A stretch of 64,000 bases of DNA from the NCBI RefSeq assembly GCF_016921195.1, contig NZ_JAFGYF010000002.1:62001-126000 (forward strand), written 5' to 3'. Below are positions 1-64,000 of this stretch, one piece after another (within the stretch, counting starts at the first letter, position 1; every line of letters begins with the position of its first letter). Both the position numbers and the translations under genes were made by a program. Source of the stretch: Cellulosimicrobium cellulans. Lineage in GTDB: Bacteria > Actinomycetota > Actinomycetes > Actinomycetales > Cellulomonadaceae. Under the pieces are notes generated by a model, which saw nothing but the letters and a program-made list of their open reading frames with translations, was not told the origin of the DNA and did no database searches.

Positions 1-10
1 GCCACGACGC

Positions 11-46
11 ACGAAGGCCCCGAGGAGATCTCCTCGGGGCCTTCGT
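11..46. terminator. Perfect palindromic hairpin, probable terminator
   Basis: Two 18-base arms (11-28 and 29-46) are exact reverse complements with no intervening loop bases, so the folded RNA would be a long GC-rich hairpin with a small terminal loop. No T-run follows, which is usual in such GC-rich genomes. It lies between whatever gene is left of the window and the minus-strand DUF7455 gene, so it probably ends transcription from one or both sides. Confidence 0.75.
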
Positions 47-132
47 CGTGTCCTGGTCGGTTCTGCCGCCGTTCCGGGCGGTGGAGCCGGTCCGGCGGTC
101 TCGCGCCCTGGGGCGCGTGGGCGGGCGGCGCG

Positions 133-345
133 TCAGCGCGCGCCGTGCTCCGCGAGCAGCTTGTCGGTCTCGTCCTGGATGGACGTCGCGAGGTCGGTGT
201 AGGCATCCGCGTGCGCCCGCGCGTGGTGGCCGCAGAACAGCAGCTCGCCGCTCGGCAGGACCACACGGACGTACGCCTGGGCCCCGCAGCGGTCGCAGCG
301 GTCGGCCGCGGTCAGCGGTTCGGTGGTGGTCGTCGTAGCAGTCAC
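133..345 (-). CDS. DUF7455 family small zinc-ribbon-like protein
   Basis: A 70-residue protein with a CDRCG motif (Cys17, Cys20) and a later FCGHH motif (Cys38, His40, His41), a spacing that looks like a single small zinc site. I recognise it as the actinobacterial DUF7455 family, which has no known function; the family is commonly found near sigma factor and topoisomerase B genes, which fits the divergent neighbour here. The GTG at 345 was chosen because the conserved part begins about 15 residues later; a longer in-frame reading up to 483 is low-complexity and unlike the family. The zinc binding is inferred from the Cys/His pattern. Confidence 0.8.
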   Translation of the reverse strand: MTATTTTTEPLTAADRCDRCGAQAYVRVVLPSGELLFCGHHARAHADAYTDLATSIQDETDKLLAEHGAR

Positions 346-515
346 GTGAACATCAAACCACCTGCTCCCCAGGATTCGTCCCGCGGGGGCCGCGGGTTCG
401 CTACCCGCGAAGCGCCGCGAGCCGGTGCCGGCGCGTGCCGGGCTCGCTCCGGGGCCGGCGCCGCCCGCGGCGGGGGAGCGCAACGGTGTGGGCGCGCTCG
501 TCTAGGCTTGCCGCC

Positions 516-2645
<2,130 letters not shown>

Positions 2646-2647
2646 CG

Positions 2648-3296
2648 GTGACCACCGGCCAGGACGCGGAAGGGCCCGCCGAGGCGGACGTCGCGCGCCG
2701 TCTGCGTCGTGTGGTCCTCGTCGTCGCGGCGCTCAACCTCGCGTACTTCGTCGTCGAGCTCTCCGTCGCGCTCGCGGCAGGGTCGGTGTCGCTGCTCGCC
2801 GGCAGCGTGGACTTCCTCGAGGACACGGCGATCAACCTGCTCATCGCGGTCGCCCGCCCTGGGTCTTCCGCTCGCGCGGCGCGCCGCGCTGGGCAAGGCG
2901 ATGGCGCTGCTCATCCTCGGCCCCGCCCTGTTCGCGGCCTGGGAGGCCGTGCAGCGCTTCGGCGACCCGACGGCGCCCCAGGTCGTGCCGCTCGTCCTCG
3001 CCTCGCTCGGGGCGATCGTCGTCAACGGCGTGTGCGCGTGGCTCCTGGTGCGCGTGCGACACCACGGCGGGTCGCTGAGCCGGGCTGCGTTCCTGTCGGC
3101 CCGCAACGACGTCCTCGTGAACGTCGCCGTCATCGCGATGGGCCTCGTGACCGCGTGGACCGGGTCCGGCTGGCCGGACCTCGTCCTCGGGTGCGGGATC
3201 ATCCTCCTCGCGTTCCACTCCGCCTACGAGGTCTGGGAGGTCAGCGAGGAGGAACGGCTCGCCGCCAAGGCCGTCGCCGGGGAGCAGATCGGGTGA
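2648..3296 (+). pseudogene. CDF-like cation transporter, interrupted by a +1 frameshift
   Basis: Read from GTG 2648 (two bases after the topoisomerase stop) the frame encodes a soluble N-terminus then membrane segments up to LLIAVA near 2853. The rest, starting ALGLPLARRAALGKAM and containing several further hydrophobic segments and HSAYEVWEVSEEE near the end, lies in another frame. The total length is 649 bases, i.e. 216 codons plus one base, and removing one C within 2851-2860 restores a single 215-residue protein. The joined product resembles a short cation-efflux (CDF-like) membrane protein. Either the gene is inactivated or the base is an assembly error; I cannot tell which. Confidence 0.7.
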
Positions 3297-3360
3297 CGGC
3301 GCCTCGTCCGACAGGCGGGCGTCCGGGCGCGCCGCGGCGGGCGCTCCGTACGCTGGCGTC

Positions 3361-3828
3361 GTGACCCTCCGAACCTTCCGCGGCACCCCTGCGCGCCCGC
3401 TCACCGCCCTGACCGCCGTCCTGCTCGCCGCGGGCCTGCTGGCCGGGTGCTCGTCCACCGACGAGCCCGCCACCGACGCCACGTCGTCCACGTCGACCGC
3501 GAGCGAGGAGACCAGCGCCCCGGCCGACGACGCGACGGACGAGGCGTCCGACGAGTCCGGCGACGCCGAGGACGCTCCCGAGTTCTCGTACGAGGGACGT
3601 ACCGGCACGACGGCGCTCGACCTCCTGCTCGAGGCGGACCCGTCCGCACAGGTGACCGGCGAGGGCGAGAACGCGTTCGTCACCGCGATCGACGGCGTCG
3701 CGGCCGACCCGGACAGCGAGTTCTGGGCGCTGTACGTCAACGGCGAGATGGCTACCGTGGGAGCAGGATCCCTCGAGACGAAGGACGGGGACGAGATCAC
3801 GTGGAAGCTCGAGACATTCACCTCGTGA
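3361..3828 (+). CDS. DUF4430 (transcobalamin-like C-terminal) lipoprotein
   Basis: A 155-residue lipoprotein: a signal peptide ends in LLAGC (lipobox Cys30), then an acidic Ser/Thr/Asp/Glu-rich linker (residues about 31-75), then a compact domain about 78-155 with the pattern FWALYVNGEMATVGAG typical of DUF4430, a fold related to the C-terminal domain of transcobalamin and intrinsic factor. It would sit on the outer face of the membrane. The GTG start follows TACGCT (3349-3354) by six bases, so the mRNA is probably leaderless. Its stop overlaps the start of the next gene (GTGA), tying it to the ECF-S-like protein. Ligand binding, possibly cobalamin, is inference from the fold and neighbour. 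Confidence 0.85.
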   Translation: MTLRTFRGTPARPLTALTAVLLAAGLLAGCSSTDEPATDATSSTSTASEETSAPADDATDEASDESGDAEDAPEFSYEGRTGTTALDLLLEADPSAQVTGEGENAFVTAIDGVAADPDSEFWALYVNGEMATVGAGSLETKDGDEITWKLETFTS

Positions 3829-4403
3829 CGGGCGCGCAGACCTCGCCGGCGACCCGCTGGTGGCGCCCGGCGCTCGTCGTGGCGCTCGCGGCGCTCGCCG
3901 TGGTCTGGCGCCTCGTGCGCGCCGACCTGGGGGCGCCCGCGAACCTGGAGCTCGTCACCGCCGCCACGTTCGCCGCGACGCTCCTGCTGCGCTCGCGCTG
4001 GGCGTTCGTCGTGCCGCTCGCCGTGACGGTCGTGTCGGACGTCGTGCTCGGCAACACCGCGATCGCGCTGTTCACGTGGAGCGCGTGGCTCGTCGTCGGG
4101 CTGGGCTCGCTGCTCGCGCGGAACACGACCGGCTGGCGCCGCGTCGGCGCGGGCGCGGCGTTCGGGGTCGCGGGCTCGCTGTGGTTCTTCGCGTGGACCA
4201 ACTTCGGCGTCTGGCTCCAGGGTCGCGGCGTCTGGTACCCGGCGGGAGCGGAAGGTCTCGTCGCGAGCTACGCCGCGGGCCTGCCCTTCCTGCGCACCAT
4301 GCTGGTGGGCAACCTCGTGCTCGTGCCGCTCGTCGCGGCGGGCACCCTCCTCGTCGACCGGCTCGAGGCGTCGCACGGGACGGTCGCCGCGCGTCCGGCG
4401 TGA
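3825..4403 (+). CDS. ECF transporter S-component-like membrane protein (DUF6580-like)
   Basis: A 192-residue hydrophobic protein with about five to six membrane segments, starting at GTG 3825 inside the GTGA overlap with the DUF4430 lipoprotein gene. The pattern of an N-terminal WRLVRADLG stretch, a short loop, and SDVVLGN after a membrane segment fits DUF6580, a family resembling the substrate-binding S subunit of energy-coupling-factor transporters. No ECF ATPase or T component lies nearby, so it would either use a shared energising module or work alone. Coupling to a transcobalamin-like lipoprotein suggests uptake of cobalamin or a related cofactor. The family call is from memory of its pattern and is moderately sure; the substrate is a guess. 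Confidence 0.7.
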   Translation: MTGAQTSPATRWWRPALVVALAALAVVWRLVRADLGAPANLELVTAATFAATLLLRSRWAFVVPLAVTVVSDVVLGNTAIALFTWSAWLVVGLGSLLARNTTGWRRVGAGAAFGVAGSLWFFAWTNFGVWLQGRGVWYPAGAEGLVASYAAGLPFLRTMLVGNLVLVPLVAAGTLLVDRLEASHGTVAARPA

Positions 4404-4414
4404 GAGTCGCGCGG

Positions 4415-4420
4415 TAGCGT
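4415..4420 (+). promoter_or_regulatory. -10 element TAGCGT for the DUF2200 gene
   Basis: TAGCGT lies 66 bases before the ATG of the DUF2200 gene, implying a transcribed leader of about 60 bases that carries a strong Shine-Dalgarno run. No clear -35 hexamer is visible. This differs from the leaderless pattern of many neighbours. Confidence 0.4.
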
Positions 4421-4486
4421 GATCCGTGCAGGACGGCCGCCCGGGCGAGCCGGGGACGGGCTCGGCGGGGCAGGAGGAGGAACCCC

Positions 4487-4855
4487 ATGGCGGGACATCG
4501 GATCTTCGGGACGAGCTTCGCGAGCATCTACCCGCTCTACGTGACCAAGGTGGAGCGCAAGGGGCGGACGAAGGACGAGCTGGACCAGGTGATCCGGTGG
4601 CTCACCGGCTACGACGACGCCGGCCTGGCGCAGGTGATCGGGGACGAGGTCACGCTCGAGGAGTTCTTCGACCGGGCGCCCGCGTGGAACCCGAACGCCT
4701 CGCTCATCACCGGGGTCATCTGCGGCGTCCGCGTCGAGGACATCGAGGACCCCCTCATGCAGAAGATTCGCTACCTCGACAAGCTCGTCGACGAGGTCGC
4801 GCGCGGCAAGAAGATGTCGTCGATCCTGCGCGGCGAGGCCGCCACCGCCTCCTAG
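4487..4855 (+). CDS. DUF2200 family protein
   Basis: A 122-residue soluble protein that matches DUF2200 along its whole length: the start [16 protein letters not shown], the central [11 protein letters not shown] and the segment [17 protein letters not shown] are the family's hallmarks. The function is unknown. An AGGAGGAGGAA Shine-Dalgarno run precedes the ATG at suitable distance, which fixes the start and contrasts with the leaderless genes around it. It appears monocistronic; the next gene is convergent. Confidence 0.9.
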
Positions 4856-4868
4856 CGGCGCCCGCGGC

Positions 4869-5309
4869 TCACCCGAGCTCTTCCGCGAGCCCGACGATGA
4901 TGCCGCCGGGTCCCCGCAGGTAGCAGAGCCGGTACGCGTCCTCGAAGCGCACGATCTCACGCAGCACTGCCCCGCCGTGGCGGGCGAGGCGCTCGACCGT
5001 GTCGTCGAGGTCGTCCACGGCGAACATCACCCGGTGCAGGCCCAGCACGTTGGGCGGCGCCGTGCTCAGGCCCAGGTCGAGCGGTGCTGGCACGTGGTAC
5101 CGCGTGAGCTCCAGCCGCCCGGGGCCGCCGGGGACGCGCATCATCGCGATCTCCGAACGGAGGTCGTCGAGCCCGACGACGCGCTCCGCCCACCGGCCTT
5201 CGATCGTCATCCGGCTCTCGAGCTCCATACCGAGCTCGGCGAAGAACGCGACGGCCGCGTCGAGGTCGTCGACGACGACGGCCACGTTGTCGAGACGCTG
5301 GATCGCCAC
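4869..5309 (-). CDS. VOC (glyoxalase/bleomycin-resistance-like) family protein
   Basis: A 146-residue protein with the two beta-alpha-beta-beta-beta modules of the vicinal-oxygen-chelate fold. RLDNVAVVVDDLDAAVAFF opens module one, and GLHRVMFAVDDLDDTVERL opens module two. Candidate metal ligands are the His of the second module and a Glu near the end (LAEELG). The reaction is not determinable. The GTG at 5309 was chosen because an AGGAGG Shine-Dalgarno precedes it and the family fold starts immediately; a longer upstream reading is low complexity. It ends 13 bases from the convergent DUF2200 gene. Confidence 0.88.
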   Translation of the reverse strand: MAIQRLDNVAVVVDDLDAAVAFFAELGMELESRMTIEGRWAERVVGLDDLRSEIAMMRVPGGPGRLELTRYHVPAPLDLGLSTAPPNVLGLHRVMFAVDDLDDTVERLARHGGAVLREIVRFEDAYRLCYLRGPGGIIVGLAEELG

Positions 5310-5389
5310 GGATGCCTCCTGAGGGGTTTGGTGTCGGTGGGTCGTCCGGGGTGCCGACGGGCTCCCGCGCCGAGCAGCGCGCTCCGGCG

Positions 5390-6037
5390 TCAGGCGTCGT
5401 GCCCGACGCCGCGTCCCGGCTCGCTCATGTCGCCCGTGCCCGGCGTGCCGTCCGCGAGGCCGTAGCGCAGCAGGACCGTGCCCGTCGGGCTCGGTGCGGG
5501 TGGGTCGAGGAGCGTGAGGTTGGTGGGGACGGCGCCGCCGTCGAACACGGTCTTGCCCGTGCCGAGCACGATGGGGTGCACCCACAGGTCGAGGCGGTCG
5601 AACAGCCTCTCGCGCAGCAGCGTCTGCACCAGGTCGAGGCTGCCCACGACCTTGACGTGCTCGTGCCGCTCGCGTACCTCGCGCACCGCGGCGGGCAGGT
5701 CCGGGCCGAGCAGCGTCGACCCGGCCCACGGCAGGTCCGGGGTGCCGCGCGACGCGACGTACTTGGGGATGCGGTTGAACAGGGCCGCGAAGTCGTCGTC
5801 CTGCCCGCCCTTCTGGAACGGCCAGTACGCCGCGAAGATGTCGTACGTGCGGCGCCCGAGCAGCAGCGCGTCCGTGCCCTCGTACGCCGCGGCGATCTGC
5901 TCGCCTGCGACGTCGTCGAGCAGCGGCGCCTGCCAACCGCCGAACGCGAACCCGTTCTCCGGGTCCTCCTCCGGCCCGCCGGGCGCCTGCCCGACGAGGT
6001 CGAGGGTCGTGAACAGCTCGATCTCGATGGATCCCAT
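5390..6037 (-). CDS. Dihydrofolate reductase family (RibD C-terminal-like) protein
   Basis: A 215-residue protein beginning MGSIEIELFTTLDLVG with LLLGRRTYDIFAAYWP, then a central KVVGSLDLVQTLL and a C-terminal HPIVLGTGKTVFD. These are typical of the RibD-C/DHFR-like single-domain reductases widespread in actinobacteria, often annotated as dihydrofolate reductase but of unproven substrate. ATG 6037 has a GGAGG-like sequence upstream and begins exactly at the conserved first strand. It lies upstream of the VOC gene on the same strand with an 80-base gap, so the two could share a transcript. Confidence 0.88.
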   Translation of the reverse strand: MGSIEIELFTTLDLVGQAPGGPEEDPENGFAFGGWQAPLLDDVAGEQIAAAYEGTDALLLGRRTYDIFAAYWPFQKGGQDDDFAALFNRIPKYVASRGTPDLPWAGSTLLGPDLPAAVREVRERHEHVKVVGSLDLVQTLLRERLFDRLDLWVHPIVLGTGKTVFDGGAVPTNLTLLDPPAPSPTGTVLLRYGLADGTPGTGDMSEPGRGVGHDA

Positions 6038-6382
6038 GGTCGCCTCCAGGTCGGCTCGCCGTCTCGGTCCAGGGGTAGACCGCGCGGCGCCGGGGAACTC
6101 ATCGAGCCGGGGAACGGACACGTCCCGTCCACTCCGCGACGGCCGGTGAGGCGCAGGCCGCGGCCGAACAGGAGCGACGGCCGCGCCGACGTGGCGCACC
6201 CCACAGCGCACGGTTGGAACGGCGGGCGTCCGCCGAGCGTCCTACGCTCGAGGACGCGGGAGTGGGCGGCACCAGCCGTCGCCGCCGCCCGGCGCGGTCG
6301 CGTGGCCGCACCGGCGGTCACGCGCCCCCGGCCGTCTCGTCGTTGAGCCGGGCGCTCGTGCGTCCGGCCGTCTGGAGCTCGT
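6038..6382. other. Intergenic region between the divergent reductase and oleA genes
   Basis: This 345-base stretch separates two divergent genes. It contains a TACGCT hexamer at 6243-6248 that could be a -10 element for oleA with a leader of about 125 bases. A 43-codon reading frame from GTG 6262 to the stop at 6393 overlaps the oleA start, but has arginine-rich low-complexity composition and no support. No hairpin terminator or recognised operator was seen. Confidence 0.4.
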
Positions 6383-7405
6383 GTGTCAGGTAACGCCACC
6401 GCCAGGTTCACCAACGTCGCGCTGCTGTCCGTCACCAGTCGGCTCCCCGCCGGCGTGCGGACGTCTGCCGAGGTGCAGGAGCGTCTCGCTCCGGCGCTGC
6501 GGCGGTTGCGCCTCCCGTCCACGCTGCTGCAACGCGTGGCGGGCGTGCACGAGCGGCGTGCCTGGACCGCCCAGGAGGACGTCGACGCCGCCACGGTCGC
6601 CGCGGGGCAGGAGGCGCTCCACGCCGCGGGGGTGGACGCGAGCGACGTCGGGCTCCTGATCAACACCTCGGTCACGCGCAAGCACCTCGAGCCGTCGGTC
6701 GCGGTGCGGCTGCACCACGGGCTCGACCTGCCGTCGTCCGCCACGAACTTCGACGTCGCCAACGCGTGCCTCGGCTTCATCAACGGCATGAGCCTCGCCG
6801 CGGGCATGATCGAGTCCGGCCAGGTCCGCTACGCGGTCGTCGTGGACGGCGAGGACGCCGACGTCATCCACGACCGCACGATCGACCGGCTGCTGCGCGA
6901 GGACCGCGACCGCGACGACTTCATGCAGGAGTTCGCCTCGCTCACGCTCGGCTCCGGCTCGGCCGCCGCAGTGCTGGGCCGCGTGGACGAGCACCCGCGC
7001 GCCCACCGCGTGCTCGGCGGCGTCACGCGCGCCGCCACGCGGTTCCACGACCTGTGCGTGGGCAGCACCGAGGGCATGTTCACCGATGCCAGGGCGCTGC
7101 TCGAGGGCGGCCTCGAGCTCGTCGTGGACGCCTGGAAGGACGCCGTCGCCGACTGGGACTGGTCGTCCATGGACCGGTACGTCACGCACCAGGTCTCGCG
7201 CGTGCACACCGACGCGATCGTCGAGGCGGTGGGCCTGGACCGCTCGCGCGTGCCCACCACGTACGAGCGGCTCGGCAACGTGGGGCCGGCGTCCGTGCCG
7301 ATCACGCTCGTCGAGGAGCAGGACACGCTGAGCGCGGGCGACCGCGTGCTGCTCATGGGCGTGGGCTCGGGCATCAACACGGCGATGCTGGAGCTGGCCT
7401 GGTGA
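6383..7405 (+). CDS. oleA: OleA, 3-oxoacyl-ACP-synthase-III-like long-chain acyl-CoA condensing enzyme
   Basis: A 340-residue thiolase-superfamily protein. It performs head-to-head Claisen condensation of two fatty acyl-CoAs to a long-chain 2-alkyl-3-keto acid, the first step of olefin synthesis. The catalytic triad is visible: Cys129 in NACLGF, His269 in YVTHQ, Asn299 in RLGNVG. Glu103 in HLEPS lies 26 residues before the Cys, the same spacing as Glu117 and Cys143 that distinguish OleA in Xanthomonas campestris (from memory), and His-Asn spacing of 30 also agrees. GTG 6383 has GGAG a few bases upstream. The stop overlaps the next start (GTGA), and the following OleBC and OleD confirm the assignment over plain FabH. 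Confidence 0.93.
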   Translation: MSGNATARFTNVALLSVTSRLPAGVRTSAEVQERLAPALRRLRLPSTLLQRVAGVHERRAWTAQEDVDAATVAAGQEALHAAGVDASDVGLLINTSVTRKHLEPSVAVRLHHGLDLPSSATNFDVANACLGFINGMSLAAGMIESGQVRYAVVVDGEDADVIHDRTIDRLLREDRDRDDFMQEFASLTLGSGSAAAVLGRVDEHPRAHRVLGGVTRAATRFHDLCVGSTEGMFTDARALLEGGLELVVDAWKDAVADWDWSSMDRYVTHQVSRVHTDAIVEAVGLDRSRVPTTYERLGNVGPASVPITLVEEQDTLSAGDRVLLMGVGSGINTAMLELAW

Positions 7406-10062
7406 ACGGGCCCGCCCTCATGCCCGCGACCGATTCCCTCCCGCGCCCCGCCAGCACCGTCCCGCACGGGCTGCCGGGCCTGGACCCGCGGTACAGCCAC
7501 GTGCTACGTGACACTCGGGGCGCGACCTGGCACTACCTCGACACGAGGCCCGAGCTCGAGCGGCGCGGTGTCGCGCCCGTCGGCACCGTGCTGGCCGTGC
7601 ACGGCAACCCCACGTGGTCCTACCTGTGGCGGAGGCTCGTGACCGACTCCGTCGCCGCCGCCCGGGGTGGCGGCGCGGCGTGGCGCGTCGTCGCCGTGGA
7701 CCAGCTCGAGATGGGGCTCTCCGCCCGCACGGGCGAGCACCGCCCGCTCGCCCGCCGCGTCGCCGACCTGGGCGCGTTCACCGACGCCCTCGGTCTCGCC
7801 GGGCCCGTCGTCACCCTCGGCCACGACTGGGGCGGCGTCGTCTCCCTCGGCTGGGCCGTCGACCACCCCGACCTCCTCGCCGGCGTCGCGCTGCTCAACA
7901 CGGCCGTGCACCAGCCCGACGGCGCCCCGGTGCCCGCGCCGCTGCGCCTCGCGCTCGCCGGTCCCGTGCACCGGCTCGGCACCCGCACGACGCCCGCCTT
8001 CCTCCACACGACGCTCGCCCTGGCGCGCCCGCGCCTGCCTGCCGACGTCGCGAGCGCCTACCGGCTGCCCTACCGCGCCGCGGACGACCGCGCCGGGATC
8101 GAGGGCTTCGTCGCCGACATCCCCGTGGACGGGGCTCACCCCAGCGCGCCCGAGCTCGACCGCATCGCCGCCGGCGTCGCGCGGCTGCGCGTGCCCGCCG
8201 TGCTGCTGTGGGGACCGCACGACCCGGTGTTCTCCGACCGCTACCTCGACGACCTGGTGCGCCGGCTGCCGCACGCGCACGTGCACCGGTACGCGGACGC
8301 TGGCCACCTGGTCGCCGAGGACGCCGACTGGACGCCCGCCGTCCTCGGGTGGCTCGAGGGGGAGGTGCTGCCCCGGGGCGGTGCCGGGTCGACGGGTGCT
8401 GACGAGGATGCCGCCGCGCCGTTCGTGCCGCTGTGGGCGGGACTGGACGCGCAGGCGGGGGACGACGCTCCCGCGGTGCTGGACATGGCGGCGACCCGTG
8501 CCGACGGGTCTGCCCGGGCCGTGAGCTGGCGCGCGCTGCACCGGCAGGTGCGACGGGTGGCCGCGGGGCTGCACGCGATCGGGGTGCGCCGGGGTGACCG
8601 GGTGTCGCTGCTCGTGGAGCCCGGTCCCACGCTGACCGCGCTGGTCTACGCGTGCCTGCGGATCGGGGCCGTCGTGGTGGTCGCCGACGCCGGGCTGGGG
8701 GTGCGCGGGCTCACCCGCGCCCAGCGCGGGGCGTGGCCGCGGTTCGTCGTCGCGCAGACCAAGGGCCTGACCGCGGCGCGCGCGCTCGGCTGGCCCGGCG
8801 TGCGGATCTCGGCCGACCCGCTCGCGCCCGCGGTCCGTCGTGCGCTGGGCGTGGCGCACGAGCTCGTCGACGTCGCGCGCGCCGGGGAGGGCGCCGCGCT
8901 GCCGCCCGAGCCCGGACCCGACGACGCGGCCGCCGTGCTGTTCACGTCCGGGTCCACGGGTCCGGCCAAGGGCGTCGTGTACTCGCACGCGCACCTCTCC
9001 GCGCTGCGGGACACGCTCGCCGAGCACTTCGACGTCGGCCCCGACACCGGGCTCGTCACGGGCTTCGCCCCGTTCGCGCTGCTCGGTCCGGCGCTCGGCA
9101 CCCGGTCGGTGACGCCGCGCATGGACGTCTCCTCGCCGCGCACGCTCACCGCCCGGGCCGTCGCCGACGCCGTGCGCGCGTCGGACGCGCGTATCGTGTT
9201 CCTCTCGCCCGCCGCGATCCTCAACGTGGTCGCGACCTCCGACGCGCTCGACGCCGCCGACCGCACCGCTCTCGCGCGCGTGCGCACGTTCCTCTCCACG
9301 GGCGCGCCGATCTCGGCCGAGCTGCTCGGCTCGGCCGCCGAGCTCATGCCCGCGGCCACGGCGCACACCCCGTACGGGATGACGGAGTGCCTGCTGGTCA
9401 CGGACGTCACGCTCGACGGCATCCGCGACGCCGCCGCGGCCCCCGACGCCGGCGTGTGCGTGGGCCGCCCCGTGCCCGGTGCGGAGGTGCTCGTCAGCGC
9501 GCTCGACGACGACGGCGCCGCGACCGGCACGCCGTCGGCCGCCCCCGGCGTGCTCGGCGAGGTCCTCGTGCGCGCCGGGCACCTCAAGGAGCGCTACGAC
9601 CGGCTCTGGCTCACCGACCTGGCCGCCGAGCGCGGCACCCCGCCCGGGCGCTGGCACCGCACCGGCGACGTCGGGCACCTCGACGCGCAGGGCCGCCTGT
9701 GGATCGAGGGGCGGCTCGGGCACGTGCTCCGCACCGCCGACGGCCCGCTGGCGCCCGTGGGTCCGGAGCAGCACGTGGAGCGGGTGGAGCAGGTGCGGCG
9801 GGCCGCCGTTGTCGGCGTCGGCCCCGCGGGACTGCAGCAGGCGGTCGCGGTGGTCGAGACCATACCTGGCGTCCGGCGCCCCGGGCTGGCGCCCGAGGCG
9901 CTGACCGCCGCCGTGCGCGCCGCGTCGCCCGTGGCGCTCGCGGCCGTGCTCGTGGTGCCGCGCATGCCCACCGACGTGCGGCACAACTCCAAGATCGACC
10001 GGGCGCGCCTCGCCGCCTGGGCGGACGGCGTCCTCGCCGGCGGGCGGGTGGGGCAGCCGTGA
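7402..10062 (+). CDS. oleBC: OleBC fusion: beta-lactone decarboxylase plus beta-lactone synthetase
   Basis: An 886-residue two-domain protein starting in the GTGA overlap with oleA. Residues about 20-325 are an alpha/beta hydrolase of the haloalkane-dehalogenase type (OleB): oxyanion motif HGNPTWSYLW near 68-77, nucleophile Asp142 in GHDWGG, catalytic His302 in AGHLVAED. Residues about 340-886 are an adenylate-forming enzyme (OleC): FTSGSTGPAKG near 514, YGMTE near 657 and the C-terminal RHNSKIDR with the catalytic Lys near 864. OleC makes a beta-lactone from the 2-alkyl-3-hydroxy acid; OleB decarboxylates it to the cis-olefin. The fused form is known from actinobacteria, whereas Xanthomonas has separate proteins. 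An Ala/Gly/Asp linker joins the domains. Confidence 0.93.
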   Translation: MNGPALMPATDSLPRPASTVPHGLPGLDPRYSHVLRDTRGATWHYLDTRPELERRGVAPVGTVLAVHGNPTWSYLWRRLVTDSVAAARGGGAAWRVVAVDQLEMGLSARTGEHRPLARRVADLGAFTDALGLAGPVVTLGHDWGGVVSLGWAVDHPDLLAGVALLNTAVHQPDGAPVPAPLRLALAGPVHRLGTRTTPAFLHTTLALARPRLPADVASAYRLPYRAADDRAGIEGFVADIPVDGAHPSAPELDRIAAGVARLRVPAVLLWGPHDPVFSDRYLDDLVRRLPHAHVHRYADAGHLVAEDADWTPAVLGWLEGEVLPRGGAGSTGADEDAAAPFVPLWAGLDAQAGDDAPAVLDMAATRADGSARAVSWRALHRQVRRVAAGLHAIGVRRGDRVSLLVEPGPTLTALVYACLRIGAVVVVADAGLGVRGLTRAQRGAWPRFVVAQTKGLTAARALGWPGVRISADPLAPAVRRALGVAHELVDVARAGEGAALPPEPGPDDAAAVLFTSGSTGPAKGVVYSHAHLSALRDTLAEHFDVGPDTGLVTGFAPFALLGPALGTRSVTPRMDVSSPRTLTARAVADAVRASDARIVFLSPAAILNVVATSDALDAADRTALARVRTFLSTGAPISAELLGSAAELMPAATAHTPYGMTECLLVTDVTLDGIRDAAAAPDAGVCVGRPVPGAEVLVSALDDDGAATGTPSAAPGVLGEVLVRAGHLKERYDRLWLTDLAAERGTPPGRWHRTGDVGHLDAQGRLWIEGRLGHVLRTADGPLAPVGPEQHVERVEQVRRAAVVGVGPAGLQQAVAVVETIPGVRRPGLAPEALTAAVRAASPVALAAVLVVPRMPTDVRHNSKIDRARLAAWADGVLAGGRVGQP

Positions 10063-11063
10063 CCGTGCTCGTGACGGGGGCGTCGGGGCTGCTCGGGGGC
10101 GCCGTCGCCCGTGCGCTCGCGGCACGCGGCGACGAGGTCCGCACGCTCCAGCGCCGCGCCTCCGGCATGCCCGGCACCGAGGACGTCCGAGGGTCCGTGA
10201 CCGACCCGGCGGCCGTCGCGCGCGCCGTCGAGGGCGTCGACGCGGTCGTGCACCTCGCGGCCAAGGTGTCGCTCGCGGGCGACCCCGCGGAGTTCCGCGC
10301 CGTGAACGTCGAGGGCACGGGTGCGCTCCTCGACGCGGCCGAGCGCGCGGGGGTCGAGCGGTTTGTGCAGGTGTCCTCGCCGTCCGTGGCACACCTGGGC
10401 TCGTCCCTGGTGGGGGCGGGCACGACGCCGGCCGACCCCCGGCACGCGCGCGGCGAGTACGCGCGCACCAAGGCGGCGGGCGAGCTGCTCGCCCTGGGTC
10501 GCGACCGCCGTTGGCGGCCGGACGGGTCGGGGGAGACCGGACCGAGCGTCGTCGCCGTGCGTCCGCACCTCGTGTGGGGGCCGGGCGACACCCAGCTCGT
10601 CGAGCGGGTGCTCGAGCGCGCGGCGGGCGGGCGTCTGCCCCTGCTGGGGCACGGCGCGGCGCTCATCGACACGCTCTACGTGGACAACGCCGCGGACGGC
10701 ATCCTCGCCGCGCTCGACCGCGCCCACGACGTGCACGGCCGCGCGTACGTGCTGACCAACGGCGAGCCGCGCACCGTCGCCGACCTGCTCACGGGCATCT
10801 GCCGGGCGGGCGGCGTCGAGCCACCGCGGTGGCGCGTGCCGGCGGGGGTCGCGCGGGCGGCGGGCAGCCTGGTCGAAGCCGTCTGGCGTGTGCGCCCGGG
10901 AGCCGACGAGCCGCCGATGACACGGTTCCTCGCTGAGCAGCTGTCGACCGCGCACTGGTTCGACCAGCGGGCCACGCGCCGCGACCTGCGCTGGCGTCCC
11001 GCCGTGAGCGTCGACGAGGGGTTGCGGCGCCTGGCAGCGCACTACGGCGGCACGGCCGCCTGA
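10059..11063 (+). CDS. oleD: OleD, 2-alkyl-3-ketoacid reductase (extended SDR)
   Basis: A 334-residue NAD(P)-dependent extended short-chain dehydrogenase. The nucleotide-binding TGASGLLGGAV motif is at the N-terminus (residues 5-15) and the catalytic YARTK is in the middle. It reduces the OleA product to the 2-alkyl-3-hydroxy acid used by the OleC domain. The GTG start overlaps the oleBC stop (GTGA), so all three genes are translationally coupled and should be made in proportion, as expected for the OleBCD assembly. No terminator hairpin is visible after it. Confidence 0.92.
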   Translation: MTVLVTGASGLLGGAVARALAARGDEVRTLQRRASGMPGTEDVRGSVTDPAAVARAVEGVDAVVHLAAKVSLAGDPAEFRAVNVEGTGALLDAAERAGVERFVQVSSPSVAHLGSSLVGAGTTPADPRHARGEYARTKAAGELLALGRDRRWRPDGSGETGPSVVAVRPHLVWGPGDTQLVERVLERAAGGRLPLLGHGAALIDTLYVDNAADGILAALDRAHDVHGRAYVLTNGEPRTVADLLTGICRAGGVEPPRWRVPAGVARAAGSLVEAVWRVRPGADEPPMTRFLAEQLSTAHWFDQRATRRDLRWRPAVSVDEGLRRLAAHYGGTAA

Positions 11064-11505
11064 CACTGGTCCGCGTGACAGTCCGCCTCGCCGGGCTCCT
11101 GCGCGCCTGCCTGGCTCGGTCACGCACTGAGAGACCGACAGGCCCTGGTCCCACCAGAGTCGGAGCCGTCCAGTGGCCGCTACCTCGCGGGTCGCGTGCA
11201 GGGAGAGCGAGGCCAGCGGCTCCGGATAGAGCCCGTCCGGTGCGCCTTCATGGCCGAGCCCCAGCTCCTCATGCATGGAGCGGAGGAGGTCCGCGCCTTC
11301 GCACCCATCCCGGCGGACCTCGTCGTCGTCACGGCCCCATGGCTCGAACTGGCTCGGTCCCGACGAGATGCCTCGGATCGGTCGATCGGTCGGACGCCGT
11401 GTGCTGGGCGAGGGCCGTGCGGGTCGGAGCCTGTGGATAACTCCGTGCTGCGGACTCGGGTCGTCTAGCGTTCGGAGCCAGACGCCCACGGCCAGGAGGA
11501 TCATC
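11064..11505. other. Gene-poor spacer after oleD
   Basis: A 442-base stretch whose reading frames on either strand have no recognisable domain, with locally lower GC than the flanks. A TAGCGT hexamer at 11466-11471 may be the -10 for the following lipoprotein gene, giving a leader of about 28 bases that includes its AGGAGG. Otherwise I see nothing; it may be a degraded gene. Confidence 0.4.
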
Positions 11506-12276
11506 TTGCTCGACTCGTACGTGCCCCGGACCACGTGGCGCATGACACAGGGCGGCCCTGGCTGGTGTGCGGCGCCCCGTCGCCGGACGCCCACCAGCCG
11601 CAGGATCACGGGCCTCGCCATCGCCGGCATCCTTGCCGCGCTGAGCGGCTGCACGTTTCCACGCGACATCGCGACGGATGACGAATCGGGGGCTGCGGCC
11701 ACGTCACAGAGCGAGCGCGCGCCAGCAACCCTCGCAGCGCCCCCGCAGGGAGACTTCTCGATCGTCTCCGGCCAGCCGATCGAGACGCCGTGCTGGTCCT
11801 ACGAGGGTCCGCAGAACTTCGTGAACAACATCTCGTCCGACGACGAGACGTTGTGCCTGGGCGCCCTCGAGCTCTGGGGCGAGGTCATCGACGGCGTGGT
11901 GGTGCCGACGGGAGTCGGAGCGGTCTACGGCCAGGTGAAGGTCGAACCAGTGCGCGTCTCGACGTCCGACGCCTGGGGGGCCGGGCGCGACCTCGACGGC
12001 GCCGTCGACGCCCTCGCGGACTCGTACTTCGCGGAGAACGGCACGATCATCAGTCTGCACGAGCAGACCGTCCTCGACGGTGTCCCGGCGAACATCACCC
12101 GGGTCGAAGGAGGCATCAAGGAGACGCGGACGAAGGCCTTCATCACCGCCTTCGCGCCGGAGCCGTTCACGCCGGGCGACAGTGCTGTCCAGTTCTTCGT
12201 GATCGGGATCGTCACCCCCTACGAGAACGGCGACGAGCTCATCGAGCAGGTCGTCAGTACCTGGAGGTGGGTCTGA
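11506..12276 (+). CDS. Putative lipoprotein of unknown function
   Basis: A 256-residue secreted lipoprotein. After an Arg-rich stretch (RRRTPTSRR, residues 25-33), a hydrophobic segment ends in the lipobox LSGC (Cys49). The mature part begins with a Ser/Ala/Thr-rich linker and has a compact domain with two Cys close together (PCWSYEG and ETLCLGA), probably a disulfide. I do not recognise the family. The start is proposed as TTG 11506 because AGGAGG (11494-11499) precedes it by six bases; this gives an unusually long n-region, and an internal ATG at 11542 is an alternative. The mean codon usage looks a little less extreme than its neighbours, so transfer is possible. Confidence 0.7.
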   Translation: MLDSYVPRTTWRMTQGGPGWCAAPRRRTPTSRRITGLAIAGILAALSGCTFPRDIATDDESGAAATSQSERAPATLAAPPQGDFSIVSGQPIETPCWSYEGPQNFVNNISSDDETLCLGALELWGEVIDGVVVPTGVGAVYGQVKVEPVRVSTSDAWGAGRDLDGAVDALADSYFAENGTIISLHEQTVLDGVPANITRVEGGIKETRTKAFITAFAPEPFTPGDSAVQFFVIGIVTPYENGDELIEQVVSTWRWV

Positions 12277-12314
12277 CGCTCCTGCCCGCGAGGCTCCGGA
12301 ACTGCCCGAGAAGG

Positions 12315-15300
12315 TCAGACGCTGAAGTACTTGGCCTCGGGGTGGTGGAACACGAACGCGTCGGTCGACTGCTCGGGGTGGAGCTGGAGCTCCGCGGAGA
12401 GCTCGACGCCCACGCGTTCGGGGCGCAGGAGTTCGACGACCTTGGTGCGGTCCTCCATGTCGGGGCAGGCGGGGTAGCCGAGTGAGAAGCGGGCGCCTCG
12501 GTACTCGAGCTTGAACATGCCCTCGACCTCCGTGGGGTCCTCGTCGGCGAACCCGAGCTCGGCGCGCACGCGCGAGTGCCACATCTCCGCCAGCGCCTCG
12601 GTGAGCTGCACGGACAGGCCGTGCAGCTCCATGTACTCGCGGTAGTGGTTCCCGGCGAACAGCTTCGCGGTGTGCTGGTCGACGCTCGCGCCCATGGTGA
12701 CGAGCTGGACGGGCAGCACGTCGTACCGGCCGGTCTCCTCGACCCACGACCGCGGCTTGACGAAGTCGGCGAGGCACAGGTGCCGGTCGCGGCGCTGGCG
12801 CGGGAACGTGAAGCGCAGCCGCTCGGTCCCCGGCTCGCCGCCCGATCCGCCGTCGGGCGCGCCGATCCCCGCGAGCCCGGCACCGTGGTGCGCGACGACG
12901 ACGTCGTCGCCCTCCGACCACACCGGGAAGTACCCGTACACGACCGACGGGTCCACGACGCCCTCGGTGCGGATCCGGTCGTACCAGGCGTTGAGCCGCG
13001 GGCGGCCCTCGGTCTCGACGAGCTCCTCGTACGACGCCCCGTCGTCACCCCGGCCCGGCTTGAGTCCCCACTGACCCATGAACGTCGCGCGCTCGTCGAG
13101 GAACGCCGCGTACTCGGCGAGCTGGACGCCCTTGACGAGGCGCGTGCCCCAGAACGGAGGAGCGGGCACCGGGTTGTCGGCCGCGACGTCGGACCGCGCG
13201 GGCAGGTCCTCGACGGGCGTCTCCGTCACGGTGACCACCGCGTGCCGGCGCTTCTTCAGCGCGGGCAGCCCGACGGCGTCGGGCGACTCGCCGCGCGCGA
13301 CGCGCACGAGCGGTTCCATGAGACGCAGGCCCTCGAACGCGTCGCGCGCGTACCGGACGACGCCGGGGAACTGACCCGCGAGGTCGTCCTCGACGTACGT
13401 GCGCGTGAGCGCCGCGCCGCCGAGCAGCACGGGCCAGCGCCCGGCGAGCCCACGCGAGGTGAGCTCCGCGAGGTTCTCCTTCATGACCACGGTGGACTTC
13501 ACGAGCAACCCGGACATGCCGATGACGTCGGCGTCGTGCTCCTCGGCGGCCTCGATCATCGCGGAGATCGGCTGCTTGATGCCGATGTTCACGACCGTGT
13601 AGCCGTTGTTGGTGAGGATGATGTCGACGAGGTTCTTGCCGATGTCGTGCACGTCGCCGCGCACGGTCGCGAGGACGATCGTGCCCTTGGACCCGGTCGA
13701 TCCCTCGATCTTCTCCATGTGCGGCTCGAGGTAGGCGACCGCGGTCTTCATGACCTCGGCGGACTGGAGCACGAACGGGAGCTGCATCTCGCCGCGCCCG
13801 AACAGGTCGCCCACGACCTTCATGCCCTCGAGCAGGTGCTCGTTGACGATGTCGAGGGCCTTGAGCCCGGACGCCATCGCGGCGTCGAGGTCCTCCTCGA
13901 GGCCCTTGCGCGCGCCGTCGACGATCCGCCGCTCGAGCCGCTCACCCACCGGCAGCGCCGCGAGCTCCGCCGCGCGCTGGTCCTTGAGCGCGGCCGAGTC
14001 CACGCCCTCGAACAGCTCGAGCAGCCGCGCGAGCGGGTCGTGCACGAGGTTCCCCTCGCCGTCGTACCGCCGCCGGTCCCACACGAGGTCGAGCGCGGCC
14101 TCGCGCTGCTCGTCGGGGATCTGCGCGAGCGGGAGGATCTTCGCGGCGTGCACGATCGCGGAGTCCAGCCCGGCCTCGACCGCCTCGTGGAGGAAGACGG
14201 AGTTGAGCACCGTGCGCGCCGCGGGGTTGAGGCCGAACGACACGTTCGACACCCCGAGCGTCGTGTGGATGCCGGGGTAGCGGCGCGTGATCTCGCGGAT
14301 CGCCTCGATCGTCTCGATCGCGTCGCGCCGCGTCTCCTCCTGGCCCGTGGCGATCGGGAACGTCAGGGCGTCGACGATGATGTCGTCGACCCGCATGCCC
14401 CAGTCGCGCGTGAGCGTCTCGACGAGCCGCGTCGCGATCTCCACCTTGCCCGACGCGGTGCGCGCCTGGCCCTCCTCGTCGATCGTCAGCGCGACGACGG
14501 CGGCCCCGTGCTCCACGACGTGCGGCATGATCCGCGCGAACCGCGACGTCGGGCCGTCGCCGTCCTCGAAGTTCACCGAGTTCACGACGGCGCGCCCGCC
14601 CACGAGCTCGAGGCCCGCGGCGATGACCTCCGGCTCGGTCGAGTCGATGACGAGGGGCAGCGTGGACGCGCTGGCGAGGCGCGACACGACCTCGCGCACG
14701 TCCGCGACGCCGTCGCGCCCCACGTAGTCGACGCACACGTCGAGCAGGTGCGCGCCGTCACGCGTCTGGGCGCGCGCGATCTCGACGCACTCGTCCCAAT
14801 TCTCCGCGAGCATCGCCTCGCGGAACGCCTTGGACCCGTTGGCGTTGGTGCGCTCCCCGATCGCGAGGAACGACGCGTCCTGGTGCAGGTCCGTGTGCGA
14901 GTACAGGCTCGCGACGCCGTTCTCGCGCTCCGGGTGCCGCTCGACGACCGGCCGCGCGCGCACCGCCTCGACGACGCGCCGCAGGTGCTCGGGCGTCGTG
15001 CCGCAGCAGCCGCCCACCAGACCGAGGCCGAACTCGGTGACGAACTGCGTGTGCGCGGCGGCGAGCTCGTCGGGAGTGAGCGGATAGGTCGCGCCGTTCG
15101 GACCGAGCACGGGCAGCCCCGCGTTCGGCATACACGTCACGGGGATCTCGGCGTGGCGGGAAAGGTGCCGCAGGTGCTCGCTCATCTCCGCCGGGCCCGT
15201 CGCGCAGTTCAGGCCGATCGCGTCGACGTCGAGCGCCTGGAGCGTCGTGAGCGCAGCCCCGATCTCGGAGCCCATGAGCATCGTGCCCGTGGTCTCGACC

Positions 15301-15908
15301 GTCACCTGGACGATCACGGGGACCTCGCGTCCGACGTCGTGCATCGCGTTCCGCGACCCCGTCACCGCGGCCTTGGCCTGCAGCAGGTCCTGGCTCGTCT
15401 CGACGAGGATCGCGTCGACCCCGCCCTCCAGGAGACCCGCCGCCTGCTCCGCGAACGTGTCGCGCAGGTGCGCGTACGTCGTGTGGCCGAGGCTCGGCAG
15501 CTTGGTCCCCGGGCCCATCGACCCGAGCACCCAGCGCGGGTGGTCCGCCGTCGCGAACGCGTCCGCGCGCTCGCGCGCGATCCGCGCCCCGGCCGCGGCG
15601 AGCTCGCGGATCCTGTCGTCGATGTCGTAGTCCGACAGGTTGGACCAGTTGGCGCCGAACGTGTTCGTCTCGATCGCGTCGACACCGACCTCGAGGTACG
15701 CGTCGTGCACGGCCGCGATGATGTCCGGGCGCGAGACGTTGAGGATCTCGTTGCAGCCCTCGAGACCCTCGTAGTCCTCCAGCGTCGGGTCCTGCGCCTG
15801 GATCATCGTGCCCATCGCGCCGTCGGCCACGACGACGCGCGTGCGCAGCGCGTCCGCGAGGGCCCGGGAGCGGGCGTCGGCGAGGTCCTGGGCAACGACG
15901 GTCGGCAT
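12315..15908 (-). CDS. metH: Cobalamin-dependent methionine synthase
   Basis: A 1197-residue full-length MetH that transfers methyl from methyl-tetrahydrofolate to homocysteine through methylcobalamin. In order: the homocysteine/zinc domain (about 15-330) with zinc Cys in GLNCATG near 235 and GGCCGTT near 300; the folate (pterin-binding) domain about 360-620; the helical cap and B12-binding domain with the axial His in DVHDIGKN near 752; and the C-terminal S-adenosylmethionine activation domain about 880-1197. ATG 15908 was preferred to GTG 15935 because TACGCT (15915-15920) lies six bases upstream, indicating leaderless initiation. No B12 or SAM riboswitch is visible. It makes B12 supply relevant to the DUF4430/ECF-S-like pair at 3.4-4.4 kb. 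Confidence 0.96.
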   Translation of the reverse strand: MPTVVAQDLADARSRALADALRTRVVVADGAMGTMIQAQDPTLEDYEGLEGCNEILNVSRPDIIAAVHDAYLEVGVDAIETNTFGANWSNLSDYDIDDRIRELAAAGARIARERADAFATADHPRWVLGSMGPGTKLPSLGHTTYAHLRDTFAEQAAGLLEGGVDAILVETSQDLLQAKAAVTGSRNAMHDVGREVPVIVQVTVETTGTMLMGSEIGAALTTLQALDVDAIGLNCATGPAEMSEHLRHLSRHAEIPVTCMPNAGLPVLGPNGATYPLTPDELAAAHTQFVTEFGLGLVGGCCGTTPEHLRRVVEAVRARPVVERHPERENGVASLYSHTDLHQDASFLAIGERTNANGSKAFREAMLAENWDECVEIARAQTRDGAHLLDVCVDYVGRDGVADVREVVSRLASASTLPLVIDSTEPEVIAAGLELVGGRAVVNSVNFEDGDGPTSRFARIMPHVVEHGAAVVALTIDEEGQARTASGKVEIATRLVETLTRDWGMRVDDIIVDALTFPIATGQEETRRDAIETIEAIREITRRYPGIHTTLGVSNVSFGLNPAARTVLNSVFLHEAVEAGLDSAIVHAAKILPLAQIPDEQREAALDLVWDRRRYDGEGNLVHDPLARLLELFEGVDSAALKDQRAAELAALPVGERLERRIVDGARKGLEEDLDAAMASGLKALDIVNEHLLEGMKVVGDLFGRGEMQLPFVLQSAEVMKTAVAYLEPHMEKIEGSTGSKGTIVLATVRGDVHDIGKNLVDIILTNNGYTVVNIGIKQPISAMIEAAEEHDADVIGMSGLLVKSTVVMKENLAELTSRGLAGRWPVLLGGAALTRTYVEDDLAGQFPGVVRYARDAFEGLRLMEPLVRVARGESPDAVGLPALKKRRHAVVTVTETPVEDLPARSDVAADNPVPAPPFWGTRLVKGVQLAEYAAFLDERATFMGQWGLKPGRGDDGASYEELVETEGRPRLNAWYDRIRTEGVVDPSVVYGYFPVWSEGDDVVVAHHGAGLAGIGAPDGGSGGEPGTERLRFTFPRQRRDRHLCLADFVKPRSWVEETGRYDVLPVQLVTMGASVDQHTAKLFAGNHYREYMELHGLSVQLTEALAEMWHSRVRAELGFADEDPTEVEGMFKLEYRGARFSLGYPACPDMEDRTKVVELLRPERVGVELSAELQLHPEQSTDAFVFHHPEAKYFSV

Positions 15909-16030
15909 GCCGCCAGCGTAGATCGCGCGCGGCACCGCGCGGTGAGCCGTCTCAGGGGACCGGCGTGCCGGTCGGAACGGGCGCGGAAAAGCGCGTGCCC
16001 GACGGCGCGGGCCCCCCTACCGTGGTCGCC

Positions 16031-17167
16031 ATGGCTACTCCCTCGACGACGACAGACCGTGCCGAGGCGTCACCTCCGACGCTCGCCCCCATCGCCGAGC
16101 GTGCCGCCGCGCCGTCGACCCTGCCGCCGGTGACGGCGGGCGGACTCACGTGGCGTCCCGCCACGCCCGCCGACGCGCCCGCCCTGCTCACGCTGCGCAA
16201 CGAGATCGCGGAGGTCGACGACGAGCCGTACCGCGAGACGCTCGCGGAGATCGAGGAGATCTTCACCGCGCCGTGGCGCGACGTCGCGGCCGACTCGATC
16301 GTCGGCGCCGACGCCGACGGGACGCTGCGCGCCTACGGGATGGTCGACACCAATCCCGGGGACGAGCGCACCGTGCGAGCGTTCCTCGGGGGCGGCGTCC
16401 ACCCCAGCCACCGGAGGCGGGGCGTCGGGCGCGAGGTGCTCGCCTGGCAGGTCGCCCGCGCGCGGCAGGTGCTCGCCGCGAGCGGCAAGGAGCTGCCCGC
16501 GCGGCTCGCCGTCTTCGGGGAGGACACCGACCCGCCCGAGAAGGCACGGCTCTACGCGCGGTTCGGGTTCGTCGCCCGCCGCTTCTACTCCGACCTGCGC
16601 CGCGACCTCGCGACCCCCGTCCCCGACGTCCCGCTCGAGGGGTCCCTGCGAGTCGTGCCGTGGTCCGCCGAGCTCGACGAGGCGACGCGCCTCGCGCACA
16701 ACGACGCGTTCCGCGACCACTGGGGGAGCGAGCCTCGTACCGCCGAGGCGTGGACTCACGGGCGCAGCGAGTTCGCGCCGCAGTGGTCGTTCCTCGTGGT
16801 CGACGACGCGCCCGACGTCGACGCGCTCCTCGCCGACCCGGCGACGGACCCCGAGACCGCGGCGGCGCTCCGCGCGGGCGAGCCGCTCGTCGTCGGCTAC
16901 GAGATGGCGGGCCGGTACGACGAGGACTTCCCGGTGCGCGGGTACACGTTCGGGTACACCGAGCTCCTCGGTGTCCGGCGTGCGTACCGGGGCCGCCGCG
17001 TCGCCGTCGCGGCGCTCGCGGCCGCGATGCGGGCGTTCGCCGCGGACGGCATGCAGTACGCCGCGCTCGACGTCGACACCGAGAACCCCTCCGGCGCGCA
17101 CGGCCTCTACGCGAGCCTCGGCTACGAGAAGGTGACGGGCTCGCGCATGTACTCGATCGAGCTCTGA
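16031..17167 (+). CDS. Tandem GNAT-domain N-acetyltransferase
   Basis: A 378-residue protein with two GCN5-related acetyltransferase domains (about 40-195 and 215-378). The first carries GGGVHPSHRRRGVGREVL, the acetyl-CoA pyrophosphate-binding motif; the second has LLGVRRAYRGRRVAVA at the same place and ends YASLGYEKV, a typical GNAT C-terminus. The double architecture recalls mycothiol synthase and similar actinobacterial proteins, but motif detail does not let me name a substrate. The ATG follows TACCGT (16018-16023) by seven bases, so it is probably leaderless, and the gene diverges from metH with a 122-base gap. Confidence 0.88.
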   Translation: MATPSTTTDRAEASPPTLAPIAERAAAPSTLPPVTAGGLTWRPATPADAPALLTLRNEIAEVDDEPYRETLAEIEEIFTAPWRDVAADSIVGADADGTLRAYGMVDTNPGDERTVRAFLGGGVHPSHRRRGVGREVLAWQVARARQVLAASGKELPARLAVFGEDTDPPEKARLYARFGFVARRFYSDLRRDLATPVPDVPLEGSLRVVPWSAELDEATRLAHNDAFRDHWGSEPRTAEAWTHGRSEFAPQWSFLVVDDAPDVDALLADPATDPETAAALRAGEPLVVGYEMAGRYDEDFPVRGYTFGYTELLGVRRAYRGRRVAVAALAAAMRAFAADGMQYAALDVDTENPSGAHGLYASLGYEKVTGSRMYSIEL

Positions 17168-17223
17168 GCGAGGGGACCGGAGCGCGCCGAGCCACGAGGC
17201 AGTGGCGGAGTGCCGACGGTTCG

Positions 17224-17874
17224 TCAGACCGCCATGCCGCACCAGCGTTCGATCTCGGCGACGGCGGCCCGCTCGTCGTCCCGCGAACCTCGCCACCAGG
17301 CGGACAGCATGAAGGAGCCGCCGGAAAGCTCGTACCGCCAGTCGTCCCGGCACGCGTGACGGTGGCGAGAGGCGTGATCGCTCGTCCGGGCTTCACGGTC
17401 CAGGACGTCGAGCCAGGGCCGGACCTTCCCGGTCGCGACGACGCAGGCCTCGAAGACTCCCGCCACGCGGACCAGGCCCGCCTCCCGGCGCAGCGTCGCA
17501 GTCCACCATGCGTCGAGAAACGCTCTGATCGACGACGACTGCGGGGCCGGCCAGGTCGACCACCCCGCGGCCGCGAGACCGCGCGCTATCAGGTACGGCT
17601 CGGGCTCCCCGTCGGCGAGGGCGCGGACGGCGGTGGGAAGCACGCGGCGGATCATCGCGGGCTGGTCGTCCCAGTGGAACGGGTCCTTCCCTGCGGCCCG
17701 GACCGCGAGCTCTCGCGGCACCGCGACGCCTGGCGTACGGAGCAGCAACAGCTCGGCCTCGGAGAAGCAGCGCCCGCAGCCGTCCTCGTCGGTCGCGGCC
17801 GAAGCGTCACGGAAGACCTGCTCGACGCGCTCCGTCGCGGCGGCGAGGGCGGCGTCCGCCCTGCTGCCGGTCAC
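17224..17874 (-). CDS. Conserved-looking protein of unknown function
   Basis: A 216-residue soluble protein that I do not recognise. It has a CGRC pair near residue 34, is rich in Trp and Arg (AWWTATL, SAWWRGS), and shows no signal peptide or membrane segment. The GTG at 17874 overlaps the stop of the upstream zinc metallopeptidase (GTGA), so it is translationally coupled and expressed after it. A role linked to that peptidase is possible but unsupported by motif evidence. Confidence 0.7.
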   Translation of the reverse strand: MTGSRADAALAAATERVEQVFRDASAATDEDGCGRCFSEAELLLLRTPGVAVPRELAVRAAGKDPFHWDDQPAMIRRVLPTAVRALADGEPEPYLIARGLAAAGWSTWPAPQSSSIRAFLDAWWTATLRREAGLVRVAGVFEACVVATGKVRPWLDVLDREARTSDHASRHRHACRDDWRYELSGGSFMLSAWWRGSRDDERAAVAEIERWCGMAV

Positions 17875-18776
17875 AGCGACGACGCGGACAGGGCGTCGCA
17901 GTCCTGGAGCGTGCCGCCGTCGTAGCCGATGGTGAACCAGCGCTGGCGCTGCTCGCTCGAGCCGTGGGTCCACGCCTCGGGGTTGACCTGGCCGGTCGCG
18001 GCCTCCTGGATGCGGTCGTCGCCGACGGCGGACGCGGCGGACAGCGCGTCGTCCAGCTCCTGCTCGGTGATGTCACGCAGGAACGTCACGCCGGTGTCCG
18101 GGTCGACGGTGCTCGCGGCGTGGCCTGCCCACATGCCGGCGAGGCAGTCGGCCATGAGCTCGATGCGCACGGAGTCGGACTCGGGGCCGGTGCCCTGCCG
18201 GTCGGCCGCGTCCATCGCCCCGACGAGCTGCTCGATGTGGTGCCCGAACTCGTGCGCCACGACGTACATCTCCGCGAGCCCTCCGTCGTTCGCGCCGAAA
18301 CGCGACGACAGGTCGTCGTAGAAGCCGAGGTCGATGTACACCGTCCGGTCCGGCGGACAATAGAACGGACCGACCGCGCTCGTGGCGGCCCCGCACCCGG
18401 TGGACACCTGTCCAGTGAAGCTGACCACCTCGGGCTGCGTGTACTCCACGCCCGCCTGTCGGGGGAGGGCCTCCGTCCAGTACGCGTCGAGCGACTGCAC
18501 CGTGCCGTTGAGACGGCACTCGCGCGTCGTGTTCGCCTCCTCGGCCGTGCATGTGTCGATGTACTCCTGCTGCCCCTCGCCGTAGGCGCCGGAGTCTGAG
18601 CCGTCGCCGCCCGTGAGCGCGCTGAGGTCGACACCGGTCTGGTTGCCGACGAACGCGATGAGCAGCGCGACGAGCACGGCCCCGATCCCGCCACCTGCGA
18701 TCATCGTGCCGCGGCCGCGGCCCCCACCCTTGCGGACGCGTCCGCCCTCGAACGAGCCACCCTCCTGAAACGTCAC
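17871..18776 (-). CDS. Neutral zinc metallopeptidase (YpfJ/KPN_02809 family)
   Basis: A 301-residue protein with a short Gly/Arg-rich cytoplasmic start, one membrane segment (about 25-45) and an external catalytic domain. The zinc motif HEFGHH near residue 175 and a downstream ELMADCLAG glutamate-bearing segment are the hallmarks of this family, whose physiological substrate is unknown. Two Cys pairs in the external region may form disulfides. GTG 18776 follows TAGCGT (18784-18789) by seven bases, indicating a leaderless transcript. It heads a two-gene unit with the coupled unknown gene. Confidence 0.92.
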   Translation of the reverse strand: MTFQEGGSFEGGRVRKGGGRGRGTMIAGGGIGAVLVALLIAFVGNQTGVDLSALTGGDGSDSGAYGEGQQEYIDTCTAEEANTTRECRLNGTVQSLDAYWTEALPRQAGVEYTQPEVVSFTGQVSTGCGAATSAVGPFYCPPDRTVYIDLGFYDDLSSRFGANDGGLAEMYVVAHEFGHHIEQLVGAMDAADRQGTGPESDSVRIELMADCLAGMWAGHAASTVDPDTGVTFLRDITEQELDDALSAASAVGDDRIQEAATGQVNPEAWTHGSSEQRQRWFTIGYDGGTLQDCDALSASSL

Positions 18777-18815
18777 GCGGCCAACGCTACCGTCGGGGCG
18801 GTCGCCACACCCGGT

Positions 18816-19385
18816 CTAGAGCTCGACCAGGGCCTTGAGGACGCGCGAGAGGAGGGCGTAGTCGCCCGACGGCGACGACGCGCGCGAGCGCCTGTCCCGC
18901 CGACTCTCCACCCGGGATTCCGTCGCGCCCTGCTGGTCCCCGGGGCGTCGCGGCAATTCCACGGCGTCCTTTCCCGGGGCCTTCGTGGCAATTTCCTCGA
19001 GGTAGGCGTCGACGAATTCCACGAGTAGTTGCTCGGTGCGCCGACCGGTCAGTGCGATATTCCAGTCGGACGGCCCGACAAGAATGACGGAGAGGTCTTT
19101 TCCGAGCTGATACACGAAGACGCAGCTCTCCGACGTGTTCAGAACGCAGCGCGCGGAGTCGCCGGGTACCTCCGGGCCCGCGGCAGCGAGCGCGGCAGCG
19201 ATCGACCGCGCGATCGCGACCACGGGCGGGGCGTCGAGGCCGGAGCTCCCGATGGTCTCGCCGCCCGGGCCCAGGGCGAGGACGTGGGCGACGTTCTCGA
19301 GCGCGTCGTCGATGCGCCCGAGGACGTCGCCCACGCTGCGCGGAGCGTCCACGGCGGTGCTACCGCCACGTGGGCTCGCAGTCAT
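18816..19385 (-). CDS. Roadblock/LC7-like protein with charged C-terminal tail
   Basis: A 189-residue protein. Residues about 15-130 look like a Roadblock/LC7 domain, the dimerising fold of MglB-type GTPase-activating proteins and of CvnB, judging by the alternating helix-strand pattern and CVFVYQLGKDLSVILVG. A basic, Ser-rich tail (about 145-175) follows. It starts three bases after the stop of the other Roadblock gene, so both belong to one operon. No Ras-like GTPase gene lies next to them. The domain call is moderately certain. Confidence 0.65.
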   Translation of the reverse strand: MTASPRGGSTAVDAPRSVGDVLGRIDDALENVAHVLALGPGGETIGSSGLDAPPVVAIARSIAAALAAAGPEVPGDSARCVLNTSESCVFVYQLGKDLSVILVGPSDWNIALTGRRTEQLLVEFVDAYLEEIATKAPGKDAVELPRRPGDQQGATESRVESRRDRRSRASSPSGDYALLSRVLKALVEL

Positions 19386-19388
19386 GCG

Positions 19389-19763
19389 TCAGAGCGTGAT
19401 CGTCTCGTCGAGCACGGCCAGCGCCCTGCGGGCGAGCGCCAGGTTCGCGCGGCCGCGCTCGAGGACGAGGTAGGTGAAGGTCCCCTGGAGGGACTCGCGC
19501 TGGGAGAGCCGGATGAGGTGGTACTGGTTGCCCAGCGTGATGAGGATGTCCTCGATCCGGTCGTTCAGGCCGAGCTGCTCGATCGCGCGGAGCTTCGCGC
19601 GGATGACCTCGGTGTTCGCGGCCGCTGCCAGCTCGAGGTCGAACATCACGAGCTGCTTCTGCACGAGCGCGAGCCCGCTGCCGTAGTCCACGACGGCGAC
19701 GGCCATCGCGCCGTCGAGCTCCAGGATCTTGCTGAGCGCCTCGTCGGCAGTGGTCATCGTCAT
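19389..19763 (-). CDS. Roadblock/LC7 domain protein
   Basis: A 124-residue single-domain protein with the Roadblock/LC7 order: helix with LSKILELDGAMAVAVVDY, a strand pair, a long helix with LAAAANTEVIRAKLRAIEQL, then ILITLGNQYHLIRL. It probably dimerises and may regulate a small GTPase encoded elsewhere. ATG 19763 and ATG 19757 are both possible; AGGAAAGGA upstream suits either. It is the first gene of a two-gene operon, diverging from the ABC-F gene. Confidence 0.75.
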   Translation of the reverse strand: MTMTTADEALSKILELDGAMAVAVVDYGSGLALVQKQLVMFDLELAAAANTEVIRAKLRAIEQLGLNDRIEDILITLGNQYHLIRLSQRESLQGTFTYLVLERGRANLALARRALAVLDETITL

Positions 19764-20069
19764 TTCCTTTCCTGGCCCCTGCAGCGGTCGACGGGGACCG
19801 TATCACGGCACCCGAGAATCGCCGGGTCGCGGTCCGTCGGGCATTCAGGGAACTCTGGTAGGGGCGCGCGGAGAGATTTATCGAGAATGCATGAGCGGGT
19901 GAAGCGACGGCAAACTCCGGTTCGTCCTCGGGGGTTCGCGGGCCGCACCCCGGTGCGGACCCGTAGAATCGACGTCGGCCCGTACCGGGTCGGTCCGGCC
20001 CCGGGGCGTCAGCGCACCGTGCGGCGACCGGCCGAGGCGGGCACCCGCACCACCCGAGAGGACCCTCCC
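19764..20069. other. Divergent promoter region between Roadblock operon and ABC-F gene
   Basis: A 306-base region. A TAGAAT hexamer at 19962-19967 is the best -10 candidate for the ABC-F gene; it would leave a leader of about 95 bases with GAGAGGA just before the GTG. For the Roadblock operon no confident hexamer was found. No hairpin attenuator or riboswitch was recognised. Confidence 0.45.
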
Positions 20070-21668
20070 GTGATCACCGCTCACGGCGTCGAGCTGCGCG
20101 TCGGCGCCCGCGTCCTGCTGCACGAGGCGACCTTCCAGATCGCCTCGGGCGACCGGATCGGCCTCGTCGGGCGCAACGGCGCCGGCAAGACGACCCTGAC
20201 CAAGACGCTCGCGGGGGAGACCCAGCCGACGGCCGGGAAGATCACGCGCGGCAACGACATCGGCTACCTGCCGCAGGACCCGCGCACGGGCGACCTCGAC
20301 GTCATCGCCATGGACCGCGTGCTCTCGGCCCGCAGCCTCGACAAGATCGTGCGCCAGATGCGCGAGACGGAGGGCGCGATGGCGAGCGCCGACGCCGAGA
20401 CGCACGAGGCCGCGATGGAGCGCTACCCCAAGCTCGAGGCGCGCTTCCTCGCCGCGGGCGGGTACGCGGCGGAGAGCGAGGCGCACCGCATCACGAGCAA
20501 CCTCGGTCTCGACGACCGCGTGCTCGGCCAGCCGCTCAGCACGTTGTCGGGTGGCCAGCGGCGTCGCATCGAGCTCGCGCGCATCCTGTTCTCCGGGGTC
20601 GAGACGCTGCTCCTCGACGAGCCGACGAACCACCTCGACGCCGACTCGATCGTCTGGCTGCGCGACTACCTCAAGTCCTACAGCGGCGGGTTCGTCGTGA
20701 TCTCCCACGACGTGGAGCTGCTGCGCGCGACCGTCAACAAGGTGTTCCACCTCGACGCGAACCGCGGCGAGCTCGACCAGTACAACCTCGGCTGGGACGC
20801 CTACCTCGCGCAGCGTGAGTCGGACGAGCGTCGCCGCCGGCGCGAGCGGCAGAACGCGGAGAAGAAGGCCGGGGCGCTGCTCGCCCAGGGCGAGAAGATG
20901 CGCGCCAAGGCCACCAAGGCCGTGGCCGCGCAGCAGATGATGCGTCGTGCGGAGAAGATGCTCGCGGGCATCGAGGGCGAGCGCCAGACCGACAAGGTCG
21001 CCAAGCTGCGGTTCCCCAAGCCCGCGCCGTGCGGGCGCACGCCGCTCACCGCGAGCGGCCTGTCCAAGGCGTACGGGTCGCAGGAGGTCTTTGCGGGCGT
21101 CGACCTCGCGATCGACCGCGGCAGCCGCGTCGTCGTGCTGGGCCTCAACGGTGCGGGCAAGACGACGCTCCTGCGCATCCTCGGCGGCGTCGAGCAGCCC
21201 GACACGGGCGAGGTGCACCCCGGTCACGGCCTGAAGATCGGCTACTACGCCCAGGAGCACGACACGCTCGACATGGACGCGACGGTCGTCGAGAACCTGC
21301 GCCACGCCGCGCCCGACCTCACCGACACCCAGGTGCGCTCCGTGCTCGGGTCCTTCCTGTTCTCCGGCGACGACGCGGAGAAGCCGACGCACGTGCTCTC
21401 CGGCGGGGAGAAGACGCGCCTCGCGCTCGCGACGCTCGTCGTGTCGTCCGCGAACGTGCTGCTCCTCGACGAGCCGACGAACAACCTCGACCCGGCCTCG
21501 CGCGCCGAGATCCTCGGGGCGCTCAAGACGTACGAGGGCGCCGTCGTCATGGTCACGCACGACGACGGCGCGGTCGAGGCGCTCGAGCCCGAGCGCGTCC
21601 TGCTGCTGCCCGACGGCGACGAGGACCTGTGGAGCGACGAGTACGCGGAGCTCGTCTCGCTGGCCTGA
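20070..21668 (+). CDS. ABC-F family ATP-binding protein (EttA/Uup-like)
   Basis: A 532-residue soluble protein with two ABC ATPase domains and no membrane segments. Domain one has Walker A GRNGAGKTT near 34-42, LSGGQRRR and LLLDEPTNHLD; the basic coiled linker with REQ/REK-rich text lies about 235-310; domain two has GLNGAGKTT near 358-366, LSGGEKTR and LLLDEPTNNLD. ABC-F proteins act on the ribosome, either in translation regulation or antibiotic protection. Housekeeping-type neighbours favour a translation factor rather than resistance. The GTG start has GAGAGGA eight bases upstream. Confidence 0.92.
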   Translation: MITAHGVELRVGARVLLHEATFQIASGDRIGLVGRNGAGKTTLTKTLAGETQPTAGKITRGNDIGYLPQDPRTGDLDVIAMDRVLSARSLDKIVRQMRETEGAMASADAETHEAAMERYPKLEARFLAAGGYAAESEAHRITSNLGLDDRVLGQPLSTLSGGQRRRIELARILFSGVETLLLDEPTNHLDADSIVWLRDYLKSYSGGFVVISHDVELLRATVNKVFHLDANRGELDQYNLGWDAYLAQRESDERRRRRERQNAEKKAGALLAQGEKMRAKATKAVAAQQMMRRAEKMLAGIEGERQTDKVAKLRFPKPAPCGRTPLTASGLSKAYGSQEVFAGVDLAIDRGSRVVVLGLNGAGKTTLLRILGGVEQPDTGEVHPGHGLKIGYYAQEHDTLDMDATVVENLRHAAPDLTDTQVRSVLGSFLFSGDDAEKPTHVLSGGEKTRLALATLVVSSANVLLLDEPTNNLDPASRAEILGALKTYEGAVVMVTHDDGAVEALEPERVLLLPDGDEDLWSDEYAELVSLA

Positions 21669-21692
21669 CCGGACCGCCCGGGCCTCCCCGGC

Positions 21693-22694
21693 CTACCGTG
21701 CAGTGGGCTCCTGCCGGGCGTCGAGCTGGGCGTCGATGAGGGCGTCCTCCTCGTCCTCGGCGCTCGGCCGGCGGCTGCGCGGCTCGCGACGCGTGCGTGC
21801 GGCGGCGGGGTCCTGGGCGGCGAGCAGGTCGCCCGCGGTGAGCGTCGTCTCCTCGCCGCGCGCGTCGCGCCGGTCGCGGCGGACCAGGAGCCAGAAGCCC
21901 GCGACCGCGCCGATCGCGAACACGCACCACTGGAACGCGTACGACAGGTGCGACCCGGGGTCGGTGTCGGGCTTGGGCAGGGCCTCGAGCGCCTCGTCGG
22001 CCGGCGGTACCTCGGTGCGGAGCTGCCCGTACGCGCCGACCGTGCGGTCGTCGGCCCAGGCGGCACCGTCGCGGCCGGCGGCGAGCACCTGGTCGGTGGA
22101 GATCGCCTGGACCTGCCCGTCGGGAGCGTCGCGGCCCGACGGCGGCTCGTCGCCCCGGAGCGTCACGGTCGCCCGGACCTCGCCGTCCGGGGGCGCCGGG
22201 ACGTCGCCCGGCGTGACGGCGTCGGTGCCGAGCGGGACGAACCCGCGGTCGACGACCACGACGAGGCCGTCGGGCGCGGAGGGCGTGGGGTTCGTCACGA
22301 ACGGGACGAGCACGTGGAAGCCGGGGCTGCCCCCCACGGGGCGGTTGCGCAGGAGGACGGTCGCGTCGGGCTCGTAGCGGCCGACGAGCGTCACGGGGCG
22401 CCAGACGTCCGCCTCGTCCAGGGTGGCGTCCGGGCCGTCGAGGACCTCGTCGACCGGGACGGGCTCGGACGTGTAGTTCGTCTCGATGCGCTCGATCTCC
22501 GCCTCGCGCGCGACGTACCGGTTCCACTGCCAGCGCCCCGCCACGAGGCACAGGGCGACGAGGACGAGGACACCGACCGCGAGGGTGACCCACTGCCGTG
22601 GCGTGCGCGGCTGGTGGGCGTCAGCGGTGGCGCGCTCGGGCGTCGGTCCCGCGGGGGCGCCCGGCGCCGGGCCCGACGGTGCGGTCTGCGTCAC
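21693..22694 (-). CDS. SURF1 family cytochrome oxidase assembly protein
   Basis: A 333-residue membrane protein with a transmembrane helix near 35-58, followed by GRWQWNRY, an external SURF1 domain with VTLVGRYEP and LLRNRP, and a second helix near 240-262 before a charged C-terminal tail. SURF1 proteins help insert heme a into cytochrome c oxidase. GTG 22694 overlaps the stop of the upstream small zinc-protein gene (GTGA), so it is the last gene of a three-gene coupled operon. The tail of about 65 residues is longer than usual. Confidence 0.92.
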   Translation of the reverse strand: MTQTAPSGPAPGAPAGPTPERATADAHQPRTPRQWVTLAVGVLVLVALCLVAGRWQWNRYVAREAEIERIETNYTSEPVPVDEVLDGPDATLDEADVWRPVTLVGRYEPDATVLLRNRPVGGSPGFHVLVPFVTNPTPSAPDGLVVVVDRGFVPLGTDAVTPGDVPAPPDGEVRATVTLRGDEPPSGRDAPDGQVQAISTDQVLAAGRDGAAWADDRTVGAYGQLRTEVPPADEALEALPKPDTDPGSHLSYAFQWCVFAIGAVAGFWLLVRRDRRDARGEETTLTAGDLLAAQDPAAARTRREPRSRRPSAEDEEDALIDAQLDARQEPTAR

Positions 22695-22939
22695 GGGGCC
22701 GCCCGGCGCTCGAGCTCGTCGACGGGCACGGTCGAGCGCCAGAACGAGCGAGCGCCGAGGAACGTCTCCAGGTGCTCGCGGTGCGCGTCGCACGCGAGCC
22801 AGACCTTGCGCCGCTCGGGCGTGTGGATCTTGGGGTTGTTCCACAGCAGGCCCCACACGGCCGGCTCGCGGCAGCCCTTGGCGCTGCACACCAGCTCCTC
22901 CTCGCCGACGGGGTCGGCGAGCCCCAGGACGTCGGTCAC
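22691..22939 (-). CDS. Small Cys/His-rich protein of unknown function
   Basis: An 82-residue protein. VCSAKGCREPAVWGLLWNNP near residues 17-36 and LACDAHREHL near 48-57 supply three Cys and two His in a zinc-ribbon-like arrangement. I know this as a small actinobacterial family next to SURF1, with no assigned function. Its start overlaps the DUF3099 stop and its stop overlaps the SURF1 start, both by GTGA, giving tight coupling. Zinc binding is inferred. Confidence 0.82.
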   Translation of the reverse strand: MTDVLGLADPVGEEELVCSAKGCREPAVWGLLWNNPKIHTPERRKVWLACDAHREHLETFLGARSFWRSTVPVDELERRAAP

Positions 22940-23304
22940 CGGTGGTCCTCCTCGTGCTCCTGCGGGTCGGGCGACTGTCCGCCGGCGATCCCGTGGGATC
23001 CCGGCACCCCGGCGGCGGGCAGCGCGCGGTGCTCCATCGGCGAGGTGTCGTAGTGGGCCTGGTCGCGCCCGGCGTTGGCGATGAGCACCGCGCTGTAGGG
23101 CAGGACGATCGCCGCGGCGGCGAACACCCAGGTCAACCAGCTCGGCGCGACGAGGATCGCGGCCACGAAGCACACGATGCGGATGCCCATCTGGACGAGG
23201 TATCGGCGCTCGCGCCGCGACTGGTCCGCGGCGAGCGGTTCCGGTGCCGACGTGATGCTCGGGACCGCCTCGGCCGACCTGCGGGCCGTGCGTCGTGTGC
23301 TCAC
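22936..23304 (-). CDS. DUF3099 membrane protein
   Basis: A 122-residue protein with an Arg-rich cytoplasmic start, two adjacent membrane segments (about 42-80), and a polar acidic tail. The placement of YLVQMGIRIVCFVAA before the helices is typical of actinobacterial DUF3099. The function is unknown. GTG 23304 follows TAGACT (23311-23316) by six bases, indicating leaderless initiation. It heads the operon ending in SURF1. Confidence 0.88.
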   Translation of the reverse strand: MSTRRTARRSAEAVPSITSAPEPLAADQSRRERRYLVQMGIRIVCFVAAILVAPSWLTWVFAAAAIVLPYSAVLIANAGRDQAHYDTSPMEHRALPAAGVPGSHGIAGGQSPDPQEHEEDHR

Positions 23305-23328
23305 CCATCCAGTCTACGTTTGTCGGGA

Positions 23329-23345
23329 CCCCACAAAGTGTGGGG
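23329..23345. repeat. Inverted repeat in the DUF3099-fabG divergent promoter region
   Basis: CCCCACA (23329-23335) and TGTGGGG (23339-23345) form a perfect 7-base inverted repeat with a 3-base loop. It lies about 13 bases upstream of the DUF3099 -10 (23311-23316), overlapping where its -35 would be, and 160 bases before the fabG start. It could be an operator or part of a hairpin; no regulator can be named. Confidence 0.5.
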
Positions 23346-23504
23346 GAGCGGTGTGACCTCGGCGTACCGCGCACGGCGGAGCCCGCGCACGGTACGGTCG
23401 GTGCGGCGCCATCGCGCCGGGCCCAGCAGGGCTCACCCGGCACCGGCCGTGCGGGACCCGTCCCCGGCCTGCCGACCGACCCGACCGTCCCGAGGAGCCG
23501 CACC

Positions 23505-24230
23505 GTGTCCGAAGCCACCGCACCCGCCCCGCGCACCGTCGTCGTCACCGGCGCGAACCGGGGGATCGGCCGCGCGATCGCCGAGCGGTTCGTGGCGAAC
23601 GGCGACCGCGTCGCGACCGTCTACCGGGGCGGTGACCTGCCCGAGGGTGTCTTCGGCGCCGTGGCGGACATCACGGACACCGCGGCCGTGGACGCCGCGT
23701 TCACCGAGATCGAGAACGAGCTCGGACCGGTCGAGGTGCTCGTCGCGAACGCCGGCGTGACGCACGACCAGCTCCTGCTGCGCATGACCGACGAGGACTT
23801 CGAGTCCGTGATCGACGTCAACCTCACCGGCACGTTCCGCTGCGTGCGCCGCGTGAGCAAGGGCATGATCCGCCTGCGCCGCGGCCGCATCGTGCTCGTG
23901 TCGTCCGTCATCGGCCTCTACGGCGGCGCCGGCCAGGTCAACTACGCGTCCTCCAAGGCCGCGCTCATCGGCATGGCGCGGTCGATCACGCGCGAGCTGG
24001 GGTCGCGCAACATCACGGCGAACGTCGTGGCGCCCGGGTTCATCGACACCGCCATGACCGCCGAGCTGCCCGAGGAGCGCCAGGCCGCGTACAAGGCCGC
24101 GATCCCCGCCGGACGCTTCGCCCAGGCGGACGAGGTGGCCGGGGTCGTGCAGTTCCTCGCGTCCGACGACGCCGCCTACGTCTCCGGGGCCGTCGTCCCC
24201 GTGGACGGCGGCCTCGGCATGGGGCACTGA
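23505..24230 (+). CDS. fabG: Beta-ketoacyl-ACP reductase
   Basis: A 241-residue classical short-chain dehydrogenase: TGANRGIGRAI nucleotide-binding motif near 15-25, NAG near 85, Ser in LVSSVIG near 137, the catalytic YASSK near 151, and a C-terminal VDGGLGMGH. It reduces 3-oxoacyl-ACP in type II fatty acid synthesis, as supported by the FabI gene downstream. The GTG start has GAGGAG seven bases upstream. A 131-base gap separates it from fabI, so fabI may also have its own promoter. Confidence 0.93.
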   Translation: MSEATAPAPRTVVVTGANRGIGRAIAERFVANGDRVATVYRGGDLPEGVFGAVADITDTAAVDAAFTEIENELGPVEVLVANAGVTHDQLLLRMTDEDFESVIDVNLTGTFRCVRRVSKGMIRLRRGRIVLVSSVIGLYGGAGQVNYASSKAALIGMARSITRELGSRNITANVVAPGFIDTAMTAELPEERQAAYKAAIPAGRFAQADEVAGVVQFLASDDAAYVSGAVVPVDGGLGMGH

Positions 24231-24361
24231 ACGGACCTGCGACCCGGCCCCACGCGTGGGCCTCGTCACGGGCACGGTCACCGGCGCACCCGCGCCCCCT
24301 CTCTTTCAGTACGCTCAGCCTCAGCGCGCCCGCACGGCGGGTGCACGACGGAAGGAAACCG

Positions 24362-25129
24362 ATGGGTCTGCTCGACGGCAAGAAGCTCCTCATCACGGGA
24401 GTGCTCACCGACTCCTCGATCGCGTTCCACGCGGCGCGTCTCGCGCAGGAGGAGGGGGCCGAGGTCGTGCTCTCCTCGTTCGGCCGCCAGATGAAGCTCA
24501 CGCAGGCCTTCGCCAAGCGCCTGCCCGTCGAGGCGCCGGTCGTGCAGCTCGACGTGACGAACGACGACGACCTCGCCGGCCTGGCCGATGCCCTCCGCGA
24601 GCACACCGACCGCCTCGACGGCGTCGTGCACTCGATCGGGTTCGCCCCGCAGAGCGTCATGGGGGGCAACTTCCTCTCCGGCACCTGGGAGGACGTGGCC
24701 ACCGCGCTCCAGGTCTCGACGTTCTCCTACAAGTCGCTCGCGGTCGCCGCGAAGCCGCTCATGACGGAGGGCGGGGCCGTGGTGGGCCTCACGTTCGACG
24801 CGCAGTTCGCGTGGCCGGTCTACGACTGGATGGGCGTGGCGAAGGCCGGCCTCGAGTCCGCGAACCGCTACCTCGCGCGCGACCTCGGCCCCGACGGCAT
24901 CCGTGCCAACCTCGTCTCCGCGGGCCCGATCCGCACGACGGCCGCCAAGTCCATCCCCGGCTTCGAGCAGATGGAGGACGGCTGGCCCAAGCGCGCGCCC
25001 CTCGGCTGGGACCAGACGACGGCGGAGCCCGCCGCGCGCGCGGTCGTCGCGCTCCTGTCCGACTGGTTCCCGGCGACGACCGGTGAGATCGTGCACGTCG
25101 ACGGCGGCGTGCACGCCATGGGGCAGTGA
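24362..25129 (+). CDS. fabI: Enoyl-ACP reductase (InhA-type FabI)
   Basis: A 255-residue divergent short-chain dehydrogenase that reduces trans-2-enoyl-ACP with NADH in the last step of fatty acid elongation. GLLDGKKLLITGVLTDSSIA is the InhA/FabI N-terminus, and YDWMGVAKAG carries the Tyr-x-x-Met-x-x-x-Lys catalytic motif. A GGAAGGAAA Shine-Dalgarno sets ATG 24362 as the start. A TACGCT hexamer at 24310-24315 could be its own -10. This enzyme class is the target of isoniazid in mycobacteria and of triclosan. Confidence 0.95.
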   Translation: MGLLDGKKLLITGVLTDSSIAFHAARLAQEEGAEVVLSSFGRQMKLTQAFAKRLPVEAPVVQLDVTNDDDLAGLADALREHTDRLDGVVHSIGFAPQSVMGGNFLSGTWEDVATALQVSTFSYKSLAVAAKPLMTEGGAVVGLTFDAQFAWPVYDWMGVAKAGLESANRYLARDLGPDGIRANLVSAGPIRTTAAKSIPGFEQMEDGWPKRAPLGWDQTTAEPAARAVVALLSDWFPATTGEIVHVDGGVHAMGQ

Positions 25130-25143
25130 CTCAGGAGGAGAGC

Positions 25144-25680
25144 ATGGGCGCGGAGACCACCGACGGCGGCGTGCGCCGCCTCGTCCTCCTGCGCCACGCA
25201 AAGGCGGAACCCGGCGGCGGGAGCGTCGACGACGTGCTGCGGCCCCTCGCGCTCAACGGGCGCCGGCAGGCGGTCCGCGTCGGCGGCGCCCTGCGCGAGA
25301 CGGGGCTCGTCCCCGAGCGCGTGCTGTGCTCGTCGGCGCTCCGCACGCGCCAGACCTGGGAGCTGCTGTCGGCGCACCTGGGCGACGTGGAGCCCGACGT
25401 CCTCGTGAGCGACGACCTCTACGCGGCCGACGTGACCGACGTGCTGGACCTCGTCCGCGCGACGGACTCGCGCGTGCGGACGCTGCTCGTCGTCGGGCAC
25501 GAGCCCACAATGGCGGCGACGGCGTCGCACCTGGCCGATCCGTCGTCCGACGGCGGCGCGCTCGCCCAGGTGCGCGTCGGCGTGCCGACCGCGACGTACT
25601 CCGTCCTGGAGTCGGCGACGGCCTGGGACTCCTGGGCGCCTCGCGGCGCCCTGCTCACGTACGTGGGCCGCCCGTCCTGA
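25144..25680 (+). CDS. SixA-like histidine phosphatase
   Basis: A 178-residue histidine phosphatase of the short SixA type. The nucleophile His is in VLLRHAKAEP, SSALRTRQTWE supplies the second Arg, and VVGHEP supplies the second His. The physiological phosphoprotein is unknown. AGGAGGAG (25133-25140) just before ATG 25144 fixes the start, 14 bases after the fabI stop, so it is cotranscribed with fabG-fabI. A strong hairpin follows its stop. Confidence 0.9.
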   Translation: MGAETTDGGVRRLVLLRHAKAEPGGGSVDDVLRPLALNGRRQAVRVGGALRETGLVPERVLCSSALRTRQTWELLSAHLGDVEPDVLVSDDLYAADVTDVLDLVRATDSRVRTLLVVGHEPTMAATASHLADPSSDGGALAQVRVGVPTATYSVLESATAWDSWAPRGALLTYVGRPS

Positions 25681-25700
25681 CCGTCGCGTCCGGCTCATGA

Positions 25701-25742
25701 CGCGAGAGAGCCCTGGTCCCCACGGACCAGGGCTCTCTCGCG
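25701..25742. terminator. Bidirectional terminator between sixA-like gene and serB
   Basis: Perfect 19-base arms (25701-25719 and 25724-25742) around a CCAC loop form a long hairpin between two convergent genes, 20 bases after one stop and 11 bases before the other. It should terminate transcription from both directions. Confidence 0.88.
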
Positions 25743-25753
25743 TGCAGGGCGGC

Positions 25754-26538
<785 letters not shown>

Positions 26539-26542
<4 letters not shown>

Positions 26543-27780
26543 TCGACGACCGTCCCCTTGGGGACCACCGTGATGCCGGACTCGGTGACCGTGAATCCGC
26601 GCGCGCGGTCCTGCTCCGGGTCGAGCCCGATGCGGGCCTGCTCGCCCACGACGACGTTCTTGTCGATGATCGCGCGGTGGACCTGCGCGTGGCGGTGCAC
26701 CTGGACCCCGTCCATGAGCACGGAGTCCGACACCGACGACCACGAGTGCAGGTAGGTGCCGGGTGAGAGGACCGAGCCGACCGCCGTCGCGCCCGAGATG
26801 ATCACTCCCGGGGAGACGATCGAGTCCGCGGCGTGACCGAGGCGACCGCGGCCCGCGTGCACGAACTTCGCGGGCGGCAGGCCCGTGTAGCCGGTGTGCA
26901 GCGGCCATTCCTCGTTGTAGAGGTTGAAGACCGGCGTGACCGCGATGAGGTCCTTGTTCGCGTCGTAGTACGAGTCGATCGTCCCCACGTCGCGCCAGTA
27001 GTCGCGGTCGCGGTCCGTCGAGCCGGGGACGTCGTTGCGGATGAAGTCGTAGACCGCCGCCGTGCCCTTCTCGACGAACGCGGGCACGATGTCGCCGCCC
27101 ATGTCGTGGCGCGAGTCCGCGTTCGCGGCGTCCGAGGTCACTGCGTCGATCAGCGCGTCGGTGTCGATGACGTAGTTGCCCATCGACGCGAGCACCTCGT
27201 CGGGCGAGTCGGCGAGCCCGACCGGGTCCTTGGGCTTCTCGCGGAATGCCGCGATCTTCGTCGGGTCCTTCGGGTCGGTCTCGATGACGCCGAACTGGTC
27301 CGCCATGGAGATCGGCTGGCGGATGCCCGCGACGGTGAGCTGCGCGCCGGACTCGACGTGCGCGTCGACCATCTGGGAGAAGTCCATGCGGTACACGTGG
27401 TCGGCACCGACCACGACGACGATGTCCGGCCGCTCGTCGTCGATGATGTTGAGGCACTGGTAGATCGCGTCCGCGCTGCCGAGGTACCAGTGCTTGCCGA
27501 CGCGCTGCTGCGCGGGCACCGGTGCCACGTAGTTGCCGAGGAGCGAGGACATCCGCCACGTCTTGGTGATGTGCCGGTCGAGGCTGTGCGACTTGTACTG
27601 CGTGAGCACGATGATGTGCAGGTAGTGCGAGTTCACCAGGTTGGACAGCGCGAAGTCCACGAGGCGGTAGATGCCCCCGAACGGCACCGCGGGCTTGGCC
27701 CGGGAGGCGGTGAGCGGCATGAGGCGCTTGCCCTCGCCCCCGGCGAGGACGATGGCGAGGACTCGTGGTGCGGCGGCCAT
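26539..27780 (-). CDS. glgC: Glucose-1-phosphate adenylyltransferase
   Basis: A 413-residue enzyme making ADP-glucose from glucose-1-phosphate and ATP. The nucleotide-binding [13 protein letters not shown] is at the start, followed by [16 protein letters not shown]; the central [10 protein letters not shown] and FREKPKDP are catalytic and sugar-binding segments, and the C-terminal third is a left-handed beta-helix with [11 protein letters not shown] 27780 follows TACGGT (27787-27792) by six bases, indicating leaderless initiation. It diverges from glgM, whose product uses its ADP-glucose. Confidence 0.96.
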
Positions 27781-27909
27781 GCCCAGACCGTAGCCCCTCG
27801 GGGCGGCACCACGCAGCAGGGACCCGCATCCTGGGCGCGGCGCGTCCGCCCGGCTCGCGCCGGCGGTCATCGGGGGACCGTGGCGGGCGACTCGGCTACC
27901 GTGTGGCGC

Positions 27910-29121
27910 GTGAGAGTGGACCTGCTGACCCGTGAGTACCCGCCGCACGTCTACGGCGGCGCCGGCGTGCACGTCGCCGAGCTGTCCGCGGTCCTGCGCC
28001 GCCACGTCGACGTACGCGTGCGCTGCTTCGACGGCCCGCGCGGCGAGGACGGCGTGACGGGCTACTCGGTCCCGGGCGTCCTCTCGGGAGCGAACGCCGC
28101 GCTCGGCACGTTCGGCGTCGACCTGCAGATGGCCGACGACGTCGCGGGCGCCGACCTCGTCCACTCCCACACCTGGTACGCCAACCTCGGCGGCCACCTG
28201 GCCGGACTGCTGCACGGCGTCCCGCACGTGCTGTCGGCGCACTCGCTCGAACCGCTGCGCCCGTGGAAGGCCGAGCAGCTCGGCGGCGGGTACGCGCTGT
28301 CGTCGTGGGCCGAGCGCACCGCGTACGAGGGCGCGGCCGGGATCATCGCGGTGTCCGGTGGGATGCGCGACGACATCCTGCGGGTCTACCCGCAGGTCGA
28401 CCCGGCGAAGGTGCACGTGGTGCACAACGGGATCGACCTGGAGGGGTGGCGGCGTCCGGAGTCGGAGACGCAGCGCGGCGGCGCCGACGGGGTCGTCCGC
28501 GGCCTCGGGATCGATCCCGACCGTCCGACCGTCGTGTTCGTCGGCCGGATCACGCGCCAGAAGGGCCTGCCCTACCTCCTGCGCGCCGCGCGCTCCCTGC
28601 CCGACGACGTCCAGCTCGTGCTGTGCGCCGGCGCGCCCGACACCCCGGAGATCGCCGCCGAGGTGAGCGGCGCCGTCGCCGAGCTCCAGGCCGAGCGCAG
28701 CGGCGTCGTCTGGATCGAGCAGATGCTCCCGCGCGCCGAGCTCGTCGCCGTGCTCGCCGCGTCCACCGTGTTCGTGTGCCCGTCGGTGTACGAGCCGCTG
28801 GGCATCGTCAACCTCGAGGCGATGGCCGTCGGCCTGCCCGTCGTCGGGACCGCGACCGGCGGCATCCCCGAGGTCGTGGACGACGGCGTCACCGGCCTCC
28901 TCGTGCCGATCGACCAGGCGGACGACGGCACGGGCACCCCGCTCGACCCCGACCGGTTCGTCGCGGACCTCGCGGCCGCCCTCACGCAGCTCGTGAGCGA
29001 CCCCGAGCGCGCCGCGGAGATGGGCCGCGCCGCGCGGCAGCGGGTCGAGGACCACTTCGCGTGGGACGCGATCGGCGACCGCACGCTCGAGGTCTACCGG
29101 ACGGTGCTGGAGCAGTCGTGA
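27910..29121 (+). CDS. glgM: GT4 glycosyltransferase, maltose-1-phosphate synthase type (GlgM/GlgA)
   Basis: A 403-residue GT-B fold glycosyltransferase. [18 protein letters not shown] is the N-terminal acceptor-site glycine motif, and [16 protein letters not shown] is the Glu-x7-Glu motif of family GT4. Its mycobacterial counterpart (divergent from glgC as here) was shown to form alpha-maltose-1-phosphate from ADP-glucose and glucose-1-phosphate, feeding the GlgE glucan pathway; older annotation calls it glycogen synthase. GTG 27910 follows TACCGT (27897-27902) by seven bases; GTG 27901 or 27916 are alternatives. The GTGA overlap at its end leads into a decayed gene. Confidence 0.9.
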
Positions 29122-29316
29122 CCGCCGCGGGGCCAGCCCGGGTCGACGAGGCGTCGCGCCTCGTCGCCGCCGCGACGTCTACCGGGCCCTCGTCCTTCGG
29201 GACGCGCTCGTCGCCTGGCTCCCGCCCGACGGCACGACCGGTCGCTCCGAGCGGTTCGACCTGCGCCCCGGCGGCGGCTACCGATCACCGGTCGACCTCC
29301 CGGGTGGCAGGACTGG
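29118..29316 (+). pseudogene. N-terminal remnant of an AHSA1/SRPBCC-domain gene
   Basis: From GTG 29118 (in a GTGA overlap with glgM) the frame reads [13 protein letters not shown], then the homologous text continues in another frame as [20 protein letters not shown] and RFDLRPGGGYR up to about 29285. This is the start of an AHSA1-type SRPBCC protein. A frameshift near 29165-29172 splits it, and only about 45 of the expected roughly 145 residues remain before the convergent unknown gene begins at 29317. It therefore looks like a truncated, dead gene rather than an assembly error alone. Confidence 0.65.
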
Positions 29317-30141
29317 TCAGGACGGGGCGATCCAGAGCGTCGCGGCGCCGACGGCGTGGCGGGAGGCGCGGTCGACCTCGCGCAGGGCGGTCGAGCGCTG
29401 GTCGGCCTGCCAGAGGTTGACGGACCCGCCGTCGTCGGCGGTCGCGAGGTCGACGATGGCGCGCAGCCGCACCGCCTGCGTCAGCACCTGGACGGCGCGC
29501 GGCGGCACGGACGCGGGGAGCTGCCAGGCGGGTGCTCCGCCCGAGCGGAGGTCCGCGATGGCCCCGGCGGCGTCGTCGCGCCAGCGCGCGACGTCGAGCT
29601 CGTCGAGGGCGCGCGTCGCGAGGAGCAGCGCGGTGCGCAGGTCGCGCTCGGCCTCCGCGAGCGACCCGACCGCGCCGAGCGCACGCGTGCTCCAGGGCCC
29701 TACCGAGGTCACGTGCCACGTGACGAGGTGGCCCGGCTCGAGGTCGCTCCCGAACTCCATGACCTCCGGTACGAGCGCCCACGACCCGGACGACGTCGTG
29801 ACGACGACGCACTCGCCCGCGTCGGTCGCGCGCGCCGCGGCCTCGGGCGGGACGCCGGCGACGTCGCCGGGGACCGGGGCGAGCGCGACGACTTCACGCA
29901 CGTCGCCGGCCCACGCACCGGCCAGGTCCTCCAGGCGGAGGTCGCCCAGCGCACCGGACACGACGTGCGGCTCGTCGTCGCGCTGCACCGCCCGGAGCAG
30001 GCGGGCCAGACCGTCGTCGTCGGCCAGGCGCGCGGCGCGCAGCCAGAGCGCGAGGAGCGCGCTGCGGGGGAGGGCGCCGGCGCTCGAGGCGGAGCCGGGG
30101 CCGGAGGCGCTGTGCGAGCCCTCGGGCGAGTGTGAGACCAC
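29317..30141 (-). CDS. Conserved actinobacterial-type protein of unknown function
   Basis: A 274-residue soluble protein I cannot assign. It has an Ala/Leu-rich N-terminal region with LLALWLRAARLADDDGLARL, a central beta-rich region with CVVVTTSSGSWALVPEV, and a helical C-terminal half. GTG 30141 lies nine bases after the TATAGG read on the minus strand (30151-30156), so transcription is probably near-leaderless. It diverges from the ABC ATPase and shares its -10 palindrome, hinting at joint expression. Confidence 0.75.
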   Translation of the reverse strand: MVSHSPEGSHSASGPGSASSAGALPRSALLALWLRAARLADDDGLARLLRAVQRDDEPHVVSGALGDLRLEDLAGAWAGDVREVVALAPVPGDVAGVPPEAAARATDAGECVVVTTSSGSWALVPEVMEFGSDLEPGHLVTWHVTSVGPWSTRALGAVGSLAEAERDLRTALLLATRALDELDVARWRDDAAGAIADLRSGGAPAWQLPASVPPRAVQVLTQAVRLRAIVDLATADDGGSVNLWQADQRSTALREVDRASRHAVGAATLWIAPS

Positions 30142-30150
30142 GACGGCCAA

Positions 30151-30158
30151 CCTATAGG
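30151..30158. promoter_or_regulatory. Palindromic -10 element serving two divergent genes
   Basis: CCTATAGG is its own reverse complement, so TATAGG reads as a -10 hexamer on both strands. The unknown gene starts nine bases away on the minus side (GTG 30141) and the ABC ATPase ten bases away on the plus side (ATG 30169). The near-equal distances suggest one symmetric element drives both near-leaderless transcripts. Confidence 0.65.
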
Positions 30159-30168
30159 GTCGGTGACC

Positions 30169-30957
30169 ATGAGCGCGGTTCTCGACCTGAAGGGCGTCAC
30201 CGTCCGACGTCACCCCAAGACCATCCTCGACGCGGTGGACTGGCAGGTGAACGAGGGCGAGCGGTGGGTCGTGCTGGGCCGCAACGGCGCCGGCAAGACG
30301 ACGCTGCTGCAGGTCGCGTCCGCGCGGATGCACCCCACGGCGGGCACCGCGGACATCCTGGGCGAGCGGCTGGGCCGCGTCGACGTCTTCGAGCTCCGGC
30401 CGCGCATCGGGCTCGCGTCCGCGGCGCTCGCCGAGCAGATCCCGGGCGACGAGACGGTGCGCGACGTCGTCCTCACGGCCGCCTACGGCGTCACGGGACG
30501 CTGGCGCGAGGAGTACGAGGAGTTCGACGCGGAGCGCGCGCGCGACCTGCTCGCCGCGTTCGGCGTCGACCACCTGGCGGACCGCCTGTTCGGCACCCTC
30601 TCGGAGGGCGAGCGCAAGCGCACCCAGATCGCGCGCTCCCTCATGACGGACCCGGAGCTCCTGCTCCTCGACGAGCCGGCCGCCGGACTGGACCTCGGTG
30701 GACGCGAGGAGCTCGTCGGTGCGCTGTCCGAGCTCGCGGGCGACCCGGCGTCCCCCGTGCTCGTGCTCGTCACCCACCACGTCGAGGAGATCCCGCCGGG
30801 GTTCACGCACCTGCTGCTGCTCAAGGACGGGGTGGTGCACAGTGCCGGGCCGGTCGAGGAGGTCCTCACGGCCGAGAACCTCAGCGACGCGTTCGGCATG
30901 CCGCTCCTCGTCGCGCACGGCGGTGGGCGCTGGATGGCGCGCGCCGCGCGCGTGTGA
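30169..30957 (+). CDS. ABC transporter ATP-binding protein without a membrane partner
   Basis: A 262-residue single ABC ATPase: Walker A GRNGAGKTT near 43-51, signature LSEGERKR near 147 (Glu in place of the second Gly of LSGGQ), Walker B LLLLDEPAAGLD near 165, and H-loop VTHHVEEIPPGFTH near 200. The LSEGE and EEIPPGFTH forms match the YlmA/ModF-like ATPases, which lack linked permeases and may act in processes other than transport. ATG 30169 is preferred; GTG 30163 is in frame. No permease lies nearby. Confidence 0.88.
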   Translation: MSAVLDLKGVTVRRHPKTILDAVDWQVNEGERWVVLGRNGAGKTTLLQVASARMHPTAGTADILGERLGRVDVFELRPRIGLASAALAEQIPGDETVRDVVLTAAYGVTGRWREEYEEFDAERARDLLAAFGVDHLADRLFGTLSEGERKRTQIARSLMTDPELLLLDEPAAGLDLGGREELVGALSELAGDPASPVLVLVTHHVEEIPPGFTHLLLLKDGVVHSAGPVEEVLTAENLSDAFGMPLLVAHGGGRWMARAARV

Positions 30958-31054
30958 CGCACCCGACCTCGAGCCGGTCCGCCGACAGGCGTGCACCGCG
31001 GGCGGAAATTCGGTAAAGTACACGTAAAGCGCGCACGTGGGATCGGGGGTCGAG

Positions 31055-31507
31055 ATGGACTGGCTGTGGTGGGTCGGAGCGGCGCTGCTCCTCGGTCTCG
31101 TGGAGATCATCTCGCTCGACCTCGTGCTCATCATGCTGGCCGGCGGCTCGCTCGCCGCGGCGGGCGTGAACGCGGCCGGAGGGCCGCTCTGGCTCCAGAT
31201 CGTCACGTTCGCGGTCGTGAGCGTCATCCTGCTCCTCACGCTGCGGCCGTGGCTCCTGCGGCACCTGCGCTCGCGGGTCCCGCTCACCGAGACGAACGTC
31301 GCGGCCCACGTCGGGCGGACGGCGCTCGCCGTGGACCGCGTGAGCGAGTTCGGGGGCCGCGTGAAGCTCGTCGGCGAGGTCTGGACCGCCCGGACCGAGC
31401 CCGACGCTCCCCAGATCCCCGTGGGGACGGAGGTGCGCGTCGTGCGGATCGACGGCGCGACCGCCGTCGTCGCGCCGCTGCCCGCGCAGCACCCGACCGG
31501 GTCGTGA
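31055..31507 (+). CDS. NfeD family membrane protein
   Basis: A 150-residue protein with about three membrane segments in residues 3-70 and a small soluble beta-barrel (OB-fold) about 85-145 with VGRTALAV and VGTEVRVVRIDG. NfeD proteins work with SPFH/stomatin proteins in membrane organisation, and an SPFH gene follows 65 bases later. It is the short form without a serine protease domain. A TAAAGT hexamer at 31013-31018 may be its -10. Confidence 0.9.
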   Translation: MDWLWWVGAALLLGLVEIISLDLVLIMLAGGSLAAAGVNAAGGPLWLQIVTFAVVSVILLLTLRPWLLRHLRSRVPLTETNVAAHVGRTALAVDRVSEFGGRVKLVGEVWTARTEPDAPQIPVGTEVRVVRIDGATAVVAPLPAQHPTGS

Positions 31508-31572
31508 CCGACCGGCACGACCCGCACCGCGCCGCCGGGCGACCGGTCGCGCCGACGACCAGGAGGTAGTCG

Positions 31573-32886
31573 ATGAACGACCCCAGTCCCGGAACGATCC
31601 TCGCGTACATCGTCCTCGCGCTGATCCTGATCTTCGTGGTGGTCGCGCTCGTCAAGGCGGTGCGCATCGTGCCGCAGGCGGTCGCGATCATCGTCGAGCG
31701 CCTGGGCCGGTACTCGCGCACGCTCGAGCCGGGCCTGCACCTGCTGGTGCCGTTCATCGACCGCGTCCGCGCGTCGGTCGACCTGCGCGAGCAGGTCGTC
31801 TCGTTCCCGCCGCAACCGGTGATCACGTCGGACAACCTCGTCGTCAGCATCGACACGGTGATCTACTTCCAGGTCACGGAGCCCAAGTCGGCGGTCTACG
31901 AGATCGCGAACTACATCACGGCGATCGAGCAGCTCACCGTCACGACGCTTCGTAACGTCATCGGCTCGATGGACCTCGAGCAGACGCTCACGAGCCGCGA
32001 CCAGATCAACGGCCAGCTCCGCGGCGTCCTCGACGAGGCGACCGGTCGCTGGGGCATCCGCGTCAACCGGGTGGAGCTCAAGTCGATCGACCCGCCGCCC
32101 AGCGTGCAGGGCTCGATGGAGCAGCAGATGCGCGCCGAGCGTGACCGCCGTGCGGCCATCCTCACCGCGGAGGGCGTCAAGCAGTCGCAGATCCTCACGG
32201 CCGAGGGTGAGAAGCAGGCCGCGATCCTCCGGGCTGAGGGTGACGCACAGTCGAAGATCCTCACGGCGGAGGGCGAGGCGCGCGCGATCCTCCAGGTGTT
32301 CGACGCCATCCACGAGGGCGACGCCGACCCGAAGCTGCTCGCGTACCAGTACCTGCAGATGCTCCCGCAGATCGCGAACGGCAGCGCCAGCAAGCTGTGG
32401 GTCGTGCCGACGGAGTTCACCGCCGCGCTCGGGTCCATCGCCAAGGGGTTCGGCGGCGTGCCGGGGATCGACGGCGGGGGAGTGCCGGGCGCGACGCCCG
32501 CCCAGGACGCGGAGGCGGCCGAGGCGAGCGCCGAGGCGCGGCGCGAGCGTGAGCGCGACCGTGTGAAGTTCGGCGTGCCGTCGCTCACCGACCCGTCGGA
32601 GGCGCTGGCCGAGGCGCGGCGGCAGGCCGAGGCGGCCACCGCGGACGCGACGAGCGCGGGGACGCGCTCGGGCCTTCCCTTCGATCCGCAGACCGAGCGC
32701 GGCCAGCACCCCGGCGGCGCCGGCGAGCACCGCGCAGGACCTCCGGAGCCAGGCGCGGCCACGCCGCGTCCGCTGGGCGGCCCGTCGCAGTACGCGCCGC
32801 CCCCGCAGCCGATCGTGGAGGACGTCCCGGCGACGGACGAGCCGCCCGCCGACGAGCCGCCGCCGTCGTTCCCGCCGCAGCGCTGA
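31573..32886 (+). CDS. SPFH/band 7 (paraslipin-like) membrane protein
   Basis: A 437-residue protein with an N-terminal membrane anchor (about 8-28), an SPFH domain (about 30-190) starting VPQAVAIIVERLGRYSRTLE, then a helical region with four near-repeats of the form ILTAEGEKQAA (about 196-239), then a Pro/Ala-rich C-terminal tail. SPFH proteins oligomerise into membrane scaffolds. AGGAGGT seven bases before ATG 31573 sets the start. It pairs with NfeD upstream, the usual arrangement. The long proline-rich tail (about 330-437) is not part of the conserved family. Confidence 0.93.
   Translation: MNDPSPGTILAYIVLALILIFVVVALVKAVRIVPQAVAIIVERLGRYSRTLEPGLHLLVPFIDRVRASVDLREQVVSFPPQPVITSDNLVVSIDTVIYFQVTEPKSAVYEIANYITAIEQLTVTTLRNVIGSMDLEQTLTSRDQINGQLRGVLDEATGRWGIRVNRVELKSIDPPPSVQGSMEQQMRAERDRRAAILTAEGVKQSQILTAEGEKQAAILRAEGDAQSKILTAEGEARAILQVFDAIHEGDADPKLLAYQYLQMLPQIANGSASKLWVVPTEFTAALGSIAKGFGGVPGIDGGGVPGATPAQDAEAAEASAEARRERERDRVKFGVPSLTDPSEALAEARRQAEAATADATSAGTRSGLPFDPQTERGQHPGGAGEHRAGPPEPGAATPRPLGGPSQYAPPPQPIVEDVPATDEPPADEPPPSFPPQR
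32158..32292 (+). repeat. Four tandem 11-residue-type coding repeats in the SPFH gene
   Basis: Four copies of a segment encoding ILxAEGxxQxx follow one another (unit 33 bases, last copy 30 bases). They form the heptad-like amphipathic helix that mediates SPFH oligomerisation. The third copy has Arg in place of Thr. The copies are not identical at the DNA level, so the repeat is old. Confidence 0.7.
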
Positions 32887-32983
32887 CACGGGCGGCCGGC
32901 ACCGCCCGCTCGGCGCCACCGCGCTGGCGCCTACGTCGTCATCACGGTGCGCGCCCTCGCGTCCGATGCCCGACCGCCTCCGC

Positions 32984-33015
32984 AGAGCCCCGCCCCGTCC
33001 CGGGAGCGGGGCTCT
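32984..33015. terminator. Terminator hairpin after the SPFH gene
   Basis: AGAGCCCCGC (32984-32993) pairs with GCGGGGCTCT (33006-33015) around a 12-base loop that can itself pair further. It lies 98 bases after the SPFH stop and before the TetR promoter, insulating the two. Confidence 0.75.
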
Positions 33016-33071
33016 CGCGCGTCATGGATCGGGCGTCCCGGGTTCGTTCGCCGTGAGCGGACCGCCTATGC

Positions 33072-33087
33072 GAGTGAGTGCTCACTC
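33072..33087. promoter_or_regulatory. TetR-type operator palindrome
   Basis: GAGTGAG (33072-33078) and CTCACTC (33081-33087) are exact inverted repeats around TG. The site lies directly upstream of the -10 TAGCAT (33091-33096) of the TetR gene, inside the expected -35 to -10 interval, so binding would block transcription. The related TGAGTGAGCACTCACT form is common for TetR regulators of drug exporters, so autoregulation is likely. Confidence 0.75.
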
Positions 33088-33103
33088 ATTTAGCATCGAG
33101 GTC

Positions 33104-33871
33104 GTGACCCCGGTCTCCGTCCCGCCCGACGCGCCGCCCGACGCCGCCTCCGGCGCGCCCGCTTCCGAACGCACACGCGCGCGCCCCTTGTCGCGCGAGG
33201 AACGTCGCGACGCGATCGCCGCCGCGACGATCCCTCTGCTCGTCGAGCACGGCGCGGCCGTGACGACTCGCCAGATCGCCGATGCCGCGGGCGTCGCGGA
33301 GGGCACGCTGTTCCGCGCGTTCGCGGACAAGGACGAGATCCTGCACGCCGCCGTCGTGCGCTCGCTCGACCCTGCGCCTGCGGTCGCGGCGATCGGCCTG
33401 CTCCCGGACGACGACGGGCTGCGCCCGCTCGTGGTGAGCATCGTCGAGTTCCTGCTCGAGGCGCAGCGGGTCGGGATGCGGATCTTCGCCGCAGCGCACC
33501 AGGTGCTCGATCCGCACCGCCACACCGGCGGGCGGGGTCCGGGTCCGCACGACGTGGGACCCGACCGCGCGGCGGGCGACGGCGCCGAGACCGTGCGTCG
33601 GATGCGGGCCGGCCCGGACGCACGCCGGACGGGCCTCGACGCGCGCGAGCGCTCCGCGCGCGAGATCGTCGGCGCGATCGAGCGCAAGCTCACCGCGCAC
33701 GGCGAGGAGCTGCGCGTGGAGCCCGGACTCGCGGCCCGCGCCGTCTTCTCGCTCGTCTTCGGAAACGCCTTGCCGCACCTCGCGGGCGGTGACAGGCTCG
33801 ACGCCGTGCAGCTCGCCGACCTGATCCTGGGCGGCATCGGAGCGGACGTCACGACCGACCCCTCGCCCTGA
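33104..33871 (+). CDS. TetR family transcriptional regulator
   Basis: A 255-residue regulator. An N-terminal Pro/Ala-rich stretch of about 35 residues precedes the helix-turn-helix (about 35-85) with TTRQIADAAGVAEGTLFRAF. The C-terminal ligand-binding half includes an unusual His/Pro/Gly-rich loop (about 140-170). GTG 33104 follows TAGCAT by seven bases (leaderless). The gene lies just upstream of a two-gene ABC exporter on the same strand, so it probably represses that exporter and itself through the operator at 33072-33087. Confidence 0.92.
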   Translation: MTPVSVPPDAPPDAASGAPASERTRARPLSREERRDAIAAATIPLLVEHGAAVTTRQIADAAGVAEGTLFRAFADKDEILHAAVVRSLDPAPAVAAIGLLPDDDGLRPLVVSIVEFLLEAQRVGMRIFAAAHQVLDPHRHTGGRGPGPHDVGPDRAAGDGAETVRRMRAGPDARRTGLDARERSAREIVGAIERKLTAHGEELRVEPGLAARAVFSLVFGNALPHLAGGDRLDAVQLADLILGGIGADVTTDPSP

Positions 33872-33994
33872 CGGGCCCCCACCACGTCCCGCGGCAGCCC
33901 TCGCCCGGCTCCGTCCCCGGGTCGAGCCCTGCCCTACCCGGAGCGTCCACGGCCCGACCGCCCGACCCACAGCCCCCACCCGGACAGGAACCCC

Positions 33995-35728
33995 ATGCTC
34001 GTCAGCCTCTTGCGGACGCGGTTGCGTCCCTACCTGACACCGATCCTCATCCTTCTCGTGCTCCAGCTCCTCGCGACGCTCGCGTCGCTGTATCTGCCGA
34101 GCCTCAACGCCGACATCATCGACCAGGGCGTCACGCAGGGCGACACCGCCTACATCATGCGCACGGGCGGGCTCATGCTCCTCGTGAGCCTCGGGCAGGT
34201 CGTGTGCGCGGTCGCCGCCGTCTACTTCGGCGCGCGGGTCGCCATGTCGTTCGGCCGCGACGTCCGCGCCGGGCTGTTCACCAACGTGCAGCGCTTCTCG
34301 GCGCAGGAGATGGGCCAGTTCGGCGCGCCGTCCCTCATCACGCGCACGACGAACGACGTGCAGCAGGTGCAGATGCTCGTGCTGCTGTCGCTGACCATCA
34401 TGGTCATGGCGCCGATCATGCTCGTCGGCGGCGTGGTGATGGCGCTCCAGGAGAACGTCGAGCTCTCCGCCCTGCTGCTCGTCATCGTCCCGGTGCTCGG
34501 CGTGAGCGTCGGGCTCATCATCTGGCGGATGGTCCCGTACTTCCGGCAGATGCAGAAGAAGATCGACGGCATCAACGCCGTCCTGCGCGAGCAGATCACC
34601 GGCATCCGCGTCATCCGGGCCTTCGTGCGCGAGCGCCGCGAGGCCGAGCGGTTCGACGTCGCGAACGACGCGCTGTTCGACGTCTCGCTCAAGGCGGGCA
34701 AGCTCATGGCGCTCATGTTCCCGACCGTGATGCTCGTCATGAACGCGTCGAGCATCGCGGTGCTCTGGTTCGGCGGGCGTCAGATCGACGCGGGCGACAT
34801 GGAGGTCGGCGCGCTCACGGCGTTCCTGTCCTACCTCATGTACATCCTCATGGCCGTGATGATGTCGACGATGATGTTCATGATGGTGCCGCGCGCCGCG
34901 GTCTCCGCCGAGCGCATCACGGACGTCCTGCGCACGTCCGCCACGGTCGTCGAGCCGGAGCGGCCCGTGGCGCTCACCTCGCGCACCGGGCGCGTCGAGC
35001 TCGACGGCGTCGAGTTCCGTTACCCGGGCGCCGAGGACCCGGTGCTCCACGACGTGTCGTTCGTGGCCGAGCCCGGGCGGACGACGGCGATCATCGGCTC
35101 GACCGGCGCCGGCAAGACGACGCTGCTCAACCTGGTGCCGCGGCTGTTCGACGTCACGGGCGGGTCCGTGCGCATCGACGGGACCGACGTGCGCGACCTC
35201 ACGGGCGCGGACCTCGGCTCGCTCCTGGGCCTCGTGCCCCAGAAGGCGTACCTGTTCTCGGGGACCGTCGCGGACAACCTGCGCTACGGCCGGCCCGACG
35301 CGACCGAGGAGCAGATGTGGGAGGCGCTCGACGTCGCGCAGGCGCGCGACTTCGTCGAGGCGCTCGACGGCGGGCTCGACGCGCCCGTCGCGCAGGGCGG
35401 GACGAACTTCTCCGGCGGCCAGCGGCAGCGGCTCGCCATCGCCCGGGCGATCGTCCGCGACCCCGCGGTCTACCTGTTCGACGACTCGTTCTCCGCGCTC
35501 GACTACGCGACCGACGCGCGCCTGCGCGCGGCGCTCGCGCCCCGCACCCGGCACTCCACGGTGATCGTCGTCGCGCAGCGCGTCGCGACGATCCGCGGGG
35601 CCGACCAGATCCTCGTGCTCGACCACGGCCGCATCGTCGGTCGCGGCACGCACGCCGAGCTCCTCGAGTCCAACGAGACCTACCAGGAGATCGTCTACTC
35701 CCAGCTCTCGATCGAGGAGGCAGCATGA
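33995..35728 (+). CDS. Heterodimeric ABC exporter subunit with degenerate ATP site
   Basis: A 577-residue half-transporter: six membrane helices (about 15-310), then an ATPase domain (about 335-577). Walker A is GSTGAGKTT, the signature NFSGGQRQR is consensus, but the catalytic Glu after Walker B is Asp (YLFDDSFSALD) and the switch His is Gln (VVAQRVATI). With its partner it forms an asymmetric exporter like BmrCD or TmrAB: this subunit gives the degenerate site's Walker motifs and the good site's signature. Substrates are probably drugs or lipids. Its stop overlaps the partner's ATG. Confidence 0.93.
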   Translation: MLVSLLRTRLRPYLTPILILLVLQLLATLASLYLPSLNADIIDQGVTQGDTAYIMRTGGLMLLVSLGQVVCAVAAVYFGARVAMSFGRDVRAGLFTNVQRFSAQEMGQFGAPSLITRTTNDVQQVQMLVLLSLTIMVMAPIMLVGGVVMALQENVELSALLLVIVPVLGVSVGLIIWRMVPYFRQMQKKIDGINAVLREQITGIRVIRAFVRERREAERFDVANDALFDVSLKAGKLMALMFPTVMLVMNASSIAVLWFGGRQIDAGDMEVGALTAFLSYLMYILMAVMMSTMMFMMVPRAAVSAERITDVLRTSATVVEPERPVALTSRTGRVELDGVEFRYPGAEDPVLHDVSFVAEPGRTTAIIGSTGAGKTTLLNLVPRLFDVTGGSVRIDGTDVRDLTGADLGSLLGLVPQKAYLFSGTVADNLRYGRPDATEEQMWEALDVAQARDFVEALDGGLDAPVAQGGTNFSGGQRQRLAIARAIVRDPAVYLFDDSFSALDYATDARLRAALAPRTRHSTVIVVAQRVATIRGADQILVLDHGRIVGRGTHAELLESNETYQEIVYSQLSIEEAA

Positions 35729-37848
35729 GCGGCGAGCAGGACGCCCCGCGCACGCCCGCGCCGTCGGGCCCGGTCGGCCCCGCAGCCGATTCCGCACCCG
35801 GCGCCGGCGCGCCCGTCGCGAAGAGCGACGTGGCGTCGACGCGCCTGGCCGGCCGGCCCCGTGGCGGTGGCCCCGGCCCCATGGGCGGCATGGGCGTGCC
35901 CGGCGAGAAGGCGCTCGACTTCAAGGGCTCGCTGCGCCGGTTCGCCGCGTCGCTGCGGCCCGAGCGGGTGCCGATCGTCGCCGTCGTGATCCTCGGCGTG
36001 GTGTCCGTGGCGCTCGCGGTCGCCGGCCCCAAGCTCCTGGGCAACGCGACGAACATCATCTTCGCGGGCGTGGTCGGCTCGCAGCTCCCGGCGGGTGTCA
36101 CGCAGGCGCAGGCCGTCGACGCGCTCCGGGCGCAGGGCCAGGACCAGATCGCGGACCTCGTCTCGGGTGTCCCCGGCCTGGTCCCGGGCGAGGGCATCGA
36201 CTTCACGGCGCTCGCGACCGTGCTCGCGTGGGTGCTCGCGGTCTACGTCGGCTCGTTCCTGTTCGGGTGGCTGCAGGGGCGTATCACGGCGATCGTCGTG
36301 CAGCGCACCGTCTACCGGCTGCGCGGTGAGGTGCAGGCCAAGCTCGGGCGCCTCCCGCTGTCGTACTTCGACCGCAACCAGCGCGGCGAGATCCTCTCGC
36401 GCGTGACGAACGACATCGACAACATCTCCCAGACGCTCACCCAGACGCTCTCCCAGCTCGTGACGTCGGTGCTCACCGTCGTCGGCGTGCTCGGGGTCAT
36501 GTTCTGGATCTCGCCGCTGCTCGCGGTCGTCGCGCTCGTGACGGTGCCGCTGTCCGTGCTCGTCACGGCGCAGATCGCCAAGCGCTCCCAGCCGCAGTTC
36601 ATCCAGCAGTGGGCGGCCACGGGACGCCTCAACGCCCACATCGAGGAGATGTACACCGGGCATACGCTGGTCAAGGTCTACGGCCACCAGCAGGCCGCGA
36701 TCGACGACTTCGAGCGCGAGAACGCGGCCCTGTACGACGCGAGCTTCAAGGCGCAGTTCATCTCCGGCACCATCCAGCCGGCGATGGGCTTCATCGCGAA
36801 CCTCAACTACGTGATCGTCGCGGTCGTCGGCGGTCTGCGCGTGGCGTCGGGCACCATGACGCTCGGCGACGTGCAGGCGTTCATCCAGTACTCGCGCCAG
36901 TTCACGCAGCCCATCACGCAGATCGCCTCGATGATGAACCTGCTCCAGTCGGGCGTCGCGTCGGCCGAGCGCGTCTACGACCTGCTCGACGCCGAGGAGC
37001 AGACGCCCGACCCGTCGCCCGCCGCGACGGTCGAGCCCGTGCGCGGGCGCGTCGCGTTCGAGGACGTCTCGTTCTCCTACAGCCCCGACACCCCGCTCAT
37101 CGAGCACCTCGACCTCGTCGTCGAGCCCGGCCAGACGATCGCGATCGTCGGGCCGACGGGCGCGGGCAAGACCACGCTCGTCAACCTGCTCATGCGGTTC
37201 TACGACGTCGACTCGGGCCGGATCACGCTCGACGGCGTGGACACGCGCGACATGACGCGCGACGACCTGCGCTCCGACATCGGGATGGTCCTGCAGGACA
37301 CGTGGCTGTTCCAGGGCACGATCGAGGAGAACCTGCGCTACGGCGTGCGCGACGGGCGCGACGTGGGCGAGGAGGAGTTCCTGGCGGCGACGCGCGCGAC
37401 CCACGTCGACCCGTTCGTGCGCACCCTGCCCGACGGGTACGCGACCGTGATCGACGACGAGGGTTCGAGCGTGAGCGCGGGGGAGAAGCAGCTCCTCACG
37501 ATCGCGCGCGCGTTCCTCGCCGACCCGGCGATCCTCGTGCTCGACGAGGCGACGAGCTCGGTCGACACGCGTACCGAGGTGCTGGTCCAGCAGGCGATGA
37601 ACGCGCTGCGCGAGGGGCGCACGTCGTTCGTCATCGCGCACCGCCTGTCGACGATCCGCGACGCCGACACGATCCTCGTCATGGAGCACGGCTCGATCGT
37701 CGAGCAGGGCTCGCACGACGAGCTGCTCGCGGCGGGAGGCGCGTACGCGCGGCTGTACGAGAGCCAGTTCGCGGCACCCGTCGGTGCCGAGGCGCAGGAC
37801 CCGGTGGACGCCGCCGCGGCGCCTGCGGAGCGGCCGGTGGGCCGCTGA
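35725..37848 (+). CDS. Heterodimeric ABC exporter subunit with catalytic ATP site
   Basis: A 707-residue half-transporter starting in an ATGA overlap with its partner. An unusual Pro/Gly/Ala-rich cytoplasmic N-terminus (about 1-65) precedes six membrane helices (about 85-435, with an extra external loop of roughly 60 residues between helices one and two), then the ATPase domain (about 450-690). Walker A GPTGAGKTT, catalytic Glu in LVLDEATSSVD and switch His in VIAHRLSTI are intact, whereas the signature is SVSAGEKQL instead of LSGGQ. This is the exact complement of the partner's changes, so the pair has one working and one degenerate site. Confidence 0.93.
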   Translation: MSGEQDAPRTPAPSGPVGPAADSAPGAGAPVAKSDVASTRLAGRPRGGGPGPMGGMGVPGEKALDFKGSLRRFAASLRPERVPIVAVVILGVVSVALAVAGPKLLGNATNIIFAGVVGSQLPAGVTQAQAVDALRAQGQDQIADLVSGVPGLVPGEGIDFTALATVLAWVLAVYVGSFLFGWLQGRITAIVVQRTVYRLRGEVQAKLGRLPLSYFDRNQRGEILSRVTNDIDNISQTLTQTLSQLVTSVLTVVGVLGVMFWISPLLAVVALVTVPLSVLVTAQIAKRSQPQFIQQWAATGRLNAHIEEMYTGHTLVKVYGHQQAAIDDFERENAALYDASFKAQFISGTIQPAMGFIANLNYVIVAVVGGLRVASGTMTLGDVQAFIQYSRQFTQPITQIASMMNLLQSGVASAERVYDLLDAEEQTPDPSPAATVEPVRGRVAFEDVSFSYSPDTPLIEHLDLVVEPGQTIAIVGPTGAGKTTLVNLLMRFYDVDSGRITLDGVDTRDMTRDDLRSDIGMVLQDTWLFQGTIEENLRYGVRDGRDVGEEEFLAATRATHVDPFVRTLPDGYATVIDDEGSSVSAGEKQLLTIARAFLADPAILVLDEATSSVDTRTEVLVQQAMNALREGRTSFVIAHRLSTIRDADTILVMEHGSIVEQGSHDELLAAGGAYARLYESQFAAPVGAEAQDPVDAAAAPAERPVGR

Positions 37849-37861
37849 CACGGCTCGGCCT

Positions 37862-37890
37862 GCGCCGGTCCACCGAGGGTGGACCGGCGC
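37862..37890. terminator. Terminator after the ABC exporter operon
   Basis: A 13-base perfect stem (37862-37874 with 37878-37890) and a GAG loop lie 14 bases after the exporter stop and 22 bases before the end of the convergent small gene; it likely works in both directions. Confidence 0.85.
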
Positions 37891-37911
37891 GGGCGAGCTG
37901 GGTGGTCGTCG

Positions 37912-38027
37912 TCAGCCGCAGGTGCAGCGTCGCTCGGGCGGCACCTCGGCCATGACCTCGTCGGCGTGCATGCCGCAGCCGGTCCAGGTCTCTTGCCGCA
38001 CGTGCGGCACGGTGCGGGACTGCACAT
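37912..38027 (-). pseudogene. Small Cys-rich protein, split by a one-base frameshift
   Basis: From ATG 38027, with GGAG seven bases upstream, the frame gives MCSPAPCRTCGK and then leaves the family pattern. The expected continuation ETWTGCGMHADEVMAEVPP followed by ERRCTCG is in another frame and ends at 37912. The total is 116 bases, one short of 39 codons. Restoring one base near 37988-37994 gives a roughly 38-residue protein of a small actinobacterial family with a C-x2-CGK...TWxGCGxH pattern, probably zinc-binding and of unknown function. Assembly error is as likely as real decay. Confidence 0.6.
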
Positions 38028-38060
38028 GGTGTCTCTCCTCGGGTGCTGGCTGCTCGGGCG

Positions 38061-40886
38061 TCAGGCGCCGTGGCGCTCGACCAGGGCGGGCACGTGGTCT
38101 CGCGCCGTCCAGCGCCGCCCGACCCATTTGATCACCTCGACGAGCAGGAAGACGACGAGCGCGAGCCCGAACGTCTTGCCCCACTCCGCCAGGGCGATGG
38201 GCGCCGAGTCGAACCAGGAGTGCATGAACGGCGTGTAGACGAACACGGCCTGCAGCGCGAGGAGCGTGACGGCCGAGACCCAGATGACGCGGTTGCCGCG
38301 CAGCACGTCGAGCGTGAGGCTCGACCGGTCGAGGAAACGGCAGTTGAACAGGTAGGCGAGCTGGCCGAGAGCGAGCATCGTCACAGCGGTCGTCTGCGCC
38401 TCGGCGAGCGGGACGCCCTGCGCCCGCTCGACGTAGAACAGCAGGATGGTCGCGCCGCCGATGAGGAGCGAGACGAGCAGGATGCGGCGCACGTACGCGC
38501 CGTCGAGGATCGACGCCCGGGGGTCGCGCGGGGCGCGGCGCATGACGTCGGGCTCCGCCTTCTCGTACGCGAGCGCGAGGGACAGCGTGACGGCGGTGAT
38601 CATGTTGATCCACAGCACCTGGACCGGTTGGAGCGGCAGCGTCAGGCCGAACAGGACCGCGACGAGGATGACGAGCGACTGCGCGCCGTTGGTCGGCAGG
38701 AGAAAGAGCACGGACTTGCGGATGTTGTCGTAGATCCGCCGTCCCTCCTTCACGGCCCGCTCGATGGTCGCGAAGTTGTCGTCCGCGAGCACGACCTCCG
38801 CGGCCTCCTTGGTCGCCTCCGTGCCCTTGATGCCCATCGCGACGCCGACGTCCGCCTGGGTGAGGGCCGGGGCGTCGTTCACGCCGTCGCCCGTCATGGC
38901 GACGACCTCGCCGTGCGACTGCAGGGCGGAGACGATCCGGATCTTGTGCTCGGGGCTCGTGCGCGCGTACACGTCGACGTCGCGCACCACCTGGCGCAGC
39001 CGCTCCGTGCTCATCTCCTCGAGCTCAGGGCCGGTGAGCACGGCGGGCGTGACGTTCCCGCCGGTCCCGCCGTGGGGGTCCACGATGCCCATCTCGCGGC
39101 CGATCGCGAGCGCCGTGCCCGCGTGGTCGCCCGTGATCATCTTGACGCGGATGCCCGCGTCGCGGCACTCGGCGATGGCCTCGATCGCCTCGGGCCGCGG
39201 TGGGTCGACGATGCCGACGAGCCCGCACAGCTCGAGCCCGTCCGCGACGTCGTCGACGTCGAGGTCGTCCGTGCCCGCGGCCGCGGTCCGCCGGGCGGCC
39301 GCGAGCACGCGCAGCCCCCGCCCGCCGAGCGCGTCGATCTGCGCGTCCCAGAACGCGCGGTCGAGCGGCTCGGTGCGGCCGTCGTCGCCCACTTGGGTCG
39401 CGCAGCGGTCGAGCACGCGGTCCGGTGCGCCCTTGACGTGCACGTGCAGGCCGCCGTCGGGGTCGGCGTCGAGCGTCGCCATGAACTTGTTCTCGGACTC
39501 GAACGGCACGACGGCGACGCGCCGCCACCCCGTCGGGTCGACGCCGGCCTTCATACCGAGCGTGCGCAGCGCGCCCTCGGTCGGCTCTCCCACGAGCCGC
39601 CAGCCGTCGGCGTCCGACTCGTCGGGCACGATCCGCGCGTCGTTGCAGAGCATCATGACGGTCGCCAGGGCTGCGAGGTCCTGGTCGTCGCCGAGGTCCG
39701 CGTGCCGCTCGCCGGCCTCGTCGAGCGTGACGTCGCCGACCGGGGCGTACCCCGCGCCCCCGACCGCGAACGTGCGTCCGCTCGTGCGGACCGTGCGCGC
39801 CGTCATCTCGTTCTTGGTGAGCGTGCCCGTCTTGTCCGAGCAGATCGTCGTGACGGACCCGAGCGTCTCGACCGCGGGCAGCTTGCGCGTGATCGCGCGG
39901 CGGCGGGCCATCTGCTGCACGCCGAGCGCGAGCGTGATCGTCACGAGCGCGGGCAGGCCCTCCGGCACCGCGGCGACCGCGAAGCCGATCGACGCCGAGA
40001 TCAGCTCCGGGACGGTGAAGTCGTGGAAGACGCGGCCGATGATCACCATGACCACGGCCATCGCGAGGATGAGCACCGCGAGCAGCTTGCCGAACCGGTC
40101 GAGCTGGCGCGTGAGCGGCGTCGCGAGGCTGCGGACCTCGGAGATCATGGTCTGGATCCGGCCGATCTCGGTCGCCGTGCCCGTCGCGGTGACGACCCCG
40201 ACCCCCTGGCCCGCCGCCACGAGCGTGCTCGAGAAGAGCATGCTCGACCGGTCGCCCACGCCGGCGTCCACGGCGACGGCGTCGACCCTCTTGGCCGCCG
40301 CGACGGACTCGCCCGTGAGCGCCGACTCCTCGACGCGCAGGTTCGTCGCCTGGATCAGCCGCACGTCCGCGGGGACGCGGTCGCCCGAGCGCACCCGGAC
40401 GACGTCGCCCGGCACGACGTCGTCGGCGTCCACGCGCGCCCACGCGCCGTCGCGCCGCACCTCGGCGTTGACCGAGAGCATGTTGCGGATGCCCTCCAGG
40501 GCGCTCTCCGCGCGACCCTCCTGGACGAAGCCGATCGCCGCGTTGACGACGGCGACCGCGAGGATCACCGTGAAGTCGACCCAGTCGCCGAGGATCGCCT
40601 TGAGCACGGCCGAGACGAGCAGGATGTAGATGAGGATGTCGTCGAAGTGGACGAGGATCCGCTTCCACAGCGGGTCACGCTGCGGCGGGGGCAGCCGGTT
40701 GGGCCCCACTTCCGCGAGCCGTGCCGCGGCGTCGGCGTTCGAGAGCCCGCCCGCGTCCGAGCCCAGCTCGGCGAGGACGTCGTCGGGCGGGCGCGACCAC
40801 GGCACGTCGAGCGGGCGCCCGGCGGTGCCTACGGAGGTCGACGAGGCCGTCGTGGGGGTCGATGCAGCGTCCGGCGCGGATCCCAT
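38061..40886 (-). CDS. P-type cation-transporting ATPase (SERCA-like, P2A type)
   Basis: A 941-residue P-type ATPase. Actuator motif SALTGES near 218, phosphorylation site SDKTGTLT near 352, nucleotide domain with KGAPDRVL, hinge MTGDGVNDAPAL near 665, and about ten membrane helices are all present. The helix-4 motif AAVPEGLPALVTI is that of Ca2+/Na+-type P2A pumps rather than Cu or K pumps, so calcium or sodium export is likely. An 85-residue N-terminal cation ATPase domain is included. ATG 40886 is the only good start near the conserved N-terminus. It ends close to the small Cys-rich gene. Confidence 0.94.
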   Translation of the reverse strand: MGSAPDAASTPTTASSTSVGTAGRPLDVPWSRPPDDVLAELGSDAGGLSNADAAARLAEVGPNRLPPPQRDPLWKRILVHFDDILIYILLVSAVLKAILGDWVDFTVILAVAVVNAAIGFVQEGRAESALEGIRNMLSVNAEVRRDGAWARVDADDVVPGDVVRVRSGDRVPADVRLIQATNLRVEESALTGESVAAAKRVDAVAVDAGVGDRSSMLFSSTLVAAGQGVGVVTATGTATEIGRIQTMISEVRSLATPLTRQLDRFGKLLAVLILAMAVVMVIIGRVFHDFTVPELISASIGFAVAAVPEGLPALVTITLALGVQQMARRRAITRKLPAVETLGSVTTICSDKTGTLTKNEMTARTVRTSGRTFAVGGAGYAPVGDVTLDEAGERHADLGDDQDLAALATVMMLCNDARIVPDESDADGWRLVGEPTEGALRTLGMKAGVDPTGWRRVAVVPFESENKFMATLDADPDGGLHVHVKGAPDRVLDRCATQVGDDGRTEPLDRAFWDAQIDALGGRGLRVLAAARRTAAAGTDDLDVDDVADGLELCGLVGIVDPPRPEAIEAIAECRDAGIRVKMITGDHAGTALAIGREMGIVDPHGGTGGNVTPAVLTGPELEEMSTERLRQVVRDVDVYARTSPEHKIRIVSALQSHGEVVAMTGDGVNDAPALTQADVGVAMGIKGTEATKEAAEVVLADDNFATIERAVKEGRRIYDNIRKSVLFLLPTNGAQSLVILVAVLFGLTLPLQPVQVLWINMITAVTLSLALAYEKAEPDVMRRAPRDPRASILDGAYVRRILLVSLLIGGATILLFYVERAQGVPLAEAQTTAVTMLALGQLAYLFNCRFLDRSSLTLDVLRGNRVIWVSAVTLLALQAVFVYTPFMHSWFDSAPIALAEWGKTFGLALVVFLLVEVIKWVGRRWTARDHVPALVERHGA

Positions 40887-40958
40887 GACCCTATTCGACT
40901 CCCGATGCCCGGATCGCGCGAGAGACGAAGGACCGTGAGCCGCGCCACGCACTCCCGG

Positions 40959-41372
40959 TCAGTGTGACGAGAACGGGTTCACGACGGGAGCGCCGCTGTC
41001 GACGAAGTCCTTGGTGTTCCGCGTCGCCACCGTGAGCCCATGGGCGAGCGCGGTCGCCGCGAGCAGCGAGTCGACGACGGGTAGCGGGCGTGCCGCGTGC
41101 ACGGCAGGCCATCGCTGCGCGATCTCGAGCGTCACGGGGAGGATGCGGTCCCCGTACGTCTCCTCGAGACCATGGACCCACGTCTCGAGTGCGGCTGCCC
41201 GCGCGGCATCGCGGGGGACGAGGCGCTGGACACCTGTGCGGATCTCGCCGATGGTCAGCACCGAGAGGTAGATCTGATGGGTCCGGAGCCCGCGGAGCCA
41301 GGCGACGACGTGCTCGTCCGCGCGGGGTCGTACGAGCTCGGAGACGACGTTCGTGTCGAGCAGGTACCTCAC
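40959..41372 (-). CDS. vapC: VapC-like PIN-domain toxin
   Basis: A 137-residue PIN ribonuclease. The acidic metal-binding residues Asp6 (LLDTN), Glu43 (TIGEIRTG), Asp101 (VVDSLL) and Asp122 (NTKDF) are all visible. These toxins cleave RNA, often tRNA or rRNA, when the antitoxin is degraded. The GTG at 41372 overlaps the antitoxin stop (GTGA), so it is translated after its antitoxin, the normal arrangement. The target is unknown. Confidence 0.93.
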   Translation of the reverse strand: MRYLLDTNVVSELVRPRADEHVVAWLRGLRTHQIYLSVLTIGEIRTGVQRLVPRDAARAAALETWVHGLEETYGDRILPVTLEIAQRWPAVHAARPLPVVDSLLAATALAHGLTVATRNTKDFVDSGAPVVNPFSSH

Positions 41373-41620
41373 GCGTCGATCCCGAGATCGAGCTCACGCA
41401 GCGGAGTCCGGTCACGGACGATCTCGAGGTCGTCCGTCGTGGGCGCCTTGAGGAGGTAATCGGCGAGTTCCACGCGGACCCCGGCGAGTTCGTGGTAGAG
41501 GTCGATTCCGACGACGACGGCGATTTCCTTTCCGTGCCGTGTGATGACCTGCGGGCCGTTCTCGGCCTCTCGCAAGACTTCGCTGAGGCGTTGCTTCGCG
41601 TCTTGCACCTGCCAGCTCAT
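41369..41620 (-). CDS. vapB: Phd/YefM-type antitoxin
   Basis: An 83-residue antitoxin beginning MSWQVQDAKQRLSEVLREA with ITRHGKEIAVVVGID, the Phd/YefM N-terminal DNA-binding fold; the C-terminal LRELDLGIDA would wrap the toxin. GGAGG six bases before ATG 41620 sets the start. It should repress the operon through the inverted repeat at 41638-41664. Confidence 0.92.
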   Translation of the reverse strand: MSWQVQDAKQRLSEVLREAENGPQVITRHGKEIAVVVGIDLYHELAGVRVELADYLLKAPTTDDLEIVRDRTPLRELDLGIDA

Positions 41621-41637
41621 GTGAACCTCCACATCGT

Positions 41638-41664
41638 GTCCCGTCTGGACAGTCTAGACGGGAC
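41638..41664. promoter_or_regulatory. Operator and -10 of the toxin-antitoxin operon
   Basis: GTCCCGTCT (41638-41646) and AGACGGGAC (41656-41664) are exact inverted repeats with a 9-base spacer. A minus-strand -10 TAGACT (41651-41656) lies within the site, so antitoxin binding would block its own promoter. The site is 18 bases upstream of the antitoxin ATG. Confidence 0.8.
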
Positions 41665-41710
41665 GTCTCGGCGGAGCCACGGCCCGTTGCGGTGCTGGAA
41701 GAATCGACGC

Positions 41711-42592
41711 GTGAGCGACGCCAGCACCCGGGCCGACCTGCGGGTCGTGCACGTCACCGACCCCGCCGACGACCGCCTCGCGGACTACAACCGACTGACC
41801 GACGTGGCGTTGCGGTCCAAGCACGAGCCCGAGAAGGGCCTCTACATCGCGGAGAGCTCAACCGTCATCCGGCGTGCGCTCGCCGCGGGGCACCGGCCGC
41901 GGTCGTTCCTCATGGCCGAGCGCTGGCTCGACGACCTCGCCGACGCCATCGTGGCACTGCCCATCGACGACGCGCCCGGCGGCACGGGCGAGCAGGTGCC
42001 GGTCTACGTCGGCGCCCCCGACGTGCTCGAGGCGATCACCGGGTTCCACCTGCACCGCGGGGCGCTCGCGGCGATGCACCGCCCGCCCCTCGCGAGCGTG
42101 CACGACCTTCTCTCGGCGGCCCGCGGTGGCACCGGCGCACGCCGTGTCGCGGTGCTGGAGGACATCGTCGACCACACCAACGTCGGCGCGATCTTCCGCT
42201 CCGCCGCCGCGCTGGGCGTGGACGCCGTGCTCGTCTCGCCGCGCTGCGCGGACCCGCTCTACCGCCGCTCGGTGCGCGTGAGCATGGGCACGGTGTTCCA
42301 GGTGCCGTGGACGCGGTTCGCCACGTGGCCGGGTGGGCTGGACGCGCTGCGCGAGGAGGGCTTCGTCGTCGCCGCGCTCGCGCTCGCCGACGACGCCGTG
42401 AGCCTCGACGACGTGGTCGCCGACCCGCCCGAGCGGCTCGCGCTCGTGCTCGGCACCGAGGGCGACGGTCTGTCGCACGGGGCGATCGAGGCGGCCGACC
42501 GGGTCGTGACGATCCCCATGGCCGGGGGAGTGGACTCGCTCAACGTCGCCGCGGCGTCGGCGGTCGCCTTCTGGGCGACGCGCGTGCCCTGA
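41711..42592 (+). CDS. TrmH/SpoU family RNA 2'-O-methyltransferase
   Basis: A 293-residue SPOUT methyltransferase. The substrate-binding N-terminal part (about 20-120, with LRSKHEPEKGLYIAES) precedes the knotted catalytic domain: motif 1 DHTNVGAIFRSAAALG near 157, motif 2 LVLGTEGDGLS near 247, motif 3 IPMAGGVDSLNVAAA near 272. It methylates a ribose in rRNA or tRNA using S-adenosylmethionine; the exact site is not readable from sequence. GTG 41711 follows AAGAAT (41699-41704) by six bases, so it may be leaderless. Confidence 0.93.
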   Translation: MSDASTRADLRVVHVTDPADDRLADYNRLTDVALRSKHEPEKGLYIAESSTVIRRALAAGHRPRSFLMAERWLDDLADAIVALPIDDAPGGTGEQVPVYVGAPDVLEAITGFHLHRGALAAMHRPPLASVHDLLSAARGGTGARRVAVLEDIVDHTNVGAIFRSAAALGVDAVLVSPRCADPLYRRSVRVSMGTVFQVPWTRFATWPGGLDALREEGFVVAALALADDAVSLDDVVADPPERLALVLGTEGDGLSHGAIEAADRVVTIPMAGGVDSLNVAAASAVAFWATRVP

Positions 42593-42694
42593 ACCGGACC
42601 GACCCCTCGCGGAGAACACTGGCCCGTCGACGGGAACAATCGAGCGGGACGGCGCGTTGGCCCCGTGTCCGTACGTCGTACGAGAAGAGGTTCC

Positions 42695-44849
42695 GTGCCG
42701 GTCCAGCCCTCCCCGTCCCTGCCTGACACCGATCACCGTGATCACCGTGATCACCGTGATCACCCCGATCCCGCGAAGCACGCCGTCGCGGAGGAGCAGC
42801 AGCATCTCGACGCCGCGCTCGTGCGACGCACCCAGCTCCTCGCGGAGCTCGACGCGCAGCTCGCCGTGCCGACCGACCCGGACGGTCCCGGCGCCGAGGA
42901 CGTCGTCGAGCGCTCCCGGCGCGCGGGGCTGCGCCGTCGGCGCGCCGAGCTCGAGCGTGCGGAGAGCGGGCTCGTGTTCGGCCGCGTCGACACGGTCGAG
43001 GGCGTGACGCGCCACATCGGGCGGGTGGGCATCGCCGCGTCCGACGACGACGCGGACCCGCTCGTGCTCGACTGGCGTGCCGACGGCGCCCGCGCCTTCT
43101 ACACCGCGACGGCGCGCGAGCCGCAGGGCCTCGCGCGGCGCCGGCACGTACGGACGGCGGGGGACCTGGTCACCGGCGTGGACGACGAGCCGCTCGACGG
43201 CTCGGCGACCGGGCCGGAGGGCGAGGGCGGCCTCGTCGGCGAGGGTGCGCTGCTCGCCGCGCTGTCGGAGCGCCGGACCGGCCGCATGGGCACCGCGGTC
43301 GCGACCCTCCAGGTCGAGCAGGACGCGATCGTGCGCGCCCCGGCCGAGCAGACGCTCGTCGTGCAGGGCGGCCCGGGGACGGGCAAGACCGTCGTCGCGC
43401 TGCACCGCGTCGCGTACCTGCTGTTCACCCACCCGCACCTGGCCCAGCGCGGCGTGCTCCTGCTCGGACCGTCGACGCGCTTCCTCGAGTACGTGGCCCA
43501 GGTGCTGCCCGCGCTCGGCGAGACGGCCGTCGTGTCGGCCACGTGCGACACGCTCGTCCCCGGCGTCGTGCCGGAGCGTGACGAGCCGCGGGACGTGGCC
43601 GAGCTCAAGGGCCGCGCGCTGTGGCAGGACGTCGTCGCCCGGTACGTCGACTCCCTCGTCCCGGACGCGCGGGCGCTGACGGTGCGGCTCGACGGCGAAC
43701 CGCTCACGCTCGGGACGGACCGGGTCGCCCAGGACCTGCGGGCCGCCCGGGCGGGCGGCCGCAGCATGCTGGCCGCGCGGCGCCGGGCCGTGGACCTGCT
43801 GCTCGACGCGCTCGTCGACGAGGCCGCGGCCCGTTACGCCGAGATGCTCGAACGCGTCGAGGAGGGGTTCGAGGACGTGCTCGGGCGAGCTGACCGACGA
43901 CGATCTCGAGCGGCTCCGCGGCGAGCTCGCGCGCGAGGCGGGGTTCACGGCCGCCGTCGACGCCTGGTGGCCGGTCGCGGACGCGCGCACGGCGCTCGCG
44001 GACCTGCTGGGCGACGCCGCGCTGCTCGCACGCCACGCGCCCGAGCTCTCGGCCTCGGAGGTCCGCCGGGTGACGGGCGAGCCCGCCGCGCTCGCGCCGA
44101 GCGACGTCCCGCTCCTCGACGCGCTCGCCGACGCGCTGGGGGCTCCGGACGCCCTCGGTGAGCAGGGCGAGTTCCTCGCGCAGCGCGCGGCGACTCGCCG
44201 CGACTGGGTCTACGGGCACGTCGTGGTCGACGAGGCGCAGGAGCTCTCACCCATGCAGTGGCACATGGTGCTGCGCCGCTGCCCGACCCGGTCGGTGACC
44301 GCCGTCGGGGACGTCGACCAGACCGAGGCGCCGCACCGCCACACCGACTGGGCGGACGTCGTCGGCCCGGTCTTCGGCGAACGCTGGCACCGCGCGGACC
44401 TGACGATCTGCTACCGCACGCCGCGCGAGGTCATGGAGGTCGTCGGGCCGGTGCTGCGCGCGGCGGGCAGCCGCAACGCGCCGCCCCGCGCCGTGCGCGA
44501 GACCGGCGTGACGCCGCGCGACGTCGTCCTGCCCGCCGGAACCCGGGACGCGGCGCTGGGCGCGGCGGTGGCCGCGGAGGTCGCGCGCCTCGCCGAGCGG
44601 TACGACGGCGGTTCCGTCGGCGTCGTCGCGCCGCGCGACCGGCTGGAGCGCCTGGGGGCCACCGTGAGCGGGGTCCCCGTCCTCAGCACCTCGGAAGCGA
44701 AGGGGCTGGAGTGGGACGCGGTGGTCGTCGTCGACCCGGACGGCATCGCGGCGGAGCCGCGCGGGTGGAACGGGCTGTACGTCGCGATGACCCGGTGCAC
44801 GCAGGAGCTCGCGCGCGTCGCCGTCGACGCGGCGACCGGCGCCGTCTGA
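42695..44849 (+). pseudogene. HelD-like ATPase interrupted by a one-base frameshift
   Basis: From GTG 42695 (GAAGAGG upstream) the frame encodes a HelD/HelR-type superfamily-1 ATPase: an N-terminal helical region with DHR repeats, VFGRVDTVEG and a DWRADG motif, Walker A VVQGGPGTGKTVVALHR near 225. It breaks near 43882-43887; the rest, with GELTDDDLERLRGELA, VVVDEAQELSPMQW, CYRTPREV and GLYVAMTR, lies in another frame to 44849. Total length is 718 codons plus one base; dropping one G of the GGG at 43883-43885 restores a 717-residue protein. It is a paralogue of the HelR gene at 54.4 kb but lacks an upstream rifamycin element. Confidence 0.75.
42731..42764 (+). repeat. Short tandem repeat of a 9-base unit
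   Basis: GATCACCGT occurs three times and is followed by a partial fourth GATCACC. It encodes the DHRDHRDHRDH run at residues 13-23 of the HelD-like protein. The units are identical at DNA level, so copy number may vary between strains by slippage; because nine is a multiple of three, the frame would be preserved. Confidence 0.85.
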
Positions 44850-44858
44850 CGCCCGTGC

Positions 44859-45563
44859 TCAGCCGCGGGAGGTCGAATCGGCGAATCGGTCGACCTCCCG
44901 CACCACGACCTCGACGAGGGACGGGTCGCCGAGCGGGAGGAAGTGGCCCGCGAGGGGCAGCTCGACGTTCCGCCCGCCCTCGAGTCGGCCCGTCTCGGGG
45001 ATGTGCGGGTCGAAGCGCGGGTAGACGGCCGTGATCCGGGCGTCGACGCCGCGCTCGGCGGCGAGCGCGAGCAGCGCCGCGTCCCGCGGCGAGAACGCGC
45101 GCAGCGTGCGGCCCAGGAGGTAGCGCGCGTAGCTCGAGCCGCTGAACGGTGTCGCGACGGCGACCATGCCGGCCACGCGCGACCCGGCGGACGACAGCAT
45201 GACGCGCTTGCCGACGAGTCCGCCCTTGCTGTGCGCGACGAGGACGACGTCGTGCAGGTCCGCCTCCGCGAGGAAGGCCGCGGTGCGGTCGGCCGCCTCG
45301 GCGAAGGGCCGCCGGTTGTAGCCGAGGCCCGGCACCGCGTGCACCGGGTGCCCGGCCCGCGCGAGCGCTGTCGCCACCGGCGCGAGCAGCTGCCACGTCT
45401 CGTAGACGCCGGGCAGCAGCACGACGGGGTCGCGGCCGCCCGGCCCGCGCGGGACGGGTCGCCGCGCCCTCACCACTCCCGCGACCTGACGCGCCGCGAC
45501 GTACGCGTAGTCCGCCACGCGGTCGCGCAGCCGCAGCGTCCCCGCCCACCGTGGCGCCCTCAC
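44859..45563 (-). CDS. Alpha/beta hydrolase (lipase/esterase-like)
   Basis: A 234-residue hydrolase. VVLLPGVYETWQLL supplies the oxyanion-hole region, the nucleophile Ser is in LVAHSKGGLVG, and a late GHFLP supplies the candidate catalytic His. The Lys after the nucleophile Ser is as in class 2 lipase-like and PGAP1-like proteins, so a lipid ester is a possible substrate. GTG 45563 overlaps the stop of the other hydrolase (GTGA). Confidence 0.88.
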   Translation of the reverse strand: MRAPRWAGTLRLRDRVADYAYVAARQVAGVVRARRPVPRGPGGRDPVVLLPGVYETWQLLAPVATALARAGHPVHAVPGLGYNRRPFAEAADRTAAFLAEADLHDVVLVAHSKGGLVGKRVMLSSAGSRVAGMVAVATPFSGSSYARYLLGRTLRAFSPRDAALLALAAERGVDARITAVYPRFDPHIPETGRLEGGRNVELPLAGHFLPLGDPSLVEVVVREVDRFADSTSRG

Positions 45564-46372
45564 GCGAGCCCGCCCGCGTCGAGGACGGTCGCGACGACGC
45601 CCTCCGGGTCGGCGTCCATCGCATGGTGCCGGCCGCGGACCTCCCGGGGCGTGCCGTGCGGTGCGGCGGCGGCGAGCTCACGGACCCACGCGCGCGGCGC
45701 GACGGGGTCGTGCGCTCCGCGCAGCACGACGACGCGGCCCGGCACGCGCGGCAGCACCTCCTCGAGGCGGTGCGCGAGCATGGTCCGCACCTGGCGCGCG
45801 TAGTACGGGAGCGAGCTCCGCAGCACGTAGTCGACGGCGAGCGTCGCGAGCGCGCGCGGCCGTTCGCCGAGCGCGTCGTGCGCGAGCCGCAGCGCCTGGC
45901 GGGGCGCGGAGCGGGCGCGCCGGTCCGCCGTCGGGCCGATCAGCACGCCGGCGGGCGCCTCGCGCGGGTGGTCGGCCATGGCCTGTCCCACGACCTGGGC
46001 GCCCATCGAGTGGCCGACGAGCACGACCGGGGGAGGCGGGCCGGCCGAGGAGTCGAGGACGTGGCGGCGCACGTAGTCCGCGACGACGGCGGCGTGCTCC
46101 TCGATCGGCACGTTCCGCCGCGCGCGGGGCGCGGCGCCGAACCCGGGGAGGTCGATCGCGTGCACGGCGACGGCCGGCCCTGCGCCGGGGCGCAGCAGCG
46201 CCGTCCGCACCGGGTCGAACGCGCGGGACGACGACCCGACGCCGTGCACGAGCACCACGGCGAGCCCCGGCACCTCTGCGCCCGACACGTGCGCGACGGC
46301 CGTGAGGTCGCCGGCCGGGAAGCGCACGTCGACGGTGTCCGGTCCCGAGCGGTCGGGGGCGTCCGCGGTCAT
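45560..46372 (-). CDS. Alpha/beta hydrolase
   Basis: A 270-residue hydrolase: VVLVHGVGSSSRAFDPV oxyanion region, nucleophile Ser in LVGHSMGAQVVG, Asp in LRGAHDPVAP and His in GRHHAMD, a full catalytic set. The substrate is unknown. It is the first of two coupled hydrolase genes. It is unlike its partner in sequence, so the pair is not a recent duplication. Confidence 0.9.
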   Translation of the reverse strand: MTADAPDRSGPDTVDVRFPAGDLTAVAHVSGAEVPGLAVVLVHGVGSSSRAFDPVRTALLRPGAGPAVAVHAIDLPGFGAAPRARRNVPIEEHAAVVADYVRRHVLDSSAGPPPPVVLVGHSMGAQVVGQAMADHPREAPAGVLIGPTADRRARSAPRQALRLAHDALGERPRALATLAVDYVLRSSLPYYARQVRTMLAHRLEEVLPRVPGRVVVLRGAHDPVAPRAWVRELAAAAPHGTPREVRGRHHAMDADPEGVVATVLDAGGLA

Positions 46373-46427
46373 CGCACCAGGATGGCGTGCGGGGTCCGCC
46401 TCGCGCGCGACGGGCGGCGCCGGACGT

Positions 46428-46463
46428 GACGGAGCGGGCCCGGCGACCCGGACCCGCTCCGTC
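46428..46463. terminator. Terminator hairpin downstream of the SRPBCC gene
   Basis: Sixteen-base arms (46428-46443 and 46448-46463) with one G-T-type mismatch and a CGAC loop lie 32 bases beyond the SRPBCC stop on its transcription path, before the hydrolase operon. Confidence 0.78.
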
Positions 46464-46494
46464 GCGTCGCCGGCGGCCGGCGGGCGTCGAGGCG

Positions 46495-46944
46495 TCAGCT
46501 GACGTCTCCGCGCCAGGCGCCCGTCTCGGTCCCGCGGGACTCGATGAACTCCTTGAACCGCGCGAGGTCGCCCTTGACACGGCGCTCGTCGAGGTGGAGG
46601 GCGTCGCCGACCTTCTCCACGACGCCCTCGGGCGACCAGTCGAGCTGGACGGTCACGCGGGTCTGCGTGTCGTTCAGCCGGTGGAACGTGACGACGCCCG
46701 CGTGGTCCGGACCGGAGGTGCTGTTCCACGCGACGCGCTCGTCCGGGTGCTGCTCGGTGATCTCCGCGTCGAACTCGCGCTCGACGCCACCGATCTTCGT
46801 CCTCCAGTGCGTGTGCGTCGCGTCGAGCTGACGGATCTCCTCCACGCCCTCCATGAAGCGCGGGAACTCCTCGAACTGCGTCCACTGGTCGTAGGCCGTG
46901 CGGACGGGGACGTCGACGTCGATCGACTGGGTGACCGTGCTCAT
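46495..46944 (-). CDS. SRPBCC (polyketide cyclase/dehydrase-like) protein
   Basis: A 149-residue single-domain START-like protein. TQSIDVDVPVRTAYDQWTQF followed by FPRFMEGVEE opens it, and VTVQLDWSPEGVVEKVGD with a C-terminal helix closes it, all typical of the CoxG/cyclase-like SRPBCC group that binds hydrophobic ligands. No catalytic residue can be named. AGGAGGT seven bases before ATG 46944 sets the start; a longer in-frame reading to 46998 lacks family similarity. Confidence 0.9.
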   Translation of the reverse strand: MSTVTQSIDVDVPVRTAYDQWTQFEEFPRFMEGVEEIRQLDATHTHWRTKIGGVEREFDAEITEQHPDERVAWNSTSGPDHAGVVTFHRLNDTQTRVTVQLDWSPEGVVEKVGDALHLDERRVKGDLARFKEFIESRGTETGAWRGDVS

Positions 46945-47026
46945 CGGTGTGACCTCCTGGGGTAGCGGGCGGTACCTCTTCACCCTGACCGGGGTCACGT
47001 TCGCTCGCGCGTCGAACGCGCCCCGC

Positions 47027-47659
47027 TCAGTCCAGGGCGTTCGACGGGTCCCCGGACGCCGGTTCCGCCGACGCGCGGCGCCCGCCGAGCGAGTCGTCCT
47101 CCATCTGCTCCGCGTCCACGACCCCGAGCTCGTCGAGGAGGAAGAGGAACGCGCGCGCGTACGGGTTGTCGTCGACCCGTACCCGGACCTCGGGCCAGTC
47201 GATCTGCTCGCGCATCGCGCGCGCGACCGGCAGCAGCCGCGAGAAGTCGCAGTAGTGCTCGCCGACGACGCGCAGCTTGGACGTCATGATCTCGGTCGCC
47301 GACAGCACGGGCATGCGGACCGCGAGCACCTCGAGCTCGTCGGTGCGGGCGAGCAGGTCGTCGTCGATCGGCTCGCCGACCATCCGGTAGAGGACGTCGA
47401 TGAGCTCGCCGCCGTGGTACGCCTTGAAGAGCCAGTTCTCCGTGGGCTCCGTGATCTCGAGCCCGGCCGCCCGCAGCACCTCGCGCGCGCGGTCGACGTC
47501 GACCTCGCGGATCGCGAAGTCGGCGTCGTGGCTCGGCTCCGGGGCGCCCCGCGCCCACGCGGCGTACCCGCCGACGAGAGCGTGCGGGATCTCGGCCTCG
47601 GCGAGCGCCGCGGCGGTCATGCGGAGGCCGTCGTGCAGCGCGTCCCTGTCGTCCACCAT
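47027..47659 (-). CDS. Nucleotidyltransferase-fold protein
   Basis: A 210-residue protein with IPHALVGGYAAWARG followed by HDADFAI, the Gly-Gly and Asp-x-Asp features of the nucleotidyltransferase superfamily (AbiEii/MNT-like). It may transfer nucleotides to an unknown target, but no partner antitoxin-like gene is adjacent, so a toxin role is not supported. ATG 47659 follows TAGACC (minus strand, 47666-47671) by six bases, indicating leaderless initiation. Confidence 0.8.
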   Translation of the reverse strand: MVDDRDALHDGLRMTAAALAEAEIPHALVGGYAAWARGAPEPSHDADFAIREVDVDRAREVLRAAGLEITEPTENWLFKAYHGGELIDVLYRMVGEPIDDDLLARTDELEVLAVRMPVLSATEIMTSKLRVVGEHYCDFSRLLPVARAMREQIDWPEVRVRVDDNPYARAFLFLLDELGVVDAEQMEDDSLGGRRASAEPASGDPSNALD

Positions 47660-47789
47660 GCCCAGGGTCTACACCACCCCCGGTGCGCTGGCACGTCACG
47701 CGGGTCTCCGGGGCGCGCCACACGGGGCGCGCTCCCGGGCCGCACCCGAGCGCGTGCGACCCGGCGCCGCCGTGCCCAGAATCGGGAGG

Positions 47790-48674
47790 GTGCGCCTCGC
47801 GACGTTCAACATCCTGCACGGGCGGTCGCTCGTCGACGACCGGGTCGACGTCGACCGCTTCGCCGGCGCCGTCCGCGACCTCGACGCGGACGTGCTCGCG
47901 CTCCAGGAGGTGGACCGGGACCAGCCGCGCTCGCACCGCGCCGACCTCACGGCGGTCGCGGCGGAGGCCGCGGGCGCCGTCGCGCACCGGTTCGTCGCGA
48001 CGCTCGTCGGTGAGCCCGGCGTGTGGACAGCGCCGACGGGGGAGCACCAGCCGGGCCGGGCGGCCTACGGGATCGCGGTCGTGAGCCGGTTCCCCGTCAC
48101 GGCGTGGCGCACGGTCCTGCTGCCCCCGCCGCGCACCCGCGTCCCGGTCCGGTTCCCCGGCAGCCGCCTGCCGACGCTCGTGCGTGACGAGCCGCGCGCG
48201 GCGCTCGTGGCGCGCGTCGAGGCCCCCGGCGGTCCGCTGACCGTCGCGTGCACGCACCTGACCTTCGTGCCCGGGCGCAACCTCACCCAGCTGGTGCGGC
48301 TCACCCGGTCGCTCGCCGCGGAGGCCCCCGACGGCGAGCCGGTCGTGCTCCTGGGCGACCTCAACATCGACGCCCCGCAGGCGGCCCGCACGAGCGGGTG
48401 GCGACCGCTGGCCTCGGCCGCGACGTTCCCGGTCGGCGAGCCCGCACGCCAGCTCGACCACGTGCTCGCCCACGGCGCGGTGCGCGCGACGGAGTCCGGC
48501 CTCGCGGTCGACACAGGCCTGTCCGACCACCGCGCGCTCGTCGTCCGCGTCGCCCTGGGTGGGGAGCACCACGTGTCCCCGACCCGCGCCCACGCGGCCG
48601 ACGAGGACCACGCGCCGCCGACGGCCGGCGCGGCAGAGCCGCGCCGCCGCGCCGCACGGACCGTCTTGGACTGA
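47790..48674 (+). CDS. Endonuclease/exonuclease/phosphatase family protein
   Basis: A 294-residue EEP-fold metal-dependent phosphohydrolase. RLATFNILHG has the first Asn, VLALQEVDRD the metal Glu, LLGDLNIDA the Asp-x-Asn pair, and LSDHRALVV the final Asp-His. It may cut a nucleic acid, phospholipid or inositol phosphate. There is no signal peptide. GTG 47790 follows CAGAAT (47777-47782) by seven bases. A polar C-terminal tail of about 35 residues has no family counterpart. Confidence 0.9.
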   Translation: MRLATFNILHGRSLVDDRVDVDRFAGAVRDLDADVLALQEVDRDQPRSHRADLTAVAAEAAGAVAHRFVATLVGEPGVWTAPTGEHQPGRAAYGIAVVSRFPVTAWRTVLLPPPRTRVPVRFPGSRLPTLVRDEPRAALVARVEAPGGPLTVACTHLTFVPGRNLTQLVRLTRSLAAEAPDGEPVVLLGDLNIDAPQAARTSGWRPLASAATFPVGEPARQLDHVLAHGAVRATESGLAVDTGLSDHRALVVRVALGGEHHVSPTRAHAADEDHAPPTAGAAEPRRRAARTVLD

Positions 48675-48737
48675 CGACGCCGCGTCGCTCGTGAACCGCG
48701 TCACACGAGCCGCAGGGGCTGGTTCCGACCCGGCGGC

Positions 48738-48756
48738 ATAGATTAGCCTCACCTAT
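48738..48756 (+). promoter_or_regulatory. Iron box (IdeR/DmdR type) before the siderophore uptake genes
   Basis: The 19 bases match 14 of 19 positions of the IdeR/DmdR consensus as I remember it, with the core TTAGCCTCACCTA. They overlap a TAGATT -10 (48739-48744) and end right before the GTG of the ATPase gene, so an iron-loaded repressor would block transcription. Confidence 0.82.
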
Positions 48757-49617
48757 GTGAGTGCACCCTCAGTTGCCCCGAGCCCGGCCGGAGCGCCCGG
48801 CGCCCCGGCGCTCGCCGGGCACGACCTGCGGCTGTCCTACGACGCGCGGACCGTCGTCCACGGCGCCGCGCTCGAGCTCGCCTCGGGCGCCGTCACGGCG
48901 TTGATCGGGCCGAACGGCTCGGGCAAGTCGACGCTCCTGCGCTCGCTCGCGCGCCTGCACCGACCCGACGCCGGGACGGTCGCGCTCGACGACGCGCCCG
49001 ACGCGCTCGCCCTGCACCCCAAGGACTTCGCCCGGCGGGTGACGCTCCTGTCGCAGAGCCGGCCCACGCCGTCGGGCGTGAGCGTGCGCGACGTCGTCGC
49101 CTACGGGCGCCACCCCTACCGCGGCCGGTTCCGCTCGAACGACCCCGACGGCCCGCGCGCGATCGCGCACGCCATGGACGTCACGGGCATCGCGGCGATG
49201 GCCGACCGGGGCGTCGACGAGCTGTCCGGCGGCGAGCTCCAGCGCGTGTGGCTCGCGACGTGCCTCGCGCAGGACACGCAGGTGCTCCTGCTCGACGAGC
49301 CGACGACCTACCTCGACCTGCGCTACCAGGTCGAGCTGCTCGACCTGGTCCGCGACCTGGCGAGCGAGCACGGCGTGGCCGTGGGCGTCGTCCTGCACGA
49401 CCTCAACCAGGCGGCGGCCGTCGCCGACCACGTCGTCCTGCTCCACTCGGGCGTCGTCCGCGCCACGGGGCCCGCCGAGGCGGTCCTGACGTCCGAGCTC
49501 CTCACCGAGGTGTACGGCATCCACGTCGACGTCTACACCCACCCCCTCACGGGGCGCACGTGCTGCGAGCCGCTCGGGCGGCACGCCGCGCGCCTCGACG
49601 CGGCCGTCCTCGTCTGA
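48757..49617 (+). CDS. Iron-siderophore ABC transporter ATP-binding protein
   Basis: A 286-residue FepC/FecE-type ATPase: Walker A GPNGSGKST, the FepC-typical QSRPTPSGVSVRDVVAYGR with HPYRGRF, signature LSGGELQR, Walker B LLLDEPTTYLD, and VLHDLNQAAAVADH as the H-loop. It powers uptake of ferric siderophores with the binding lipoprotein and fused permease downstream. The iron box directly before GTG 48757 implies induction by iron limitation. The order ATPase-binding protein-permease is unusual but complete. Confidence 0.94.
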   Translation: MSAPSVAPSPAGAPGAPALAGHDLRLSYDARTVVHGAALELASGAVTALIGPNGSGKSTLLRSLARLHRPDAGTVALDDAPDALALHPKDFARRVTLLSQSRPTPSGVSVRDVVAYGRHPYRGRFRSNDPDGPRAIAHAMDVTGIAAMADRGVDELSGGELQRVWLATCLAQDTQVLLLDEPTTYLDLRYQVELLDLVRDLASEHGVAVGVVLHDLNQAAAVADHVVLLHSGVVRATGPAEAVLTSELLTEVYGIHVDVYTHPLTGRTCCEPLGRHAARLDAAVLV

Positions 49618-49764
49618 CCTGCACCACCTTCCGACCGCCGCACCTGCGCCTCCTCGTCCCGCTCCGCACCGACCCACCACCCGGCCCGCCGTCCCGGCCC
49701 GCCGCGAGCCGCCACCGGCCCGCGCCGTCGGACGCGGCCCGGGCACCGACCCCGAAGGACACCC

Positions 49765-50763
49765 ATGCGCTCGACCACCCGTTCCCTCGCCGCGGGCGCC
49801 CTCGCGCTCGCCACGGCGCTCGCGCTCACCGCGTGCGGCACGACCGAGGACCCCGCGGCCGACGACGCCGCCGACGCGACGACCGACGCGGCGTCCGGCC
49901 CCGTCACCGTCACCGACGAGCGCGGCGAGGTCACCCTCGACGCCCCGGCGACCGACATCGTCTCGCTCGAGTGGGGCCTCACGGAGAACCTCGTCGCGCT
50001 GGGCGTCGAGCCCGTCGGTCAGGCCGACGTCGAGGGCTACAACACGTGGGACACGGTCGCGCCGATCGACGCGAGCACGCCCGACGTCGGCACGCGCGGC
50101 GAGCCCAGCCTCGACGCGATCTCCGCGCTCGAGCCGGACCTCGTCGTCACGACGACGGACCTGCCCGAGAACGTCATCGCCCAGATCGAGGAGGTCGCGC
50201 CGGTGCTCACGCTGCGCGGTTCCGACGGCGAGGACCCGATCGGCTACATGCGCTCCACGGTCGAGACGCTCGGCACCGTGACGGGCCGCGAGGACGAGGC
50301 CGCCGCGGCGCTGGAGACCTACGACGCGAAGATCGCCGAGGCCGCCGCGGCGCTCGAGGAGGCCGGGGTCGGCGGCGTCGACTTCGTCATGGCCGACGGC
50401 TGGATCACGAACGGCGCCGTCTCGATCCGCATGTACACGCCGGGCTCGTTCTTCGGCGCGATCGGCGAGGAGCTCGGGCTCGTCAACGCGTGGACCGAGG
50501 GCGGAGACCCGGACTACGGCCTCGCGCAGACCGACGTCGAGGGCCTGACCCAGCTCGGCGACGTGCAGTTCCTCTACGTCGCGAGCGAGTCCGAGGCCAA
50601 CCCGTTCGAGGAGGGCCTGGCCGGCAACGCCGTGTGGGAGCAGCTCCCGTTCGTCACGGCCGGGAACGTGCACCGTCTGCCCGACGGCATCTGGATGTTC
50701 GGCGGCCCGTTGTCCGCGGCGGCCTACGCCGACGCGGTCGTGGACGCGCTGACGGCCGCCTGA
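49765..50763 (+). CDS. Iron-siderophore ABC transporter substrate-binding lipoprotein
   Basis: A 332-residue lipoprotein with signal peptide ending in LTAC (Cys24), an Asp/Ala/Thr-rich linker, then a class III (FecB-type) periplasmic-binding fold: VTVTDERGEVTLDAPATDIV starts lobe one and LVVTTTDLPE the ligand cleft; a long helix joins the lobes. It should capture a ferric siderophore at the cell surface. It lies 147 bases after the ATPase gene; no separate iron box is seen there. Confidence 0.93.
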   Translation: MRSTTRSLAAGALALATALALTACGTTEDPAADDAADATTDAASGPVTVTDERGEVTLDAPATDIVSLEWGLTENLVALGVEPVGQADVEGYNTWDTVAPIDASTPDVGTRGEPSLDAISALEPDLVVTTTDLPENVIAQIEEVAPVLTLRGSDGEDPIGYMRSTVETLGTVTGREDEAAAALETYDAKIAEAAAALEEAGVGGVDFVMADGWITNGAVSIRMYTPGSFFGAIGEELGLVNAWTEGGDPDYGLAQTDVEGLTQLGDVQFLYVASESEANPFEEGLAGNAVWEQLPFVTAGNVHRLPDGIWMFGGPLSAAAYADAVVDALTAA

Positions 50764-50812
50764 GACCGGTCCGCACCACCACCGGGCGCGGGCGCGCCCG
50801 GACGACGAGAAG

Positions 50813-50847
50813 GCTGACGAGGACCACCGTGCTGACGAGGACACCGT
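50813..50847 (+). repeat. Tandem duplication of 17-18 bases before the permease start
   Basis: An 18-base unit (50813-50830) is followed at once by a 17-base copy (50831-50847) differing by one missing C. The second copy ends with the first bases of the permease GTG start. It may be a recent slippage event that changed start context. Confidence 0.7.
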
Positions 50848-53047
50848 GACGCGCCGCGAGCAGCGCACGACGGCGGAGCCGGACACCCTCCTCCTGGAGG
50901 ACCCGGCTCCGGCCGTCGTCCCGGGCACCGACGGGACCGCCGACGGCGGTGGCGCGAGCAGCGGCCCCGACCCGGTGACGACCGTGCCCCGCCCGAGGAC
51001 GTCGCGCCTGGGGATCGCGGGGGCTTTCGTCGTGGCGGTCGTGGTCGCGGCGGTGCTCGCCGCCGTGCACCTCACGCAGGGCACGGCGGACGTCGGTCCG
51101 CTCGACCTGCTGCGCCTGGCGACCGGGGGCGACGGTGTCGACCAGACGGTCGCCGTCCTCGTCGCCTCGCGCGTGCCACGGCTCCTCGCAGGCCTGCTGC
51201 TGGGCGTCGCGCTCGGCGTCGCCGGGGCCGTGCTCCAGTCGGTCGCGCGCAACCCGCTCGCGTCCCCGGACACGCTCGCGGTCAACGCGGGCGCGTACCT
51301 CACGGTCGTCGTGGTCGCCGCGTTCGGCATCTCGATCCCGTTCTACCTCCAGGGCGGACTGGCGTTCCTCGGCGGGCTCGCCGCGGCCGGGCTCGTGCTC
51401 GTCCTCGCGCGCGGCGGAGCCGACGGGCCGACCCGGCTCGTGCTCGCCGGGTCGGCGATCATGCTCGCGCTGCACTCCCTGACGATGGTCCTCCTCGTGC
51501 TGTTCGAGCAGGAGACGATGGGCCTGTTCGCGTGGGGGAGCGGGTCGATCGTCCAGTCGGGCACGCGCACGGTCTCGATGGCGACGCCCGTCGTCGTGGT
51601 CGGCGTCCTCGCCGCGCTCCTCCTCTCGCGCCGCCTCGACCTCCTCGGTCTCGGGGACGACGCCGCGACCGTCCTTGGCGTCGACGTGCGCCGCACGCGC
51701 GTGCTGTCCGTCCTCGTCGCGGTCCTCCTCGCCTCGATCGCGGTCACGGTCGCGGGCCCGGTCGGGTTCGTCGGCCTCGCCGCACCCGTCGTGGCACGGC
51801 TCGTCGCGCGCCGCGTGCCCGGTCTCGGACGCCACGTGCTGCTCCTGCCGTTCGCGGCGGTCGTCGGCGTGGTCGTCGTCCTCGGCGCCGACGTCCTGCT
51901 CCGCCTGCTGCTGCCGGGCACGCTGTCCATCGCCGTGCCGACCGGCATCGTGACGACCGTCCTCGGCGCGGTCCTGCTCATCTGGCTCGCGCGGCGCCTG
52001 CGCGACTCCGGGCCGGCGTCGTCGCGCGGCGCGCACGGCTCCCTGTCCCGCCCGCGCTCGCGGCGGGCGGTGCTCGGGGTCGTCGTCGTCCTGTCGCTCG
52101 CCGTCGCCGCGGCGGCGGTCGCGGGCCTGCTGCTCGGCGACCGGGTCGTGCTGCTGGGCGACGTCGCCAACTGGTGGAACGGCCTCTCCGGGCGACACCT
52201 GACGTTCGTGCTCGACCAGCGCTTCCCGCGCGTCCTCGCCGCCCTGCTCGCCGGCGCCGCGCTCGCGCTCGCCGGGACGATCGTGCAGGCCGTGTGCCGC
52301 AACCCGCTCGCGGAACCCAGCCTGCTCGGCGTGACGTCGGGTGCCGGGCTCGGGGCCGTGACGATGATCCTCCTCGTCCCCGGCGTCGGGATCTGGCCCA
52401 TGTCCGCCGCGGCGGCGCTCGGGGCGTTCGCCGTCTTCGGCCTCGTCTACGGTCTCTCCTACCGCGGCGGGCTCAGCTCGGACCGGCTCGTGCTCATCGG
52501 CATCGGCGCCCAGGCCGGCGTGATGGCGCTCATCACGCTCCTCGTGGTCGTCGTCGCGCCGTGGGACGTGAACCTCGCGCTCACGTGGCTCTCCGGCTCC
52601 ACGTACGGGCGCACGCTCGAGCAGCTCGTCCCCGTCGCGCTCGCGCTGCTCGTGCTCACACCCTTCACCGCCGTCCACCGCCGCGACCTCGACGTGCTGG
52701 CGCTCGACGACGACACCCCGCGCGTCCTCGGCGTCGCGCTCGACCGCACGCGCCTGCTGCTGCTCGCGGCCGCCGCGCTGCTCACGGCCGCCGCCGTGTG
52801 CGCCATCGGGGCGCTCGCGTTCGTGGGGCTCGTGGCGCCGCACGCCGCGCGGGCGCTGGTCGGTGCGCGGCACGGCCGGGTCGTCCCCGTCGCGATGCTG
52901 CTCGGCGCGCTCCTGGTGTCCGTCGCGGACACGTTCGGCCGCGTCGTCATCGCGCCGGAGCAGATCCCCGCGGGTCTCGGCACGGCCCTCCTGGGCGCGC
53001 CGTACTTCGTCTACCTGCTGTGGCGCAGCCGCGGCCGGGGAGCGTGA
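50846..53047 (+). CDS. Fused double FecCD-type siderophore permease
   Basis: A 733-residue protein made of two FecCD permease domains (about 55-390 and 405-730), each with eight to ten membrane helices. Domain one shows ARNPLASPDTLAVNAGAYL and domain two CRNPLAEPSLLGVTSGAGLG, the matching ATPase-contact region of BtuC-type permeases. The fusion replaces a heterodimer, as in E. coli FhuB. A polar N-terminal extension of about 50 residues is not conserved in the family. It partners the ATPase and lipoprotein upstream. Confidence 0.93.
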   Translation: MTRREQRTTAEPDTLLLEDPAPAVVPGTDGTADGGGASSGPDPVTTVPRPRTSRLGIAGAFVVAVVVAAVLAAVHLTQGTADVGPLDLLRLATGGDGVDQTVAVLVASRVPRLLAGLLLGVALGVAGAVLQSVARNPLASPDTLAVNAGAYLTVVVVAAFGISIPFYLQGGLAFLGGLAAAGLVLVLARGGADGPTRLVLAGSAIMLALHSLTMVLLVLFEQETMGLFAWGSGSIVQSGTRTVSMATPVVVVGVLAALLLSRRLDLLGLGDDAATVLGVDVRRTRVLSVLVAVLLASIAVTVAGPVGFVGLAAPVVARLVARRVPGLGRHVLLLPFAAVVGVVVVLGADVLLRLLLPGTLSIAVPTGIVTTVLGAVLLIWLARRLRDSGPASSRGAHGSLSRPRSRRAVLGVVVVLSLAVAAAAVAGLLLGDRVVLLGDVANWWNGLSGRHLTFVLDQRFPRVLAALLAGAALALAGTIVQAVCRNPLAEPSLLGVTSGAGLGAVTMILLVPGVGIWPMSAAAALGAFAVFGLVYGLSYRGGLSSDRLVLIGIGAQAGVMALITLLVVVVAPWDVNLALTWLSGSTYGRTLEQLVPVALALLVLTPFTAVHRRDLDVLALDDDTPRVLGVALDRTRLLLLAAAALLTAAAVCAIGALAFVGLVAPHAARALVGARHGRVVPVAMLLGALLVSVADTFGRVVIAPEQIPAGLGTALLGAPYFVYLLWRSRGRGA

Positions 53048-53108
53048 CGCGTCTCACGGTGCCGGAGCCGGGTCCGCGTCCTGGACGGGTTGACCCCGGC
53101 GAGGGTGC

Positions 53109-53127
53109 GTAGGTTAGCCTCACCTGT
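53109..53127 (+). promoter_or_regulatory. Iron box before the siderophore-interacting protein gene
   Basis: It contains the same core TTAGCCTCACCT as the first box and matches 14 of 19 consensus positions as I remember it. It ends right before GTG 53128, mirroring the first site. This indicates a second iron-repressed promoter for the flavoprotein gene. Confidence 0.82.
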
Positions 53128-54120
53128 GTGAGCCAGACCGTCGTCGCACCCCGCACCCGAGCCCGTCGCCCCGTCGCCCGGGCGACCGCGCCGTGGCGCT
53201 TCTTCGACGTCGAGGTGGCGCGCGTCGAGCAGGTCTCGCCGAGCTTCCGCCGGTTCACGTTCACCGGCCCCGAGCTCGACCTCTTCGGGGACCCGGGCCT
53301 CGACGTGCGGATCAAGTTCGTGCTCCCCGCGCCCGACGGCGGCTACGAGCACCTCGTGCGCGACGCCGACGCCTGGTACGCCGCGTGGCGCGACCAGCCC
53401 GAGGAGCGCCGGAACCCGCTGCGCACCTACACGACCGTCGCGGTGCGCCCCGAGGCGCGCGAGGTCGACGTGGACGTCGTGCTGCACGGCGACGCCGGTC
53501 CCGCCTCGCGCTGGGCGCTCGCCGCCGAGGTCGGCACGCCGCTCGTCCTGCTCGGCCCGGACGCGACGTTCGACGGCGCCGCCGGCGGCATCGAGTTCCG
53601 TCCGCCGACCCGCCCGCACGCGCTCCTGCTCGCGGGCGACGAGACGGCGCTGCCTGCGATCGCCGCGATCTGCGAGGACCTGCCCGCCGACGCGTGGGGC
53701 GAGGTCTACGTCGAGGTGCCGCACGTGGGCGACGCGCGCGACCTCGTCACGCCGCCCGGGGTGCGCGTGACCTTCCTGGCCCGCGACGACGTCCCCGGCG
53801 GGGCGCACGACGCCCACGGCGCGCGTCTGGTGCCCGCCGTCAAGGAGGCGGCCGAGCGCATCCTCGGAGCGGGTGTCCTCGGGACCGACCCGCCCGCCCA
53901 GTGCCGCACCGCCGAGGACCTCGAGGACATCGACGTCGACGCGTCGATCCTCTGGGAGGTCCCCGGGCTGCTCGAGGAGGACACCGTCCTCTACGCGTGG
54001 CTCGCGGGCGAGGCGAGCGCGATCAAGACGCTGCGCCGCCACCTCGTCGCCGACCTCGGCGTCGACCGCCGCGCCGTCGCGTTCATGGGCTACTGGCGCG
54101 AGGGTCGCGCCGAGAGCTGA
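53128..54120 (+). CDS. Siderophore-interacting protein (ferric-siderophore reductase, ViuB-like)
   Basis: A 330-residue flavoprotein: FAD-binding domain (about 25-155) with [14 protein letters not shown] as the flavin-binding motif, then a NAD(P)H-binding domain (about 165-330) with [16 protein letters not shown]. It releases iron from imported ferric siderophores by reduction in the cytoplasm. Its own iron box and position after the transporter genes support this. An insertion of about 45 residues (about 225-270) lies in the second domain. Confidence 0.94.
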
Positions 54121-54154
54121 CGCGTCCACGCGATTCCGCCGAGACGCGAGAAGC

Positions 54155-54182
54155 GGCCCCGCACCGTCCTCGGTGCGGGGCC
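54155..54182. terminator. Terminator after the siderophore-interacting protein gene
   Basis: A perfect 12-base stem (54155-54166 with 54171-54182) with a TCCT loop is followed by TGCTCTTCTG, weakly T-rich. It separates the iron-regulated gene from HelR. Confidence 0.85.
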
Positions 54183-54208
54183 TGCTCTTCTGCCGGTGCG
54201 AAGGGAAA

Positions 54209-54229
54209 AGGGAGGCCGACGGCCTCCCT
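54209..54229. repeat. Second hairpin in the HelR upstream region
   Basis: AGGGAGGCC (54209-54217) pairs with GGCCTCCCT (54221-54229) across GAC; outer purine and pyrimidine tracts (54201-54208 and 54230-54238) extend the pairing imperfectly. It lies 12 bases before the HelR -10 hexamer. It may be a second terminator or part of the control of HelR. Confidence 0.6.
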
Positions 54230-54241
54230 CCCTTTCCAAGG

Positions 54242-54247
54242 TATAGC
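54242..54247 (+). promoter_or_regulatory. -10 element of the HelR gene
   Basis: TATAGC fits the actinobacterial -10 consensus and lies five bases upstream of the rifamycin-type element. The transcript would start within that element and have a leader of about 100 bases. No good -35 hexamer is visible at 17-19 bases upstream. Confidence 0.6.
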
Positions 54248-54252
54248 GCACG

Positions 54253-54275
54253 GGGGGTCTTGCGGCAAGGCCCCC
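54253..54275 (+). promoter_or_regulatory. Rifamycin-associated element (RAE)-like inverted repeat
   Basis: GGGGGTCTTGC and GCAAGGCCCCC form 11-base arms around a central G, with one mismatch. This closely resembles the RAE inverted repeat described upstream of rifamycin-resistance genes and of helR in actinobacteria, as I recall it. It lies between the TATAGC hexamer and the HelR gene, so HelR is probably rifamycin-inducible. Confidence 0.82.
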
Positions 54276-54352
54276 TCCGGGGCGCAGAATCTCCGCTCGT
54301 GCGTGGGTCGTCGTGGCCCGCGCCGTCCCCGCTGGACCTCGGACCGGAGCTG

Positions 54353-56623
54353 ATGACGTTGCCCGACGCCCCCGTGACCGCCGACCCGACCACCGACCCG
54401 ACCGCTGATGCGGATCCGTGGCCCGCGCCGTTCTTCGCCCTGCCCGCCCGGCTGGCCGCGAAGGCCGACCCGGGGCTCGTCGATGCCGACGAGCGGCACT
54501 TCGCCGCCATCGCGGCGAGCCTCGAGCGCTCCGTCGCAGACCTCGCGCGGCGCCTCGACGCGGCGCGCCGGGCGCCGGGCGGGAGCGGGACCGAGGCGCT
54601 CGAGCGCGACCAGGAGATCCACCGGCTCAGCGGGCGGCTGCGGCTGCTCCAGCGCTACGGCGTCGACCTGTGCCTGGGCCGCATGACGTTCGCCGACGGG
54701 TCCGACCCCGTGTACGTCGGACGCGTGGGCCTCACGGACACGGCCGAGGAGCGGCTGCTCGTCGACTGGCGCTCGCCCGTCGCGGAGCCGTACTTCGCCG
54801 CGACCCCCGCGCACCCGCTCGGTCTCGCGGCGCGGCGCCGGTACCGGTGGACGCGCGGTCGCGTCACGGACTACTGGGACGAGGAGCTCGTGCCCGACGG
54901 CGCCGGGTCGAGCGCGGCGCTCGACGACCAGTCGGCGTTCGTCGCGAGCCTCGGCGCGAGCAGGTCCCCGCGGATGCGCGACGTGCTCGGCACGATCCAG
55001 GCCGACCAGGACGCGATCGTCCGGGCGGGCTCGCGTGGCGCGCTCGTCGTGGACGGCGGCCCCGGGACGGGCAAGACCGTCGTGGCGCTGCACCGCGCCG
55101 CCTACCTGCTCTACGCCGACCCGCACGTGGGTGGCGGGCACGGGGGAGTGCTCGTCGTCGGGCCCAGCCGTCCCTACCTCGCGTACGTGGCCGACGTGCT
55201 GCCCGGTCTCGGCGAGGAGGGCGTGCAGACGTGCACGCTGCGCGACCTCGTCCCCGAGGGCGCGACGGCGCGCGAGGAGGCCGACCCCGAGGTGGCCCGG
55301 CTCAAGGCGTCCGTCGAGCTCGTCGCCGCGATCGAACCGGCCGTGCGGTTCTCCGAGCGCCCGCCCACCGAGGGCATGGAGGTCGAGACGCCGTGGGTGG
55401 ACGTCTGGCTCTCCACCGCCGACTGGGCGGAGGCGTTCGAGTCCGTGGACCCGGGCACCCCGCACAACGAGGCGCGCGACGAGGTGTGGGGCGCGCTCGT
55501 GGAGATCCTGGTGGACAAGGCGTGCGGGGGAGCCGCGGAGGACGCCGTGGACCTCGACGCCGACGACGTGCGCCGTGCCCTGCGGAGCCACCGCGCGCTC
55601 GGCGCCGCGTTCGACCGCGCGTGGCCCCTCGTCGAGCCGACCGACCTCGTGGCCGACCTGTGGTCCGTGCCCGCCTACCTGCGCCTGTGCGCGCCGTCGC
55701 TCACGCCCGAGCAGGTGCGCATGCTCCAGCGCGAGGATGCGCACGCCTGGACGACGGCGGACCTGCCGCTGCTCGACGCCGCGCGCCGTCGCCTCGGCGA
55801 CCCGGAGGCGTCGCGCCGGCGCCGGCGCAACGAGGCCGCCGCGGCGTCGGAGCGAGCCCGCATGGACGACGTCGTCGACCACCTCGTCGCGACCGACGAC
55901 AGCGAGCTCGGGGTCATGCAGATGCTGCGGGGGCAGGACCTGCGCGACGCGCTCGTCGACGACGGTGCGCTCGTCGTCGCGACGCCCGACCGCCTCGCGG
56001 GGCCGTTCGCGCACGTCGTCGTGGACGAGGCGCAGGAGCTCACCGACGCCGAGTGGCAGATGGTGCTGAGCCGCTGCCCCTCGCGCAGCGTCACGGTCGT
56101 CGGGGACCGGGCCCAGGCGCGTCACGGGTTCGCGGAGGGCTGGCGCGAGCGGCTCGCGCGCGTGGGCTTCGACCGGGTCGCGGAGGCGTCGCTGAGCGTC
56201 AACTACCGCACGCCGCGGGAGATCATGGCCGAGGCGGAGCCCGTCGTCCGCGCCGCGCTCCCGGACGCGAACGTCCCGACGTCGGTGCGCAGCACGGGCG
56301 TGCCCGTCGCCCGCGGGGCGGTCGCGGACCTCGACAAGATCCTCGACGCGTGGCTCGCCGAGCACGCGGACGGCACGGCGTGCGTGATCGGCGCCGCCGG
56401 GCCGTCCGAGGCGTCCGGCGGAGGACCGGACGGCGGGGTCGGCGACGAGGGCGAGAGGACCACGCGGGTGCGGTGGCTCACGCCCGAGACGGCGAAGGGC
56501 CTCGAGTTCGACCTCGTCGTGCTCGTCGAGCCGCACGCGTTCGGCGACGGCGTCCAGGGGGCCGTGGACCGCTACGTCGCGATGACGCGCGCGACGCAGC
56601 GGCTCGTCGTGCTCGAGGGCTGA
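54353..56623 (+). CDS. helR: HelR, RNA polymerase recycling ATPase (HelD family)
   Basis: A 756-residue superfamily-1 ATPase. The N-terminal coiled region (about 25-115) with LERDQEIHRLSGRL would enter the polymerase channels; then VDWRSPVAEPYFAATPAHP and GRVTDYWDEE, characteristic of actinobacterial HelR. Walker A is GGPGTGKTVVALHRAAYLL near 235, DEAQEL near 557, YRTPREIM near 622 and YVAMTRATQRL near the end. HelR removes stalled or rifamycin-bound RNA polymerase from DNA and confers rifamycin tolerance. ATG 54353 has GGAG upstream; GTG 54299 is an in-frame alternative. The RAE-like site supports HelR over plain HelD. Confidence 0.93.
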   Translation: MTLPDAPVTADPTTDPTADADPWPAPFFALPARLAAKADPGLVDADERHFAAIAASLERSVADLARRLDAARRAPGGSGTEALERDQEIHRLSGRLRLLQRYGVDLCLGRMTFADGSDPVYVGRVGLTDTAEERLLVDWRSPVAEPYFAATPAHPLGLAARRRYRWTRGRVTDYWDEELVPDGAGSSAALDDQSAFVASLGASRSPRMRDVLGTIQADQDAIVRAGSRGALVVDGGPGTGKTVVALHRAAYLLYADPHVGGGHGGVLVVGPSRPYLAYVADVLPGLGEEGVQTCTLRDLVPEGATAREEADPEVARLKASVELVAAIEPAVRFSERPPTEGMEVETPWVDVWLSTADWAEAFESVDPGTPHNEARDEVWGALVEILVDKACGGAAEDAVDLDADDVRRALRSHRALGAAFDRAWPLVEPTDLVADLWSVPAYLRLCAPSLTPEQVRMLQREDAHAWTTADLPLLDAARRRLGDPEASRRRRRNEAAAASERARMDDVVDHLVATDDSELGVMQMLRGQDLRDALVDDGALVVATPDRLAGPFAHVVVDEAQELTDAEWQMVLSRCPSRSVTVVGDRAQARHGFAEGWRERLARVGFDRVAEASLSVNYRTPREIMAEAEPVVRAALPDANVPTSVRSTGVPVARGAVADLDKILDAWLAEHADGTACVIGAAGPSEASGGGPDGGVGDEGERTTRVRWLTPETAKGLEFDLVVLVEPHAFGDGVQGAVDRYVAMTRATQRLVVLEG

Positions 56624-56635
56624 GCGCAGGCCCGG

Positions 56636-57217
56636 TCAGGCGACGGGGACCGCGAGGTCCTCGACGACCTCGACGCCGGGCAGGCGGCCCAGCAGGTCGC
56701 CGGGGAGCAGCAGCTTCGATCGCCGCACCCCGCTGCCGATCAGCGCGAGCGCGCCGTCGGTCACGACGCGCGCGTCCACGAGCACCCGCCACGCCTCAGG
56801 CAGGCCGACGGGCGTGATGCCGCCGTACTCCATGCCGGACTCGGCCGTCGCGCGGTCGGTCGGCAGGAACGACGCCTTGCGCACGTCGAGCAGCTTGCGG
56901 ACGCGCGTGTTGACGTCGGCGCGCGTGTGCGCGCGCACCACGGCGGCGGCGATCCGCTCGTCGCCGGCCCGCGCGCCGCCCACGACGACGCAGTTGGCCG
57001 ACGCCTCGACGGGCAGGTCGAACGCGGCGTTGAGCGTCGCGGTGTCCGCGAGGTCGGGGTCGATCTCCGTCACGGCGACGAGCGCCGCGACGTCCGGGTC
57101 GGCCTCGGCCCAGCGGCGCAGCGCGTCGGCGGTCACGGGGGCGACGAGATCGAGGTGGTCGAGCGCCGGCTCCCAGGTGAGCGAGCCGAGCGTGGGCAGG
57201 GTCGTGCGGGCGTCCAT
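56636..57217 (-). CDS. YbaK/ProX-type aminoacyl-tRNA deacylase
   Basis: A 193-residue protein matching YbaK/EbsC-fold trans-editing deacylases. SANCVVVGGARAGDERIAAAVV and the Lys in VRKASFLPTDRATAESGMEYGG sit where the catalytic region lies, followed by GGITPVGLP. These enzymes hydrolyse misacylated tRNA such as Cys-tRNA(Pro). Which amino acid is edited is not clear. It converges with HelR, stops 13 bases apart. A weak GAAGGA precedes ATG 57217. Confidence 0.88.
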   Translation of the reverse strand: MDARTTLPTLGSLTWEPALDHLDLVAPVTADALRRWAEADPDVAALVAVTEIDPDLADTATLNAAFDLPVEASANCVVVGGARAGDERIAAAVVRAHTRADVNTRVRKLLDVRKASFLPTDRATAESGMEYGGITPVGLPEAWRVLVDARVVTDGALALIGSGVRRSKLLLPGDLLGRLPGVEVVEDLAVPVA

Positions 57218-57271
57218 GGGTCCTTCGGCGGTCGGTGGGTGCGGTCGGTGAGTGCGCGAGCGGCGTTCGTG

Positions 57272-57832
57272 TCAGTCCGCGACGCGGTACGTGACCGTGA
57301 GCGTCGCACGGGCCAGCGTACGGAACAAGGCGTTGAAGGCGACGGCGGTCGGTGTCGCGTCCGGGCCGAGGCCGGCGGCGTCGGCGAGGGAGTCGACGTC
57401 GAGCGCGTGCACGGCGAACACGTAGCGGTGCGCGCGGTCCCCGGCGGGCGGCGCGGCGCCCGTGTAGCCGGGCGCGCCGCCGTCGTGCCGGACCTGGAAC
57501 GCGCCGGCGGGCAGCCCGGAGCCGTCCGCCGCCCCGGCGCCGGCCGGCAGGGACGTCACGGACGAGGGGACGTCGGCGACGGTCCAGTGCCAGAACCCCG
57601 CGGGCGTCGGGGCGTCGGGGTCGAAGCAGCTCACGACGAACGAGCGCGTGCCCTCCGGGAAGCCTGACCATGCGAGGGCCGGGGAGCGGTCCTCGCCCTC
57701 GGCGGCGAACGCTCGGGGGAGCGGCTCGCCGTCGGAGAGGTCGCTGCTCGTGAGCGTGAAGGACGGCACGGCGGGCAGGAGGGAGTAGGGGTCGGGAGCC
57801 GGAGGTCGGGAGTCGAGGTTCACGTCGGCCAT
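57272..57832 (-). CDS. YbhB/YbcL-type phosphatidylethanolamine-binding protein
   Basis: A 186-residue PEBP-fold protein with [20 protein letters not shown] and [19 protein letters not shown], the ligand-pocket motifs including the conserved Asp-Pro-Asp and His. Bacterial members bind anionic ligands; the role is unclear. A C-terminal [10 protein letters not shown] matches the family. ATG 57832 was chosen over the longer reading since it starts close to the conserved fold and follows a GATAGG hexamer. It diverges from the imuA operon. Confidence 0.92.
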
Positions 57833-57978
57833 GGGCCTATCGTGCCGAACCGGTCGCACCGTGGCACGTCCGCCGGTTCAGGTTCAGGTGGAGGTCGAAG
57901 GTCAGGACGAACCTTCGAGGAGAGGTCGAGGGTTCATCGGGGCATCCGGGACGAAGCCGACGGCTCTCACCTGCGGAG

Positions 57979-58007
57979 TTGACACCCCGCGACCGTGGTC
58001 GAACACT
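57979..58007 (+). promoter_or_regulatory. Promoter of the imuA-imuB-dnaE2 operon
   Basis: A perfect TTGACA -35 (57979-57984), 17-base spacer and AACACT -10 (58002-58007). The expected start is near 58014, at the edge of the LexA box, so repression would be by direct occlusion. Confidence 0.7.
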
Positions 58008-58019
58008 GGAAGTGTTCGA
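57999..58019. repeat. Second palindrome overlapping the -10 and LexA box
   Basis: TCGAACACT (57999-58007) and AGTGTTCGA (58011-58019) are perfect inverted repeats around GGA. The right arm shares TCGA with the LexA box at 58016-58031, making two overlapping palindromes across the promoter. Confidence 0.8.
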
Positions 58020-58031
58020 ACGTCTGTTCGA
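58016..58031. promoter_or_regulatory. LexA (SOS) box
   Basis: TCGAACGTCTGTTCGA is a perfect TCGAAC-N4-GTTCGA site, the actinobacterial LexA-binding consensus. It lies 80 bases upstream of imuA, right after the promoter -10, placing the mutasome under DNA-damage control. Confidence 0.95.
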
Positions 58032-58111
58032 ACAGCGGTGGGTGCAGAACGACGCCCACGACAGCCGACGCGCGGCGCGCGTCCCGTCCAGCAGCATCCC
58101 CGGGAGGCGAG

Positions 58112-59137
58112 ATGACCCTTCTCGCCGACCCCGCCGAGCGGGCGGGCGCGGCCGGCCCGGCGACGGGCGCCGCCGCCGACAAGGCCGAGCGAGCCCGCGC
58201 GGTCCTGCGCCGTGCGGAGGAGCGTACGGGCGTCCGCCGACACCGCGCGGTCGTCGCCCCTGCGGTCCCGGCAGCGCCGACCGCCGTCCCGCGCGCCGGC
58301 GCCGTCCCGCTCACCGACGTCCTCCCCACCGACGTCCCGCTCGTCGACGTCTCCTCGCCGGCGATCGCCCGGCCGACCTCTGTCGCGCCGGCCGAGCGCC
58401 CGGCGCGCGCCCGCGGCCGCCACGGCGCGGTGCGGGACACGAGCCCGGACGCGATCCCGGACGAGCGGGCGTGGCCGGTGCACGACGCGCTCGCGCCGCT
58501 CCTCCCGCTCGGTGCCCTGCAGCGCGGCACCGTGCTCGCGGTGCGCGGCTCGACGAGCCTCCTGCTCGCGCTCGTCGCGCGGCCGTCGCGGGCCGGGGCG
58601 TGGACCGCCGCCGTCGGGTTCCCCGCGGTCGGGCTGCTCGCGGCCGCCGACGTCGGCGCGGACCTCGACCGCGTCGTCCTCGTCCCGCGACCGGGACCGG
58701 ACGCGGCGCTCGCGATCTCGGCGCTCGTCGACGGCCTGGACGTCGTGGTCGTGGGGCCCGACGCCGCCCTCACCGACACCGACCGCAGGCGCCTCGCCGC
58801 CCGGGCGCGCGAGCGCGGCGCCCTGCTCGTCGCCGCGGGGGAGTGGCCGGGCGCGCACGTCGCGCTCACGGTGACGGGCGGCGGCTGGTCCGGCGCGGAC
58901 CGCGGGGCGGGCTGGCTGCGCCGCCGCACCCTCGCCGTCGAGCGCGCGGGCCGCGGGGGCGCCGCGCGCCCCGTGCGGGTCGAGGTCGAGCTCCCGCTCG
59001 CCCACGAGGACTGGCCGGCGTTCCTCACCGAGCCCGCGCAGGTGAGCGCGGGGGACGTGCAGTCCGTCGGCTCCCGCGACGACGAATACCCCGCGCTCGG
59101 CGAGCAGGGTGGTCCCGGGCTGAGGCTCGTCGGATGA
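58112..59137 (+). CDS. imuA: ImuA-like component of the mutasome
   Basis: A 341-residue protein with a polar Ala/Pro-rich N-terminal third and a RecA-like core (about 130-290) with ALQRGTVLAVRGSTSLLLAL at the place of a P-loop, which is degenerate. It resembles the actinobacterial ImuA' that works with ImuB and DnaE2 in mutagenic repair. GGGAGG precedes ATG 58112. The LexA box upstream and ATGA overlap with imuB support the call, as the family is poorly conserved. Confidence 0.85.
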   Translation: MTLLADPAERAGAAGPATGAAADKAERARAVLRRAEERTGVRRHRAVVAPAVPAAPTAVPRAGAVPLTDVLPTDVPLVDVSSPAIARPTSVAPAERPARARGRHGAVRDTSPDAIPDERAWPVHDALAPLLPLGALQRGTVLAVRGSTSLLLALVARPSRAGAWTAAVGFPAVGLLAAADVGADLDRVVLVPRPGPDAALAISALVDGLDVVVVGPDAALTDTDRRRLAARARERGALLVAAGEWPGAHVALTVTGGGWSGADRGAGWLRRRTLAVERAGRGGAARPVRVEVELPLAHEDWPAFLTEPAQVSAGDVQSVGSRDDEYPALGEQGGPGLRLVG

Positions 59138-60861
59138 GCACGAGCCCGACCCGCACGGCGGCCCTGTGGGTGCCGGACTGGCCGGTGCTCGCGGCGATGG
59201 CGGTGCGCGACGTCCCCGCGCACGTCCCCGCAGCGACGCACGACGGCCGCCGCGTCGTCGCCGTCTCCGCGACCGCGCGCGCCCAGGGCGTGCGCCGGGG
59301 CATGCGCCGCCGCCGGGCCCGCGAGTGCTGCCCGGAGCTCGAGCTGCTCGACGTCGACGACGCGCGCGACGCCCGCGAGTTCGAGCCCGTCGCGCTCGCG
59401 GCCGAGACCGTCGTCGCGGGGCTGGAGATCACCCGGCCTGGCCTGCTGCTCCTGCCCGCCACCGGGGCGAGCCGGTACCACGGGTCCGACGCCGCGCTCG
59501 CGGAGGCGCTCGTCGCGCGCGTCGCCGAGCGCACCGGCCACGAGAGCCAGGTGGGTGTCGCCGACGGCATCCTCGCCGCCGTGCTCGCCGCGCGGGACGC
59601 CGCCGTCGTCCCGCCCGGCCGCTCCGCCGCGTTCCTCGCGCCCCGGCCGGCGCGCGACCTCGTGCACGTCACCGCCCGCCCGGACGCCGCCGTCGCGGTC
59701 GACGAGCTCGTGGACCTCCTGGGCCGGCTCGGCGTGCGCACCCTCGGGGCGCTCGCGGCCCTGCCGCCCGCGACCGTCGAGGGACGCTTCGGCGACCTCG
59801 GCGCGTGGGCGCACCGGCTCGCGCGCGGCGAGGACCTGCGCCCGCCCGCGCGGCGCCGCGTCGAGCCCGACGTCGCGGTGAGCGCCGAGCTCGACCCGCC
59901 CGCCGAGCGCGTCGACGTCGCGACCTTCGCCGCGCGCCGGCTCTCCGAGGACCTGCACGACCAGCTCGTCGCGCGCTCGCTCGTCGCCGGGCGCCTGCGC
60001 ATCACGGCGCGGACCGTCGAGGGCGACGACCTCGAGCGCACCTGGCGGCTCGACGGGCCGGGCGCGATGAGCCCGGCGCGCCTCACGGACAAGGTCCGGT
60101 GGCAGCTCGAGGGCTGGCTCACCACGACCAGCGTCCGCGCCGCCCGCGCGGCCCGGACCGCGCGCGGTGGCAGGCGGGGTGGCGAGCGCGGCGGCTCGCC
60201 CGGCGGGGCCGACGTCGTGCCGGACGCCGCACCCCTGGCCCGCCTGTCCCTCACGGCCGAGGAGGTCGTCCCCGCGGGGGCGGAGCAGCCGCGCCTGTGG
60301 GGCGCGTCGAGCGGCGAGGACGCGCGCGCCCACCGCGCGCTCGGGCGCGTGCAGGGCATCCTCGGCGGCGACGCCGTCCTGCGCGTCGAGGTCCAGGGCG
60401 GCCGCGACGCGACCGACCGTGTGCACCTCGTGCCGTTCGGGGAGGACGTCGCGCGCCCGCGCGACCCGGCCCTGCCGTGGCCCGGCGCGCTCCCGAGCCC
60501 CGCTCCCGCGGTCGTGCCCGTCGAGCCGCAGGACGTGGTCGTGCTCGACGACGCCGGGCGGCCGGTCGTCGTCGACGCGCGCCTCGCGATGAGCGGCGAG
60601 CCCGCGACCGTGCGGTGGCCGGCCCCCGCGCCGGAGGAGGGTCCGCGCCGCGCGGCGGCACCCCGGGGCGAGGCGGCGCTGCCCGGGCCGGGGTCCGCGC
60701 GCGCCGTCGTGGACTGGGCCGGGCCGTGGCCGCTCGCCGAGCGCTGGTGGACGCCCGCGCCCCGGCGCCGCGTGCACGTCCAGGTCCTGCTCGACGACGG
60801 TCGCGGCCTGCTCCTCGCGAGCGCGAGCGGGCGGTGGACCGTGGAGGGCCTGTATGACTGA
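59134..60861 (+). CDS. imuB: ImuB, Y-family polymerase-like mutasome adaptor
   Basis: A 575-residue Y-family protein. LWVPDWPVLAA replaces the catalytic Asp-rich first motif of active Y polymerases, as expected for ImuB, which lacks polymerase activity and links DnaE2 to the sliding clamp. The helix-hairpin-helix region has LLGRLGVRTLGALAALPP near 190-207. The C-terminal half (about 340-575) is Pro/Ala/Gly-rich; a beta-clamp motif is not obvious. ATG 59134 overlaps the imuA stop (ATGA), and the imuB end overlaps dnaE2 by eight bases. Confidence 0.93.
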   Translation: MSTSPTRTAALWVPDWPVLAAMAVRDVPAHVPAATHDGRRVVAVSATARAQGVRRGMRRRRARECCPELELLDVDDARDAREFEPVALAAETVVAGLEITRPGLLLLPATGASRYHGSDAALAEALVARVAERTGHESQVGVADGILAAVLAARDAAVVPPGRSAAFLAPRPARDLVHVTARPDAAVAVDELVDLLGRLGVRTLGALAALPPATVEGRFGDLGAWAHRLARGEDLRPPARRRVEPDVAVSAELDPPAERVDVATFAARRLSEDLHDQLVARSLVAGRLRITARTVEGDDLERTWRLDGPGAMSPARLTDKVRWQLEGWLTTTSVRAARAARTARGGRRGGERGGSPGGADVVPDAAPLARLSLTAEEVVPAGAEQPRLWGASSGEDARAHRALGRVQGILGGDAVLRVEVQGGRDATDRVHLVPFGEDVARPRDPALPWPGALPSPAPAVVPVEPQDVVVLDDAGRPVVVDARLAMSGEPATVRWPAPAPEEGPRRAAAPRGEAALPGPGSARAVVDWAGPWPLAERWWTPAPRRRVHVQVLLDDGRGLLLASASGRWTVEGLYD

Positions 60862-63800
60862 CCGGACCACCGGCCCGCGCTACGCCGAGCTGCACGCGCA
60901 CTCCGCGTTCAGCTTCCTCGACGGCGCGTCCCACCCCGAGGAGCTCGCCGCCGAGGGCGCGCGGCTCGGGCTGTCGGCGCTCGCGATCACCGACCACGAC
61001 GGCCTGTACGGCGTCGTGCGCTTCGCCGAGGCCGCGCGCAAGGTCGGGCTCCCCACGGTCTTCGGTGCCGAGCTGCACCTGCCCGCGCCGACCGGGACCG
61101 GCGCGCCCGTGCTCGACCCGCCCACCGGCGTGCCCGACCCACGCTCGACCCACCTGCTCGTGCTCGCGCGCGGCACGCAGGGCTACCGCAACCTGTCGCG
61201 CGCGATCGCGACCGCGCACCTCGCGACGGGCACCAAGGGCGCCGCCGACTACCGCCTCGAGCAGCTCGCGGCGGAGGCCGCCGGGCAGTGGCTCGTCCTC
61301 ACCGGGTGCCGCAAGGGAGCGGTGCGGCGCGCGCTCGTCACGTCCGGGCGCGCCGCGGCCCGCCGCGAGCTCGACCGGCTCGTCGCCCTCTTCGGCGCCG
61401 ACAACGTGGCCGTCGAGATCACCACGACCGACGACCCGCGCGACGCCGACCTGCACGCGGCGCTCGCCGACCTCGCCGCCGACGCCCGGCTGCCGCTCGT
61501 CGCGACGACCGCCGCGCACTACGCGCACCCGCGCGACGCCGACCTCGCGGGGGCGCTCGCGGCCGTGCGCGCGCGCTCGTCGCTCGACGACCTCGACGGC
61601 TGGCTGCCCGGCGCCCCGACGGCCCACCTGCGCTCCGCGGCGGAGATGCTCGCGCGCCACCCCCGGCACCCGCAGGCCGTCGCGACCGCGGCCGCGCTGG
61701 GGGACGAGTGCGCGTTCGACCTGCACCTCGTCGCACCCGACCTGCCGCCCTACCCGGTACCGGACGGGCACACCGAGGCGACCTGGCTGCGCGAGCTCGT
61801 GCGGCGCGGCGGCGAGGACCGGTACGGGCCGCGCGGCCAGGAGAAGATCACGGGCGCGTGGGCGCAGATCGACCACGAGCTGCGCGTCATCGAGGACCTG
61901 CACTTCCCGGGGTACTTCCTCGTGGTCTACGACCTCGTCGAGTTCTGCCGGGTGAACGGCATCCTCGCGCAGGGCCGCGGGTCGGCCGCGAACTCCGCGG
62001 TCTGCTACGCGCTCGGCATCACGGCCGTCGACGCGGTGAAGCACGGCCTGCTGTTCGAGCGCTTCCTCGCGCCCGAGCGCGACGGCCCGCCGGACATCGA
62101 CATCGACATCGAGTCCGCGCGGCGCGAGGAGGTCATCCAGCACGTCTACGAGAAGTTCGGCCGCACGCACGCCGCGCAGGTCGCGAACGTCATCTCCTAC
62201 CGGCCCAAGTCTGCGGTGCGGGATGCGGCCCGGGCGCTCGGGTACGACGTCGGGCAGGCCGACGCGTGGAGCAAGTCCATCGAGCGGTGGGGGTCGCTGC
62301 GCGGCCCCGACCCGTCGTCGCCCGCGGCCGACCGCAAGGCCAAGGAGGTCGCCATCGCGACGAAGACCGCCGAGAAGGACGCCGAGAAGGCTCGCCTGTG
62401 GGGGTCGCGCGACGTGGGTTCGGCGGGGAGGGGGGTGGGATCGTCGCGCACCGGCACGTCCCGCGCCGCCGCCTCTCGCGACGAACGTCCGCACACCGGG
62501 CATCGTGGCGACTGGTCGCCCGACCTGAGCGGCCGGAGCGCGTGGCGACCGCGCGTCGTCGACCCGCTCGCGGTGGACGAGGGCGAGGTCCTGCGCGCGG
62601 ACGACACGCACGACGTCGTGCCCGCGCACCGGCCGCCGTCGGCCGCGCAGGAGGGGGAGATCCCCGAGGCGGTGCTCGACCTCGCCGACCGGATGTTCCG
62701 GCTCCCGCGGCACCTGGGCATCCACTCGGGCGGCATGGTCATGTGCGACCGCCCCGTCATCGAGGTGTGCCCCGTCGAGTGGGCGCGCATGGAGGGCCGC
62801 ACCGTCCTGCAGTGGGACAAGGAGGACTGCGCGGACGCCGGGCTCGTGAAGTTCGACCTCCTCGGCCTCGGGATGCTCACGGCGCTGCGCATCGGGTTCG
62901 ACCTCGTGGAACGGCACGAGGGCGGCCCGCGCCTCGCGCTGCACACGCTGCCCGAGGACGACCCGGCGGTGTACGACCTGCTGTGCGCGGCCGACACCGT
63001 CGGCGTGTTCCAGGTCGAGTCGCGCGCCCAGATGGCGACGCTGCCCCGGCTGCAGCCGCGGAACTTCTACGACATCGTCATCGAGGTCGCGCTCATCCGT
63101 CCCGGGCCGATCCAGGGTGGTTCCGTGCACCCGTACATCAACCGCGCGCGGGGGCGGGAGGAGGTGACGTTCCTCCACCCGCTGCTCAAGAAGTCGCTCG
63201 GCAAGACGAAGGGCGTGCCGCTGTTCCAGGAGCAGCTCATGCAGATGGCGATCGACGTCGCGGGCTTCTCCCCGAAGGAGTCCGACCAGCTCCGGCGCGC
63301 GATGGGGTCCAAGCGGTCCGTCGAGCGCATGGAGGAGCTGCGCGGGCGGCTCATGGACGGGATGCGCAAGAAGGGCGTCACCGACCCGGCCGTGCGCGAG
63401 GAGATCTACGACAAGCTCAAGGCGTTCGCGGACTTCGGGTTCCCCGAGTCGCACGCGTACTCGTTCGCGTTCCTCGTCTACGCGAGCTCGTGGCTCAAGG
63501 TGCACCACCCCGCCGCGTTCTACGCGGGGCTGCTCGCGGCGCAGCCCATGGGGTTCTACTCGCCCCAGTCTCTCGTGGCGGACGCGCGCCGCCACGGCGT
63601 CACCGTGCTGCGCCCCGACGTCAACGCGTCCGACGTCGAGGCGACGGTCGAGCGGCTGCCCGCCGACCATGCGGGTACCGACCGTCCCGGCGGCCGGACG
63701 GGCGACAGCCGCATGCTCGGCGGGGAGGTGCGGATCGACACCGCGTTCGGGCCGGAGCCCGACCTCGGGCTCGCGGTGCGGCTCGGGCTCGCGAGCGTGC

Positions 63801-64000
63801 GCGGGCTCGGCAAGGACGCGGCCGAGCGCGTCGTCGCGGCGCGCGGGACGCCGGGGGAGGGCCGGCCCTTCAGCGACCTGCGCGACCTCGTGCGGCGCGT
63901 CGACCTCACGACGGCCCAGCTCGAGGGGCTCGCGACCGCCGGGGCGACGGACTGCCTCGGCGTGACGCGGCGCGAGGCGCTGTGGGCGGCGGGCGCGCTC
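60854..64000 (+). CDS. dnaE2: DnaE2, error-prone DNA polymerase III alpha subunit (partial)
   Basis: The first 1049 codons of an open frame that runs off the window. The PHP domain starts YAELHAHSAFSFLDGASHP and has ITDHDGLYG. The polymerase palm shows PPDIDIDIESARREEV near 413-428, carrying the catalytic Asp residues. HLGIHSGGMVMCDRP near 617 and FADFGFPESHAYSFA near 860 are typical. DnaE2 is the polymerase of SOS mutagenesis, with ImuA and ImuB. A stretch of about 85 residues (about 516-600, bases 62399-62655), low in complexity and Ser/Gly/Arg-rich, is an insertion compared with the family. ATG 60854 overlaps the imuB end by eight bases. Confidence 0.95.
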   Translation, partial: MTDRTTGPRYAELHAHSAFSFLDGASHPEELAAEGARLGLSALAITDHDGLYGVVRFAEAARKVGLPTVFGAELHLPAPTGTGAPVLDPPTGVPDPRSTHLLVLARGTQGYRNLSRAIATAHLATGTKGAADYRLEQLAAEAAGQWLVLTGCRKGAVRRALVTSGRAAARRELDRLVALFGADNVAVEITTTDDPRDADLHAALADLAADARLPLVATTAAHYAHPRDADLAGALAAVRARSSLDDLDGWLPGAPTAHLRSAAEMLARHPRHPQAVATAAALGDECAFDLHLVAPDLPPYPVPDGHTEATWLRELVRRGGEDRYGPRGQEKITGAWAQIDHELRVIEDLHFPGYFLVVYDLVEFCRVNGILAQGRGSAANSAVCYALGITAVDAVKHGLLFERFLAPERDGPPDIDIDIESARREEVIQHVYEKFGRTHAAQVANVISYRPKSAVRDAARALGYDVGQADAWSKSIERWGSLRGPDPSSPAADRKAKEVAIATKTAEKDAEKARLWGSRDVGSAGRGVGSSRTGTSRAAASRDERPHTGHRGDWSPDLSGRSAWRPRVVDPLAVDEGEVLRADDTHDVVPAHRPPSAAQEGEIPEAVLDLADRMFRLPRHLGIHSGGMVMCDRPVIEVCPVEWARMEGRTVLQWDKEDCADAGLVKFDLLGLGMLTALRIGFDLVERHEGGPRLALHTLPEDDPAVYDLLCAADTVGVFQVESRAQMATLPRLQPRNFYDIVIEVALIRPGPIQGGSVHPYINRARGREEVTFLHPLLKKSLGKTKGVPLFQEQLMQMAIDVAGFSPKESDQLRRAMGSKRSVERMEELRGRLMDGMRKKGVTDPAVREEIYDKLKAFADFGFPESHAYSFAFLVYASSWLKVHHPAAFYAGLLAAQPMGFYSPQSLVADARRHGVTVLRPDVNASDVEATVERLPADHAGTDRPGGRTGDSRMLGGEVRIDTAFGPEPDLGLAVRLGLASVRGLGKDAAERVVAARGTPGEGRPFSDLRDLVRRVDLTTAQLEGLATAGATDCLGVTRREALWAAGAL

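Follow-up and report, generated by a model that had tools for sequence, protein, structure and literature searches.

We analyzed a stretch of 64,000 nucleotides from Cellulosimicrobium cellulans (contig NZ_JAFGYF010000002.1, positions 62,001 to 126,000 of the forward strand). We refer to this whole stretch as the window, and all coordinates are window positions. The window contains helR, which encodes a Class II HelD-type RNA polymerase recycling ATPase, and just upstream of it a palindrome that belongs to the rifamycin-associated elements (RAEs). HelR behind an RAE is an already known arrangement.

Upstream of helR lies a siderophore-uptake operon that encodes a FhuD-like binding protein, FhuB (over its cut-off), and, as judged from Pfam, a siderophore-interacting protein. 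The inverted repeat with a T-rich tail between this operon and the RAE (Table 1) is likely to be the operon's terminator. Downstream of helR, on the other strand, are genes for a protein with an aminoacyl-tRNA editing domain and for a PEBP-family protein.

Table 1. Features of the helR locus, in window coordinates. The promoter boxes and the antisense RNA are predictions.
Feature	Position	Strand	Basis
Inverted repeat with T-rich tail	54155..54182	+	12-bp perfect arms; not called by the stock scanner
Putative antisense RNA of about 30 nt (terminator-like hairpin with U-rich tail)	54200..54231	-	10-bp stem, -19.3 kcal/mol, z -2.71
Putative antisense -10, TACCTT (family TANGTT), 19-bp spacer	54238..54243	-	A2 and T6 in 124 of 124 HelR sites; T1 in 122 of 124
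RAE palindrome, 11+1+11, one mismatched pair; 19-mer core at 54255-54273	54253..54275		Pattern and palindrome search
Putative sense -35, TTGCGG, inside the RAE	54260..54265	+	All 120 aligned HelR sites have TTG here (partly circular, see text)
Putative antisense -35, TTGCCG, inside the RAE, overlapping the sense -35	54263..54268	-	CAA on the plus strand in 120 of 120 (partly circular, see text)
Putative sense -10, CAGAAT, 19-bp spacer	54285..54290	+	A2 and T6 in 124 of 124; at the T1 place, C in 113 and G in 11
helR, 756 amino acids	54353..56623	+	NF041254; match to 6yxu chain H

HelR and the palindrome upstream of its gene

The protein scored 1203.5 bits against the NCBIfam model for HelR (NF041254, curated cut-off of 750), which is far above its scores against other HelD models, and it matched HelD from Mycobacterium smegmatis (6yxu chain H) along its whole length (E = 3.8e-104). 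The initial annotation had claimed that the protein carries HelR-specific motifs. Indeed, it has the three sequence features that define HelR or Class II HelD proteins: the DWR motif (at residue 138), a Walker A motif (GGPGTGKT, at residue 235), and the PCh-loop region, which aligns to that of M. smegmatis HelD. A DEAQE box and NYRT are also present. We compared the protein to the 30 best-scoring matches of our HelR protein search, to which it is 67-73% identical overall. The PCh-loop region is alike in all 31 proteins, the one from the window included; within the alignment, Ser517 of the window protein corresponds to Asp485 of M. smegmatis HelD, and this position is Asp in 74% of the 31. That the 756-amino-acid protein is HelR is strongly supported. 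The best start for the gene is the ATG at 54353, which is preceded by GGAG, and not position 54242.

It had also been predicted that the protein confers tolerance by displacing drug-bound RNA polymerase. This is a part of what HelR does, but a review favors the idea that resistance comes mainly from stripping rifampicin off of RNA polymerase, rather than polymerase off of DNA (PMC10719064). Class II HelD proteins characteristically free RNA polymerase of rifampicin, and cells that lose them become more sensitive. What HelR would do in C. cellulans, and that rifamycins would induce its gene there, we infer from published work on relatives.

Positions 54253-54275 read GGGGGTCTTGC-G-GCAAGGCCCCC. 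The initial annotation described an inverted repeat with 11-base arms that is nearly identical to the RAE and proposed aligning it to known elements; we found that the RAE pattern GGGGNCTTGCGGCAAGNCCCC matches this site without a mismatch, while just 0.05 matches with up to three mismatches are expected by chance in a 64-kb window. The symmetry alone is not rare, as 13 other 11+1+11 near-palindromes (with at most one mismatch) lie within the window, but the RAE sequence is rare. When the whole 4.58-Mb genome was scanned, the window site was the only one with zero or one mismatch to the pattern, so this is not a repeat that occurs at many unrelated promoters. An arms-free composite pattern (described below), with at most one mismatch allowed, also matched the window site alone in this genome, and a reversed control gave no matches. 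RAEs are 19-bp palindromes upstream of rifamycin-defense genes, and the core of this palindrome is one, with no mismatches to the search pattern. The identification of the repeat as an RAE is strongly supported.

RAEs of relatives suggest what this one does. SVEN_6029 of Streptomyces venezuelae and MAB_3189c of Mycobacterium abscessus combine the same protein family with an upstream RAE (PMC10719064, PMC8655204); helR of S. venezuelae is an RAE hit, and deletion of half of the RAE abolishes the response of helD/helR to rifampicin in M. abscessus (PMC10719064). More generally, Class II HelD needs the RAE in order to be induced by rifampicin, and the RAE overlaps the -35 of the proximal promoter (promoter 2), as it would here (PMC10719064).

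A second HelD-like gene lies on the plus strand of the window at 42776-44813. It matches NF041254 in pieces (208.9, 38.6, and 125.2 bits) that are split over two reading frames. The frame appears to break between about 43834 and 43896, which may be due to a sequencing error or may mark a pseudogene. Tandem GTGATCACC-type repeats are found near its start (42731-42764). Elsewhere in the genome, there is a gene for a rifampin ADP-ribosyltransferase (Arr; contig C1:17118-17480, locus L313; 157.9 bits, cut-off 130). The composite scan of the genome found no RAE-like composite upstream of the Arr gene, and the profile search found no rifampin monooxygenase over the cut-off in the genome.

RAE sites in other genomes

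To avoid choosing sites by their RAE, we searched 394 genomes of the class for HelR. The protein was over the cut-off in 139 genomes, from 47 of 122 genera, which gave 139 upstream regions (the window and 138 others chosen by protein). We called an RAE at a score of at least 11.5, and 124 of the 139 regions contained one; the best score in 417 shuffled sequences was 11.4, so none of those reached the RAE level. For the other 15 HelR genes, no RAE was detectable in the 601-1500 nt upstream that were searched. In 114 of the 124 cases the RAE is at most 300 nt from the start of the HelR profile match, and in three it lies at 640, 1393, and 1432 nt and may serve another gene. HelD proteins of the NF041465 type had matches in 54 genomes, and 28 of the 30 loci examined had an RAE. 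(Among these, the RAE lies 104 nt upstream at L298 and 1340 nt upstream at L285.) HelD paralogs below the HelR_2 cut-off had an RAE in 0 of 10 cases. M. smegmatis itself was not recognizable among the sampled loci, for which the best identity to a stretch of its HelD was 76%.

We also scanned contigs with GGNNCTTGCGGCAAGNNCC, which gave at least 118 stretches with at least 119 sites. Among the matches listed, the open reading frames (ORFs) that adjoin the sites form five main clusters: HelR (32 sites), rifampin monooxygenase-like or Rox-like (29), rifamycin phosphotransferase or Rph-like (9), rifampin ADP-ribosyltransferase or Arr-like (7), and Rgt-like glycosyltransferase (6). For these counts, one dubious ORF at L113 was dropped, and the shared site of L060 was assigned to its Rgt-like gene. 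Each cluster was identified from one or two representatives; one rifampin monooxygenase-like representative was over the cut-off and one was not, and the Rgt-like representative was below it. A gene set of this kind is what the RAE is known for.

Some of the sites are in unexpected records. Four RAE-pattern sites that adjoin rifamycin genes (L093, L110, L115, and L120) are in records labeled as Chloroflexi (two of them), Xanthomonadaceae, and Aerophototrophica, and these may be mis-binned contigs or cases of transfer. Of the four fixed letters that are described below, L120 has only three, and its antisense T1 is missing too. At L026, the RAE at 116-134 has all four fixed letters and is followed, after 94 nt, by an ORF of 522 amino acids that falls outside of the five clusters and is related to an ORF of L100. 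The 522-amino-acid ORF is possibly a further rifamycin-responsive gene.

Mirror-symmetric -10-like boxes and a terminator-like antisense hairpin

We aligned the RAE sites on the 19-mer, with positions 0-18 and the dyad at 9, and found that conservation extends well outside of it. All 124 HelR RAE sites have A at -17, T at -13, A at 31, and T at 35. These four fixed letters are at -26, -22, +22, and +26 from the dyad, which is mirror-symmetric, and they fit A2 and T6 of a minus-strand hexamer from -12 to -17 and of a plus-strand hexamer from 30 to 35. Within the RAE, a TTG hexamer lies at a distance of 19 bp from each of these -10-like hexamers, and the core can thus be read as a pair of -35 boxes that overlap back to back. 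The two -10 boxes are centered 47 bp apart at all 124 sites. All four letters are also present at each of the first 26 RAE sites of NF041465 HelD genes, which were the ones used for this count. By cluster, among the matches listed, they are found at 31 of 32 HelR, 28 of 29 Rox-like, 9 of 9 Rph-like, 6 of 7 Arr-like, and 6 of 6 Rgt-like sites, or 80 of 83 cluster sites. Just 5 of the 36 other listed pattern sites have them, all in records from Actinomycetota, and at four of these five the gene is cut off, as the sense side meets the end of the stretch 90-183 bases away; the fifth is L026, with its 522-amino-acid ORF. The spacing varies at two loci: the antisense box of L089 is one base nearer to the RAE, and the sense box of L011 is one base further from it.

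Complementation turns A2 into T6 and vice versa, so that these two letters fit a box on either strand, and the direction rests on T1, the -35 boxes, and the hairpin evidence. If the boxes are read as divergent, then the upstream box matches TATAAT at 3.25 of 6 positions and the downstream box at 3.88, versus 2.34 and 2.95 if they are read as convergent. With the divergent reading, TTG is at the right distance in all 120 aligned HelR sites, although this count (and that for CAA) is partly circular because the inner TTG and CAA are among the features by which the RAE search picks its sites. The lack of TTG at the outer positions is free of this circularity: a -35 for the convergent reading would require TTG there, and it is present in at most 3 and 5 of 120 sites. 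The other peaks of TTG are at -28 on the plus strand (15 of 120, within the hairpin) and, on the minus strand, inside the -10 boxes (85 and 29 of 120). We therefore rejected a convergent pair of promoters like that of Bacillus subtilis, which would have no outer -35 and poorer -10 matches. As for T1, the antisense -10 nearly always has it, while the sense -10 has it at 0 of 124 sites (Table 1) and, in a separate arms-free sample, at 2 of 71. The sequence CGCTATANGTT is found exactly in 49 of 120 aligned HelR antisense boxes.

In the initial annotation, the -10 of helR was placed just before the RAE. We rejected this box (TATAGC, 54242-54247) because it lacks T6 and a -35. It overlaps the antisense -10, and in relatives the upstream box fits the minus-strand hexamer (here TACCTT, from 54243 to 54238); the sense -10 fits CAGAAT after the RAE. 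Thus the "-10" before the RAE is probably the -10 of the other strand, and the helR mRNA is predicted to start near 54297. The stock scanner, whose rules are stricter, called neither a promoter nor a terminator in 54100-54400.

When the sequence is read in the antisense direction from near -24, a hairpin with a U-rich stretch behind it is found at 58 of 116 HelR sites, versus in 18 of 116 shuffled sequences. If the same hairpin DNA is read in the sense direction, this is found at 1 of 116 sites (shuffled, 5), and on the mirror side a hairpin is found at 1 of 116 (shuffled, 2). RAE sites of genes other than HelR (the 50 of 51 sites with a full flank) also have the antisense hairpin, in 31 of 50 cases versus 6 for shuffled sequences, with 0 of 50 in the sense direction (shuffled, 1). 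The commonest start of the hairpin is -24, which is the predicted antisense +1 (24 of 58). All 58 of the HelR hairpins and all 31 of the others differ in sequence, so it is the structure that recurs. At the other half of the HelR sites (58 of 116), our hairpin criteria identify no terminator.

We also searched 295 genomes for an arms-free pattern, which comprises the two -10 boxes (with the antisense T1), TTG, and CAA, and it matched in 178 of them. Among the matches listed, we examined 71, picked mostly from GC-rich genomes, and 65 of these carry C4/G14 and at least 5 of the 6 RAE arm letters. The listed matches in small AT-rich genomes look by eye like chance, and the reversed control also matches there. 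The geometry and the RAE arms co-occur in this sample, so the arms need an explanation of their own.

At one locus, L060 from Pseudonocardia xinjiangensis, the RAE (2661-2679) lies between divergent genes. Its sense side faces an Rgt-like gene at a distance of 58 nt, and its antisense side faces a HelR ORF at 215 nt. This is a natural case of an antisense arm that points at a gene.

How the RAE might sense rifamycins

On balance, we favor the explanation that helR is driven by the sense arm, the weaker one, of a symmetric pair of promoters built back to back on the RAE, and that the antisense arm acts together with an additional factor or effect that tips the balance. The RAE core (CTTGCnGCAAG) would be two overlapping -35 boxes, and each orientation of RNA polymerase would use one of these along with a -10 that is 19 bp away. 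As both arms would need the same -35 DNA, just one polymerase could be accommodated at a time. The sense arm, without T1, would drive helR, while transcripts from the antisense arm would run into their own terminator right away and be useless RNAs of about 30 nt. With rifamycin present, the balance would tip to the sense arm and HelR would be made, which would then take the drug off of RNA polymerase. The antisense arm may be transcribed and may have a role in sensing. T1 by itself argues that the antisense arm might be the stronger of the two, whereas the sense box is not the weaker by its overall match to TATAAT (3.88 versus 3.25 of 6).

This tipping would require more than competition between promoters. 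In a model of plain mutual exclusion that was run with 200,000 random parameter sets, rifampicin never raised the sense output (its ratio was always below 1), and algebra by hand agrees that mutual exclusion alone cannot raise it. We therefore rejected simple promoter competition as the whole sensing mechanism; what would be needed is either a factor bound to the conserved GGG/CCC arms or an effect of antisense transcription that persists, and of these the factor seems somewhat more likely. A finding that counts against the symmetric layout is that promoter 1 of M. smegmatis, a mapped sense promoter that starts about 20 bp upstream of the RAE (PMC10719064), is not explained by it.

A bolder form of the proposal is that the RAE is not primarily an operator: the palindrome would be overlapping -35 boxes, and a sacrificial antisense arm, with its self-terminating RNA of about 30 nt, would report rifamycin-arrested polymerase, across the HelR, Rox, Rph, Arr, and Rgt genes of Actinomycetes. 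We offer this form tentatively, and it is more apt to be wrong than right.

The published view, which we think is unlikely though not to be dismissed, is that the RAE is the operator for a rifamycin-responsive transcription factor and overlaps the -35 of a single downstream sense promoter, so that the conserved letters upstream would be a site for the factor or an ordinary sense promoter. A possible factor is mentioned in PMC10719064 and PMC12802891, and an operator would account for the conservation of the GGG/CCC arms, which -35 boxes do not need. The 15 mismatches in the RAE core, found in 13 of 116 sites, are all at inner positions 8 and 10 and never in TTG or CAA; this is in keeping with overlapping -35 boxes, although an operator whose center is loose could vary in the same way. 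However, an operator does not account for the mirror-placed A2 and T6 letters with equal 19-bp spacers or for the antisense hairpins, and if the upstream box is read in the sense direction then it has mostly C at T1 and no -35. (In MerR-type operators, the dyad lies within the spacer. The 19-bp spacers suggested an operator of this type, but we rejected it because the dyad of the RAE lies on the -35.)

It is rather improbable that the sensor needs no factor at all, with antisense transcription silencing the sense arm until a rifamycin-arrested polymerase at the antisense arm lifts the silencing. The convergent pair of promoters at helD of B. subtilis (PMC12802891) and the two-promoter rifampicin switch at rpoB of M. 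smegmatis (PMC6181997) are precedents for this, and T1 is in the antisense box only. But pure mutual exclusion never induced in our parameter scan, the geometry here is divergent instead of convergent, and when the B. subtilis promoters were brought 17 bp closer, for polymerases to clash, induction was abolished (PMC12802891). We give very little credence to control at the level of RNA, in which the RAE would be a hairpin in the 5' leader of a transcript from an upstream sense promoter. The RAE does fold well as RNA (-16.9 kcal/mol, z -3.22), and M. smegmatis has a sense start upstream of the RAE (PMC10719064). However, the sense -10 is downstream of the RAE, so mRNA from it would not contain the RAE, and a leader hairpin leaves the fixed spacing to both -10 boxes unexplained. 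Furthermore, no known RNA family was identified in the window, as its two Rfam matches were both far below the gathering score. An Rfam search of 16 RAE loci found one cobalamin riboswitch, in the upstream region of one HelR gene (L211:351-548, 100.4 bits).

The back-to-back pair that we favor resembles several known systems in part. At helD of B. subtilis, a sense promoter for the HelD gene is paired with an opposing promoter, as we propose here, and the gene is rifampicin-inducible; the antisense promoter there is the stronger one, and the two are convergent, with facing starts that are 39 bp apart (PMC12802891). In the window, the antisense promoter would not be downstream and facing the sense promoter; instead, the two would be back to back with a common -35 region and inferred starts that face away from each other about 66 bp apart. 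Bidirectional promoters of Escherichia coli likewise have pseudo-symmetric DNA on which polymerase sits in two mutually exclusive orientations and competes, but there the -10 boxes overlap and the starts are mostly 18 bp apart, or else 10 or 23 bp (PMC12825309). In the window it is the -35 boxes that would overlap, and neither the overlapping -10 boxes nor starts about 10, 18, or 23 bp apart are found. At rpoB-rpoC of M. smegmatis, rifampicin moves output between two promoters, and the motif of the strong promoter II, CGCTATNGTT, is similar to the antisense box CGCTATANGTT with one extra base; those promoters are in tandem, and the available text of that paper does not mention the RAE (PMC6181997).

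For known HelR/RAE systems, the available text of PMC10719064 and PMC8655204 does not describe an antisense -10, mirror symmetry, or a short terminated antisense unit. In the HelD and RAE literature, as far as its text was available and with the primary RAE papers aside, we found no description of the symmetric pair, the antisense -10, or the short terminated antisense unit, and a literature search for antisense or divergent promoters at rifampicin resistance genes of Streptomyces found none. The symmetric layout could already be described in the primary RAE literature.

A paper from January 2026 still presented the mechanism of rifamycin sensing by the RAE as unresolved (PMC12802891). The layout that we propose gives it a concrete and testable anatomy, in which the antisense start and the short RNA are specified and each -10 box can be removed separately, and the arms-free pattern provides a means of finding further rifamycin-responsive genes. 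If the proposal is true, then the actinobacterial system would be connected to the dual-promoter alarm of Bacillus: the two would solve one problem in different ways.
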